From: Darksidea phi
Lineage: Eukaryota; Ascomycota; Dothideomycetes; Pleosporales; Lentitheciaceae
Assembly (NCBI GenBank): GCA_030770425.1
Contig: JASJFT010000148.1
Location: forward strand, 48,317 to 112,316
Length of the DNA: 64,000 nucleotides
Direction of reading: 5' to 3'
The position numbers and the translations under genes are program-made. The notes beneath the pieces are model-generated. The model saw nothing but the letters and a program-made list of their open reading frames with translations, was not told the DNA's origin and searched no databases. This document shows, piece by piece, positions 1 through 64,000 of this stretch. The first letter of the stretch is position 1. Each line of letters starts with the position of its first letter.

Positions 1-1674
1 TTTCAGGACTGTGCCAAGCATGATCATATTCTCGTCCATCCTCGTGGCGCTGTATTCTGTGCTCTTCATGCAACAGTCACCCTCGGTTTACTACGCCTAC
101 GCTTTCTTCCCAGTTCTGTTCTGGGAAGAGGTTTGGGCTCGACGAGGTGCTCTAATCGAAGGCAGCAAAGTGCTTTTTGCGCACGTTTCATCCGAGAGAG
201 AGATCATCAAGCTCATTCTGTCAACACTAGGTTTCTTTGGTCTTTTGGAAGCACTGGTAGGTTCACGTCTACCAATATGGTGCCGTAGGCTAATTGAGTC
301 CCAGGTCCAAAGCTACTTCAAACGCGAAATCTATACGGTATGCTATCTACTAGCAACGACTTGGCCGGCTTTCTACGGACCAGAGTTTATGCGGCAGAAT
401 GTTTTCACTGTCTCTAGCTGGATCTTCTCATGCATGCTCATGAGCGTCTTTACCACACTTCCGGCGAACAAGGTGGAAGACTTGAGTCTGATGTATGTTC
501 AAGTATGGAGGAAATTTGAGGTTCGATACTAACAACACTGATAGCATGTATGGAGGCGCGCTTATGTTCGCGGTTGGTGTGCTCTACTTGGTGTTTGAGA
601 AGAGCATCATCGCCAACGCAAAGTCATCGAACGATAAGCTCACTGTTCAGGCTCTGGACACAACTTCGCGAAATATCCTGGGCGTCCAGATTGGCCTGGT
701 GGTTCTTGCAATGATCGTCACAAGATCTAGCGTCGTCACGCTCCAGGCAAGGCAAGGTCTGGGGGCTGGAAACATCTACGTCGGCTGGATCACTCTTGGT
801 ATGAAGTACCCTAACGCATATTTGGCTTGCACCACTAACAGCTACAGTGGCTTCATTGATTGTTCCACTGGCTTATGCTCGTCAACCGGACCGTCACTAC
901 CTGCATCGCTTTGTTGTCATCTTCCTGCAGTTTGCGCCAACCTTCATCATACTGACCATCTCGTTTGAAGGCCTCTTCTACTTCGCATTCTGTCTTTGTC
1001 TCTTCAGCTGGATGCATCTGGAGCACAGCGTATATCTCCATACAACTAAAGCACCAGAGACCACTGCTCCAGTAAACCCGATCAAGCCAGCCGTGGCAGC
1101 GGCTACAGCCCGACTTGAGTCAATCGGGAAAGGCGATTACCGATCCCTCACTCTGGCAGATGCCCGAATCGCCCTCTTCTTCATTTTCTTCATCCAATCC
1201 GCCTTCTTCAGCGCCAGCAACATCGCCTCGGTATCCTCCTTCTCGCTCGATGCGGTCTCCCGCCTCGTTCCCGTCTTCGATCCCTTTTCTCAAGGGGCAC
1301 TCCTCATTCTCAAAATCCTGGTTCCTTTTGCGGCCCTCTCGGCCAACTTTGGTCTCCTTAACCGGAGGATCGGCGTTGCGCCCAGTGCGTTATTCATGGT
1401 GGTCATGGCTGTTAGCGATGTTATGACGCTGAGTTTCTTCTACATGGTCAAGGATGAGGGAAGCTGGCTGGATATTGGAACGACGATTAGTCACTTCATT
1501 ATTGCGAGTCTACTGGGGGTCTTTGTAGCGGGGTTGGAGCTAGTGAGTGAACATATCATTGGCAGTGTGGAGGTGGAGAAAAAGGAGGAAAAATTGATGA
1601 ATGGAAACGTGAATGGGAAAGCGCAGAATGGAGCGGCAACGACTGGCAAGTACAACGGCAAGTCGCATCCTTGA
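1..1674 (+). CDS. MCD4: GPI ethanolamine phosphate transferase 1 (Mcd4/PIG-N), C-terminal part
   Basis: This is the 3' end of a gene whose N-terminal catalytic domain lies outside the window. Exons are 1(or 7)-492, 545-798 and 848-1674; the introns at 493-544 and 799-847 have gtatg donors, ctaac branch sites and tag/cag acceptors, and phase is kept across both. The product is a chain of hydrophobic membrane segments with the PIG-N C-terminal signature (a TLPANKVED-like block, then FEGLFYFAF and SWMHLEHSVY). The family is an ER membrane enzyme that adds phosphoethanolamine to the first mannose of the GPI anchor precursor. The tail is polar, with a Lys-rich stretch followed by an Asn/Gly-rich end, as expected for a cytosolic C-terminus. 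The catalytic alkaline-phosphatase-like domain is not visible here, so activity cannot be judged. Confidence 0.9.
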
Positions 1675-2466
1675 GCGAAGTAGAGTCGCGATAGAACAGC
1701 ATTCTTAGTAAAAGTATAGCGATATCGAGCCAAAAAAAATTAACCTCCTTAATGCGCATATGATCTGTGAGGTGCGTGTTCAGCGATGTTCCTATCGAAG
1801 CCGGACTGTCCTTGCGGAAGCGCGTGGGTGCTGAGACGGGGGGTCACACGAGATGGACAGATGAGGCGTCTTGCATGATGTTGTTGGCGCACTGCAGATT
1901 CTGTTGACTTCCTCGCGATAACAATAACCTTCCAACCCACGGCATAACAGTTGAGACACGCTAGAGGATCGCAATAGCTCAGGGCGCTTCGGCGGACTGC
2001 GCCATAGAGGCTGTCTGGACAGTTTGCGGAGATGGCTGGGTGGCTTCAAGAGTAAGCGGAGGCGGAGCCGAAGGCGCACGGGCCCTATCCCGCGTGCGGA
2101 GCTTCGCACCCCATCGTCATGAGGTTTCGCGGCCACGAGGAATCCTCTCGGCGGCTGCAGTCGCTTTGTGTCCATTCTTCTGCACCGGTGCCACAGCGAG
2201 CTCTCGTGCGACACAAGGCAATCCCCCTGTGTCTCTGCGGAAACCATCTTATCGGCTTATAATTCTCGGACACGCGCCGACTCAGTCCGGCTATCCAGCC
2301 ATCCCCCAACCTCGTCCATAATTTCCTACCGCCAACGGGATAACACCACCAGCGTGCCAGCCCCTCCCAACAATCCGTCGCCTCCTGAGCTGAGCGCCCC
2401 CCAACGCCTCCCACATATATCCGGTGCGTTCTTCTGCCTCGCGCCTTCCGTCCTCTTCTCTCCATA
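1675..2466. other. intergenic region, MCD4 3' flank and promoter of next gene
   Basis: About 790 bases without a supportable gene. An A-run near 1731 lies in the MCD4 3' flank. The last ~150 bases before the next ATG are CT-rich (cctcc, tccc, cttctctcc blocks), a common fungal promoter/leader feature. Overlapping open frames on both strands have no recognisable protein character. Confidence 0.6.
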
Positions 2467-3544
2467 ATGTTCTTCAGACGCCGCTCGCGCGCAAATAGCT
2501 ACATCGACAACGAGCCGCCCCCACGCTCCCAATCCTACGACGACTACGAGAAGCAGCGCCCGGACAGCAGCAACACCCGCGAAAAGCACCAGCAGCAAGT
2601 CTCGAGCCCGGCTCAGGAAGAGGACATGTATCCACGACCGCAGCAGCCGCAGGAGCCGCAGCAGTTCGCGAGGGGTGTCATGCCCAACGGTGCGATGGCC
2701 GGCATGGGCGGTATGGGTCAGCCTACGCCGCCATTGAGCAGTGGGAAGCCGGAGCCGATGCCGGATCTGCTGGCGCAGGCCTTCAACCAGGCCGTCCGGC
2801 CGTATACGGAGAAGATTGAGCAGCTGGAGAGTCAGCTTGCGGACATGCAGGCTTGGATCGAGCAGCTCGAGCAGCAGCGCGCCGAGGTGCATGGCTGGAT
2901 CGACAAGCGCGGACTACGACCAGGTACGTTCCTAACACTTCAACACACTCTCAATGCAGTGGCTGAGACCCTTAACAGATGTCCCGCCCTCGATCGCAAA
3001 GATCATGGATACTACGACCCCCGACGCCGCCATCACTCTCAACGCGCAACTCGATCGCAAAATCACAATTGTGAACTTCGACCTGCACCGTCTGCAAGAC
3101 GACCTCAACGACTCCATCTCATCGGCACACTTCGCCTCCGCCATGCTCAAATTCCTACCGGACATCCAACGCCTGGCGCTGCTGCCCAACGGCCCCCGCC
3201 ATGCCTTTGACCTCGTGCTCAAGCTCGGCGGAAATCTCAATTCGCACGGCGGCCTGGACAGCGGCGACGAGGACGATATCAATGCGCGCCGCGACTTCTA
3301 CGGCAGGCTAGATGCGGCCATGGTGGATGTCGTAAGCCGCCGTTTCGGTGAAGGCGAAGAGTGGAATGTCGCAAGGGAGATTAAGCGCATCGAGAAGACG
3401 GCGCAGTACTTGATGACATTTGGTATCAAGCCGTATTTCCCGGACACGCTGGATCTTATGAGGAGAGAGGTTGGGTACCAGAATGGGGCCCAGGGGCAGA
3501 CTGCTGCGCCGAATGGAGGAGGGGAGCCGCCGCGGTACCACTAG
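2467..3544 (+). CDS. conserved fungal coiled-coil protein of unknown function
   Basis: Two exons, 2467-2923 and 2979-3544; the 55-nt intron has a gtacgt donor and an aacag acceptor, and codon phase (G|AT) is kept. The product is 340 aa. Residues 1-100 are polar and disordered, rich in Pro/Gln/Arg. Residues ~100-150 form a Glu/Gln/Leu-rich coiled coil with heptad-like spacing (EQLESQL, EQLEQQRAEV). The C-terminal half is a predicted alpha-helical domain (FDLHRLQDDL, FLPDIQRLALLPNGP). It ends in a Gly/Pro/Arg tail. I do not recognise an enzymatic motif. The start is supported by a good ATG context after a CT-rich leader. The style suggests a scaffold or adaptor, but this is inference only. Confidence 0.8.
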
Positions 3545-4448
3545 GCGCTCGTTTGTCACTTTGTGGAGCTGACTGTGACAGTGCGAGGTCGCAGTCGGTG
3601 CCCAGGCCGAAGAAGGCAATCACCTTTGTTTGATATGAGCCTTTGTGAGGGATGGGAGCCTTTTCGACTTTCGACCGGATATACTTCATCACGCATCTTC
3701 ACCGACACCCTCAACACTAGACTTTCTCCATCAGATCTTCGCCTTTTTGGTCGATGATATACCCCACCGGCGTCCTGTCTCCAACACCTTCGGCACTAAA
3801 ACGTCAACCTCTTTTCTTGTACACGGCGCGGCTTTTGGTTACACTACCTCTTCCTCTTCGCTAGGGCTGGATATAGGGCGTCTCTGAGGAGAAGAGCAAG
3901 ACATGACTGTACTTATTAGCTTTACGAATCTCCTTTTTGCATCGGGCGTAGCAATTGATATCAAGCGTGGAATAGGGGTGCATATCTGGAAGGCGGGGAA
4001 ATTGGAATTGGAGGCACGGAGGTGCTGGGTAACTAATATAGGGATGGAGGGCAATAGGGAGATTGCAGTTGTGAATGCGAGTGCGAAAGTAATAACTCTT
4101 TAAATTTGTCAATACGTAATGTCGTGTCATTTGTCTTTCGTGGTGCTGTGGGTACTGTTGTTGCTTGACAGGTCCATGATTAAGGTGTGGTTGGGAACAT
4201 TTGTGGACTTGGTAGCAAGAACCAATTCCCCTTTCAAATCCCGAGACCAGCGGTTGAAACACGATCATTACGGAAGCAACTCCCCAGGCACGATTGAAAA
4301 ACAATCTCCAGCAAAAATAGGTTAACATTACTACACAACACAGCCCCCAAAACTCCCCCACCATATCGTACCCCAACCTATCAGCAAAGAAACCTTCCCC
4401 ACTCCTATCCCCCATCGCCTAACTCCTAACACTCATTCCACACCTCCC
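3545..4448. other. convergent intergenic region
   Basis: About 900 bases between two genes that converge. It should hold both 3' UTRs. Open frames on either strand lack start context, domains or splice support. I see no repeat or RNA gene. Confidence 0.55.
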
Positions 4449-6209
4449 TTACAACAACCCCGCAAGCGCAAACACCACACCCCCAACCGCTCCCGCAACC
4501 TTAACCTCCTTCGCAACCGCCGCACCCGTGAACTCCACCACGCCAGCTGTTGCACTGGGATAGTACTTCCCCGTCCCCGCCGCCGTTCCAGCAGGATACG
4601 TTACAAGCCCCGTGGGTGCGGTCGCATATGTGCCCGCATGTGTACGCGTCTCTTCGGCCTCGATGGAGGTATGTGCGTGCGGTGTGGGCGGTACGTACGG
4701 CATAGCGGCATACTCTGTATGCGGACCGCCAATGCATTCCGTCTCGGTAAGGGTGTGTGCGGAGCACGTTTTGCAGGGCTTGACGACGGGGGGGAAGTAT
4801 GTTGGTGTCGCGACGGCGGCGGTGGTGGTGGTGTCGATGCAGGTAGTCGTCTCCACGGTGAGGAAGTCAGTCGATGTGTATGCGATGTGTTCGCTGCTTA
4901 GGGCGCAGGCGTAGCAGGGCAGGATGGATGTCGTTGTGTCGTAGACGGGACGCACTTTTGTCGAGCAGGGGACGTAGGCGGTCGACGAGTACGTTACTTC
5001 GACGATGTATTCTACGCCGATTATCTTGGGGCCAGTCGGGCAAGAGGGCGTAACATAGGGGGGTGGCGTGTAGGTGGAGTGTCCTGGGTAGGAGTATGTG
5101 GGCGTGGCGGTTGTGTTGCCGTAGCCGCTTGAGGGGAGATGGGCCGTTGGATATGGGGTAGGCGGGTATGTGTATCCTGTGCCGGTTGGACCATCCGGAA
5201 TGGTGGTGTTGCTGGGATAGCAAGTTCCGTCGCCCTTGGGCAGTCCACTTTCGCACTTGCAGCTCAGCGAGCAGCCATCGCCGTTCAGGATATTTCCATC
5301 ATCGCACTCCTCGCCAAACTTCTCATCCCAAACACCATCGCCGCACTTAGCCGGCGTAGCGCCACGAGAAATGATATACGGCAGTCCGACGGTGCCGTCG
5401 CCGAAGGTCTGAGAGCCTACACCTAGAATGTCCTGAGCGATGGCGAGGGCTTGGAAGCCGTTTGTGCCGACGGACGGGTACGATGAGAAAGCTTCGTGGA
5501 CGCTGCAGGACCAGTCGCTGAGGGAGGCGTCGTCGAGGGAGTCCATGGCACCTGAGGAGGCGACGAGGTGTACTTTGTTGTAGCAATCGAGGTTACCGCG
5601 GACGGTGAAGTCGCCGAAGTTGGAGAGCTGGGTGGCTTGTTAGACGGATATGTTTAATGAGGGTTTTTTGGGAAGTTGGACTTACAGCTTCGACCTTTGC
5701 ACTCTCTACGTTCCCGTAGTAGCATGAGAGTGCGAAGTATAAACCGGTTTGAGGGACGCCTGCGGGTGTGGTTCCGGCTGCGGCGAACTTGATCGAGTTA
5801 TCGATCAGTGTCTTCGCTTTACCTTGGGTGAAGTGGTATGACGGATCGGTTCCTGCGGTGAGTTAGTATGAGCATCATATCATCTTCTACGTCTCCATGC
5901 ATTCCCAGACCTACCGATCAAGATAATATTGCCCGTCACAGCAGGACTCCACGTATCTCTCGAGTCTTCCAAGAACTTAATACTGCTAACACTTCCACAG
6001 CTCGGATCCGGCACAACGATGGCCTTGAACTTGGAAAAGTCCTCGGTCGTCATGGCGGCCCATTCAGCTTCAGTGACGGTCTTGGTGGTGAAGCCCATGG
6101 CGATGGCTTCGTCGTATTCGTCGTAGTCGAGACCTTCTAGGAAGAGGAGGTCCTGAGCTAGGGCGGAGGTAGCCAGCCCAGCTAGGAGCGTGAGGGCTGA
6201 GAACTTCAT
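4449..6209 (-). CDS. GPI-anchored secreted protein with Myxococcus-type Cys-rich repeat
   Basis: Three exons on the minus strand, 6209-5915, 5852-5686 and 5627-4449, giving 546 aa; donors are gtaggt and gtaagt and phase is kept. Residues 1-18 are a classical signal peptide ending ATSALA. Residues ~20-240 form a soluble domain of unknown fold. Around residues 249-285 there is a compact Cys-rich unit (CGDGVWD, then EECDDGN, NGDGCS) matching the Myxococcus Cys-rich repeat / DUF4215 type, which resembles calcium-binding EGF/notch-like modules. Then follows a Thr/Pro/Ser/Tyr-rich stalk with scattered Cys, typical of O-glycosylated wall proteins. The C-terminus is a hydrophobic GPI-attachment signal ending FALAGLL. 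The likely location is plasma membrane or cell wall; the molecular role is unknown. Confidence 0.85.
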
Positions 6210-8090
6210 GATGGCGATGTTGTATTAGTGGTACTATAGAGATAGCACTGAACGAGTGTGACGCCCTCTAAGAGGGAAAAAAGAATGACTGGAGAGATAC
6301 TAGGAAGTAGCAGAAATGAGTGTAAGGTTGCTGGTGCAGAAGGAGGGTCGCCAGAGAGAGGACCTCGACTCTATATATCTCGTCCCTTCCAAACTCACCG
6401 CCTGGTCCTACTCTCTTCCTATTCTAAAGACACAGCCCCTCCGACGAAACCGTCCACCCATATTCATGATGACAGTGGAAATGAGGTCCTGTAGGACCAC
6501 GCAGATTGGCCTGCACGCGCCCAAACGCCGTAGAACACCGCGCCAATAAAATGCGACGAGATAGAGAGGCTGAAAAGCCTTTCCGTGTTCATTCGTTGCA
6601 GCGGCTCGTATGTTTCTCCACGATCTCTGCTTGGCAGGGGAAACGCTTAAGCCACATGTTTGGAGTACGCGAGAATGCGATGCTGTCGGTCGTATATGCT
6701 TGATGGTGCTTGGTGGACGGGGCTCCGCTGGGCCTTTCAGCTGCTGTTCAGCCTTACTTGGCGGGGTAGCTACTAGTCGGGGTATCCCTGGGGGCGATGC
6801 TTAATTAGCACATTTTTGAAGAGATGACCAGAAGCCGACGACGGCTAGTGAATCTAGCCCTCAAAGAAAACATACCGGTAGGCTGCGCTTGAGTTTTCGA
6901 GAGCCGAGGAGTTGTCGGCTTGGACTACCGTTTACCCACCTCAGTCGCCGAATCGATAAACGACGCCATGCCCTAGACGAAGCGGCATCTTCGTAACGGC
7001 ATTTTCGTCCATTTCCAAAGTGCCAAGGGTCGCTGCATGCGGTGTCCGGCAAACAATTTCGCTCCGTGTCGCTGCACGTACGACTCGTAACGCTCAGCCG
7101 CAAAACCTGTAGCCTTAGACGGCAGGCAGCGCGATGAGCTAAACCGCGCAACAAGCCGCCACCATGCAGCTCGGAGCGAATGACCCTCCACGCTTACCCG
7201 TTCCACTGCAATTGAATGTGCAACGTTCGCTTCGGGGCAAGGTCGACTGCCTGTTAGATTGGGGAGCCGGACAAGGAACTGGACGTTGAATCGGAAAAAA
7301 AAAAGGTGTAATATTAGAATCTGGGCCGATTGATAAGGTAGATTGGCGCCGGAAGATTACCAGCGTCTGGGCAGGTGCAGATTTCTACTAGTAGAGTGTA
7401 CACAGACTTCTGACATGTGACTCCATGAGCCATACAGGTTGAGAAGGGTTCTCTCAAGCACCGATGGTTAAACTCTCACTCATGCGCTGAAGCATTAGTG
7501 AGAGCGGCTTGGTGTTCATGGGTCAACATTTCTGTTAACGAATCGGACGAGAATTGTCTGATTGGATGGCGAGTGCGGTTGCTCTGTGTTCGCGTGCCTC
7601 AATAGGGTTGAACGAAGTCGAATTTGAATACGCACAGGTCTCAGCCAAGTTACACTGAAGGTGTACCATCCTACCATGCAAAAGCCGAACCCAAGCGAGC
7701 GTCAAACATTACGTGCAAATGAGAATCCAATTTGAAACCAGCCGCTTATTACTATCAGATCTTAGTAAGTATATAGCGCATCCAACTTGGGGCGTACCCT
7801 AGATGCATAGCTTCCTAACATCGCGGTAGCCTAGCCTCCAACCCGAACACACTCGAGTACAGCTTCTATGCACCGAACTAAACCAGAAAACGGCTGCGAT
7901 TTTTTTCCAATTCCCTTCGCAATTATTCGGTAGATGCCCTACGGGTTCTCAAACGCTTGGTAGTGCCGTCGCTGCTGCCCGCCGCCCTCACGTGGTCCTA
8001 CCTTGCTAGCACCACGGCTGCATACGTATACCAGTCTGCAAAGACAATAATGGGAGGGCACACCCGAAGTGGGATACTCCGATGGCTTCA
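6210..8090. other. gene-poor intergenic region
   Basis: About 1.9 kb with no gene I can support. The first ~250 bases are the promoter of the GPI-anchored protein gene. A poly-A run lies at about 7293-7305. Open frames on both strands are short and lack domains, signal peptides or convincing introns. Confidence 0.5.
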
Positions 8091-8610
8091 GAGACCGTAT
8101 ATCAAGAGACGTGGGAGACAGGTAAAAAGTTCCTCGAGAAGAAAAAGTACAGTGACATTGAGTATGGTGAAGGGGATGACCCGAAGGTATTGCGCGCCCG
8201 AAGCCGCTGTAGACGGACCCCGAAATACAAAGTCTGACATCTGGAGCCTAGGTGTTGTCTTCATGGAGATGGTCGTTGTTCTCAAGGGCAAGCCTACTCA
8301 GTACATGGATGAATTCTTCACAAAGCATGGTTCAACGCAAGTTTTTATCCGCGCAAACCTTGCCATCCTGCCGGAGTTTATCGCAGACCTAGAGGGAAGA
8401 GGGAAGTTCTCTGACAACAGAGCTCTCGGTTGGGCTCAACAAATGTTGTCGGCAGACCAGCAAAGTCGTCCAACTGCATCCTCATTGGTTACATCTATCA
8501 TGTCCAGTGGTGAGGAGGGGGATGGAGGAGGCTTCTGCGGGATCTGTTGTTTCTGTCCTGAAGAAGAAGAAGACGTTTCTGATTGGATGGACGAGTTGAG
8601 CATCGCGTAG
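8090..8610 (+). pseudogene. protein kinase C-lobe fragment
   Basis: The open frame reaches a stop at 8610, but only the C-terminal half of a kinase fold is present. The frame shows an activation-segment end (TRRYCAPEA), the subdomain IX block SDIWSLGVVFMEM, a linker, and a late Arg (QQSRPTASSL) as in subdomain XI. The ATP-binding N-lobe, the catalytic HRD-type loop and DFG are not found in any frame upstream, and there is no in-frame ATG in good context. The tail is unusual, with a Cys-rich patch (FCGICCFC) followed by an acidic stretch. It resembles the kinase at 18083-20064 (same TR-Y-APE and S/ADI-SLG-VFMEM pattern). It is best read as a truncated copy or relic; an undetected upstream exon set cannot be fully excluded. 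Confidence 0.6.
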
Positions 8611-9116
8611 TATTCGTACGATTACGGCTTCTGGCGTTATAGCTTCTGGCACCTTGGGAAAATGGCCTGTGTGCAAAATTGTTCGTCTTGTTTCCATTGT
8701 TGATTAGCACCTTTGTCCACGTTTTGCGGTTGTACTTAGTACCATGCATTTAACATATAGCACTAGAGCATAAGTCTGTGTACTGTCTCCTGCATTGAAA
8801 AATATATTAAGAGCTATATGGCTCTTCTAAGTACTATATATCCCGTTAGCTTTCAATAGGTAATACTACCTAAAGATTATTTAAATTTGAATGACGTATC
8901 TCAATTTCGTCACACCGCTATTGCGCTGGAACACCACCACTCTGGCTTGATACCTCCTATAACCTATTCTAACCAACAACCACTACAGAAGACGTTCATA
9001 TTAACCAAGCTGGACTAAAAACTACTACAAACGATGGTTACATTTACTAGATTGACGAAGTGACATAGAAAACCAGGCATTCCTAAACAATGTTCTCTCA
9101 AAAGAGAGAGTTTCCA
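8611..9116. other. intergenic region, AT-rich
   Basis: About 500 bases, AT-rich around 8790-8900. It should include the 3' flanks of the kinase fragment and the Clr5 gene. No coding or repeat structure was recognised. Confidence 0.5.
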
Positions 9117-11767
9117 TCAATCATGATCCGCAACCACTTCTCCATAGGTTGCTCTTTCCCATATATCAAGGTTTGCAATGTCGGGGGTGGTGGCATCGGA
9201 TAATATCGCCATGGGGAAGCACTCGAAGCTGCCGCAGATACAGTGCGGTTGCAGCAGGCCTTGCCTGGCAAATTTGACCGATAGAAGCTCGCCTTGCTCG
9301 AGCTGGTGTTGTAACTCTTCCATGGAGAAATATTCAGAAATCCAGTTCATACCATCATCCAGACGGCGGTATGTCAGCAGCTCTGCTTGAACAGACGCCC
9401 AGAGTGTGGCGAGATCTCTCCGTTTACCGAAAGAAGGGTGCGTCCAATCATGAAAATCGAAATGTAAATACCGAAAACCGATGCCCGGGTTAGTTGTGCC
9501 AATGAAATGAGCGTTATCATCTTGATCCTCTTCCTCTTGTTCTTCCTCCTCCTCCTCCTCCTCCATTAGTGCATCCTCACAGAGGCGCAAAACCCCACAA
9601 AACACCGCCCACCCTGAGCGAACTTTTGTGCTCCAGGAACTGATAATAGAATAGGTGGAGATCTTTTCAGCAAGTGCGGCAGGAGTGAGCTCTTCGTGGT
9701 CGCACCATCCTTCGGGAATATCAGTCTGCATGAAGGCGGTAACTGAAACGCTAGCGGTTTTCCGAGGATCGAGACGACATGAGATTAGGCACAGAAGACA
9801 GGCAAGCATACCAAACAAGTCTTCATCTTGACAGCCACTGTTTGCGAGATAATATGCAGTCATGACGAGGCTATGGAGAGGTTGTAGCTCGAGTTTCGTA
9901 CCGCAATGAAAGCAGCGTCGGACATACAGCCCACTTGCAGTCTCCATCGTCAGGCGGACGGGTGTGTGATCACGTATCTGAATAATGCAGTGGCATATGG
10001 TTTGGATGGATGTGTGGCAGAATTTGTGTTTCCAAGCGAATGGCGTCGAGGGGTTACCTGTTGCGAGAAGATGACGCACACAAGGGGAATCAGCATCCCA
10101 GCGACCGCAAATATCGATCTCTTCCCCGACAAAACGTGCAGTATCCTTTAAGGTGTCATCAACAACAGCCGGTATTGCTGAAGAGTGAGATTTCAGGATT
10201 GAGATCATCAAATTATCCAGGATGGTGTGGCCAAGTTCATTGACAAACACTTTGGAAATTCCCGGCCCCTCGATGCCTTCCAAGAGCATTGTGAAGATGT
10301 TACAGCAGGCTTTATATCCGTCCAGATAGCTTGTTGCAATATGTAACGGATAAAGCGAATTGAAGTCAATATTGTCCGGAAGCTGGCGCATGATTGACTG
10401 AACTTGCGTCAGGTTTCGAGCCATGATGCTGAAGCCGAATGACTCCAGAAGGAGCTCATCAGGAGATCTTTGGGCTGCTTTTGCAACTTGTGGTATGGCT
10501 ACAGGCAATGTTGCTGCAGTGATAGAGCTGAAGTCGTTGTGTTCGAGAGCATCCCGAAGTCGGGTGGGAAGAGGTGGTTCCTGCCAATACTCTGGCCATG
10601 GAAGCCATGTGGACTCGTCATCGGGGTCCTGGCCAACTGTATCTCGAGATATTTCCTCTGGAATTTCTTCATAATCCATATCTTTGACGTGTATGAACCA
10701 CCGGCAATTGTTCGTGGGGACCGGAGCGAGTCCTGATTGTTCTTCAGATTGGGCCATAGGATCCTGAGGAGTTCCTGGAAGACTATGGTGAGAGCGGGGA
10801 TGGTAACGATCGAAGTCCAGAAGCTCTGCCGTCCAAGCTGGTGGCCCTCTCCCCCAACTTTTCGCAGTCTTGAAGCAAAAGAACCAGTACTGATACAACC
10901 ACTCAGACATTACTCTATACAAGGGTCAGTGTATGCTCTATCGGTGGGTGTGAAAGCTACTCACCTTCTCTCTTCTCCATTCATTGACATGAGCAGCTTG
11001 TCATGTTGTCCTTGAGCGAACAGATGAGCACGATCGATCGTCGCTTTCTCTTTTAGCAACAACGCGGTCGGCGAAGGTGCGTTTTGTGGAGAATCGGCGG
11101 AAGGAGTACCAACGGAAATGTCACTACCGGGCGTTGGAATTGGAAACCCGAGAGGTGAAGAATGATCGAAGGCTCGTACGTATGATCGGCGCATGGCTGC
11201 ATATGGAACGTTCCACTTCAGGAAACTGCGATGATTGTTAGCTTTCATAAATCAAGGTCATGCTACGAGTCTTACATGCTATTCGCAAATGGCAACACAG
11301 GCCTAGCAACGACGCTGTCAACGCCGGCGGGGTTCTTGAGAACCATGGCTTGGGAGTCGGCCCGTGCTTTCGTCTTCATATGTCTCCTGATCTTGTGTGC
11401 CTCGACCTGTCTTCCTTGGAGATTAATACTGGTGCCCAGTTTTCCTGCTCGAGCTCGGCTCTCTAGCAGCCCTGCAATATTCTCCTTCTTCCCCTTGGGA
11501 ATATTCTTCTTCCATTTCCATTTCTTGAAGTGGTGTTTATATTGATGGTCGCTAGGTTGCCACCATTGATTAGCAACACGATACATTCGGATATGTAGCC
11601 TGCATGCGAGCCACTCACACTGCGTCGAAGCCATAGTCTGCCTTCATAGTCTGAATGACATCATTGAGTTTCCTTTTGTCCTTGAGGTAGAGCTGCTCGA
11701 TGATCGGCTTCAACTCCTCCCAGCGGCTCGTAAAGGTTGAAGAAAGGTTATGAGGAAGCTGGCTCAT
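9117..11767 (-). CDS. Clr5-domain protein
   Basis: Four exons on the minus strand, 11767-11619, 11551-11276, 11225-10965 and 10914-9117, encode 827 aa; donors are gtgagt/gtaaga and all phases agree. The N-terminus (residues ~14-65, split by intron 1) is a Clr5 domain: a Trp-Glu start, IIEQLYL, a Lys-rich helix, DYGFDA, and the closing FKKWKWKKN. Clr5 is a fungal DNA-binding-like module first named for a fission yeast protein needed for heterochromatic silencing. The middle is polar. From ~residue 380 there is an ankyrin-like patch (YPLHIATSYLDG) and helical repeats, then a Cys pair (CFHCGTKL) and a pure acidic run of Glu near residue 690. Gene regulation or silencing is the family-based guess. 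Targets are unknown. Confidence 0.85.
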
Positions 11768-13029
11768 TCTGTCGTTGGACTCAGCCTGATGCAGGGGTGG
11801 CAGGGGTTTGTTCGAAACACGTTGAGTAGAATAAATAAATGCAGGTTAGCTGGTGAATCGAGTACAACAAGTTTTCTTAGAAGAAGATAGGTAGTGATCT
11901 AGCGAGTGTGTCGAGCAGTGCACGCCATTATATATTCCCCCCTCCGCCGCCGCTACCGTCAGCAATGCCCCCAATGCGGTGTTACGGGGGCATGCCACAG
12001 CCAAGCCGAACAAAAGAGTAGTAGCCACTCAGCTTTCGACAACGCCGCGTCGCCGAGCATAGACCCGGCTAGCGTTTGCCTTGTTGCCTAACGTCCTCCC
12101 AACCTGCATAAGCGAAAACCTTTGATCGCCGTGCCAAGCCGAACAAAAGAACACTGGCCAATGAGCGGTTCAGACGTTCGGACCAGTTCAACGGAAATTC
12201 GCCTCGAAAAGATGCCCGAAAGTAACGTCAGTGATGCGAGGTAGCAAGCTAAATCCCAATATTACGCTGAATGACACGACTACATCGAGACCCTTGCCAG
12301 AACACCGAAGATGATTCGAGTGCTTGACCGGATGTTGAGCTAGGGTCAAGGCATACCCGTAACCGAGTGCATGCTATCGATGGCGAACTGATCCAATGCT
12401 CACCCATCCATCCAGGCGTCCAGAGGCATCCCACCAATACCAGCAGGGATTCGGATTCGGATTCGGTTTGTATTGGCTGGCTCCAAGTTAACAGCAACCG
12501 CAGCCGAGGCTCCATACTTGCAGACTTCCTGTACCACGAAAGCTCAGCGGCCCGGCTTGTTGGAATCCCGGCGCCCATCCCCTCCGCCAAGCCAAGCAAA
12601 AGGAGACAGACCAGTATGAAGAGAAGACAATCTAGCGTTTTGAGGATACATGCATCTAATTCCTCGGTTCTGGTTTTACAGCCGCATACTCGAGTCCGTG
12701 TCTTAGAACTAGGCACTGGCGACCCACTTCAGGAATGATTCAAGACCAATCGCGGTTGAATGCGAACCTAACACTGATCCCTCATTGAGCGCTTGCTTTT
12801 TCTGACAGTTGGTTGATGTGATCGCCGCGCTCCGTCGACATGCGTGTATAAATGTGGGCTCCTCTCGCCATACTTCGTGTGGAAATTCCTTCATCATTCC
12901 AACACTGTCTTAAATCCCACTAGTGCTTCGTCAAGCATCATATTCAGCTTCGCCAATTCTTGCTCTCGTCAAGTCAGCACTCACACGGCTGCTTCATCCC
13001 GTCTTTGAGAAGTTCGTCTGCCATCCATC
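11768..13029. other. intergenic region
   Basis: About 1.3 kb between divergent genes. A short GGATTC-type microsatellite lies near 12444-12465. The repeated string ccaagccgaacaaaaga occurs at about 12001 and 12135, a short local duplication in the Clr5 upstream region. No supportable gene. Confidence 0.5.
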
Positions 13030-13351
13030 ATGTCTCAAAACGAAAGCCCAAAGTGCGTGTTCTCTTGATGATTACCTCGTTGCTGAAGCCATTGCTCATA
13101 CTTATTGCAGGACACAAACTCAAAACTCTTCTCAAACTTCGCCGGCGATGAAGTTATCCCATACGTGCCCGTATCATTCTCGAGTACCCATAAGACCCGA
13201 TGGACACACGAAAGATCTGACTCCAATGGGTCGGTTTCTTGCTGGAGGGCCCGCGGAACAAAGCGCACTGTTCATCCGTGCGGATTCTGGCAAGCTTTCG
13301 ACAAACAAAGGCTGCACCTGCGGGAACGGCACCGGCTCCGGCACGGGTTGA
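13030..13351 (+). CDS. small two-exon protein, unknown function
   Basis: Proposed exons are 13030-13052 and 13111-13351. The 58-nt intron has a gtgcgt donor and a ttgcag acceptor, and phase (AA|G) is kept, giving 87 aa. The first exon encodes only seven full codons (MSQNESP). The mature part is polar and basic with a well-formed block (PIRPDGHTKDLTPMGRFLAGG), and it ends in a Cys-Gly tail (KGCTCGNGTG). The Cys residues could bind metal, but only three are present. No signal peptide or membrane segment is visible. I do not recognise the family. The support is the clean splice plus protein-like composition, so this model needs transcript evidence. Confidence 0.45.
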
Positions 13352-13586
13352 TATGCAGATATGGTAGAGAAGGTAGTCAAAGATTCTGATCAGAGGAGGC
13401 AGAGATTCGGATGCATTTCCTGCTTGCTAGGCCATGTTCATCTATAGTATCCAGAGTCTAGGAATTGAGTTCGATTATTGATTATTGGTTGTTCATTACT
13501 ACTAATCCAACTCGTACCTCTAAGCAAATGTTGATGCACTACGCTGTTTCGAGCATGCCTCAATCACACTTTGCGGCTGACACTAG

Positions 13587-13952
13587 TTATTCAGTGATCA
13601 GTCTCGGGCCCCATACTATTCTTAATCCTTCATCACTAGTGCAACTGTCACAGATTTTCTTCCGCCCTTGTTTTTTGTCCTGCAGCCTCTTGATTTGTGA
13701 ATTGGCATCGTTGATGAGAGTGTCCATTTGCTGGTTTAGGCCTGTATATTTTTCCGTCAACGACTTTGCAAGATGTTCTTGGTAAATGATCTCTTGGCAC
13801 GCCTGGTAACTATAGAAGGCGAGACCTCTACTAGCACAGTCCATGATTATTGAAGAACTCAACCCGCTTAGCACACTTGTTTTGTAGTCCTCTGAAGGGT
13901 TGAGCCCAGCCACCACAACATCGTCCGGATTGATGAGTTGGGTACCCGGTAA
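13587..13952 (-). pseudogene. fragment of a CCNB1IP1/Zip3-like RING-family protein
   Basis: Reading from 13952 on the minus strand gives the section that follows the RING in fungal CCNB1IP1/Zip3-type proteins: PGTQLINPDDVVVAGLNPSED, KTSVLSGL, the FYSYQACQEIIYQEHLAKSL block and the start of the coiled coil (IKRLQDK). The RING cysteines that should precede it are absent in all frames, and the coiled coil breaks off after about residue 100 into unrelated sequence with a stop at 13587. The family acts as E3 ligases in meiotic recombination or the cell cycle. A partial, promoterless copy in a gene-poor stretch is best explained as a duplicated fragment. The intact parent gene is not in this window. 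The recognition is from memory of the family pattern. Confidence 0.6.
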
Positions 13953-14742
13953 TTTTCAGATCAGTCTGATCTCAAGGGCTACCCGCCCCGGATCACATGA
14001 CTTCCATGTCGGGGCGCGAGCTTGGTAAGCTGATTCGGTTGGGAGTCGATGCCTATTGGCCATACCGGAAGCGCTGCTGTCTCGTGGTTCAGTGCTTCTT
14101 GCGCACCCAACTAATAAATGTACAAAGCGCTTCTTGTATGTATATCGTAGTATATTAGGCTAAATACCATTGTAAATACAGTAAAGAACATGGGAATGCG
14201 AGGTATAGGTGCAAAGTTCGGGAATATAGTGGTAGTCCCAGCGTCCTTAATCCTCTCAATACTAAAAGCATAGAGCATACGAAGCAGATAGTAGTGCCCT
14301 GGATCATATCTATCGTGGTGGAATTGCGTGTTCGTAGAGAAGACTTTCTGCGCAGCTAGTAAACAGAAACTCCTAAAGACATATATATAGGCTGAGTGCT
14401 TAGAGCGTTAGGTAGCTAATAGACGGCTAGATAGCAGACAAGTGGGCGGCTGCTGGCTTCAGAGCGAATAAAGTCTACTTGTTGGACCAGTGGTGCAAGA
14501 ACAGCGCATCAACTTCGAGCTCAAAGGCTTTTCATTATCATATCCGCGTAGAATAACCAAAAATATACATACGACGAGGCTGCTCGTCGGATTCCACTGT
14601 AGTTTACAGAAACAAAGAGCCATAACCACATTTATGCACACGTTCTCTGAACACCTTTGCCCGGAAACTAGCTGTGGTATGCAAAATGACTCCGTAACCA
14701 CATACTGTCATTTATCTCCCAATCCCATCCCCGAGATTCTGC
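13953..14742. other. intergenic region
   Basis: About 790 bases, rather AT-rich at 14100-14450. No gene supported. The end should hold the 3' flank of the MFS transporter gene. Confidence 0.45.
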
Positions 14743-16311
14743 TCAAGAATACTCAGTAGCGACGAGATGCTGCTGGCGCTCCTCTTCATTGTGGCGAGCA
14801 TTGGCCTTCCCGGATGCTCTCTTATCCTTGTTCGCGGCGAGATCCTGGGCGAACTTACTGCGCTCGCGGATCTGGGGACCGAAATAGTAGAAGATCCAGA
14901 TGGGCAGGCAAAACGCCGTGGCGAGGCCGAAGAGAAGGAGTTGCGAGTTGCGGATGCCGAGGTTATGGTACATCTTGCCGGTATAGAGGGCGCACATACC
15001 GGCCAGAAAGTCTCGAGCGAAACCGTTACCGCCAGTAGCAGATGCCGAGTATTCTCCGTAGGCGGCAACCATGTAGTCCACGGTAGCGTAGTATATGCTG
15101 TAATTTGCAGCACCAATGAGGACGGAAAACACGACGACACCACTCCAGTGGATCGGTGGGCCGGAGGTGACGAAGGCACTGCCGAGGAGACCGAGAGGAA
15201 GGAGGACGACTTGGAAGAGGAGCCACCATAGACGAGTTTCGGGGGCGAGGTGTTCACCTTGACGACGACGATGTGCGTGACGTCTGACGACGGGAAAGAA
15301 CGAAAAGTAGGCAAGGATGTAGCTCAAAGCAAGCGGGATGAGCGCAAGACTGATCTGGACGGGCGTGAATCCCCACTGCGCGAAGACATATCCGTAACTT
15401 TCGAAGAACGAGAAGATGAGGGCATCGGCGAAACCGCTGAGGAGGGACAAGAAGAGAACGATGGGTTCGAAGATGAGCATCTGGTACGGGCGCCACATTG
15501 TCTTGAATACCTCCTTCCGATCGAAGCGCTTCCAGAAACCGCCTTTCACTTCGTTAGGCCCATAGATCTCCTCTTGGCCCGCCTTGCGCCTCCGCCTAGC
15601 CTCTTTGTCGAGCATGACGGTAGCGCGGGACTCTTTGGCGATCACGAAGTGGATCATCTGCGTGGTGATGCTGAACAAGAGCTGGATGTAAAAGTTCCAC
15701 CGCCACGGCAGGTACTGCTGGATCGGACCGCCGCAAATTCCACCGATGACAGCGCCCAAACAGCTCCACAAACTGGCCCATAGGACTGCGTGCTGTTGGG
15801 AGTCGGGATCAAACATATCCGCGACCATGCCGAGAGTGACACTGCCACCAGCCGAAGAGAGACCACCGATGACGCGGCCAGCAATGATCCCGCCGAAGGT
15901 GGGAGACAGAGCGCAGATGAGGATGGAGATGTTGACGCCAACCAAAGAAAGCTGCATGATGATCCAGCGCCCGGCTTCCTCGGACCACGGTGCCCACAAT
16001 TCGCAGCCGAAAGCGTACGGCACGAGAAAAGCCACCATACCCATGCGGGCAGTCGTGATGCCGAAGTGCTCGTTGATGTGCCCCACTGCGTTGGAGTAAA
16101 TCGCAGCATTGAAATTCATCGACGTCTGGCACAGGGCGACGACGGTGAGAAGGATCCACTTCTTCCTCGTGGACCAGGCGTAGGCGGTGTGCTCGAAGGC
16201 GTCCTGCTCTCGCAGGACCCGCTTCCCGTTCTCGACGTTTGACTCGTCGGAGTTGGTGCGGACAGGGGCCACCGCGTCGGTGACTTCTTCCGTCTTGTGG
16301 GACTCGGCCAT
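14743..16311 (-). CDS. MFS transporter, DHA1-type
   Basis: Intronless, 522 aa from the ATG at 16311; the frame stays open a little further upstream but has no other ATG. About 12 hydrophobic helices are visible. The cytosolic N-terminus is polar (residues 1-60). A motif-A-like loop (APWSEEAGRW) follows helix 2, and the helix 4-5 region has GRVIGGLSSAGGSVTLG and PWRWNFYIQLL, as in fungal DHA1 drug:H+ antiporters and polyamine-type carriers. A basic central loop (KEARRRRKAGQEE) separates the two six-helix halves. The substrate cannot be read from sequence; candidates are drugs, polyamines or small metabolites. It stands alone with no biosynthetic neighbours. Confidence 0.88.
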   Translation of the reverse strand: MAESHKTEEVTDAVAPVRTNSDESNVENGKRVLREQDAFEHTAYAWSTRKKWILLTVVALCQTSMNFNAAIYSNAVGHINEHFGITTARMGMVAFLVPYAFGCELWAPWSEEAGRWIIMQLSLVGVNISILICALSPTFGGIIAGRVIGGLSSAGGSVTLGMVADMFDPDSQQHAVLWASLWSCLGAVIGGICGGPIQQYLPWRWNFYIQLLFSITTQMIHFVIAKESRATVMLDKEARRRRKAGQEEIYGPNEVKGGFWKRFDRKEVFKTMWRPYQMLIFEPIVLFLSLLSGFADALIFSFFESYGYVFAQWGFTPVQISLALIPLALSYILAYFSFFPVVRRHAHRRRQGEHLAPETRLWWLLFQVVLLPLGLLGSAFVTSGPPIHWSGVVVFSVLIGAANYSIYYATVDYMVAAYGEYSASATGGNGFARDFLAGMCALYTGKMYHNLGIRNSQLLLFGLATAFCLPIWIFYYFGPQIRERSKFAQDLAANKDKRASGKANARHNEEERQQHLVATEYS

Positions 16312-18082
16312 GGCGAGCAGCAACAGTCGTCCTTGAGGGGTTGTGCTCGGTGGTGGGCAAGGGTTTTTCAACCCTACGTGTTCAGGCGTTTGGGGGGGTT
16401 GCTACTGTGTCGTGGAATTTACACCGTAGTATAGCAAGAGAATTCAAACCTGTGGAGAGGCGTGGCTTTTTATACGTGGCGGATCCAAAAACTCATTTTA
16501 AGCAAGTTGCGGTACCCATATCTCAACAGCGCTAGTTTCCCCATGGGATGAGTGCCATTCCCCTCCACATCATCATGATCCCCATGAAAACTATATCGTT
16601 CCGTAGTTCTATGGGCGGCTAGGTTCTCTTCAGTAAGGTCGACCGTTTCTCCGCGTCGTATTCGCGGTATCGAACAACGGCACGGCTTGGGCATCCACCA
16701 CTAAGAAGTTTCCTATAAACTCTTGAAGACCGGCTCGGCGTATGACTGGACAATTTGCGTACTCCGCAGCAACGGCAACTTGGGTTCGGACGATCTGTGG
16801 AGATGCGCTGGGGAATGGGGTTGAGAAGCGCTGTCATGTGATAGCTGAGTTGACCGCTCACGACGTAGTGAATGGAAACTTCATTGGCGCTTGACGTGGG
16901 ATCACTCAACCTGAAGGTCTTTAGGACTTTGCCCATAGTCGACCGAGTGTGCAATGGACGTCTTTTACGACGGCTTTCTTACCGTCCCGCCAGTGTCGAG
17001 AGGTGAAGTTCTTTCCAGGTTAGCAACGCATCGCTGACTTCTCTACATCGAAGCGTGGAAGAGGAGAATTTTGGTCATTCCTTTTTTCTGTTTGGAGGAA
17101 GAGCGCCATGTGAATGCCAGTCGTGCAGCACGCTTGTCTTGCGCTTATACTGGGTCCCTCAACAAGGAGAACTCCTACCTGAGAGTTGGAGTATGCAACC
17201 TGGTTCCCAATACAATATTGTTGCCGATCCCGTCTCAACATTTTGGCTAGTGAAGATGATCAAAGGTTCGGTACTAGATGGAGCGACGCTTATCTTATAG
17301 ATAAAATACTCTAACTAAAACAAACCTTAGGGCGACGCTAGTATAGTTTAAGAAGTCGGATAAATTAATCAATTAGATAAGTAGTTAAATTATTTTAACT
17401 AAAATCTTAAGATAATTTAATTCTACTTTTATTAAGCTTACTCTTTATTTATTTATTTTTAAAAAAGATAACTTATATAGAACGTATTAATTAAGTTAAA
17501 TTTTCTTTAAATATAAAAATAATAATATTATTAAGAAAAAATTCTCTTTATATCTTATCTATAATACTAACTAACTAATTAGAATTATAAGTTTTTCTTA
17601 AATATCTAATAAAAGCTTGAGTATAAATTAGATAAATTAGCTATAATTAGTTTAAAAACTATCCTTATTCTAGTTCGTGGAGCGTCTAATTAGTAAGATA
17701 AAGCGACGTGGCCGTTATTGAAGGCGGTGGAACCGGTGGATGAGACTTCCCATATCCGGGAGCTGGGCTGGAAAGGGCTAGCGTTCCTTCTTCAAGTACC
17801 TCCTCCAGTACTACCACTTGTTTCTCAAATGCGCAACTCTCTTTGCGATAACACTCTGAATCTTCCTCATCAATGCCCATTGCTCATTTGGTCCAAATGC
17901 ACACCGCGGGCGCAAGGTGGTAAATTGGCGCCGAGCCTGCTTGGCGCACGGGCCATCCCATCTTAGCCCCCATCGACCAAAAACTTCAGCCTGATCCGCT
18001 GATGCTATCTCCCTTCATTACAGTAGTAATCAGCTGTTGGGCTTAGGTGTAACTAATAAGTAGTGTGTGCTGTATGTTATCT
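16312..18082. other. intergenic region with AT-rich block
   Basis: About 1.8 kb between divergent genes. A strongly AT-rich block is annotated separately at 17282-17705. The rest contains no supportable gene. Confidence 0.5.
17282..17705. repeat. AT-rich, RIP-like repeat remnant
   Basis: About 420 bases of very low GC, dominated by taa/tta/ttt strings, inside otherwise balanced DNA with sharp edges. The edges carry related GC-containing strings in opposite orientation: gcgacgcttatctta at the left, and a sequence whose complement reads cgtcgctttatctta at the right. This would fit decayed terminal inverted repeats of a small DNA element. The base bias fits C-to-T mutation of repeats (RIP), but no intact reference copy is here to prove it. 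Confidence 0.5.
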
Positions 18083-20064
18083 ATGGAACCACTGCATGAA
18101 TCGCTGGGACAGACATATCGGTGTAGGGTGTGCTATCAGCGCTTCATCAATTTCGCTGACTTCAAGGCTTGCCTTCAGCGACATGGCGGTACGAAGCTCC
18201 GGTTTTTGAGGGAGTCTGGCTGACTTCCATCCTAGTCGACCCTACAGATTTCGAGAGTGATGATGAGAGAGATCGAAAGGACGAGAAGGGCAAGTCCAAG
18301 GAAGATGAGCTTGGGGCGCTTGTTCATTCCAGGCGTAAACCTACATCCGACGAAATCTCCTTTTCAACCAAACCTCCGAAAAGCGGCTTCTCGCTCGGCT
18401 CATCGTATCGAAGCAGTCCCGGCTCATTTCGCTTTCCCTTAGGCAAAGGTGGCTTCAGCTTCAAGAGTCCTAAGAGCTACGAAACTGCCCATTCTGGCTT
18501 CTCGAGTTACAAGACTGCACCCTTAGTGATCACAGCGTGGAAAGAGCCGGTGCGCTCAACAAGGTCGAGCGCGGCAAATGGCGGGGCTCCATCTACCGGG
18601 TCGATTTCCTACATGCATGACATCCCAGTCATTGATTACGGCTATCTAACCGAGTTTGTCGATTGTATCATCTTGGAGGCGTCCAAATATACGACTCCTG
18701 GTTTTGATCCTGTCCCCGATCATCTCAAGATCTCTCTTATTCGGCAACTGCATGTCTTGGCATGCAAAGGTGAAACAGAGTCCATAATCGCACTCGCACA
18801 AGTCCTCTCGACGCAAATATGCGAAGCTCTCTGTCTGCAGAAGCCGGTGGACATTGACAAGCTCAAAACTTTCATTCTCGACCAACTCCGGCGTCTCGTA
18901 GACTCCCGAGGCCGGAGTCACTCCATGTCGGGAGCCACATTAGCCTCGATCACTGGTACGGAAGTCTTCAGTAGCGAATGGCTGGAGCATTTGCGATCAA
19001 GAGGCATCCTTGTAGAGCCAAAAGATGAACTGGATTGGTCTGGTCGAGGGCAACATGTTGAATACGCAGCCAAGGACCTAAAGGACATACCACTCCGGGC
19101 TGAGAAAATTCTTGGGCACAGTGCCACAGCACTGGTCGAAAGCGTCATGTGTCGTCGAATTCGTTTGGCAAGGAAGAGTATCCGTTGCAGTAAGAAACTA
19201 AGCAAAGAAGACGCCATCACAGAGGTTGAGCACCTACAACGAGTGCAGCATTCGCATGTAGTTCGAGTGGTTGGTACTTACACGCTGAAGAAGAATCTCG
19301 CAATTCTTCTGTACCCCGCAGCTGACTGGAGCCTTGAAGAGTTCATGGATGACACTGTAGATGCGTTCGGCGAAAAGGAGTGGGAGCCGCGAGTGGAAGC
19401 ACTGACCACTTTCTTTGGCTGCCTCGCCTACACCATATGCTTTCTTCACAAAAATAACGTGAAGCATATGGACATCAAGCCTAAAAATATACTTGTTCGT
19501 CTTATCGACTCGACTGAGTCGGTCCCCCTCAAAGACACGTACAAGGTCTATATCGCTGACTTTGGTATCGCTCGCGCGTACCAGTCCGCTGCCGAAGTCG
19601 AGACCGATTCTCCGACCTCTTACACACGTACCTATGCCGCACCGGAGGTCGTGGATCAGGATCGGCGGGGATTCAGCGCGGATATTTTCTCGCTCGGGTG
19701 TGTCTTCATGGAGATGCTCGCCGCTGTACTGTCACGCCCGCAACCGGAATTGAACGAAAGGTCGAAGCTGCAACACATTCGTTGCGACGGAAGTGGCGAC
19801 ACTTCGTACTATGCAAACATCGAAGCGATTCGCAACTGGTATGACGCCAACGCCTCGTTCCACTGGACGGCGGACGGAAAGCTCGTCGCGGTCGGTCTCC
19901 TAGGTGATGAATTCGCGGCGCTACTGCCCAAGATGATCAATGAGTCGCCAAAGTCGCGGCCTGACGCTCGAACGTTGTCGGTATCTACACGCAAGGCCCG
20001 CTGCTCGAGGTGCAGCGACGGTCCAGAGCCATTTGAAGCTGCAAAGCCTATGGTCGATAGATAA
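18083..20064 (+). CDS. zinc-finger/serine-threonine protein kinase hybrid
   Basis: Exons are 18083-18188 and 18236-20064; the 47-nt intron has a gtacga donor, a ctgac branch site and a ctag acceptor, and phase (G|TC) is kept. The product is 644 aa. Residues 12-34 form a zinc-finger pattern Y-x-C-x2-C-x3-F-x5-F-x2-C-x3-H, exactly C2H2 spacing with Cys in place of the first His. A Ser/Gly/Lys-rich linker and a helical region follow. The kinase domain covers about residues 340-620: candidate ATP-site Lys in RLARKS, catalytic loop HMDIKPKNIL (~445), DFG (~476), TRTYAAPEV (~497) and ADIFSLGCVFMEM. All key residues are present, so it should be active. The first exon is essential to see the finger. 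Confidence 0.78.
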
Positions 20065-20576
20065 GATTTATTTTTCCGGGTCACTACAAGCCGTTTTCAT
20101 TGTAAATTCCTGCTTAACATTGACTTCGTCTTCTCGGTATTGCACGGTCGTGAAGGTTCTTGGATATGACACGCGGTACGGTGAGAAATCGATCCAGTGG
20201 TTGGCACGAAGCTTCTGCTCACATGGGCGCGACACTCAAGGCGGCTACGGCACACGGGCTCTTGGCCGCTGATGAGGACAAGAAGATGGTAGTGGATACC
20301 GGCACGATTTGGCCGTGATAGTGGCTTGAGACGTCATGCGCCACACGTGGCACGGCTGGACCGAAGATGCTCCGAGAGACGGACTGTTGAGGTGCGGTCA
20401 CACGGCAAGTTGTGAATGACGTCGGCGATATTGGGCACGGACTGCTCAACAGCCACCGGGGCAGACCATCCCAACAATGGTCATTTCAGTCTGCCAGCGC
20501 CGACTCAGCCATAATCCATTTCCGAAACGTTCCCCCTTCTCTCCGTCATCTTTGTGGTCCTGCAAACATTGCAAGG
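20065..20576. other. intergenic region, PNS1 promoter
   Basis: About 510 bases between tandem plus-strand genes. It should contain the PNS1 promoter. No other feature was recognised. Confidence 0.5.
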
Positions 20577-22374
20577 ATGGCGCAACAGGGAGAAGCTGTG
20601 GACTACTACACCAATGCGCCTCAGCAGAAGAATCACAACCAGATACAAGAGCCTGCAACATATCCTCCTTCACATCGGCCTCCTCCGCAGTATGGGCAGG
20701 GTTTTGCGCCGCCATTGGGACCTCCGCCGCACCAAAATGGTTATGGGCAGCAGAACGGCGAAAAACCCAATTTCGACCAGAAGTTCAAAATCGAGAGGCC
20801 AAAGTGGAACGATTTGTGGGCTGGAGTCCTGGTATGTATAGCTACGGTTGGCAGGCCCAAAGCTTACTGACCCTGATAGCTCATTGCTGTATTTCTAGGA
20901 TATACGGCGGCTTCTGGGATTGCCATTCAGGGTTATTCGCGGACATTCTCGTTCAACAGGGGTGGCATTTATGGTAGCCAGAACGACTTTGGACTGTCAA
21001 CTAACACGATTGTGCTATTCGCATTCGTGCTCGTGGTCGCCACTGTACTTAGCTATGCGTATATGTGGGCAGCGCGCGTGTTCACTAAACAATTTATATG
21101 TAAGTATGACCCTCGCGCATTTGTATACGTCTCTTGCTGACTTGGGTGTTACCATAGGGATAACAGGCATCCTCAACATCGTCTTCGGCCTCGTAACCGC
21201 GCTCTACATGTTGTCACGCAGATACTGGTCGGGGGGCATAGTGTTCCTCATCTTCTCCATCTTTTACATCTTCTGCTTCATCAGCTGGATCCCGCGCATA
21301 CCATTCTCCGTCCTTATGTTGCAAACCACGATCGATGTGTCGAAGAGATACGGACATGTATATGTTGTGTCGCTTATCGGAGGTATCTTAGCCGCTGCGT
21401 TCGGCGCCTGGTATTCGGTTACATTGACTGCGATATACATCAAGTACCAGCCGGGGAACAATCCGGCATGCGATACTGGAGCTGGAGGATGCTCAAACGG
21501 GAAGGTAATTGGACTGGTTGTCTTTGTAACGTTCGCCATGTACTGGATATCAGAGTAAGGGAGTGGTTTTACTTGCGATGCTCTTTGCTAATATCATCTA
21601 CAGATGGCTGAAAAACACCATTCATGTCACAATCTCTGGCGTGTACGGCTCATGGTACTTCATGGGCAATACAAACTTCCCGAAAGGAGCGACTCGCGGC
21701 GCCCTCAAACGAGCCCTCACGTACAGCTTTGGGAGCATTAGTCTTGGAAGCCTGATAGTAGCGATCGTTCAGTTCTTGCGCCAGATATGTTCAGCGGCTC
21801 GACACAGCGCGGCTCAAGATGGCAACATTGTTGGAGTTGTCCTCATGTGCTGCCTAGAGTGTTTGATCGGTATTTTGAACTGGGCAGTGGAGTTTCTCAA
21901 TCGCTACGCGTTCTCATATATTGCGCTCTATGGCAAGAGTTATTTCGCGGCGGCGAAGGATACTTGGAAGTGAGTGCATCTCTAGATTCAGGTCAGAGCT
22001 TGGAGCTAATATTGCGTAGGATGATCAAAGATCGCGGGATCGATGCTCTCGTCAACGAATGTCTCATCGGCCCCGTCCTAAGCATGGGGGCTTTCTTCAT
22101 CGCCTACACTTGCGCCTTCCTCGCGTACCTATATCTGATCTTTACGTCGCCAGCGTATAACCGGGATGGAGGGTATACGCCCGTCGTCGTCGCCTTTGCA
22201 TTTCTCATCGGGCTGCAGATCTGCCAGATCTTTACCACGCCGCTGAGCAGCGGTGTCGACACGATATTCGTTGCTATGGCTTGGGATCCGGAAGTGCTGA
22301 TGAGGGATCATCCAGATCTGTACTACCAGATGGTTGCCGTGTATCCGCACGTTCAGCAGGCGATCCACGTCTAG
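20577..22374 (+). CDS. PNS1: PNS1, choline transporter-like (CTL/SLC44) membrane protein
   Basis: Five exons, 20577-20831, 20880-21099, 21158-21554, 21604-21969 and 22020-22374, give 530 aa with all phases consistent. The N-terminus (residues 1-75) is Pro/Gln/Asn-rich and cytosolic. A KWNDLWAGVL entry helix follows, then about ten membrane helices. Family landmarks of SLC44/CTL proteins are visible in the C-terminal half: GSWYF, FGSISLGSLIVA, CLECLIGILNW, ALYGKSYFAAAKDTW and DALVNECLIGPVL. The family sits in the plasma membrane and was named for suspected choline transport. Yeast Pns1 has no firmly proven substrate, so transport of choline here is inference. The length matches fungal family members. 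Confidence 0.93.
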
Positions 22375-22945
22375 TGCTGGTATGCTGCCTTGGACATCTG
22401 ACCAATCGATCTAGGCATTGTCGCACCTAGAAGGCACCTAACACCCGTCATCGCCCAGATGTCTGCAAGGAGAGGATTCAAGAGTGGAAGACATTCCAAC
22501 GGGCTGCGCGTTGGAGTTGACAAGATTGGTGGACGAATGAGCGCGAGTAACTTTCAGGGCGACCCGAGTGCGTGTACTTGATACCCTTTTCGTATATGCA
22601 TTGCATAGCAACAATAAGCGATAATTTCCTAAAGCATCAAAATCAACAAGAAGCTCGCCCGTATCAATCGCGAGGATCCGGCGGCTTGGCGCGGGCTATA
22701 TGGCTGTGGAAAGCTATCGAGGACCGGCCATGGGGTAATGACGTAGATCATGGAACAGCGTAACGCGCAAGCGGAGAAGACTTGTATCAGCATGGCACTA
22801 CATGAGGCATGCCACCCCAGATCCACGGCCGGGACGTGCTCGTTGGGCAGGCCTGCTGCGGCATTAATATCCGCTGCGCAGTGGGGTGAGGGCTGGAAGC
22901 GCTGAAGAAGCCTAGATGACCAGATACAAAAGCTGTTGCATGGCA

Positions 22946-22980
<35 letters not shown>

Positions 22981-23532
22981 ATGCTCAACGCTCGCCTCCC
23001 ACGCCCCACGAACTGTCGCTTTTGGTTTTTTTCGCGGACCGTCACCTGCACTGGACGCAATTGCCTGGCCTAGCAAAAGCAGCCAATCGCATCGCTCCCC
23101 GCCCGCTGAATCGCGTCACCGCGGTTTTCGAGCACCCCGCGCCCGCCAGCTCACACATCGTGCCCACGACACCGACACCTACTCGCCTCGCTTTCCTACG
23201 CCCGACTACTGCACACTCTTAAGCCTCGTCGCACACCGCTACGGGAACCGGAAGATTCTAGCAACCCCCAGGTGCGTCCAAGAGTCCAAGCATCCAAGCG
23301 CTCAACGCTCCGTCTTCACCAACAGCCCCGCGCGTCGCTCCTGCTCGGCCCTACAAATACCCCACCATAGCTCCTTCCCGTCTGCTCCCCCCACAACCCA
23401 AAACTCTGCTCCCACGCTTCGACCCCATCAAGCCTCTCCATTCTCCCTTCTCCCTTCTCCATCCCTTCTGCACGCAATTGACCGCAATACAAGCCGGCCA
23501 ACCTCCAACTCAATACCCCCGCACCCACAACC
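22375..23532. other. intergenic region, mannitol-1-phosphate dehydrogenase promoter
   Basis: About 1.16 kb. It contains a 7-bp microsatellite (separate entry) and, at roughly 23390-23470, a long pyrimidine-rich tract (ttctcccttctccc-type) just before the start codon, typical of strongly expressed fungal genes. No additional gene was recognised. Confidence 0.55.
22945..22992. repeat. 7-bp tandem repeat (agtgctc)n
   Basis: About six to seven head-to-tail copies of agtgctc. The last two diverge (aatgctc, aacgctc). It lies ~550 bp upstream of the mannitol-1-phosphate dehydrogenase start. Confidence 0.9.
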
Positions 23533-24711
23533 ATGAGCTACTCGAAGAAGGCCGTCCACTTCGGCGGTGGCAACATCGGCCGTGGCTTCGTGGCCGAGTT
23601 CCTGCACAACTCGGGCTACGAGGTCGTCTTCGTCGATGTCATGGACTCGATCATCGACGCCCTGCAGAAAACCCCCTCGTACACCGTCACCGAGATCGGC
23701 GAGGATGGCGAGCGCACCTTCACCATCGACCACTACCGTGCCATCAACTCCAAGTACAACCTCGACGACGTGGTCAAGGAGATCGCCTCCGCTGATGTCG
23801 TCACCTGCGCCGTCGGCCCCAACATCCTCAAGTTCGTCGCTGAGCCCGTCGCCAAGGCCATCGAGGCCCGCACCAAGGACACACCGCTCGCCGTCATTGC
23901 CTGCGAGAACGCCATCAACGCCACCACCACATGGAAAGGCTTCATCGAGAAGTACATCGAGGAGAAGCTAAACAAGGACACACTCAAGGACATTGAGAAG
24001 CGTGCCCGGTACGCCAACTCGGCTATTGACCGCATCGTGCCCGCCCAGGACCCCGACGCTGGTCTGAACGTGAAGATCGAGAAGTTCCACGAGTGGTGCG
24101 TCGAGCAGAAGCCGTTCGAGAACGGCGGCAACAAGCCCGAGATCGAGGGCATCCACTACGTCGACGACCTCGAGCCCTACATTGAGCGCAAGCTCTTCAC
24201 CGTCAACACGTCGCACGCCACGGCCGCCTACTATGGCTACGCCCGTGGCATTCCCTATATCCACGAGGTTCTACAAAACAAGGAGCTCTACGACATCGTC
24301 CGCGAGGCCGTCAAGGAGACTGCCAACCTCATTGTCAAGAAGCACGGCATCAGCACCCAGGAGCAAGACGACTACGTCGAGAAGATCGTCGCCCGTATCT
24401 CCAACCCAACTCTCAAGGACGGTGTTGCCCGTGTCGGTCGTGCCCCGCTCCGCAAGCTCTCCCGCAAGGAGCGCTTCATCGGCCCCGCTGCCCAGCTTGC
24501 TGAGCGCGGCGAGAAGGTCGATGCCCTTCTCGGCGCCGTCGAGCAGGCTCTTCGCTTCCAGAATGTCGAGGGCGACGACGAGTCCTTCGAGCTCGCCAAG
24601 ATCCTCAAGGAAAACTCCGCCGAGGAGGCCACCACCAAGATCACCGGCCTGGAGAAGGACCATCCGCTGTACGAGAAGGTCGTGCCCATCGTCAAGAAGG
24701 TCCAGGGTTGA
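23533..24711 (+). CDS. mpdA: mannitol-1-phosphate 5-dehydrogenase
   Basis: Intronless, 392 aa. It reduces fructose 6-phosphate to mannitol 1-phosphate with NADH in the cytosol, the entry step of fungal mannitol synthesis (EC 1.1.1.17). The N-terminal Rossmann motif [11 protein letters not shown] (residues 9-19) binds NAD. An acidic residue ends beta-2 (VFVDV). Further landmarks of the polyol-specific long-chain dehydrogenase family are [36 protein letters not shown] and [17 protein letters not shown]; the His/Lys-rich C-terminal domain follows. Codons are strongly C-ending, a sign of high expression, as is the pyrimidine-rich leader. Length and start agree with the family. Confidence 0.97.
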
Positions 24712-26449
24712 AGGCCACTACTGTAGACGTGCTCGGTCACGCCCCCAAAACTTCAAGAGGGAATAAGGAATAGACATGGAGGGTATACTGGTGGTGGAAA
24801 ATTCGGTTCCAGAGTGAGATTGTCACATCTTCGGGATCTAGAAATGCACTGGCGGGTGTTGGTGCTACTTATCTCCATCATGAAAATGAAATAAATGAAT
24901 GGCATGTTCTAAAGCTCGGTGTGATTTAGTGATGTCTGCTTACCATGTTCTGCTTTATGACGGCATATAGTTCTATATATTAGTATAGATTTGGGCCCGA
25001 GGCCTCAATGGCTGCATCTTCTTGACACCCAGTAGATTCTCACCTGTTTCCTTCGGCGTATTTGCTGCCCTTGAGCAACCGGCGCCAGAACTCACTCTAT
25101 TTCTCCAATGGAGTAAAGGGTAGCTATCTTGGGAGGTGAGGGCGAGAGTTAGGAGTCGGCATGATGGATGGTTGGAATGAAAGGCATAGAGATGTGTACT
25201 TGAACTACGTTGATATTTGATACTAAGTATTAATGCGAATGAGTATAGTGTATAGGTGATGGGGAGATGGGGAGATGGAGAGATAATATAGGTATGTATA
25301 GAGCATCTAGTTTAGTTATTTTAGCAGAACTAGCAAAAGGCTGATTACGTGAGATATATCTTACAAAGCGGAAAACGTTTTCCTTTTAATTTAATTATCT
25401 TGTTTGGAGAGGGAGGTATAGGCCCCTCAGGATATATTTATTTTAGCTTTACATAGTAGGGGTTTGTATACAGTAACGGTGCTATATCCATGGCTTATAC
25501 ACGATAATTAATAGAGCTGTAGAGCTGTAGAGCTGTACACCGTCACTATCGATCGTAAGCGACGAGGCCGTGTTTCGAAAATTGAGGCGCTAGATGGGAC
25601 GTAAGCTGCAAATTATATATACATGTCAGGACGAAATATCTTTTTGAGTTTATTCCGCGAGCTTGACGACGCGATGGCAGCTACTTATTCGGTTCAGAGG
25701 TAAGTTAGAAAACTAGAATTCATGTTCTTGGTCATGTTAAAAAATGAAGATGAATATGCATGTTTATACCAGAAACCTGGACGAAGAGGAAATGTTCAAC
25801 TTCGTTTACGAAACGAATATTCAACTTGAATAGGGTTGGAGTTAGGCCAGGGAAATTAAAAAATGTCGCCCTTTACCGGAGTAAAAGTGCATACAGGGTA
25901 TGGAAATGGGCGCTTTAATTGCGTTGTACATGCGTAGAAAGAACATTGCGTGGAAAGGCACGGAAGCGGGAAAGTGTAATTATGCATCCTAGGGGCAAAT
26001 TATGGGGAGTAAATTTAGCGCAGTTACTTATCCATGTCTAAGAGTAAATGTCCAATTTTCCATGAAGGAGCTTTCGTTCCATGTACTGATGCCCTCGGGG
26101 CTTACGGTATTGTGGGGTGCGCTGGTAATGTAAGGTGGTGGGACGGCCTGTAAGTGTAGAGAAATGCTATATCAGACCGCGGGAGGGGCTGGTGTGGATT
26201 GTGCAGAACCTGTGTGGTATATCTGATGTAGTGTAGCTAGTACTTCGCTGTACGAGGCTGAGCACAGGCGCTTGCTCACCGGAAATCGGCTTGTAATGTG
26301 CTTCGGCCTGGGATACATATAGCTATTCCATGCACCATATATTGGAATGTGAAACACACCTTCACTCAGCCACCATCGAAGCCTGTGGAGCATATCCTCG
26401 TAACTAGAAGCCCCTAAAAACGACACCTTTACTTGCTTCCACATCCCAC
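24712..26449. other. intergenic region with dispersed repeat
   Basis: About 1.7 kb, moderately AT-rich. Contains a dispersed repeat copy (25456-25579, separate entry) and a short gggagat repeat near 25259-25280. No gene supported; the minus-strand frame at 26172-26456 overlaps the next gene's stop region and has no domain. Confidence 0.5.
25456..25579 (+). repeat. dispersed repeat, copy A
   Basis: About 124 bp that match, in the same orientation, the sequence at 43776-43885. Shared blocks include gtagg-gtttgta-acagta, ggtgctata-cca, cacgataat, ctgtagagct, gatcgt-ag-gacgagg and gtgtttcga. Copy A contains a local triplication of gagctgta. Most substitutions between the copies are transitions. 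Confidence 0.75.
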
Positions 26450-26647
26450 TCAGCAACCTCCACCTCCACCCCCTCCGTCACCACCGCCCGAGAAATTATG
26501 GCCCCCTCCACCGTCGCCTCCGGAATATGTGTGGTGACCACCATGGCCGCCGCTAGTACCGCCAGCGGGATATGCGGCGCCCGCGGGGGTGTAGTTCATG
26601 GCGACAGTGTCATTGGCGCTGGAGGGTTTGCTTGACATACAACCCAT
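26450..26647 (-). CDS. tiny Gly/His-rich protein with N-terminal lipidation-like motif
   Basis: 65 aa from the ATG at 26647. The same frame is open further upstream, but the upstream part looks non-coding. The protein starts MGCMSSKPSS, a good N-myristoylation consensus (Gly2, Ser at 5-6) with Cys3 available for palmitoylation. The rest is Gly-rich, with His and Asp (GGHGGHHTYSGG, GGGHNF) and a final Cys. If processed, it would be anchored to membranes. I do not recognise a family. The ATG with its acylation signal is the reason for choosing this start. Confidence 0.5.
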   Translation of the reverse strand: MGCMSSKPSSANDTVAMNYTPAGAAYPAGGTSGGHGGHHTYSGGDGGGGHNFSGGGDGGGGGGGC

Positions 26648-27755
26648 TGCGTTGACACTGACAGGTTGCGGTCTCGTATAACGTTGGCGTTTAGATATCA
26701 GAGGGTTAGTGCTTTTGGGTGCGGAGTTAATTGGGCGCAGAAGGGATGGAGGAGGAAAGAGGGTAAAAGGAAGAAGTAGCAATGTGGGTATGAAGAACGT
26801 GGGTAGTGCTTTTTCGTGGGGTGGTGTAATAAGGAATATGTGACCAGAATGAGGACTTTTTATCCGAGGAGGCCTGTATGGATATATGCGAACGATAGTG
26901 CTATGGGTGCCCCTTCGTATTTTGGCAGCAAGGGGGCAGTGCACGACTTAGAGAAGGTCGCGTGATGGCGTCAATCGAGACCGAGCAGTTCTAAAACCCG
27001 CAAATCCAATAGAAGATACGACATGAAGAGTCTTATACGTACACTATCGCGCAAAATGGTTAGTGTACCCTGAATAGGCTTTTAAAAAGGCGCCGTTGTG
27101 CATAAGTCGTGAGACATGTATACACCGCGTAGGCTAGTGGAAGGCGCAACAGCTGAACGGATAGGTGTAGAAGAGTCGAAATCTTCTCGAATGTGGTAGC
27201 TGGATAAATATTGAGTACTATATGGGAGAAGGGGCATGAAATAAGGGTGGGGTATGCATAGATGCGAATCGTGAAGACAGGCAATGAACTAAGACATGCA
27301 AGAAAAACAGAGCTAGCTCAGAAGAAATGCATCGTGACGGAGACTAGTCAGTAACATGTGGTAAAGCCAAGGGTGCAGCAAAGTTGAGGCAGGAATGAAA
27401 AGCCACTTCCCCACCTTGAAGTGTGCCTTGGCAAAGGCTCGCGCGAAGGAGGCTGAGGAAACAAGAGCTATGCAAAAATAAATAAGAACAAAAGCTTTGC
27501 TGACATACTGGGCTATTGCCGTTACCGGTCGAAACTTGGTATGCTCGGATATGCCTTACAGTAATTAGAAAATAAAGGATGTGAGGCGCAATAGCATCAT
27601 TCGGAAACACTAGCCTGCGTAGCCGACGCTAACCGCATGGCCGACCGGTGCAAGGCGAAATCGTTCCGCTGCTAAGATCATTTAGAGCGCCGCCCGCTAG
27701 AGATGGCGTGCACGGCGCGTGTTCTCGGGTCAAGGTATGTATCTGTACCTTTCTC
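26648..27755. other. intergenic region
   Basis: About 1.1 kb without a supportable gene. It holds the upstream region of the small Gly-rich gene and the 3' flank of the Zn2Cys6 regulator gene. Confidence 0.5.
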
Positions 27756-29749
27756 TCAAGTTGTGCCTATCAAGAACTTCCACAGAAACTCGTTGCCGCT
27801 CATGTCAAGTTGCGGGTGGATCTTCCAAGGTGTAGGTAGCGGGTCAGAACCGTTGGCGTTACCATTCAGCTTCAAAGGAGGTAGTTCCTGAAGCAGCGAA
27901 ACGGTTCGTCCAGAGCCAGTTGCAAGCTCAAAAGGAGATCCATTCGGACTTCCTCTACCGGGTGCACTCTTGACCGCCATTTTCATAATCGCGGTTATGC
28001 GTCGGAACCTTTCAAACAAGTCTTCATTATTGTCTTCCGGATCGCGGGGACGAGGCATCTGGGAGCAGAGCTGGTCGCGGAAATACTCGAATGTTTTGGC
28101 GATCTGAAGCTCGACAGGGTCCCAGCCGGGCATGGGCGTCGCATGAAGCGCGAGCTTTCCGAGCGTGGTGAGACCGGAAGCCAGGTTGAGCCAGTCGGTG
28201 ATCGAGAGGAATTCGAAATGGGCGGTAGAGAGGTGGAGGGCGTTGTCGAAATACTGCTCGATAGCCCGCAGATATGTGATGCGCTGCGAGAGCTGAAAAC
28301 CCGATGTCCGCGGCATGCTTCCTTGGTCAGATAGTTCTACAGTAGCGGCCATTTTGTAGAGATACGCTCGGGCAGCGAGTTGGGTCAATTGAAGTGCGTC
28401 TAACAAGAATTAGCGCTGTAGTCAAATCAGTGCGATTTACTTACTATAATCATGAGCCTGCGATTTTGACGCTAGCCACATCTGGTCCCATCTCTCACTA
28501 AGGCGTTTTAGTTGAGCCTTTGCGACCAGCGCGGGCTCAGATCGGTCCTTGAAAGTCTCTTCAATGTCTTCCGTAAATTGACATGTGTCGATGAGCATAG
28601 GAAGAATGGCGTCGGATCTATGCTCCCAGGCAGAAGCTAACTCTGAAGCGTACGTTCGGTGTGTGTTAGAATACGATATACTCCTAGCCCTACCTACATC
28701 CAACAATCCAAGGTTTGTTGTCAGGTAGTAGCACCCCAAGTATGCTCTTTTGGCCTCTCTTTCGCGAGCATCACCCTTCTGCACTGGGCTCTTCCCAACT
28801 AGCGGCAAGTTGTCAAGTCCGAGATCGCCTGCGATGCCAACACATATCTGGAGGAGAAGATTGATCGAGACGGCCTTAGCATCAATGTAATGGTGATGCC
28901 AAGCCACAAAAACCAACAGTCCTTGCAACAGATCCAAGCTCTTTTCCCCATTCATAATCTTTAGCATGAGGACCTTGCGAAACTCTCGACTTAGCGTGAG
29001 CTGCAACGGTGCTGAGTCGTACGAAGCTGCTGTAAGTACGGCGAACAACAACATCGGTCGTTGCTGGATAAGATCCTGACAAAAAATATCCTTTGGGAGG
29101 GTCACAAAAGGAAAGAAGTTGGCCATAAGCCGGTAAGTCTCTAGACGCAGTTGTATATGAATCATGCCGATCGATCTGATTACGGGATCCAGGCCTACGA
29201 TTCCGGATATGGTATCATTGAAAGACTCCCAGAAGGGCAGCGCCGACTCAGGGGTGGAGCCTGGGTTGGGAAGAAGCGGTGGTTTGGCAATAGGTGGCGG
29301 TGGTAGAGCTGCTGTCACGCTAGGGGCAGGTGTCGGCGTACACTGGGCTGCCTCCACCAGTTGCGATGGAACGCTGTTCACGGAGGCCAAAGTAGCCTGA
29401 GGCGCGGAGCTAAGCGCAGATGCCGCGGTAACAATAGCAGACAGCTTGTCTATCCTCTTCTCCATTTCAGTCACTCGGGTTGGCGTCTGTACGATCGTCC
29501 TCGGTTTTGCTGGCCGTCGTCGCGCCACATGTTCAATACACTCGACCCGGGCCTTTTGACACCTGTAGAATGTGTTATTCCGAGCTTAGTATGATGAACC
29601 GGCACAAGTTACCGTTGACAGGTCCCATTGGTGTCCGATGGGACGCATCGTACTTTATGCTTCCGACACCTCTCACAAGCAAACGCATTCCCTATCCTTC
29701 CCTCTCTTGCCTCCATGGCGACGACGGCAGTGGAAGGCGTAGGAGACAT
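27756..29749 (-). CDS. Zn2Cys6 transcription factor
   Basis: Three exons on the minus strand, 29749-29613, 29562-28445 and 28399-27756, give 632 aa. The binuclear cluster spans the first intron: Cys 25, 28, 35, 44, 47 and 54 (C-x2-C-x6-C-x8-C-x2-C-x6-C), with the usual basic loop RKHKVRC. A linker and a short Leu-containing coiled coil (VTEMEKRIDKLSAIV) follow. The middle part has the helical fungal regulator domain pattern (LDPVIRSIGMIHIQLRLETYRLM, FPFVTLPKD, RPMLLFAVLTAAS, LLQGLLVFVAWHHHY). This is a nuclear DNA-binding regulator. Target genes are not evident because the neighbours do not form a pathway. The second intron removes a premature stop in the middle of the regulatory domain. Confidence 0.9.
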
Positions 29750-31219
29750 GTTCCCCGCGGGTTGGTGGGGAAGTCCGAGCATGCCAAGACGGGTCAGTCG
29801 TGAATAGCGGAATGCGACGAGCGCACCCAAACAGTCGAGGACACGCTCACGAGCCGTCTACGTGTCTCGCTCGACGTTTGTTACTGCATACCGAAGATAC
29901 TAGACGCAGAAAGTGGAGACTTCGGTATCGTCTCGCATAGATAGGTTGATACCCGAGGTCGGTAGAATTATGTTCCGAATCTTAATCCTTCGGACGTTTG
30001 TTTCCGTTCGGAGACCGCTAGCCCACCAGAGGACTACAGAGTGGACCAAACCTGCTCTGTCACTATGACCCTCACTTCATCACTTTGATGAATTCCCGTC
30101 ATTCCTCGTATATCGCTACAGGAGCGCGTTTGATGTGATGAACTTAGAGTTTCCTCGCTCTTGCCCACAACTGGCCTCTAGAAACGAATTACCGAAAAAT
30201 GCCGACGGGACCGTCCCTCCGATAGCGCCACACCCGACGGGTACGCGATAATGGAATTTCACGCTGCTTCTCTTTCCTCTCTGTAATTCGTGCTAGTTGA
30301 AGGCTCGCCACCGGATCCATACTCGAATTCCGCTTCGGCTGCTACGGCTGCCTCAATCGAAGTTTGGTTGCTACTGCTTGCGAGGGAGAGGCAGAAATAT
30401 GGCGTATCCTAGACAAGAGTCGAATACACGGAACCGAGTGGGTCTGATGCGTGACTCGTCATTCGCAAGGCGCCCATGCTGAAGGCATCTTGGATGGAAA
30501 ACGGGAGGGTTAAGGATGTGGTCGCATTGCCTGCAGCCCGGAGGACTTTCGCTCTCGAGCGATCCGGATACCCCCGTGCAACCGAACTAGGTATCAGAAT
30601 CTATTGATTGCCTTCGATATATATGTGCTGTTGGAGTAATGACAAGTGGTTGTGTAGAGGTAAGCGGGCTTGAAACGCCGAACGGTGTGCGCGTGCGAAG
30701 CTTGGCGTGTAACGGTTAAGCCACGAGATACGACTCGCTCTTTCGAGTGGGACCGACGATTTGAAGATATACGTCGCGGGCATCTTCGACATGGAAGCAA
30801 AGGGGCATGAGGTGTGTTAAGAAGCGCGACGCGGCGGTCAAGAGACTTGAGGCTGGGTCGAACTCAGCCATGACTCGCTTTTCAGGGATGTTTTGTAATC
30901 GTCTACATCATGTTGCGTCATCGAAAAGCACTTTCACCTTAAGAGTTGCAATTGCGGAACATTTGGAAGCGCACAACTCCAGAAAACTCGGAATCAACCT
31001 GGCTCGCGAATCACAGGCCGTCGGCGACCTTTTCCAGCAGACCACATCTCTTCCTCAGACCCCATGTATTCCTTGGCCTGATCCTCGTGCAACCACTCGT
31101 CTGCTTCCCAGACCGCAGTCATACCGGGACCGCACTCTTGCGATATTGGCGACATTGTGATATGACCCAAGGTACAATAGTCTTGCGCACCGTATGCCGC
31201 TACGCAATGTCCGCCAGAC
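29750..31219. other. intergenic region
   Basis: About 1.5 kb. The first few hundred bases are the regulator gene's promoter. Open frames on both strands are short and unconvincing, and I see no RNA gene or repeat. Confidence 0.45.
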
Positions 31220-32661
31220 TCATATCCTTCCGACCGCTATCTCAAATCTGTCCTTGATATTTGCTTGAAAATACCTCTGCATTCCGTATTCGGTCATTCC
31301 AACAGTAGCTTCCTTGAAGTTAAGACAGGCGATAATCGTGTCTGCAAACAGTCGGCCAGCCTGATGCGGCAGAGTCTCCTTGCATCTTTTGCTAATCTCA
31401 TTGTACACTTGCTGTGGGTTGTGGGGATCGCGCTTAAGAATCAATCGAAGGTCTCTCCATAGAGCTAGTTCCAGGAGTATGATTCCCTGTGCAGTGTTAG
31501 CCAAATTACCATGATAGAGTGCATGGAGGAGTGCTTGCAAGTGATTAGACGTCATGAGCTTTGATGAACCTTTCCGTAGGACGACTCCACCTCTCCGGGT
31601 GCCGATACAGATTGTTCTGTAGCGCATGGTCTTCCTCCAGGTTGGTACCCGCCGCTTCCGCTCGCGCATACCCGAAACCGAACCAATATGGCATAGCCAT
31701 ATCAACGCCACCAATGATGTATGACGGCGCGGTACTAGTGGAGATGTTCTCCGCGTCCTGAGAAAGAGATTTACGAGGCCGGAAGAAGTTGTTTGGCTTC
31801 AACGCCTTGAGAACCCAACCGACTCGGTTGAAATTTTCCAAAGCAACAGTCAAGGCACAAGCCAACTGGATTCGATAGTCTAGTGGCATAAGTGTATGTC
31901 TCTTGTATAATTCTGAGAAACTGGTAGGGACCGCCGTCTCATCACAACCTCGGGAGAGCGGGGTTCAAAAATCAGCCCAAGGTTGAAGTTGCTCTTGTCC
32001 AATAAGTAGCCGACGCATGGAAGACTGTGGAAGCTTGTTCGTTTGGGCTGACATAGGAGGCTGCACATTCTGTGCACCTGCTGCACCGTACCTCGGTGGG
32101 GCTCTCCTGTGTTTGGCTCGGGAACCTACTCGAAGAATTCTACGAGCAATGTTCGATTCTTGATGCTCCCAAGCCGCATACGGTACTGTCAGCTGTTTAA
32201 TTTGATTTCTGAACGAGGCACTTCGAGATCCTCACGGATTGCCTTGATCCAAGGGGATACTATCGTAGTGAGAGCGCCTCTGTGCCCGCGGTCATCATGC
32301 CTTCATCCTCAGGCGCCATCTTTAGATCCGTCGATGCGATCTTGAGCAACACAGGCGTTCCAATCGCAGTGGTCACTACAGACACTCGTTCTGCACTCTG
32401 ATTATGATAGGCTTCGATGCACTTGGTGTCGGACTGCAATATTCCGGCTCCTGTACAGGCAGAAGACGCAGCCACGAGCGAGTTCAGCCCTTGCAATAGG
32501 TGAAGAATCTCTTGCTGGGCTGGTGCCGAAAGCGTGGGGAATAGTGATCTCTCCGGAAAAGCATTCTGATCCACAAGACCCTGTAGCTTACGGACTTGGA
32601 GCACAACCACTTCGATATCGACGGCCATGACGTTCTTCGGTGGGCGAATCTCTAAGTCCAT
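31220..32661 (-). pseudogene. decayed DUF7580 (kinase-like) protein gene
   Basis: Minus-strand sequence reads, across frames, as a fungal DUF7580-type kinase-like protein: a helical N-terminus; TTIVSPWIKAIREDLEVPRS; YRMRLGSIKNRTLLVEFF; the FHSLPCVGYLLD and FGLIFEP-like blocks; DYRIQLACALTVALENFNRVG; and FIKAHDV followed by SLGIILLELALWRDL. The gene is broken. There is a frame change near 32265, stops at 32189-32191 (TGA), 32126-32128 (TAG where Tyr is expected) and 31545-31547 (TAA where Tyr is expected), and another frame change near 31900. One splice still fits: a GC-AG intron just after the last stop. Related proteins occur next to HeLo-type death domains in fungi. I do not attempt a repaired product. 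Confidence 0.75.
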
Positions 32662-33225
32662 ATATAGAGCAATAGGCTAAGCTAATAAAAATAACCCTCA
32701 GAGATAGAGAATCATCTATAATAAACTTAGTTCTTTAATCACGATAGTATTAAGTATTAGGTATAGCTCAATCTCTTCTAATGTATAACTTATAAGCTAT
32801 ACTTGGATGGTATATACTTAGAATAACTATTAACTAGTTATAGACTAATAAATAATACTAGCTATCTATCTTTTAAAGTCAGGATAGTAATAAATTCCTA
32901 ACTAGACCCTACTAGAATGGTCTATAGACTAAGTAGTGTAAGGGAATAGCTCTTATTCTTATTACGTAGAAGACCACGTACCGTGGAAACATGTATATTA
33001 ATACGTAGAGAAATAAATAAAATAGTAAGAAATGCAGAGTGCAATAGCTATGATAAAGTAAAGTTATATATGATCAAGACTTCACTGCGCTAACTGAGCT
33101 AAGATTATTTTAAAATCGAGGGGGAAAGCTTTGTAAGCCCCATACACTCTGAGCCTACCCGATATGTAACGAGAAAACTCTAACACCACCTTTTATGTCA
33201 ATTCCCTACGTGCCGCTAATGTGGT
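32662..33225. repeat. AT-rich spacer, possible decayed repeat
   Basis: About 560 bases dominated by ta/taa strings (clearest 32680-33110) between a pseudogene and an intact gene. The sharp rise in AT compared with both sides suggests a mutated repeat, but I find no terminal structure. Confidence 0.45.
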
Positions 33226-36200
33226 TCACTTTCGCCATGGTCTAGGTATATGGAACACGTCCAACGTAGTCCTCTTTTGTCTTGCAGGAAGCTGCTTTAC
33301 CGGCCTATCACTCGAAACATTCGACGTCGCATCAATATCCATAGAGCCTTCAGATCTTGAAGATGGCGCAAGACTAGATCCTAATCCACTATCGTATAGG
33401 CTTGAGGGACGGTCATCTTCAGTGGAAGGTTCGCCCTCTTCTGGTTCACCGTGGTTTGCCCAACGTAACGGATATTTCCAGCTGTGGCCTAGAATGATCG
33501 CACCTGAACTGCCCAAAGTTTCTGGGCTCTTATACGTGCCAGTGTACAGTTTGGGGGAGTTGGTGGAGAGTAAAATTTGCACTCTGTCGCAGCCTCTCTT
33601 TATTGAATCCGTTTTAGAGCAGTCGCAGGTCTGAAACAGCTTATCAGGCGTTATCCAGCGGATGTTGTCAACGAGCAGCCATGGATTCGCTTTTCTATTG
33701 CCCCTTTTCTTAAGAATATCATCCATGATAGAAGCGGATACCGCGAGATAATCAAGCCCTGTCGGCACTTCCTTCCAGTGAACACATGGTTGATCAGCTT
33801 CCGATGGCTTCATAAGCTCGCCAAAACCTTGACCGAAGAGCGTAATTGCATAGATTGACCGTGCGAAATCGACCCACCCCGCACCAGTTGCTCGTAGAGT
33901 GGTGACTCGAGGCCAGAAAGGATCCTCATCTGAAGCGATATCCATAAAGTCGAAGCCCTCAAGTTGCCGGCGGGGTGTGTATTTGATCCGAAATCCGACA
34001 CCGTCCTCTGAATCTACGTGCGACTGGTGTGTTATAATTTGCTCCAGTAAGTGATAGACCATTTCTACTCTGTCCTTGAAGCAAAGGTATGTCGTCTTCT
34101 TCTTCGATACCTCCTCGGTCTCGCCCTTTTGGTTGGTGGTGTTTTCTTTGTAGTTTTCTTCTGGCTTCCTATACAACTCCAGGTTCTGATTATAGATACT
34201 GGTGAGAACTGAAATTGCTGCTGCTTTCCCATCCTTGTCGGTATCAGCTTCCTTTAACTGCTCTGGTCGGTATTGAAAATGCTCCTTGAAGCTGTCGTGG
34301 AGGTCGCCCTCGAGTGACGCTCTTACAAGATGTAAAAGAGTACTAACTCCGTCGACAAGCCACCCTCGTCTATCCTCGAGATCGTAGAGCACCACGTACT
34401 TCTTTTCAAGCCATTTTAGCTGCGATATATAGTCACTCCTTGACTTGATGTAGACCGCTTTATCTTTCTTGCCCAGAGCGGCTGAAACACTTGCTGAAAT
34501 AATTTTACCCCCGGATATAGACACTTTGTCGAATGCGCAGCGTTGGTGTGGCTTGGGAAGCCCTGACCATTCTATATTATAATTTGCGTCTGGTCCACCT
34601 AAGTTGCGTATACGTCAGATTCTGGAAGTAGTTTGATAATAGAAATGCAATACCAAGAAGCCAAGGATCTCTTTGAATCGACCAGAAGTCAATCAAAGGT
34701 TGAGAGTGCACTCACCCGCCATATGTTTAACCTGTAAACACCAGCCAATTATATGTCGAGAAGTGGATAAAGTAGACATGTTGAGGGTCTCGGTGCTTGG
34801 ACCGGGATTGAGACGAACACGATGATCGGCGTAAGATATATGATCACCGTCGTCGTTGAACAATAGATGCCAGACCAATATGTCTCCTATCTTGTTGTTC
34901 AGTAGCAACATGGCGCTGAAGCTCTTGAGAAAAGCTCTCTCAGCGAATCTCGTTATGCGGTGTGAACCGACTAACGCAGCCATGATGTCGAGCGGAATTT
35001 CAAGGCCAACGTCGTGGGCAGATCTATTTCGTATAGGGTACCCTTTTACCACCACCGGGTTCCGAAATAGGTCGCGCCAGCATCTACCGTTAGATTCGGA
35101 CATGCCTTCATCTTCCTCTACCGCTTCGAACCGAAACTCAATCTTGCAGTTGGCGGAGGCCCGATCTGAAAACCGACGTTGGATACTGATTTCGGCAATG
35201 ATAGGGTAGCAGTATACTATCCCGTTCTCTTGTGGTGAGCTTCGCAGAGCAGCACCCAGCCAGCTGATTAGTTGTCCTATCTCTACTATCGCTTCTAATG
35301 TTCCAGTAGCTTTCAAAACTAAGCTTTCACCTAGTAGCATGACTTCGAGCGCAGTGCCGTTAGTTAGAAGGCCTATAGGCTATATCAGCCAATGCACCTT
35401 GCCAAAGTGTGGCAGACTTACAAGACTGAGGCAACAAAATAGCTTTGGTACTAGAACGAATGAAATTTTGAAACAAGGCCAAAATCTCCTCTCCAACCAG
35501 TCCCCATGTCTGTTTCAAGTACTGCTGGGTAGTGAGCGCTTGAGCCTCACACGCAGACCCCGTCACGGTGATCGCTTGCGCAATGGCTTGTTCTGCGGAT
35601 TCATTGTATTCCTGTTCCAGAATGAAAGCGAACGGATCCCAATCAACCTGAAAGTCCATAATACAGAGATGGGGACTTCTCCCACGGCTGATATGTCGGA
35701 ATTGCGCCTCGCAAGAGAGTTTAAGCAGAATTTGATCTGATATATCGTGCATGATATTCGGCTCTGTTGGCATCAGATGAAGTTCGCTGTATAGTTTACA
35801 AAGCAACCATCCGTATGCCGGGCTGTTAACAATAGTATCTTGATAATATGGGAGCGCTATCGTGTCTCCAATCGCATCTTCCGGATCGTCCGACACACCT
35901 TCGAACAAATCGGTGGGATTTTCATCTCTTGCTGAATCGTTATGTAGCCATGAGTCGATAAATTGGGCCTTTTGCTTCAGATTCGGGCCATCAATCCGGT
36001 CTTCACTCCCAGATTGGAGCTCCTTCTCCTCCATCTGATTTCTCAACCTTATCATGACTTTCCTAGTGGGGGGTTATTTGAGTTCAGAGAATTATCCGCT
36101 CAACTTGCACTTACTCTCTGTATCGGCTCACAAAGACCATAACATCTCTGGCTTCTTGCGATTTGCCAAGATGTCCAATCATCTTTGCAAATGCTTGCAA

Positions 36201-37124
36201 AGTCCCTGGGAGCCTATCATACACCCTCTCGATAGACGAATCATCAAGAGTTTTGGCTTCTGCGAGTATCTTACTCATCAAATCCTCGGCTAACTCACGG
36301 ATGTACGCTTCTTTTGTCGAATCTGGAGTATGAGATGAATCTACAGAATAGGTTGTCATCCTGTCATCGTGATCCCTACGCTCGTTGCTCGATTCCATTG
36401 TCTCGCTTGGGAGCTTATCATGTCGAGTGAGCGACGCATAACCAGAATCGGAAAAGTAGGCTACGCTGGGCGCTGTCGTCGCTGTTCTAGCCCCCGGAGC
36501 CGAAGACTCTTCGATCGTTTCATGATAGTCATCGTACGAGGTTTGAACAAATGGGCGAGTATTTGAGGCCATCTCATCGAGTTTCCTTGACATCGATGTG
36601 GCACTCCGTCGGTCCGGAATGTCTTGTTGCGACGGAGAAGACGCCCCACTCTCTCTTTGGCCAATATCGCTTTGAATGTACTCTCCGGGATTCGCACTTC
36701 CTGTCGAGTTCCTTCTCGCTAGAGGTAGTGGCTTTTGAGTATCCCGATTGCTCTCCTCGGGTGCAATTTCCCGTTTGGCGAGCGGAGATTGAGCCTTTTG
36801 GATATTTCGAACAACATTTGCATCGTACGCACTTCCGGGGAGGTCACCTATGTTACCACCATCCCTCACATCCCGTCTAAGTCGTGATTCTCGAACCCAT
36901 ACACCATCCTTGTATAGCTTCCCGTCATCCATGCCCAACTGATGCTCATAGTACCAATTCGAAGGATGCATTCTTGTTCTCACGATTACGAACTCGCCTG
37001 TCCTCCGGATACCGCCTTCGATGATAGACATCTGCACAATATTGCCCCTATTAAACCTCGCCGCTACATCAGGTTCCCTCGGCGCTTCATCAGGTTCCCT
37101 CGGATAAAGATTCACAATTGCCAT
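33226..37124 (-). CDS. large conserved fungal protein of unknown function
   Basis: Four exons on the minus strand, 37124-36115, 36062-35422, 35330-34716 and 34598-33226, give 1,212 aa. Donors are gtaagt/gtgagt, the third intron is 117 nt, and all phases agree. Residues 1-270 are mostly disordered, with a small N-terminal beta-rich unit (RGNIVQMSIIEGGIRRTGEFVI). Residues ~290-335 are a helical module (YIRELAEDLMSKI, LPGTLQAFAKMIG). The rest is a large globular region with blocks typical of this widespread Pezizomycotina family: SLVLKATGTLEAIVEIGQ, WLGAALRSSP, NPVVVKGYPI, LEIPLDIMAALVGS, DRRGWLVDGVSTLLHLVRASL, TTLRATGAGWVDFARSIYA and a final LGSSGAIILGHSWKYPL. No catalytic signature is known to me. 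Confidence 0.85.
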
Positions 37125-38173
37125 GATGTAAACCTGCTCCCTTGTTCCCGAACTCTTGCTTTCCTATGTTGAGAATCAACCAGCCGATGAGTAAGGAAAG
37201 GGCTGACATCAAGATCTACAGTTTCTGAGAGCTCCGTGACGGTATCAATATGGTATGAGATGACAAGAACAACGGACAATCGAGAACAGGTGGAGGGTTG
37301 ACAAACTATGAAAGCCTTTGTAAGTGAGGAGAGTTTCCAGGTCGGAAAGCAGACAAAGGAGGGTCGGAGACGTGTTTTGTGGGAAGGCTAGAAACTACCC
37401 CGCACACAGCCCTGAAGCTTCGCCAAGTCTGCCCTTTACATGGCGCCTTGGCGTGCAGCTGATCTCAAGGCGCAGACCAGCTGGAAATAGTTCCCGTTAG
37501 CCCTCCGCGCCCGTGACGAACGTGTCGACCATTCTGCCTCCCCCTCCCCCAATTGCTAGCCGTGTAGCAAGTTTAGCCCCGTTACACCCGTTAGGTGCTT
37601 GTTGTTGACCGGACCGTCCTTGCCCACTCCAACCCGCCTACCTCCGCTAGTCTACCTCCGCCCGAGCAAGCAATACCGCCGATATGTCCATGTCAACATC
37701 CTCATGCAGTGCACCCGTGTGCCAATACCCTCGCGCTAACACCTGTATGCTTAGTAGGTGTTCAGCGCTGGAGACCCGAACGACGAACAGCGTACGACGA
37801 CCGATGAACGAGAGAGATGAACTATCCATTAGCGCAACACAGAGCAGTGGTCATCGAAGGTGGGATGCTGGATCACGGCGATAACGATATGCTTTGCGCC
37901 GCGCATAAGCGCAAGTCAGGACGGCATCGGTCGCAGGGCGATCGTCGTCTTCCTGGCGGTCGGTACACGTCGGGCAAAATGAGAAACACGACACAGGCGA
38001 GTCGGAAGATCTACGTGTAGGGGTTGACGGCGGACGCAAGGACACACTCGGGCTGGAGGCGCGAAGTCGCGTACAATTGCACCTGAGCTCGCCGGTGGTG
38101 CCGTGCGAGCCTCCGCGATTCGCGGCTGCGCTCACGTTGGAGATGTAGCTTGCAAGTCTATTGGACCCAAACA
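37125..38173. other. intergenic region
   Basis: About 1.05 kb. Promoter of the large fungal gene, then sequence without recognisable coding or repeat structure. Confidence 0.45.
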
Positions 38174-38970
38174 TCAAACCAAGGCTAATGTCAAGTCTTT
38201 GCACGGCACTTTTCCAGTTTTGATTGGCCTCCGATTCGGCGTGGTCAACATGTCGCGAAAATGCACATGCCTGGAACCAAGGGCAGCAATTATACGCTGA
38301 TCATTCAATAGTACCTCGATCATCTTGCCACTAATTGCTGCAGCGCAGTGACGCAACGCATCCCACAAGGGGCTACCGCTGTCCTTCTCGTTTATGTTCG
38401 GTATCAACGGCAAGACCATGCTCAGTTTCGAGGTGGTAAGACGACGGTATGCAGAATTACAAGGACAGGGTCCTCCGTTTACTAGTATCTCTGCAAGCTG
38501 AGAGACTTGTGGCTCGTTAGACATGATAAGCCAGTGAAGTGGTGTGGCTTCGGGGCTGGGACCGTGATACCTATGGCAATTGGAAAGTAACAACATGAGG
38601 ACGTCGTACTCGCCAAGCATGCAGGATACTAGCGCTGCTTCTGAAAGGTGAGTTTGACTCATCTCCTCGCTGCTAAGCAGCATCTCGACGGTAGCGATAT
38701 CTCCGATCGTAGCGGCAGCTGTAAGCACCGAGGTGGATGTCCTCTTACACCAACGGCTCGCGGATGTGCCTGAACACTCCATACAAGGTACACTGTCGGA
38801 TCCAAATTATGGCGCTTGCGCTCCAAGGCAGTGAAGGAAGGATAGTGCCTGGATGAGGTACCCTTCGTTTGCTACCAGACGCGCGAGAAAATTGATCGAG
38901 CGATAGAGTTGCCCGCGACGGCGTCCGAGAGATATCAAGTAACCCGGGCCTTGCTCAGAGCTCACACTAT
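38174..38970 (-). pseudogene. relic of an ankyrin-repeat protein
   Basis: Minus-strand frame with ankyrin-like units (TAAATIGDIATVEMLLSSEE, EAALVSCMLGEYDVLMLLLS, ATPLHWLIMSNEPQ, GSPLWDALRHCAAA, KMIEVLLND). The same frame continues upstream as protein-like sequence (GYLISLGRRRGQLYRSINFL, ARLVANEGYLIQALSFLHCL), but a TAA at about 38810 interrupts it before a Cys-containing link (VPCMECSG). Downstream, the repeats end abruptly in unrelated residues. No start codon and no N-terminal domain is found. The pattern fits a truncated gene with at least one nonsense mutation. If the ATG at 38782 is used, a ~202-aa protein could still be made. Confidence 0.55.
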
Positions 38971-39106
38971 GCAAGCTCGAAACTGCATGACCACGTGGCT
39001 GCGCTAAGGTTGCTGGGACAACATCAACACATCAGTGCCGGGCTCGTTCCTAACATGGGTTTGGCAGGCGTTCATCTCTGCAATCGCATCCGTCAAGTTA
39101 TGTACG

Positions 39107-40495
39107 ATGCATTATTCTTCAATCGAGTCTGACTTCCTTGATACCCTCTCGCGTATCGACGGGTGGATCGCGCAGACGGAACTACCTGACCAGCCTGCAG
39201 ATGCAGACGGCTGGGTAGCCCCGCCGACATGGCCAGTGTCGCCGTCCCTCAGCATTCGCCTTCTCCATCGCACCCGCACCCGCACCCGTCCCCAACCTTT
39301 TGAGCGCCAGAAGATGCAGACGATGCGCCCGCCACGCCGGCAGAGCCCGCGCAAAAGGCCGGAGCCGGAGCCGCGTGAGACAAACGACAAGCTTGAGACT
39401 CTTACCCTCGACTCCGACGACGAGCATTACGATTTCGCTGGCAGAGATGCAGCCGGACGCCTTACATTGAGCGAGTCACATCCATCGTCCATCTTCAGCC
39501 CGGCCCCCATAACGGCAAAGTCCTGCTCCTCGAGCCCCTCCAAATCTATGGCCCACCTCGGCCTCGTCGAGAAGCCCATCCGCCAGCGAAACACCGAGTC
39601 GGCTACCGAACTACCGGCCGATGTGCGTCAGCTGTGGGAAGACATGGATTCGATCCGGCTCAACGAGGGCACCGTACCGCGCCAGATCGAGCCCAACTTC
39701 ATAGCGGCCTACCCGAGCAAAACCCGCCCGTACATGTTCTTCGATGCGGGGCCCAGTGCGAATCTCGCGCAGTTACAGGCCCAGCTAGTCGAGCTGGAGG
39801 ATATCAAGCAGGCAGCACAAGATTTTCGGACAACTCCAGCGAGCGAGGCGAGCTGGAACTGCGACGTCCACTCACGCATTATACGCCTAGCCGTAAAAAG
39901 CATTCCGGGCATTGCGCAGGAGAACGTCACGGCTGTACGACCAGACAGGGCTCTTGTACCGAGGGACCGCCATGGCGGCAACATGGACAGCAAGCTCGTC
40001 GACTACGTCCTCATCGCCGATCATTCCCTCATCGACCTCCACTGCGCCGAACGCTGCCTGAACCGCACCGTTCCCAGCATCAACCACACACTCGATTCGT
40101 GCCCCCGTCTCCTCACCAAACCTATCGTCGTCAGCATCAAAACCAAAACACCCAACTCGGACGAGTCCGAGGCTATGGTGCAACTATCACTATGGGCCGC
40201 AACGCATTTCAACCGCCTACGCACCCTACTTCCATCCGCCCAACGAAAACGCGGTACCGTGCGCGTCACGCTACCGCTACTGACCGTGCCGGGTGATATT
40301 TGGCGGCTGTACTTTGCTGTGGATAGGGAGGATTGCATTGAGATCCTTGGAGGACTGAAGATTGGGAGTACAGATACGTTGTTGGGGTGTTATCAGGTGC
40401 TGAGGGGGTTGGTCAGGGTGTGTGAGTGGGCGAGAGATGGCTATGTGCCGTGGTTTAGGAAGAATGTCCTGGGTGAATGTGATGCTGTGACATGA
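39107..40495 (+). CDS. PD-(D/E)XK nuclease-like protein
   Basis: Intronless, 462 aa from the ATG at 39107; the frame is open for 24 codons further upstream, without an ATG. The N-terminal 160 residues are polar with a short helix (DFLDTLSRIDGWIAQTELP) and basic Pro/Arg stretches. The C-terminal half matches the fungal PD-(D/E)XK-like family: helix SWNCDVHSRIIRLAV, then SKLVDYVLIAD (the catalytic-type Asp), NRTVPSINHT, and the strand PIVVSIKTKT, followed by the QLSLWAATHFNRLRTL helix and VPGDIWRLYFAV. In the family as I know it, the strand reads SIETK; here it is SIKTK, so one acidic metal ligand is replaced by Lys and cleavage activity is doubtful. Cellular role unknown; such genes are common in accessory fungal DNA. 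Confidence 0.8.
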   Translation: MHYSSIESDFLDTLSRIDGWIAQTELPDQPADADGWVAPPTWPVSPSLSIRLLHRTRTRTRPQPFERQKMQTMRPPRRQSPRKRPEPEPRETNDKLETLTLDSDDEHYDFAGRDAAGRLTLSESHPSSIFSPAPITAKSCSSSPSKSMAHLGLVEKPIRQRNTESATELPADVRQLWEDMDSIRLNEGTVPRQIEPNFIAAYPSKTRPYMFFDAGPSANLAQLQAQLVELEDIKQAAQDFRTTPASEASWNCDVHSRIIRLAVKSIPGIAQENVTAVRPDRALVPRDRHGGNMDSKLVDYVLIADHSLIDLHCAERCLNRTVPSINHTLDSCPRLLTKPIVVSIKTKTPNSDESEAMVQLSLWAATHFNRLRTLLPSAQRKRGTVRVTLPLLTVPGDIWRLYFAVDREDCIEILGGLKIGSTDTLLGCYQVLRGLVRVCEWARDGYVPWFRKNVLGECDAVT

Positions 40496-41073
40496 ATATT
40501 CATCTTCTTTTCTCTGGAAAGGAATGTTACCAACGCACCGTGTTCTGTATGAATGATTCACCACTTCCCTATTCTTCCGGAAGCCTCTTCACCAAATCTG
40601 TCACCGAAACTCCATCGGACACAACCCACTGAATACAACTCAGCCGCTACATTTATCGAAATCATGGGCTTCACCTTTGACACCAACGTTTCCCTCCTGA
40701 GTCGAGCGCCGTGCCAAATGCCATCGACAATCTCCCATCCTCAAGCCTAGGCCTTTTGTTAACCTTTCTGGGGCGGAAGGAGCTTTTCTACTAGCTTATA
40801 CTCAAAGGCACTCGTCGTGAGCTCAACCTTGTCTGCAATTCTTCGGGCTCACCTAACAGCATACGGGGATCGATTTTCTGAAGAATATCAGAGTCCGCCG
40901 AAGACATTGGAGATTTGTGAGCAGGGCATCGTATTAGAAACTGCACTTGGCATGATGCCTGTACTGTGTTTGCAGAGGTAAAAGTATTCAAAACTCGCTA
41001 CTACCACTGCCGTTGCGCAACAAGACTCAAGCGAAGTATGTAATGTGGTTAAAGTTAATCAGCTAAAACAAGG
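40496..41073. other. convergent intergenic region
   Basis: About 580 bases between converging genes, presumably both 3' flanks. No further feature was recognised. Confidence 0.5.
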
Positions 41074-41904
41074 CTATATGACTGTCTCAGGAGCGGGTGG
41101 CGATTTGTGAATATTTCCCCCTACAACCACTGTAGGAGTCGTGGTGATCATCACTCCATCTAGAGGCTTGTCCCGGACACGCCTAATGTCCTCCACCACC
41201 TCTTGAACGGTATTATACTCTGACTTCCAGCATCGTTTGACTATCTCCCCAAGTACTAGCGCACTGGTCTCTGGGAAATGCCCTCGCGAGAAAAGCTTTT
41301 CAAGCTCAGAATCGGACTTGTCATGATACGGCTGCTTTGTCGTCTCCACCTCATAGAGCATTGAGCCGAGTGCGAATATTTCAGATTGGATTGAAGGCTC
41401 GTCCTCGGGCAGGTTCGGATTTTGAGATTTTCTGCTGGGAAGCACGGTTGGAGAGGATCCGTCAATAGATGACCCAGCAAAGTCAGACAATTTTACATTC
41501 TCGTCCCAGTCAGGTAGCGCATTATGTGCGCCGATATCCACTTGCATTACACCGCGTGAATGGACGTAGCTAAGTCCTTCCGCCAACTGGAGAGCCCAGC
41601 GTAGGACGTCTCGGGTTACGGGGACTCTCCCGGCGTCGGAGAGATCTAACAGTCGTTTACGTAAAGGGTACTGGAGAAGTTCGAAGACAAGCTTTCCATC
41701 TCGTGCGTAGAGAAACTTGGTGATAAAGCGGTGGTGACCTAGTCGTTGGTAGATGGAACGCTCGATATCAATGGCTGCCTGATTCTTTTGGCCCAAAGCA
41801 ACCTTGACAACGGCTGAATCAGAGATCTTAAAGACGACGCCAGAAACGCCATGGGCGATGGGCTGAAGGTTCCATATATTCTCGGGAAAAGCAGGATATT
41901 CCAT
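41074..41904 (-). CDS. atypical protein kinase-like protein
   Basis: 276 aa from the ATG at 41904; the frame is open upstream, but only from a non-ATG codon. It is a near-complete small kinase fold: glycine-rich loop AHGVSGVVFKI, ATP-site Lys in AVVKVA, Glu in IDIERSIYQRL, and hinge ELLQYPL. The catalytic loop reads MQVDIGAHNAL (the usual HRD becomes QVD, but Asp and Asn are kept). The metal-binding motif is DFAGSS instead of DFG. There is no APE; the segment goes on to PSIQSEIFALGSMLYEVETTKQPY. This exact variant set recurs in a fungal kinase-like family, so it is probably functional in a non-standard way rather than decayed. Substrates are unknown. Confidence 0.8.
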   Translation of the reverse strand: MEYPAFPENIWNLQPIAHGVSGVVFKISDSAVVKVALGQKNQAAIDIERSIYQRLGHHRFITKFLYARDGKLVFELLQYPLRKRLLDLSDAGRVPVTRDVLRWALQLAEGLSYVHSRGVMQVDIGAHNALPDWDENVKLSDFAGSSIDGSSPTVLPSRKSQNPNLPEDEPSIQSEIFALGSMLYEVETTKQPYHDKSDSELEKLFSRGHFPETSALVLGEIVKRCWKSEYNTVQEVVEDIRRVRDKPLDGVMITTTPTVVVGGNIHKSPPAPETVI

Positions 41905-44340
41905 CTCTATTAGGGGATTGGAACTGGGTATGGAGGTATGAAAGGCTAGGTAGGAGGGGCGGCGTTGGAGAATTCGGAACAACGTCGGCAGATCTCCACT
42001 TACGTAGGATCCCCGTGAGGTTATTATATATTCCGCTATCCGCAATCTCGAACCTGGTGTTTTTACGAGCCAGTGTCAAGCCTATAAGCCGTACGGCGCT
42101 ACGCGATCAACGCTCCAGGCCAGGCTAGCCGGCCAGCGAAGCCATCAGATAGCTTATCTACACCAGCAGCCCGGGACAGGAATAACTTTTTGGTTGAGTA
42201 GATACTTGAGGACTTACGCGCTTAGCCTCACGCACACGCATGGGGGGTGGGCACCCGAATTCTCCATATCAACGGTCGTCACGATCCGCACGGTCAACGG
42301 CGGCCCTTCCTTCCCCGCACGGCGGCCTCGAGTATCTAGTGTTTTTGGGTCATCGATTGAAGCTAATAGTGCTGAGGCAGCGAGCCCTGCTCAAATTAGG
42401 GCGTTCCTAGAGCTCTTCAATCTAGCTAGGATCGCCCTCGAGATCAGGCTAGAGGTACAGAGAATATAGACGAGACGGGGATTACTCGAGGAGTTATGCA
42501 AACATCTGGGTGATGCCCCGTATCGGTAAGCACAAGCCTTATACAAACGCTCACCGCAATCGTGAATGGGCATCAACTATTGAGACTATCTCCGGGCCGG
42601 TGGTCGGAGGCTCCGCTACGTAGTGTGGCAATTTTAGTATGTATTGATGAAGATATCCCGCGTTGAAATCAGTATCCGCGTTTTGATGGGGTGGCCGGAA
42701 AGCGGGCTAATAAAATTGATTGATCAGCTTCGGCGGCAAAGCTTACGCTCCGCCTGTTCCAAGAGGATGGCTCTCCAGACAACAGCGAACTAACATGCAC
42801 ATTTGGGTTGAATTGAACCGTTTCTGGCGAAGCCTTGCGTGGCTGTCGCTTCGCCATTGGCCACGCCACTCTTTAGCATGGCGACGCCCTGCAACGCCTA
42901 TCAGATTGGGATTAATGTCAATATGGGCGTTGCTGCATGCAACTATTTGCGTCCAAATCATGCCCCCATTGCAATCTCATCTTACTTTTCGTTCCCCGTA
43001 GCCTTCTATGCTCCCTGTTTCCGTAATAGCCATCCGCTTCAAAAATTCTCCGTTGGATTTTGCCCTCGACGTTCTATGTCACTCCCGAACCTTCAGCTAC
43101 ACGAATGCGGATTAAAGAGTTAAATCGATGTAAGTAGCATCTAAGTCTATTTCATGTCTCCGAAGAAACGCTAAGATGGAAAAGCCGACCGTAACTACCG
43201 CAAGCTGAGCCTCTATACGAAAATGTGTCAACATATCAAAGTTTCCGTAGTCCCCAGTGGAGTGGATGCACAAAGGACCCGAAGCACGTAGTAGAGTATC
43301 GATACTACCAGCGTTGCACAAATATCCAGAATATCGTCTCATATCGTCATTGCGACGACACCCACGCGACAGAATCGACCTTTATGCAACTGGGATCCTC
43401 AAGAACGAAACAAGAAGTATGCCAGACATGCTCAAACCCGGAGCAGACCGTAGCTACCGTATGCTTAAGTTTTCGATCACCAGAGCTTCCTAGCTAATAC
43501 TCTGTAATATTCAGGAATACCTCAATTGAGAACCGTTATGCCGTCTCCATACACAAAAGTGCACTTGGTGGTCTACGTCAACGTTAGTGGCTAAATGGGT
43601 AAGAACTGAGCGCGTATATCGTTCTGTGCTGCGGCGCCAGCGATTATATGGGGATGCGTGGCTGGAAGGGCCAGATTGTCATGCACTGGACTCGTAGTGG
43701 AACTGCAACGAGCGTTGATAATTTGGGTTGGATTTGCATAGTAGGAGTCTATTCATAAAGTCCGAACGAAACAAAGTAGGAGTTTGTACACAGTAGAGGT
43801 GCTATACCCACACCTTACGCACGATAATAGAACTGTAGAGCTTTACACAGTACTGTCGATCGTGAGTGACGAGGTGGTGTTTCGATGACCGTTGATAATA
43901 ATATTAATATTCATAGAAAAGAAAGAAGGGTTTTTGCTACGTGTTTTCCTCTATATCGTCAATCAGTCCGATAGTTAACAATCAATTAACCTTCGGCCTA
44001 TACTTTTACCAATTTTATATAAGATCCAAAGAAAATATTCTGTGGAATGAGTGGCAGCGATCGCGTCGTCAAACCCGCGGAATAACCCAAAAAAGTGACA
44101 CGAAAAGGTATTTCGTCCCGAATACCTTTTAACGCAAGAAGGCTTTTGGTTGCAGTAATTCCCTGAGGCGTCACGACACGATTAATTAATCCTTTGATAA
44201 AAATTGGGCAAAGGGCCGTACCTATTTATCTAAATTTCGGATTTTTAGCTTCATATCCCCTTTGTGTTAGAAACAATAAACTAAGCAAATAAGAGAAGAG
44301 GGATCATAGTATGGCATCTTGCATGGTCCATAGGAAATTT
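41905..44340. other. long intergenic region with dispersed repeat
   Basis: About 2.4 kb with no supportable gene. It contains dispersed repeat copy B (43776-43885) and an AT-rich stretch near 43890-44300. Open frames are short and overlap on opposite strands without protein character. Confidence 0.5.
43776..43885 (+). repeat. dispersed repeat, copy B
   Basis: About 110 bp matching copy A at 25456-25579 in the same orientation. It has a single gagct unit where copy A has three. The flanks differ, so the match defines the shared element's approximate limits. Confidence 0.75.
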
Positions 44341-44364
44341 AGCGGGCTTCATTTCATTGGATTT

Positions 44365-45488
44365 CTATACGTCAAGATTGTATTTACGCGCTTCTCTGGC
44401 GTAGTTCACACCCACCATTTTGCCCGCCACTATACCGCCGGTTGTCATTCCGGCTAGGTCTGGGAGAAACATCAGGTCGATTTGTAGTTCGTTGTATCCG
44501 TAGATTTCCTTGAATATTACCGCAATGGCGACCGGAAGGTGTAGTAGATGCCGGATGATGCGGATCGAGTCTAGAATTCTTCGGAAACTCTAGATTGCTT
44601 CCGTTGCTGAGATTTTCGTCGGCCGCGCGTTCTGCTGTCGAGATTCCGCGTTGCCTCCAGGGCGTAAGACACGAGTCCAGGTTCGCCACACTCCGCAGAC
44701 AAGCATCCACCCATTGCCAGCAATGTCCTTGGCTGTCTCAGGGAGCATGAAGCCAACCATTAAAAGGCATTTCAATGCTACCCCCAATAGTGCTATTAAC
44801 ACCTTTGTGTAACTCCCCATTTTCGACGCAATTGCGCCTCCAATGACCGGCCTAACAGCACTTATTCCATTGAACATTGACAACATAGGTCCTGCCATTT
44901 TACCCCTCTCACTAGCCATCACCATATTCACTACAAACTATAGGAGATCGGCAGGATTGCAGATCCCCCAACACTCTGGAGTGCTCTGAGAGAAATCAAC
45001 ATGGTATAGCTGTCTCGATTCAGTGTCAAGGCTAAGCTGACCGGAACCTATATGCTAATGAGTACTAAGAGAGTAGGAAAATGGCGGTAAGAGTCTGCAA
45101 GCGAGGCGAAGATACTCGGTGAGATGGCTTGGCAAATGGCGTATACAGTAACCGTGAGATTGATGGCCTGGGTGAAGACGGAGATGTGAATTCTGGGCAT
45201 CGGTATCGGGGGGAAATATATTGTGGCTGTGAGTGTCGAAAGTATCGTTATGAAGCATAGTCGATGGGTGACGTAGGTGCGTGTTCTGTTCGTAAATGTA
45301 GAATATGATTCCTCGTCGACAAGGTCAGGCTCCACTTCAATAGGTTCCAATACGATAGCCTTGCTAGCGGATTTGCATTGCGCAGCAGAAGCCTGTATCG
45401 GGCAGAATTCCTGACGGGAGTGGCATGACGGCGGGGGCGAAAGACAGTCGAGCAGATCCTTAGATCCCGGAAAGCGAGTCAAAGTCAA
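44365..45488 (-). pseudogene. decayed MFS transporter gene
   Basis: Minus-strand pieces in several frames spell parts of a DHA1-type transporter. First a polar N-terminus and helices (ILSTLTATIYFPPIPM, TVYAICQAISPSIFASLADS). Then MLISLRALQSVGGSAILPISYSL ending in tandem stops. Then, in another frame, VMASERGKMAGPMLSMFNG, PVIGGAIASKMGS and VGFMLPETAKDIAGNGW. Finally, in a third frame, FKEIYGYNELQIDLMFLPDLAG and IVAGKMVGVNYAREARKYN. The order is right but frames shift at least twice, stop codons intervene, and the first helices lack an ATG. The last third of the transporter is missing. Clearly non-functional. Confidence 0.75.
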
Positions 45489-46988
45489 AGTTAAAGCCGG
45501 GGGTGCCTATCCCCTAAAAGAGTGGCGTGCTTGGTATTACGGCTACCCCGCACCATGCTTAATCAAGGTATTTTTTGGAAGGTCTGGTTGGTGGCGACGC
45601 GTAAAGACAACTCGAATCCACGATGCTACTTTCCCGGAACATAGAATAACCAAAAACGCAGTGATATTACTTGTAGATACAAGAGCACCAGAGAAAATTC
45701 TAGGAGCGCAAATAACATCGATTTGAATGACAAGCAAATGCATCCAACCAAATAGCCAACCGGTAATGCCTATTTTCGCATTTTGTTCGATTCAACAGCT
45801 GCGACTTCCCATTCCTCGGACACAGCAAAGTTCCATCAGGCATGACAGAGAAAAGATGAGTCTCATTCTCTGTAGCCCAGTCACCTAGTAATAAATAATA
45901 CTGGCCAATAGCCCCGACTTGCGTATCTGCGCGTTTACCTACTTGAACGTACTTAGCGGATGAGGTCAGCTGATAACTGCAAATCTAACGGTTGATATCG
46001 TGGAATGGAAGGCGACCACGCGACAAGAATGCGAGTGGTTCACATATACGTGAAGAAACATGCATGTCGAAAGATGTATACGGAAGGGTTCTGTGATTGG
46101 CTGGGTCAAGATGTCCAGATCGATGTGCGCAATGGTGAGCAGAAGGTATTGGTCCTCAAAAAGGCCTGAGGTGGTCGATCGAGATATGGCCAAGAGAAAG
46201 TTTGGTGATTCAGCACTGGCGATGATTCGACCAAGGGTTTCGGTATTCTTTCAGAAGCTTCCATGACTGTGCAGTTTCGCTGGTGCAGTATCAGAACTGT
46301 CGTCTGGTGGCGGATGATACGTTACAGATCTTAACAGTCTGTAAATCCTCACATGCATACATATGCATGGTAGAGACTCCAAACCCAAGAAGGTAGTTTA
46401 GTAAAGCTGCATGACAGGTCCACTTGAGCTTTGTTGCAGTTGGCGGTAACATGGACTCAGTAACACTCTGTGCCTCGAGCAGTATAGAAAAGAGCGCTAG
46501 TGGGGTTAAAGCGAACAGCACCTTGCTTAAGGGATGAAAATGAGTTGTTCAATGTGTCCTTATGAAGGAACAATGAGAATTTCGAATTCGTGAGCGATCT
46601 TCAAGAGGCCGGTTGCTAGGTGGTCCTTGTAATTCGCTTCAGCGAAATTCTACCACTCAGGTCTGAAATGGCAACAAGGCTCCATTCTCGCTAAAAGCAT
46701 CGCTACCATGGTCATGGTACTCCAAGTCGCCCGCAAGCCGCATCAAAGAATTTGGTTCCCACTGAAGAGCTGGACGTGCAAGTAATGGAGACTCGCATGA
46801 GGGTGCTTGAGCCGGAGCACCCAAACACGCTGACTAGCTTGTTCAGAGACATATACGCCTACATTCAAATGCTCTAGTCTATTATTGCTTGAAACAAAAG
46901 AAAAACAAAACCTCCCCAAAACAAAAGGAAAAAAACCAAAAAACCAAAAAGAAATATGTACCTTCGAACAACGCACAAACACTCTTAT
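45489..46988. other. intergenic region
   Basis: About 1.5 kb without a supported gene. On the minus strand at 46291-46530 there is a frame that looks like a signal peptide (VLFALTPLALFSILLEAQSV) but lacks an ATG; see the findings. An A-rich run lies near 46890-46955, close to the next gene's stop. Confidence 0.45.
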
Positions 46989-48590
46989 TTACTCCTCCCA
47001 CTCCGACACTTTGACATACTTCTTAATCCTCCGCTCAACCATCTCTTGCTCACGCCGAGCCTCTAGAACACTTGAAACCGACCGTCTCATGGTTCTCTTC
47101 TCAAGATCAAAACAAGTTCCGTCCCCAGCGTCCTTTCCATCCTCTTCACAGAGAGGCGTGAGTGCCCTCGTGCACATATCGCAATGCATCTTCTCCCTCT
47201 TCGATACAAAGTCCGGTCCCCAAGACCTCTCCATTCCACAGACCTCTTTGGCACTATGTTCTCTATGGTAACTGATGACGAGCCTGTCATTACACATGTC
47301 GTTCCTTTGTGGTGTTCGTCGCTTTCGGTTGCGAGTCCGGTGACTAATGTCTGGCCCCACCGTAGGCGCCGCATCCGCAGTCGACGATGCTGCTGCCGGA
47401 TTTGTAGTCGGGCAAGGATATACATGGCGTGCAGGCTCCCCAGGTGCAATATTCGAGTCTGCCGGTATCACTCCGCAAATACCTCCAAAGCCGCCTGCAC
47501 CTGGAGCTTGGCCATTAGGATTCTGTCCTTCTTCGCTCAGTCGCTGATCTTGCTCGCGTTGCAGCCGATCGGCTTCCTCTTGCGAGGTTTGTCCACATTC
47601 ACCGCCGAAGCTGCCGGTGCAGGAAGGCGCGCCATTAGGATTGGTTCCATCCTCATCTGCTTGCTTTTCTTCCTCGTCAGTGAGCGTTTTGGGTGTTCTA
47701 GGTCCTTTCCCAGGCTCCAGAGTCTGCTTCAGAAGCAGTCCCTGAATCTTGCACCCGGACGGTATCGTATGCCCATCAACAATCTTCTGATTATCCATAT
47801 CGAAGCCTGTAGTCTTGTTCCTCTCCACCGTAAAATCATAGAACGGGATGCAATCGTTTGGATAGGTTGTGTCCCAGAATGCCATCCGACCAGGAGCTTG
47901 ACATAAGGTATTTGGTGTCTTTTCATACTGCTTCTTGGCCTTTTCAGCTTCTCCGCTGGTGGGGAAAGCGAAATCGGTCAATTTGAATGAGACGGCCATG
48001 GGCATACCTTCGCGGCTGTCGCTGCTCATCCACAGGCAACCGGGACGGAAGTCGGTGCCGGGGATAATCTCAGGTGATGGGTACCAGAAGGGAAGTTCCA
48101 TATGTCGGGCGCATTCCCTGGCGTAGCCGGCATGCCTAGGTAGTGATACGAAGTCAGTGTATGCCTCATTGGTAAATTGAGCATTGTGAGCAACTCACCA
48201 GGTCCTCTTATCAAGTCCTACACTCGTCGTAGACACGTAACTAACACACACCGCATCATCCCCTCTCGCAATCAACTTCGCGTACTCCGGAGTTATGGTG
48301 CCTTTGGCCGGGTCAAATGTATTGCTGATGAAGTTCCCCATATCTATGATCGGATTCGATCCAGGGTCGAACGGTTCCCCTCCGACACTTCTCCGGATTT
48401 CTTGTCCATGAGTATCGTACAGAACGATATCCGGTCTACCACCGCCTGTTAAGGCACCACCGGTAGCGTCTCGTGCATTGCCACCGCACCCGATCTGGAC
48501 TTTAGAGTTTGAGCCTGCGGGGAGGGTAGTCGCGATGAGGAAGGCGGCATTTATGGCGATGTCAAGGCCGAAGGTTGCGACGTATGACAT
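46989..48590 (-). CDS. secreted-type protein with NPNG/FGG repeats, unknown function
   Basis: Exons on the minus strand are 48590-48199 and 48135-46989; the intron has a gtgagt donor and a cctag acceptor, and phase (TG|G) is kept. The product is 512 aa. The first ~26 residues are hydrophobic and end TTLPAG, a possible signal peptide although the sequence starts without basic residues. A Cys-containing domain follows (CGGNARDA, GRPDIVLYDTHG, DDAVCVSYVS, ARECARHMELPFWYPS, CLWMSSDSREG). The middle holds two copies of a short unit, NPNGAPSCTGSFGGECG and NPNGQAPGAGGFGGICG, separated by an acidic helical spacer. The tail has paired Cys (MHCDMCTRALTPLC). I do not recognise the family. It is transcribed away from the neighbouring secreted gene at 49538, with which it shares a ~950-bp upstream region. 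Confidence 0.78.
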
Positions 48591-49537
48591 CTTGAGAACG
48601 AATATGTTTGAACCTCTCCACAGAGAGTTGGAACTTTTAGAAGCGACGGCGACTGGATTGGCACAAAGGATACCGAAGCTTTTTTTCGGCTTTGGTCAGA
48701 ACTTGTAGGAAGTCGAACGATACACTACCAGAAATAAAAATATGAAGATGAATAGAAGACAAGTGAGAAAGCGAAGTGTGTAGTCTGAATGGGGCTCGAG
48801 AATGACCTACTCAACTACGTTATTTATGTTGCAACATCGGCACACTCACTCTTCACTGTCTATTAGTGATGACACTTATTCGGTGGTTCAACATCGCAAA
48901 CACCTTTCTTCTAATCAGCTCACCACGTTGAGAAACACCGCTCCCAATTTCCCACTTGAGAGTGGAGCGTTTCCATCTTCTTATGTAGCTGAGACACATC
49001 GCCTTCGTTTCATCCTCCCTTTGCGATCTGTTTGCCAGCAGGTGCAGAACAGTGGCTGAGATATAGATATGTTCTTTTGATAGCATCGCCGTGTTCGTTC
49101 AAAACCGGAATGGAGGTCCCGGTCAGCTCCAGATGTCTCGTCAGATCTCTCTTGTCTTGTTTCGCGGGCTGTGGAAAGCATATGGGGGGGTTGGTGCCAC
49201 GATCCGCAGCTACGCCTGTTGAGAGAATAGATCGAACTTGTTTCGACCGCAGCAAGTTTTGTGGCATCGCGAAAGCTTCTCTGCGCGCAGTACTCCGTGA
49301 GAAGAATATAGAAAATTGCCAGTAATAGGAGCCTGGACACAACGTGAGTATTTAAGGGCAGTACGCAGCTCAAAGTCGAGCATTCATCATCCATCCATCA
49401 CAGCAACTTCAAACTCTACCAATCAACTCCTCTTTGCATCCTTTTGTCCTTGATCACCAGCCTCTCCGCTGAAAAAACTCGCCCGGGACTCAGGTAAAAT
49501 CACTCAGGGTTCTCTTCATCCCCCAAAACGCATCAAT
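48591..49537. promoter_or_regulatory. shared upstream region of two divergent secreted-type genes
   Basis: About 950 bases between divergent starts at 48590 and 49538. Short overlapping frames on both strands have no support. The region before 49538 is CT/CA-rich, as in many fungal leaders. Shared promoter use is inferred only from geometry. Confidence 0.45.
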
Positions 49538-50644
49538 ATGCTCTTTTCCAAGCCTTTGACAGCAGGCCTAGTCCTAGTTGCCCTCTCAGCGATCTCGCAT
49601 GCAAGAACCATCGACAAGAACCAATGTCTTTATGAACCAAACGATGCCGCTTGTGCCGAAAGATCAACGCTCCGTGCTTCCTATGGCTCCCTTTCGAAGC
49701 GAGCGCCACCAAGAGGGCCGGGTCGCGCAGGAGACGATGTTGGAGACGGAACTGGAGCCCAAACTGGAAACCAACAGTCCGGAGGCAACCAGGGCGGAAG
49801 ACAGGATGGAGATAACGCGCAGACAGGTAATCAGGGTGCCGGTGGTACACCTGGTGCCGCTGGCCCTGCAAACGCCGGCCAAGGCACTGGTGGTCTTCCG
49901 CCCGCTCATGCAGCCTACGCTGACCTTCCGGCGAACTATCAACCACGCCCAAACGGAGTCCCAGGAACGGACACACTGCCAAACCAGATACCGAACTTTA
50001 ACGGGCTAAGCACCAGTGCTGACGATGCTCTTCGAAGAGCATCGATGCAACGTCACATCAATTGGGACATCCAGTCGTCGAACACATTTAACCAACCCAA
50101 CTATCTCTTGTTCCTCGGTAACGCCGCTCGAGATGCGCGTCCACAATTTAAAATTGACTTCAACAATAACAACCGCGAAGGTGTCAACGTGAACAACCAA
50201 GGAACTCTCATCGACGTCGACGATGTGTATAGGGGTCAAGCGCGCGGTGACGACATGATCCTAATTCCTGACGGTTATGATCCTAACAACTGGCACGGGA
50301 TTCTCCAGTCATATGGCATTGCACAGCGTGCAGCGCAGAACGACAGAACTGTTCGCGTGCTGGTTGACGGAAAGAATGGTGTCTATAACCGCGATCGCGT
50401 GCTCCAGGAGGGAAGCTACTTCTACAACTTCGAGTTGTGGGTCATCACAAGCCCCCCATCAAGAGTTCCGAATGTTATGGTATATCGAACAGATGCGCCG
50501 AACCAGGCGGGCGTTGAGCTCTGGAGACAAGGTATGCCACCCATGGGCAAGAGGCCGGACTTTATTGCCGGTACATTACCCGAAGCTCAGAGGCAGGGGT
50601 CTCTGAGTCCTGAGCCGATTGATTTGGAAGCTGGTTTCCCTTGA
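49538..50644 (+). CDS. secreted protein with Kex2-like site and Gly/Asn/Gln-rich linker
   Basis: Intronless, 368 aa. Residues 1-22 are a strong signal peptide (LFSKPLTAGLVLVALSAISHA). A short Cys-containing pro-region (NQCLYEPNDAACAE) leads to SLSKRAPP, a likely Kex2-type cleavage site. A low-complexity linker rich in Gly, Asn, Gln and Asp follows (residues ~60-115). The C-terminal ~200 residues form a globular domain with YLLFLGNAARDARPQFKIDF, DVDDVYRGQARGDDMI and NFELWVITSPPSRVPNVMVYR. I do not recognise the fold. The divergent pairing with the 46989-48590 gene suggests co-expression. It could be a secreted enzyme-like or host/wall-interaction protein; this is a guess. Confidence 0.82.
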   Translation: MLFSKPLTAGLVLVALSAISHARTIDKNQCLYEPNDAACAERSTLRASYGSLSKRAPPRGPGRAGDDVGDGTGAQTGNQQSGGNQGGRQDGDNAQTGNQGAGGTPGAAGPANAGQGTGGLPPAHAAYADLPANYQPRPNGVPGTDTLPNQIPNFNGLSTSADDALRRASMQRHINWDIQSSNTFNQPNYLLFLGNAARDARPQFKIDFNNNNREGVNVNNQGTLIDVDDVYRGQARGDDMILIPDGYDPNNWHGILQSYGIAQRAAQNDRTVRVLVDGKNGVYNRDRVLQEGSYFYNFELWVITSPPSRVPNVMVYRTDAPNQAGVELWRQGMPPMGKRPDFIAGTLPEAQRQGSLSPEPIDLEAGFP

Positions 50645-51199
50645 GCCGATTGATTGGATGCTGCTACTCTCAATCATAGCTAAACAAATCAATGGTGAGT
50701 TAAGAATAACAGGGGTTGGTAGAGGTAGCTCAGGAGCTTCGTCCCGGGAATAGGCGCTTATTTTGTAGTTGGGTAAAGCGCAGGTCGTTTAGCATCGCTG
50801 GCGTTGGAGTCTCCGTCTCTGTTTTGCTTTTACTCCGATTTTTTTATATTGCTCTTAGGCAACGTATATGCTTTTTTTAAACGGCGCTCGACAAAATGTG
50901 AGGTTGTAATACGGATGGACAGCCAAAGTGCGTGAAGAAATAAGGGCCGGTGGCTTGGCGCGGCGCCCCCCCTGGCTATCCCTGCATGTGCTGTCAGTCA
51001 CTCGCCCGATCAAGTTTAATTTTAGAGAAGCTTATTATACGCGAAGGCACCCCGCGTAAATCTCATCAACCTACGCCGCAATTTCAACACCGCAACACCG
51101 CTCCCCCTCTTCGGAACCACCTTCATACCAGCAGCCTGCACTTCAGCTCCTAGGTCTCTACCATCGTTCACCTCATATTCTTCATAAAGCACAACAACA
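50645..51199. other. intergenic region, F-box gene promoter
   Basis: About 555 bases between tandem plus-strand genes. A direct repeat of gagccgattgatt is seen at about 50612 and 50643, across the stop codon of the previous gene. No other feature. Confidence 0.5.
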
Positions 51200-52357
51200 A
51201 TGGCCACCTGTGAGGAAATCCAGGGCTTTGGCAACGGCTTCTCCGTCTCTGGAGGAAATCCCGTACATGAATTCGAAGAATATACATTCCGTGCGCCGCG
51301 TCCAGGATTCTTCGTAGGTGATTCGCCTATGACGAGTGAACACAACAGTTCTTTCCAACAACGCGTTCGCAATAGCATGAGCCAGCCCGTTCCAACGCCA
51401 AGAAAATCTCTAGACCGGCTCAGCGCTCTGCCTACCGAACTGCTGTGCGAGATTTTTCTGCACCTTGACATATGCTCACTGCTCTCACTCCGACGAATGC
51501 ATCAACACGTCAAGAACGCTATCGAGGACTGGCCCTCTTTCCGTACCATGGCTGCATTCCCGAAGCTTTTGTCCGCAGTAGAAGCCCTACAATGCCGATC
51601 TTGGACCATTGAAACACTACTACATTGCATTCAAGACGAGCACTGCATCTCATGCGGGCACTTTGGGGATCTGATGTACCTGGTCACGCCAGAGCGGCGG
51701 TGCTACCGTTGTTTTCTCAAAGACCCGCTCCTCGTAATCAAACTCAAAAACGTAAGCCAAGAACAAGCAGACACGGCACATCGGCTTGCACCCAATGTGC
51801 GGCTTGTACCTGGCTATTACGGCCGGAAAGGTGAAGGCGTACTGAAAGAGCCCGTACAAGTATTCGACCAGCGTGCACTTCGGCGCTTGCTTCCCGATAG
51901 TGGAGAGTGGCTGAATGCGAAATATGATAAAGGCCATCCGTTTTATTACACCACCGTAATCCGCGCACCTTACTGGAATACGTCTACCTTGCGCTTCGAA
52001 GAAGGTTTATTCTGTAGAGCATGCGCCTCGCAAGGCTGGGTGCATAGGGACTACCGTTCACCTTCAGCCCCGTTATATCCCATCTGGGGATTACCTTGGC
52101 GTCGATATTCCCGAGAGGGCATGCGAGATCATCTTGAACAATATGGTGCAATCTTTACGATACAGTGGTTTGATGGCGAAAGACGATATGTGCATGAGAA
52201 GCCGTTCGAGCAGTGGATTTGGGATGACCCAGAAGAGTTGCGCGCCATCTTTTCTCTGCTTACTCGATGTCGAGAGAAGGAAATCAAGTTTCCAGAGGGA
52301 CAGCCCTTCCTTCACACATGGGATCACGTTTCTTCTGAGATGGAGATTGAGTCCTAG
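51200..52357 (+). CDS. F-box protein
   Basis: Intronless, 385 aa. An F-box lies at about residues 74-115 (LSALPTELLCEIFLHLDICSLLSLRRMHQ; Leu-Pro-x-Glu-Leu start). F-box proteins link substrates to SCF ubiquitin ligases through Skp1. Downstream is a two-Cys-pair segment (CISCGHFGDL, RRCYRCF) and a later Cys pair (FCRACASQGW), as in many fungal F-box proteins with zinc-ribbon-like regions. The C-terminal half, with YYTTVIRAPYW and GLPWRRYSREGMRDH, has no named domain and may bind the substrate, which is unknown. The N-terminal 60 residues are polar. The ATG follows a CA-rich leader. Confidence 0.88.
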   Translation: MATCEEIQGFGNGFSVSGGNPVHEFEEYTFRAPRPGFFVGDSPMTSEHNSSFQQRVRNSMSQPVPTPRKSLDRLSALPTELLCEIFLHLDICSLLSLRRMHQHVKNAIEDWPSFRTMAAFPKLLSAVEALQCRSWTIETLLHCIQDEHCISCGHFGDLMYLVTPERRCYRCFLKDPLLVIKLKNVSQEQADTAHRLAPNVRLVPGYYGRKGEGVLKEPVQVFDQRALRRLLPDSGEWLNAKYDKGHPFYYTTVIRAPYWNTSTLRFEEGLFCRACASQGWVHRDYRSPSAPLYPIWGLPWRRYSREGMRDHLEQYGAIFTIQWFDGERRYVHEKPFEQWIWDDPEELRAIFSLLTRCREKEIKFPEGQPFLHTWDHVSSEMEIES

Positions 52358-52879
52358 AGTAAGATGACGATGTGTTGAGCAAGGGGGTTCGGGAAGGGGG
52401 TGTCGCGGGCGTACCTTGTTAGGCGGTGAGCCACTCCTGTGTGTCTACTACTCGTTAGTCCTCCAAAGGTACGAAGGGCTAGGCCCCCCGGTCAGGCAGG
52501 GAATCAGTATTATATTTGCATTTCAGACATCGCGAGCAGACTGCTGTGTCGATGGGTTCTCTGCGGTCCTTCAACACGCATCCGAGCTGCTGATTTGGCA
52601 ACCCCGCACTGCAGGCGAGGCTCCATTATTTGCGCGAAGGAACGCGACTACGTGTTCGTAAACGTGCAAGAACACGCCGTCGTTGCAAGCTGAGGTTGAG
52701 AAGACACGCTTCGGTATTGCAATAATGCCGCCGGTGAAGAGATGGCTGCCTTTTGGTGGTGATTTGTGCGTGGCAGGATGTGGATGTGTGGATCCGCAGT
52801 GTCTCAAAAGCGTGTGTTTTGCCAAGATGGCGCTACTTATGGTGCTCAAACCACAACACTTCCTAGTCGACATATACAC
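52358..52879. other. intergenic region
   Basis: About 520 bases between the F-box gene and the 3' end of a decayed hydrolase gene. No gene or repeat supported. Confidence 0.45.
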
Positions 52880-53864
52880 ACTAAAGCCTCGTGTAGCCCG
52901 CACGCCAGATCTTACCACAATAACACTTACTATCCAGCCGTCGGCCGCGTTTCATAGAAAGACACAATTCGAAGCCTGGGAGCCACGCGCCTGAACCGCT
53001 CGTTGAGTCTCCGGGACCGGGCTGACACCTCCGGTATGGACGGCATTGGGCTGGATACACAGGACCCTTGGAGAACGCGATTAAAACGTCCGCCAAGTTT
53101 AATCCACGATGCGGCATTGAGAGAAAAATTGTCGACAAAACTGCTTTGATGAGATCTTGATAGGTTGGGTCATTCTGACCTTACATGTACGCCTTGATCC
53201 TGTAAAGTCAGCGAGGTGATAGAACATCCGCACCTGTTTCTCATACCTCTTTAACTACCAGGCCGCCCATTGAATGCCCTACGAAAAATGATGGGACAGT
53301 GATAGTTATTAGCTAGAGCATGCGATGAGGTGGATATGTGTGTACCTGTCCCATTCTTAGACCCGCTCTCAGACGATTCCTCATGGGCATACTTCATATC
53401 GTACAGTAGTTCTTTTGCGAAACCTAGAACGGACATCCGATTCTTCCCACTCCCAGGCCCAAAGCTGGCGTTGTAACCATATGTTGATATGCGAGCCGTA
53501 TTCATGTCTTGCTCGTGGGGAAGAAACTTGAATGGCCAGAAACATTCGAGGTGTCGGTTCTTTGACCACTGCTTCCAAGCCCATGAAGAAACACTACATC
53601 AACACGTCTGTCTCCTTGCGGTCGATGTATGACCTTGAGTCCTAGATGGTCCTTCCGAGGCCTATCACCGTGGCCATATTGTGAGTCGACGTTTTGATTA
53701 ATCAAGTGTCCGTTGATTGTGTTGCGGGATCCGCGTCTTGGTGTGCTCGTTAAATCCGGCGCGGAGAAATCTTTAGAAAGGGAGAAGTTCTTTTTGAACT
53801 GCAAGTGAAAGCAGATGTCAGTTCGTGCACTGCTTTGCGGTAATCGGGAGAGGGCTAACACCAT
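52880..53864 (-). pseudogene. decayed SERAC1-like alpha/beta hydrolase gene
   Basis: Minus-strand pieces in different frames spell the N-terminal hydrolase domain found in fungal SERAC1-like proteins and at the front of some NLR-type proteins. First GLKVIHRPQGDRRVDVVFLH with GLG (oxyanion region). Then, after a frame change near 53580, WSKNRHLECFWPFKFLPHEQ, DMNTARISTYGYNASFGPGS and VLGFAKELLYDMKYAHEES. Then, after another frame change in a T-run near 53285, the nucleophile elbow GHSMGGLVVKE. Then NDPTYQDLIKAVLSTIFLSM and PHRGLNLADVL, with a further shift to NERFRRVAPRLRIVSFYET. At least three frame breaks exclude an active gene. Residual splice sites are visible around 53160-53330. Confidence 0.75.
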
Positions 53865-54467
53865 GGTAGTCTTGTTGGCGCCGACCCCCGCTTATCCATA
53901 ACAATTCTACTAGCTCGGAAACCTGAACTTGGCAAGAAGTAAGAGGTAAGTTGTCAAATGAAGGTCGGAACCCTTCACAACCATAAAAGTTAAAAGTTTC
54001 GACGCTGGACCGTGTCTAGGCCATGACTCAAGCCCACGCATGTTGGGGCGTTTGCTGCTGATGTCCCATAATGCGATTGCCCGGGCATGCTGTGCTTGTG
54101 TCTTACATAAGGTAGCCTTGTACCTTCATCCTCTAGAAACACCATCTCTCCCCAGTATCGTGTCCTCTCACACTCAACTGTGTCTGTTCATCCAAATAAT
54201 ATTTGCGACAGCAGCAAGATCCGATTTCCTGCCAAGAGGACATGGCTTCCGCCGAGACCGAGACCCAGACGATCGCGCCCCAGGCTAGCGGGCTTCATGA
54301 AGCTGCCACGTTTCGTGCCGTAAGCGAATAAGTGGCGGCGCCGGTTAGCGTCAAGAAGATACTTGCGAAGCTTGCCGGAGTCTTTCCCACGGATGAAGCT
54401 GTAGTCCAAAGTAGGGCCCACTAAAATTACGACTCCAATCCATGCAGCACTAATAGCTTCTCCAGCC
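53865..54467. other. intergenic region
   Basis: About 600 bases. A short frame from an ATG at 54241 (MASAETETQT...) ends after ~29 codons and could only be coding if spliced to the next gene, which I could not show. Confidence 0.4.
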
Positions 54468-55582
54468 TTGCCTGAAGGGCGCAGTTTTCTCTCCGTGGTG
54501 CACTTCGGTACTAGCGCTTGGACAATCACTGGGAAAGTCATAACGTTAGAGCCTGACGGCATTGAGAAGCCGTATTTTCTGAAGGTTAGTAACCTCCAGG
54601 AAGAAGTATTTAGGCCAACATGTATTCTAGGTAGCCTATGGCGAGCACGGCCGGATCATGCTCAACGGTGAATGGGAATCGTCCAAAGAGATCCACAAGC
54701 TCATGTCTAAGTTCATCCCCGAGCCTTTCGGCTTCGGAAAAGACAAGATCGCGAACCCTACCACATACTTCTACCTCTCAGAATTCGGCGACATGGATGT
54801 CGACATCGCGCCTCCTCCCGAAGAGTTAAGTGCAAAGCTAGCAGCTATGCATCGAAGTAGTCAATCTCCAACGGGAAAGTTCGGTTACCATTTCCCCACC
54901 TGCGATGGAAAACTGGCATATACAGTGGAGTGGCAGGAAAGCTGGACAGACTTCTACCGCAATCTGTTCCTCGGCGTGTGCAAGCTGGATTTGGAAATAA
55001 ACGGGCCATGGCCAGAGATGGAGCGTGCGGCTGAACAGGTAGCCAACAAGGTCCTTCCTCGTCTATTGGATGTTCTTCAACTAGACGGCCGACAAATCAA
55101 ACCGTGCATCATTCACGGCGATCTGTGGGAGGGGAACATGGGAATCAACATGGAAAGGTGGCGAGAGTATACTCTTTGACGCGGGATCGTACTACACGCA
55201 CAACGAAATGGAGTTAAGGCACTGGAGATGCGAGTTTAGCTCAGCGTTCCGAGAGAAGATATACACTCGCCACTACTTGCGCAACTTTCCAGCTTCAGAG
55301 CCAGCCAATGAGTTTGAGGACCGCAATCGCCTCTATAGCTTCAAGAGCGCTATCAACTACTCCGCCGGCCACCCAGGAAGTGCGCTTCGAAAGACGTAAG
55401 TCTTCTGGTTGCCTCGAGTAGTTTAGTTGGTACTAACAGCTCACCAAAGGGCGTATAACAATATGTGTTATCTGTGCGAAAAGTACGCTCCCATCGACGG
55501 AACCGGTAGCTATAATCAGCGCATCGACCCTTCAATCACGGGCGCTCATATTGTTCCATATTTGGCAGAAGGACTTATCTAG
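54468..55582 (+). pseudogene. fructosamine-kinase-like (phosphotransferase) gene with frameshift
   Basis: Coding-like exons are 54468-54584, 54631-55395 and 55450-55582, with good introns (gttagt and gtaagt donors). The translation resembles the fructosamine/ketosamine-3-kinase family: HFGTSAWTITGKV, the ATP-site-type Lys in YFLKVAYGEHG, MLNGEWESSKEIHKL, the catalytic loop IHGDLWEGNMGINM, DAGSYYTHNEMELR, and a C-terminal region that still reads cleanly to LAEGLI. Two defects are seen. Near 55157 the frame changes by one base, between NME and GGESILFD. No in-frame ATG is found upstream of HFGTS before a stop. An unseen first exon could supply the start, but the internal shift would still abolish the normal protein unless it is a sequencing error. 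The gene looks recently inactivated. Confidence 0.65.
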
Positions 55583-56394
55583 TAGCGCTTACAGTCATCA
55601 ATGGGTCGTCGCCGACGTCTACCAACGCTGAATTACAACACCAAAAAATGCCCTCGGGCACTTTCCACAGCGCGCATGCGAGTTATCGGCGATTGAACGG
55701 ATCATGCTGCGATAAGAGCGTGAGCTAAGGGTTCCAGGTGCGGGCAGCCGCCCGCTGTCCTAGACTTTGGTACGACTAAGAGTTGGCAGCAAAATTCATA
55801 TGCCCTACCAGTCACTGCCAACGCGCATTTATTTGGGTACCCTTTTGGGCAGCGATATAGAACAAATTCTTATATTAGATCTTTGCAAAACTAGGTGTCT
55901 TTTCAATGGTCTGCCCTGCATTCCTGTCGACATTCCTGTTGGCATAGGCAGCCTTAACCAGGAAGGCATTTCCGCAAAGCCCATCTCGATGCCTCCTGGT
56001 TGCGACGTACCTACCATTCTGCAGGCCGCAAGATGTCCGTCGAACAATGTTGGTTTGTCCCTTAGCGCCAAGTTCGGCTCGTGCGTCCATAACGCGGGGT
56101 AGGCTTGCCTTGTCACGGCTCGGCCGTAAAACTTGATTTCGGGGAAGCGTTCCGAAGGTCTCCGCACCATGCCAACTTTAGGACCAAGTACGTCACTTAG
56201 ACTCTGGCGCGGGCACAAAATGTCGCACAAGGCGTCGCGTCGGAATAGTGCATCTCGCACATCACAATCCCAATCCGCCTACCTTCTTGCGAAACCTCTT
56301 TCATCCAGTACACAGGTGCTTTGTCGCCCTTTGCACTTACATTCACAGTTACTTACTTCTATTCAATACATAAACCCACTTTCCCATATAACCT
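55583..56394. other. intergenic region
   Basis: About 810 bases. A 143-codon minus-strand frame (55829-56260) has no domain, and its composition mirrors random sequence. The final ~150 bases, CT/CA-rich, should be the promoter of the small Gly-rich gene. Confidence 0.4.
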
Positions 56395-56897
56395 ATGGCT
56401 GGACTTCTCGGCGGCGGCGGCGGCAGGAATAAGAATGGTGGCGGTGGAGGACTCCTTGGAGGGTACGCACATCATCACTTTCTTCTATCTTCGATCGCTC
56501 AAGCACCCCATTCGAGTTGCAGCCGTGTTCTTCTGATCGTTTTCTCGGTCAGTTGCTTACATAACCTCGATATCTAGTGTCCTGAACACCGTCGGTGAAA
56601 CTACCAAAGGCGTACCTGTCGTCGGCGAAGTCACGGACCCGGTACTTAAAACTGTTGGAGGTGTTACTGATGGACTGCCTGTTGTGAGTGAGAGCTGACG
56701 CCCGCACTCTTCTCCCCGTGAATAAAGTGTGCTGATGATGGCTAATTCAGGTTGGGAGTGGTGGTCAAGCTTCGAAGCAAGGTGGCGCGAGTGACATGAC
56801 GCCCGAGCAGGCTGCGCTGGCGAAGAAAAAGCGCGCTATAGCGTTGAAAAAACAGCAGTTGGCACTAGAGGCGGAAGAGCTGGCTATGGAGAATTAA
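56395..56897 (+). CDS. small Gly-rich protein with charged helical tail
   Basis: Three exons, 56395-56462, 56578-56683 and 56751-56897; donors gtacgc and gtgagt, acceptors ctag and cag, phases consistent. The product is 106 aa. The N-terminus is almost pure Gly with Leu/Asn (GLLGGGGGRNKNGGGGGLLGG). The middle is two related short units, VLNTVGETTKGVPVVG and VLKTVGGVTDGLPVVG, a Val/Thr/Gly repeat. The C-terminus is a charged helix (EQAALAKKKRAIALKKQQLALE). I do not know a function; the build is like small fungal surface or granule-associated proteins. The three-exon structure with perfect phase is the main support. Confidence 0.75.
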
Positions 56898-57182
56898 AAG
56901 GCATTGCTTGGCTGGAAAACATTGCGTAGTTACAATTAATATATTATGATGCAGATCATCTAAGTGGTTACCGCCAACTATACTGTACCTGTTGCTGATG
57001 GTCTGCAGTCGTATCTATCTCGCTAATTGACGCGTTTCCTAGGTCCCAATTGATTATAGAGCAGTCTACGTAATCCATCTAGATATCTTGTAGAGACAAC
57101 CCAGGTACATATAACTAATAGTTACAGCCCCGAAGATATACATAAGGTATAGAATATTAATACACTCTACTAAGAGCAGCTA

Positions 57183-57333
57183 ACCTATATCGAGCTGAGT
57201 AGCTGGCCTATATAAAGCTCAGTAACTGGCCTATATCGAGCCCAGTAGCTGATGCAGAGCTCAGCGGCTAGCCTATATTGAGCTTAGTGGCTAGCCTATG
57301 TTGAGCTTAGTGGCTAGCCTATATTGAGCTTAG
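57183..57333 (+). repeat. 23-bp tandem repeat array, forward
   Basis: Six to seven degenerate copies of a 23-bp unit with consensus cctatatcgagctcagtagc followed by tgg. Several copies differ by transitions (tcg to ttg, ctcag to cttag). Confidence 0.85.
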
Positions 57334-57510
57334 GAGGGTGCCTTAGTCGTATAAACTATATAGTTCTTATTATATTACTACGAAGGAGGAGCGAGAGGGT
57401 AAGTATAAAGTATTAAGGTTTGTTGAGTATATGACGTAGAAGATTTCGCGTACTAGTATGTGAATACCCACGAACACCCGCGCGCCCTTAATACTACCCA
57501 ACGACCTCAG

Positions 57511-57617
57511 CTAGCTACTAAGCTCTGTCGCAGCCAGCTACTGAGCTCGATATAGGCCAGCCGCTGAGCTCTATATAGGCCAGCTACTGAGCTCGACATC
57601 AGCTAGTTACCGAGCCT
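57511..57617 (-). repeat. 23-bp tandem repeat array, inverted
   Basis: Four to five copies of the reverse complement of the 23-bp unit at 57183-57333 (for example ccagctactgagctcgatat then agg). Together the two arrays form a large potential hairpin with a ~180-bp spacer. Confidence 0.85.
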
Positions 57618-57674
57618 TATACTAAGCCCGATACTGAGCCTAATACTGTACCTAATACTGTGCCTGATACTATA
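57615..57674 (+). repeat. 12-bp tandem repeat
   Basis: Five exact-length copies of a 12-bp unit, consensus cctaatactgag, directly abutting the inverted 23-bp array. Confidence 0.85.
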
Positions 57675-57693
57675 CCCCGATTCTTAATAAGGC

Positions 57694-57840
57694 GGCCCTA
57701 ATCATGGATAGGGGCGCCCTCATCAAAGATATAGGTTTGCCCTATCAAGGATTAGGTACACTCATCGAGGATAAGGACGCCCTCATCAAGGATAGGGGTT
57801 TGCCTCATCAAGGATCGGGCGCACTCATCAAGGATAAGGG
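57694..57840 (+). repeat. 20-23-bp tandem repeat
   Basis: About seven degenerate units of 20-23 bp built on the core ctcatcaaggataggg, with alternating leads gcgccc, tttgcc and gcgca. They follow the 12-bp array after ~20 bp. Confidence 0.8.
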
Positions 57841-57865
57841 CGCGGTACCATAGTATCTCTGCTAC

Positions 57866-58075
57866 TCCATCAACTAGCTCACCTCTTGAAGATTCGCCAC
57901 CTTACAAGCTACTAGCTAAAGCGGTTCGGCCGTCCTACCTGCTAGCGTCATAGAAGGAGTTCGTTGGTTTAACGATACTAAAGTGGCGAATCTTCAACGC
58001 GTACGTAGTTCTAGAAGTAGCCATCTCACCACCACTTGAACCTACTTGTAGAGCATGCTCGAAGCTTCTCCGTGG
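57866..58075 (+). repeat. inverted repeat flanking the NLR locus, left copy
   Basis: Matches the reverse complement of 63545-63690. Shared blocks in order are agctcacctctt, agattcgc-accttacaag, ggccgtcct-cctgctagcg, agtagccatc and gatgctcgaagcttc-like (here catgctcgaagcttc). The left copy has two inserts relative to the right. Confidence 0.75.
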
Positions 58076-58405
58076 CAAATTAATACAGTATAGAGTCATG
58101 CTAATCCCCAGCCCTCTATGAAAGAGAGAGAATAATAAAATATAGGAATATAGGAGGGTGCATTGGTTGGCAGGCCGCAGGCGGGTGTCTAGGCTAAGGT
58201 ATCAGCACCCCACTGTTCCCGCCCAGCCGCATGGCAACCTTCTTCCTTCTTGTATCCGCTTGTCCCTCACATTAAAGTCAGGAGCTGTATCGATAATCAT
58301 CACTACAATTAACACCTTATATCCATGCGCAAAGCGGAACTGTCTAATTATCAATATGCTTGTACGTTGGTTAGCTTTTACCCATAGTCCAAGTTTTCCT
58401 TCAAG

Positions 58406-59506
58406 TCAACCGAAATTTAGAGTGGTTGAGTCCCCATATGTCTGGCCTTGCAATACATTTTTTCCATAAACAGAGCCATAATTTTGAAACACCGGCCCTC
58501 CTGCCGGCTTGGACTCGCCTTCCAGGCAGCTCTCTTGAGTTTCCACCGTCTTAATTGTCTCGTCTACTGTGCGTACCTTTGCTATCTCCGCCCGCGGTAG
58601 CACTAACAGCACCTCCTTTGCGCACGCTGCTGCCGCACCCGCTGCGTATGGCTGCCATTTCTTGTTCTTGTGTGAATCCGCATAGTCGCAGATCCCCCGG
58701 ATGACAAGACATGGGAAGCTGTTCATCAGCCCTGCAGCCTCCATCTCGAAGCAGAGCACCCCGCCAAACTCCTTGCTCACGGTGTCCCTCTCTGCAGCGT
58801 CTTTGATGACCTGGTTGCCCGACGCAATTGTTCCATAGTGTATTACAGGTTCTTCGTTAGGTCGCGGCTGTCGGTCGACCTGTCCATCGGCGCTGCATGA
58901 CTGGCACGTTTGTCCATGTTCGTGGTTGTATTCTGCTTGGAATAGGACGTCCGGCCCGGTGGCCTCGCGAGTGAACTCTGGAAGCCGCCGAAGCTTTGCG
59001 ATGTGTTCCGTAAGCTTAGTCTTCCGCCGGACTTGGTTCGATCGCAGCTTGTTGACTGCACCTAGCAGTATCGTTGGCGGAGAGGTCAGGAAGCACGTCC
59101 GCTGAAACCCACTCGGAGTTGCCTTTCCAAAGTCGTATTGTATCACTCCACCGTGACCCAGATGCGGCTGGCTAACCACCACGTCTCCTAGCCGGATGTC
59201 TACCTCTGCGCTCGGCACGCCGCCTCCAATGCCAACCATCAGACCGAACCGTACCGATCTAAACGTCGCCCGCAGCTGCGTCGCCACCGCTGCCGCAGGG
59301 TTGTTGCCTATCAAGCCTGCCGGCAGACACACGATAACGACGTTATGTTCACCAACTCGTCCGAGTGAGTAAATGTTGGTGTCGTGTTCATCCTGCTCGA
59401 GATCTTCATGCTCTTCGTCGAGCATCTCCTGTGCAGCCGCTAGCTCGATGGGGAGCGCGCATATCCATCCTATAGTGTAGTCGTCGCGGCGGAGTCGGCG
59501 TGCCAT
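58406..59506 (-). CDS. PNP/UDP nucleoside phosphorylase-like protein with C-terminal amyloid-type motif
   Basis: Intronless, 366 aa, ATG at 59506. Residues ~10-315 are a PNP_UDP_1-type phosphorylase domain: YTIGWICALPIELAAAQEML, the Gly-rich phosphate-site region MVGIGGGVPS followed by DIRLGDVVVS, GTIASGNQVIKDA, the nucleoside-binding CFEMEAAGLMNSFP, and VIRGICDYADSHKNK (catalytic-type Asp). In fungi this domain is usually the N-terminal effector of NLR proteins; here it stands alone. After a short linker, residues 338-366 carry a Gly/Asn/Gln motif with VFQNYGSVYGKNVLQG and a final TTLNFG. The same motif begins the divergent NLR at 60259. Known fungal NLR/effector pairs share such amyloid motifs, so this protein is a probable effector. 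That it cleaves nucleosides, and which ones, is inference. Confidence 0.88.
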   Translation of the reverse strand: MARRLRRDDYTIGWICALPIELAAAQEMLDEEHEDLEQDEHDTNIYSLGRVGEHNVVIVCLPAGLIGNNPAAAVATQLRATFRSVRFGLMVGIGGGVPSAEVDIRLGDVVVSQPHLGHGGVIQYDFGKATPSGFQRTCFLTSPPTILLGAVNKLRSNQVRRKTKLTEHIAKLRRLPEFTREATGPDVLFQAEYNHEHGQTCQSCSADGQVDRQPRPNEEPVIHYGTIASGNQVIKDAAERDTVSKEFGGVLCFEMEAAGLMNSFPCLVIRGICDYADSHKNKKWQPYAAGAAAACAKEVLLVLPRAEIAKVRTVDETIKTVETQESCLEGESKPAGGPVFQNYGSVYGKNVLQGQTYGDSTTLNFG

Positions 59507-60258
59507 CTAGCGGCCTGTTGGATGGCAGAAACTCGTGGAGGTCGTGAATTCGTGGAGATAGATTGCAGCTTACGAAAGCGATGCAGCAACGGCCGCCAGT
59601 GGAGGACACACTGTTGCGTGCTCAGCCTCACTTTGTCACAGTAAGGTGGGGCTTTGCAACGCTCACCGGTTACGGAGCAGTATTCAGCCCAGGATGTAAC
59701 TCATCTGAGGGTACTTTTAACCTCAGCAGAGGTTAGACCCACTATGACTAAGCGCGCTATGACGCTAAAATTTTTGTTATATCAGGTGAGCTTGAACACG
59801 TTCTGAACACGTTTAGAATGTATTTAAACCTTAGGCTTGAAGAATATATATATTTAAAAAATAACCTTTATTATCTAAAGATTTACGCTAGAATATATTC
59901 TGAACGTGTTCAGAATTGTACTAACGTGTTCAGAGCGTGTTCAAGCTCACCTGATAATACTAAAATTTTAGCGTCATAGCGCGCTTAGTCATAGTGGGTC
60001 TAACCTCTGCTGAGGTTAAAAGTACCCTCAGACAAGGTACCTGCACGCCAGCATCCACTCGGCGCTAGGAACGATGTTGCTGGCGGCGCAGATATTGGCA
60101 TTAGCCACAGCTGACCAAGCGGGAGCTAGGCTGCGGCCCCTTTTCCCTTTCGTTGGATGTGTAAACCACTCCATCCGTCAAGAACGTATGCGCTTGCTTC
60201 ATCGCACTAGCACATTCATCTCGCCCGTCAGTAGCCTAGCATCGATGAGACCTCCATT
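59507..60258. promoter_or_regulatory. shared divergent promoter of effector and NLR genes, carrying an inverted-repeat element
   Basis: 752 bases lie between the start codons at 59506 and 60259. Nearly half of it is the inverted-repeat element at 59704-60032, so promoter elements must lie within, beside, or be provided by that element. Confidence 0.6.
59704..60032. mobile_element. 329-bp inverted-repeat element (MITE-like)
   Basis: Left end tctgagggtacttttaacct and right end are perfect inverted copies for about 71 bp. Near-perfect pairing continues to ~110 bp, including a gaacacgtt/aacgtgttc motif repeated several times. The ~100-bp centre is AT-rich. No open frame and no certain target-site duplication. 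Non-autonomous DNA transposon structure is the most likely reading. Confidence 0.85.
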
Positions 60259-62912
60259 ATGAGCCCAGCGGGCCGTAACTTCCAGTCGCACGGACCTGTT
60301 CAAGGCAACAACGTGCTCCAAGGTGTAACGACGGGCGACAACACCATAATTAACTTCCTAGAGAGCGGCAAAGGCAGAGCCCTGCAGGATGAAAGGGAAG
60401 GTTTGTATACCCTTGCTAGACCTGTAATATACCTCCAGACATCTGACACGTCGCAGCCTGCCTCCGCACCCTCGGCTTCGTCGAGATCGACTCGCGCGAG
60501 CAAAACATCAGCGCTGCCGTCGAACAAACGTGCGACTGGCTGTTCGATACCCTCGAATTCAAGACATGGCGAAATCGAACCGATCTGGCGACCAACAATG
60601 GAGTGCTTTGCATCAAAGGAAAGCCGGGTGCGGGCAAGTCGACGTTGATGAAGCATACGCTGGAGCACTGCAAGAACGCCTTCCCTGACGAGCTGATTAT
60701 CGCGTACTTCTTCAACGCTCGAGGAAGCACTCTAGAGAAGAGTCCACTAGGGATGCTGCGGTCGATCGCATACCAGCTTGTCAAAAAAGACGTCACACTG
60801 TTTGACAAATTCCTCGTCACCTTTCGCGACAAACATATCACCAGTCAAGGCCGTGAATGGGAATGGCAACCACGAGAACTCAAGGCTTTCATCACTTCTG
60901 TGATCAAACGCTGGAAATCAAAGCCACTGCTCCTCCTTGTAGATGCGCTAGATGAGTGCAACGAGGCAGACATGCAGGATGTTGTAGACTTTCTCGAATC
61001 GCTGAGCATCGATGCAAACAAATTAGGCACCACTCTAAGAATCTGTTTGTCCCGACGCCACCATCCGCCTCTTAGAATCGCAAAGAGCCTAGAGTTGATC
61101 GTCGAGGACAACGAAGACCACCGGGAGGATATTGCCACATACATTAGAGCGAAGTTGGCGAAACAAGATGCTGAAATTGAAGCTGAGATTAAGAAAAAGG
61201 CAAATGGGATCTTTATGTGGGTTGTACTCGTTGTCAGGTTACTGAACAAAGCGTTGTTTAAGGTGAGGGGCAAGAAAAAGGCAATGCAGGATGCGCTTAA
61301 GGAGATCCCAGGCGAGCTAGAAGAGGTGTTCCGAATTATGTTTAACAAAGATGACGAAGACATGGCTGAGACAGTACTCATGCTGCAGTGGGTATTGTTT
61401 GCGCAGCGGTCACTAACGCCAGAAGAGCTTTATGCTGCCGTTGAAGCAGGAGACACGGGCTTGTGGAGTCAATCGAGCGATATAGACCACGATTCTATAC
61501 AGCAGAGCATCGAGCATTTGTCCAAAGGGCTGATCGAGATACGAGGTAGGGATGTGCAGTTCATTCATTTGTCAGTCAACGATTTCCTTCTCCGGAACAA
61601 GAGGCTGCAGACGTTGGACAAGGCGCTGGAGCTCGACCCGGTCACTGCTAGCCACCGCTATCTCTGGGCCTGCTGCTGGTCACATATTCGACAAGTCAGT
61701 AGTACAAGCACGAAGGAGGCATACAAGGAACTGCGTCGTAAGTACATATTTCTAGGGTACGCAGTAAGTCACATATTGGACCATGCCCAAAAAGTCCTAG
61801 ATGAAGGGGCAGTTGGACAAGCGGGCGTTATAATCGAAAAGTGGCTACGAGACGGTAGCAGCTGGTTTGAATGGTGGAAAAGCTTTCTCAGTGCTACTCG
61901 CGCTTTCACCGAGCACAGGTACTTGGAAGGAAACATGGATGCAGGACTATTGTACATGCTCTCACTTGGCGGTTATGGAAGCTTGGTCAAGTGCATGTTG
62001 GCTGAGGATGGCGAGGAGGGCGCGAAGGGCGCAGAGGTCAACACTCAGGGTGGCAGGTACGGCAACGCGCTCCAGGCAGCTTCAGTCGGAGGAGAGCAGC
62101 AGATTGTAGAGCTGCTGCTCAAGGCGGGCGCGGACGTCAACGCTCAGGGTGGCTACTACGGCAACGCGCTCCAGGCAGCTTCAGTCGGAGGAGAGCAGAT
62201 TGTGGAGCTGCTGCTCAAGGCGGGCGCGGACGTCAACGCTCAGGGTGGCGAGTACGGCAACGCGCTCCAGGCAGCTTCACGGCAAGGAAACCAGCAGATT
62301 GTGGAGCTGCTGCTCAAGGTGGGCGCAGACGTTAACGCTCAGGGTGGCGAGTACGGCAACGCGCTCCAGGCAGCTTCATGGCAAGGAAACCAGCAGATTG
62401 TGGAGCTGCTGCTTAAGGCGGGCGCAGACGTTAACGCTCAGGGTGGCGAGTATAGCAACGCGCTCCAGGCAGCTTCAGTCGGAGGAGAGCAGCAGATTGT
62501 GGAGCTGCTGCTCAAGGCGGGCGCGGACGTCAACGCCGGCAAAACGCCCCAGGCCGCCTTACACCATGGTATCGCAAACATGCTCCGTAAGGCAGGAGCA
62601 ACTGCCATCGTTCAACATACCGAGTCCGAAGTCGTCAACGCCGGAGTAGCTGACATAGGTGTTAGCGTCGAAAAGAGACATGAAGGTGCTTCGCCCGAAG
62701 CTGTTCCAGCCATGGCTTCTCCAAGCACAGAAGCGCCTTCACCCGGGATATGGTTTCCACTTCGGCTGCAGGAGATTTATGCTTCTCCGCGCCTGGCCCT
62801 GCTTTGGCCAGGACTGTTTTTCATAGGAACAGGCGGAGTTGTTCTATGGTTGGTGAGAGGTAGACATGTGGCTTTTATATTATTTGGAGATATTTGGCGT
62901 AATCGTATCTGA
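60259..62912 (+). CDS. NACHT-ankyrin NOD-like receptor with N-terminal amyloid-type motif
   Basis: Exons are 60259-60400 and 60457-62912; the intron has a gtttgt donor and a gtcgcag acceptor, and phase (G|CC) is kept. The product is 865 aa. Residues 8-33 carry FQSHGPVQGNNVLQG and GDNTIINF, matching the C-terminus of the divergent phosphorylase-like protein. Next is the pre-NACHT helix (CLRTLGFVEIDSREQNI, CDWLFDT). NACHT landmarks are Walker A GKPGAGKST (~102-110) and Walker B LLLLVDALDE (~205-214), then winged-helix-type sequence (LQWVLFAQRSLTPEELYAAV) and HLSVNDFLL. Residues ~575-744 are five almost identical ankyrin units. Residues ~827-847 form a membrane-helix-like stretch (LALLWPGLFFIGTGGVVLWL). 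By family knowledge it is a STAND sensor that oligomerises on ligand binding and templates the motif on its partner effector. Confidence 0.9.
62037..62545 (+). repeat. near-identical 102-bp ankyrin-coding repeats
   Basis: Five in-frame units of 102 bp (one is 99 bp, lacking one Gln codon) inside the NLR. Each encodes NAQGG-x-YGNALQAAS-(four variable)-QQIVELLLKAGADV. DNA identity between units is very high, including silent sites. Confidence 0.9.
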
Positions 62913-63544
62913 TGGAAGAGATATGTTTATCACTCGGCAGAGTGCATCATTGGCTGCGAAGGTAGAGTAATTATGTATTTTCTGCACGTTTGCGAAGCTT
63001 GTTTGGAGAGCACGTAGGGCTGAGGTATGTCTTGGCAAACCTGCCGCGGGCTCTGTGCCAAGCTAGGTAAGTTAGCTTCAGGCGAACGGATGAGTCTTGC
63101 CGCAGGGGCCGTAGAAGCTCAACTAGCCAGTAAGCTCTCTACTCAAATTCGCATTTGCCAATCAGAATTATTTCGATGCGCTTCTATGGCCTCTACGTCG
63201 AGGTGGCAAGACTCATGCGTTCATGGGGTGTGCTTGTATGTAGGGCAAGCGAGTATTGACTAAGAGAAGCTAAACCCGCCAGATGTAGGATGGATCGCAC
63301 GTGAGATTATTACACATAGCACGGCATGGTAGCTCCTTATCAAGCTTTGTAATGAGCGCCCGAAATGGGTTGATGTTGTTTGTTATTTGACTGAAGTACC
63401 GCCCTGCGTGAGCGAATTCACCTCGACACCACGTACTGTGATGGAAACGGCCATCTTACTATCCTTATTTTCTTTTTATCCCTATTTTATAGAGGGGGCC
63501 GGGGGTTAAGGTGAATATATACCCTTCTGATTTACCACAGCGAA

Positions 63545-63690
63545 GCTTCGAGCATCTTCTTAACAGGTAACAGGATGGCTACTTTGGCAGAGATGGACGA
63601 GCACATCGATCACGCTAGCAGGGAGGACGGCCAGGACCTTGTAAGGTAGCGAATCTATAAGAGGTGAGCTGGTTGACGGGGAGGTAGAGA
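63545..63690 (-). repeat. inverted repeat flanking the NLR locus, right copy
   Basis: Reverse-complement match to 57866-58075, about 5.5 kb away, with the effector/NLR pair between them. It contains a short frame from an ATG near 63574 that stops after about 24 codons. Confidence 0.75.
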
Positions 63691-63759
63691 GTAGCCAAGG
63701 TTAAAGTTTGATCACAAGGCTGCGGGGCCGAAGTCGGCCCGCTTACTAAGTCTCTGCAC

Positions 63760-64000
63760 AGCCATATGTCTAATAGCCACGATCCTACTTAATAGCTACT
63801 ACCCTTAGAATTTACTAGGTTATTTCTTTAGAATAAGCTATTTTTTATTATTATAGCTTAGCTAATAGTTTTAGAATATATTATTAAGCCGTTGTTGGGA
63901 TATTAAGACGTGGTTTTTCCGATTATTAACGTGTTTACGTAGCGAGTGGCCATTCTAAGCGAGTGGCCACCCTCATCAACTTTTCGCGACGCGTTACCTA
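63760..64000. repeat. AT-rich repeat remnant at window edge
   Basis: Low-GC block with tta/taa strings from ~63780 to 63900, then GC-containing gcgagtggcca repeats. It continues beyond the window. Likely a decayed transposon end. Confidence 0.45.

Follow-up and report, generated by a model that had tools for sequence, protein, structure and literature searches.

Free-standing PNP_UDP effectors that end in an amyloid motif and are encoded beside NLRs have already been published. In the closest described systems, the PUASM pairs, fibrils and foci have been demonstrated (PMC9815663). The main text of the same paper also pairs PNP_UDP effectors with an HRAM3-like motif, NLR12, and gives a further motif, PF01048_015, only with effectors of this family, in four pairs; in a later paper the PNP_UDP motifs number two, PUASM 1-2. 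Signalling from a receptor to a neighbouring effector through a common terminal motif is likewise described for the HET-S/NWD2 and HRAM pairs, in which the effector is a pore-forming HeLo protein with two motif repeats (PMC4518210, PMC5485727). In bacteria, a PNP-family protein is the immune effector of the three-gene Detocs system and is reported to cleave ATP (PMC11249213).

Here, we describe a pair of divergent genes of Darksidea phi which probably forms a two-gene regulated-death module (for immunity or incompatibility) with receptor-to-enzyme signalling by amyloid templating. Like the PUASM pairs, it combines a PNP_UDP effector, a motif at the effector C-terminus and the receptor N-terminus, adjacent genes and a host in the Pezizomycotina, and it shares the combination of PNP_UDP effector and NLR with the PF01048_015 pairs (PMC9815663). 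The earlier note on this DNA had taken the terminal placement of the motif and the clustering of the genes as the hallmark of an NLR/effector pair with an amyloid-type motif. The layout is indeed present and the anatomy agrees with the reading, but a free-standing PNP_UDP effector beside an NLR is a known kind of system and not a new one. Whereas the PUASM NLRs are annotated as NACHT or NACHT-WD40 in the main text of PMC9815663, the D. phi receptor carries ankyrin repeats. Unlike the HET-S/NWD2 and HRAM systems, the effector is an enzyme with a single motif copy, and although it belongs to the same family as the Detocs effector, its cleavage of ATP is only putative.

The window analysed covers the final 64 kb of a contig of 112,316 bases in a genome assembly of 51.35 Mb. 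The effector gene lies on the minus strand (58406..59506, stop codon included) as an ORF of 366 amino acids, and the receptor gene is its neighbour on the plus strand. Between the two start codons is a MITE-like inverted repeat (59696..60040) with 118-nt arms that are 94% complementary, for which a genome search returned 18 matches on eight contigs. The receptor ATG at 60259 is out of frame with the long NACHT-ankyrin ORF, and a predicted intron of 56 nt (60401..60456, GT..AG, plus strand) links the two into a protein of 865 amino acids. This gene model is supported because the relatives P0121-P0124 have identical residues at the junction. Exon 1 (60259..60400, plus strand) holds the start codon and the motif, and exon 2 (60457..62912, plus strand) holds a linker, an NTPase of the NACHT type and the ankyrin repeats, as placed by domain profile matches. 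The ORF from 60603 scores 84.4 bits with the Pfam profile NPHP3_N and 99.9 bits with Ank_2; with PF05729 (NACHT) it reaches 22.5 bits, below the cut-off of 26.7, and 28 bits when in-frame neighbours are included. A short N-terminus followed by an NTPase and repeats is what is expected of the receptor in an NLR/effector amyloid-signalling pair. Among the repeats are 5.2 copies of a near-identical 99-bp unit (62027..62536, plus strand), and the number of units varies between relatives, which would suit a fast-changing recognition surface.

The effector matches PNP_UDP_1 with 51.5 bits (cut-off 25.1) and has the MTA/SAH-nucleosidase fold with the catalytic Glu/Glu/Asp retained: E21, E256 and D274 align with E12, E174 and D197 of the pneumococcal enzyme. 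Both E256 and D274 are present in 40 of 40 aligned sequences, and E21 in at least 90%. The Foldseek list also includes uridine phosphorylases (ranks 48 and 50), and no immune PNP effector was among the matches listed, an absence that does not exclude one. The enzyme may cleave purine nucleosides or nucleotides, ATP perhaps among them, an assignment to which we give somewhat less than even confidence. Across the genome, 12 of the 24 PNP matches are followed on their own strand by a P-loop at a distance of up to 1.5 kb, and none (0/24) has one on the opposite strand, as expected for PNP domains fused to NLRs. The earlier suggestion that the effector is a split form of a PNP-NLR is therefore plausible.

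What the two proteins have in common is the motif. Effector residues 340-365 (58412..58489, minus strand) and receptor residues 8-33 (60280..60357, plus strand) align without a gap and are identical at 16 of 26 positions; the effector motif lies where it had first been described. BLASTP of the terminal stretches gives an E-value of 2e-10 for this single comparison, and the Smith-Waterman score of 87 exceeds the highest values reached by 5000 shuffles of the receptor terminus (55) and by 300 full-length shuffles (53). In searches of the 51 Mb genome at E <=10, the effector tail has no match beyond its own copy other than the receptor exon (E 1.3e-4), and the receptor motif likewise recovers its own copy, the effector (E 6.5e-5) and nothing else; each search scored two candidates after a word-based first pass, which strongly diverged copies could escape. 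That the likeness arose by chance is ruled out by the shuffles, the BLASTP result and the restriction to two places in the genome, and the recurrence of the motif pair in other genera leaves such a coincidence a practically negligible probability. Between the two copies, 17 of 26 first, 21 of 26 second and 6 of 26 third codon positions agree. The low third-position figure indicates that the likeness is old and has been kept at the protein level, and it rules out a recent DNA duplication as the source of the motif.

The motif is not confined to D. phi. When all C-termini were inspected among the 120 PNP relatives listed, of 7997 that passed the threshold, 13 carried the tail and one more (P0089) carried a variant of it. 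A search of public proteins with the tail alone passed two candidates through its word filter, fewer than the 13 copies already known. On the receptor side, 180 candidates included four further proteins that carry the motif, from Zopfia, Kalmusia and Periconia and a JGI protein. The effector/receptor pair recurs in Kalmusia, where the two genes have consecutive locus tags (N0V90_005867 and N0V90_005868), and probably in Periconia, where the entries of both proteins give 191,446 bases as the length of the longest contig. This recurrence further favours the NLR/effector reading. Against it, the 180 candidates contained no partner receptor for two tailed effectors, P0009 (Phaeosphaeriaceae) and P0073 (Bathelium). 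No relatives were found in viral and genome contig collections, in which fungal genomes as such are not represented. Kalmusia, Periconia, Zopfia and Bathelium are all Dothideomycetes (Pleosporales, Trypetheliales and one unplaced family), so that the tail is conserved across several families of this class. The absence of a gap between the motifs holds for the window pair and is special to the D. phi genome: all 13 of the other effector copies in the alignment have one extra residue at this position. Also against the reading, the D. phi effector scores slightly better with the other receptors (95, 95, 97 and 90) than with its own (87). Motifs that diverged independently in related species, without pairing, had been named as evidence against the reading. 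The pairs persist in relatives, with a receptor motif too nearly invariant to show covariation between partners.

Conservation along the protein bears on whether the likeness could be a functionless leftover of common descent, such as the end of a split or duplicated gene. Splitting is possible in this genome, given the 12 of 24 PNP matches that look NTPase-fused. However, the residues were retained while the third codon positions were not, and the tail is conserved over several families while the linker is not: mean pairwise identity in 14 aligned effectors is 0.74 for the motif core, 0.48 for the preceding linker and 0.81 for the enzyme domain. The motif is thus less conserved than the enzyme (its 26-residue segment ranks 122nd of 341 from the bottom), a point against the signalling reading. 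We regard a mere remnant as very improbable.

The tail also occurs on two separate PNP lineages, which is new here. In a tree of PNP domains from 105 of the 120 relatives (those above 402 aa or anchorless left out) and 18 of the 24 own-genome matches, 12 of 14 motif-bearing rows fall in one clade, and P0038 and P0073 (Bathelium) fall outside it, beside another PNP of the D. phi genome. A single clade of motif-bearing PNPs is rejected (p-AU 0.0019) on a smaller tree of 12 of the 14 rows that bear the motif (all but two with short N-termini), 26 other relatives and three own-genome rows, a selection made after viewing the first tree. This is most simply explained if the tail has moved, or if the catalytic domain behind it has been replaced, with the label held constant.

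As judged from its residues, the motif appears to fit no described pattern among PUASM, PP and sigma; on the pattern and profile scans, membership of these three families is rejected. The PUASM pattern FxGxGxQxxGxGxF occurs in none of 19 motif copies, strict or loose, and neither does the PP pattern (an NxGxQxGxN core or G-hydrophobic-Q-hydrophobic-G), a rule used without a positive control. The sigma profile PF17106 matches neither the receptor N-terminus, P0005 and P0122 (E <=10) nor the effector (E <=1); as positive controls, two SesA proteins of the same genome score 25.1 and 29.6 bits (cut-off 27.6). By an HRAM rule (Gly at position 19, hydrophobics at 5, 8, 10, 16 and 18), which is distinct from the NLR12/HRAM3 profile, the best of six scored copies out of 19 reaches 3/5; this is a weak rule, as 229 of 2000 shuffles reach 4/5. 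The open literature, outside supplements and subscription papers, yielded nothing pointing to the motif of the window pair. It could nevertheless be one already catalogued, namely PF01048_015, probably 'PUASM 2', in which case the mechanism would be unchanged. The exclusive association of PF01048_015 with PNP_UDP effectors in its four pairs, and the later count of two PNP_UDP motifs, speak for this identity; the main text of PMC9815663 contains none of the names Kalmusia, Periconia, Zopfia, Pleosporales or Dothideomycetes, which says little against it. We consider the identity a real possibility but lean away from it.

Also new here is that D. phi has a second PNP/NLR pair, with a motif that fails to match that of the window pair. 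This second pair, on contig C421, is again divergent, and its tails agree with the PUASM pattern in its loose form and miss the strict one. Motif scores within the pairs are 87 (window) and 72 (C421), versus 17 across them in both combinations (window effector with C421 receptor, C421 motif with window receptor). On contig C423, the two SesA proteins, which have sigma-type tails, and a lipase-like frame lie near an NLR.

These other systems of the genome also inform the question of whether the motif forms an amyloid at all. The motif might instead serve for homotypic docking, bringing receptor and enzyme together with no amyloid fold: it appears to match none of the known amyloid motif rules scanned, and the effector tail is modelled as disordered (pLDDT <50), which is compatible with docking or amyloid. 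However, in published fungal pairs, as far as those reports describe them, the amyloid motifs are short, rich in Gly/Asn/Gln and placed at exactly these ends, and D. phi itself possesses a PUASM-like and a sigma system. Simple docking is for us an unlikely alternative, and amyloid templating remains the preferred reading.

Amyloid formation is itself suggested by the position of the motif and its resemblance to known cases. The ankyrin repeats of the receptor would sense a ligand, upon which the receptor would oligomerise and bring several copies of its N-terminal motif together. These could adopt an amyloid-type fold, a proposal drawn from the common motif, from where it sits and from comparison with published pairs. 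That fold may then be templated onto the C-terminal motif of the separately encoded enzyme; we infer templating because the common motif, its C-/N-terminal placement and the adjacency of the genes match published pairs. Clustering of the enzyme would render the nucleosidase active, leading to cleavage of a purine nucleoside or nucleotide, possibly ATP, by which the cell would be harmed, arrested or killed.

Taken further, the motif may define an additional fungal amyloid signalling family, tied to nucleosidase effectors and spread over the Dothideomycetes, with the tail as a transferable address label that stays in place when the catalytic PNP domain is exchanged, and with several insulated receptor-to-nucleosidase lines per fungus (the window pair and the PUASM-like C421 pair). 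We put this forward tentatively, as close to an even call. An enzyme that is soluble and would become active on clustering lends itself to a simple assay, which would test for cleavage of ATP as in the bacterial PNP, and two PNP pairs with non-matching motifs in one genome provide a natural experiment on insulation. That a single tail is found on two PNP lineages suggests that effector domains are swappable under a constant label. If the motif assembles, it would add a further addressing code to fungal NLR amyloid signalling.

A MITE-like inverted repeat (window 59696-60040), which has 18 matches across 8 contigs, several of them at contig ends, sits between the start codons of the divergent effector and receptor genes, and its insertion may have changed the promoter common to the two genes. 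Within the receptor, 99-bp ankyrin units lie at 62027-62536, with 5.2 copies and 89% matches, and the number of copies varies between relatives. High internal conservation is a feature of fast-evolving fungal NLR repeats, which the window units resemble in this respect. Past the receptor, a short frame from 63575 onward looks, by eye, like the annotated C-terminal end of the Kalmusia receptor P0122; the beginning of a transposase, or an overrun of the annotation, may account for this. Elsewhere in the window, an ORF at 39008-40492 carries a PD-(D/E)XK nuclease domain (PF20516, 172.5 bits).

The same genome (G000) holds a second divergent PNP/NLR pair (L063, C421:11001-17000), whose PUASM-like tails fit the loose pattern of this published motif but not the strict one. 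A frame 3' of its NLR was judged by eye to be WD40-repeat-like. On another contig, a sigma-type cluster (L064, C423:304895-310500) comprises two SesA proteins with NACHT_sigma tails at 25.1 and 29.6 bits (cut-off 27.6), a lipase-like DUF676 frame and an NLR whose linker is the nearest to that of the window receptor (60% identity).

Finally, a different common tail, NTWNN..DSKI.EQV..KTV.GNQSI, ends five of the 120 listed PNP relatives (P0021, P0034, P0057, P0065 and P0069), which are scattered over the PNP domain tree (105 of the 120 covered). This tail is possibly another C-terminal signalling motif.
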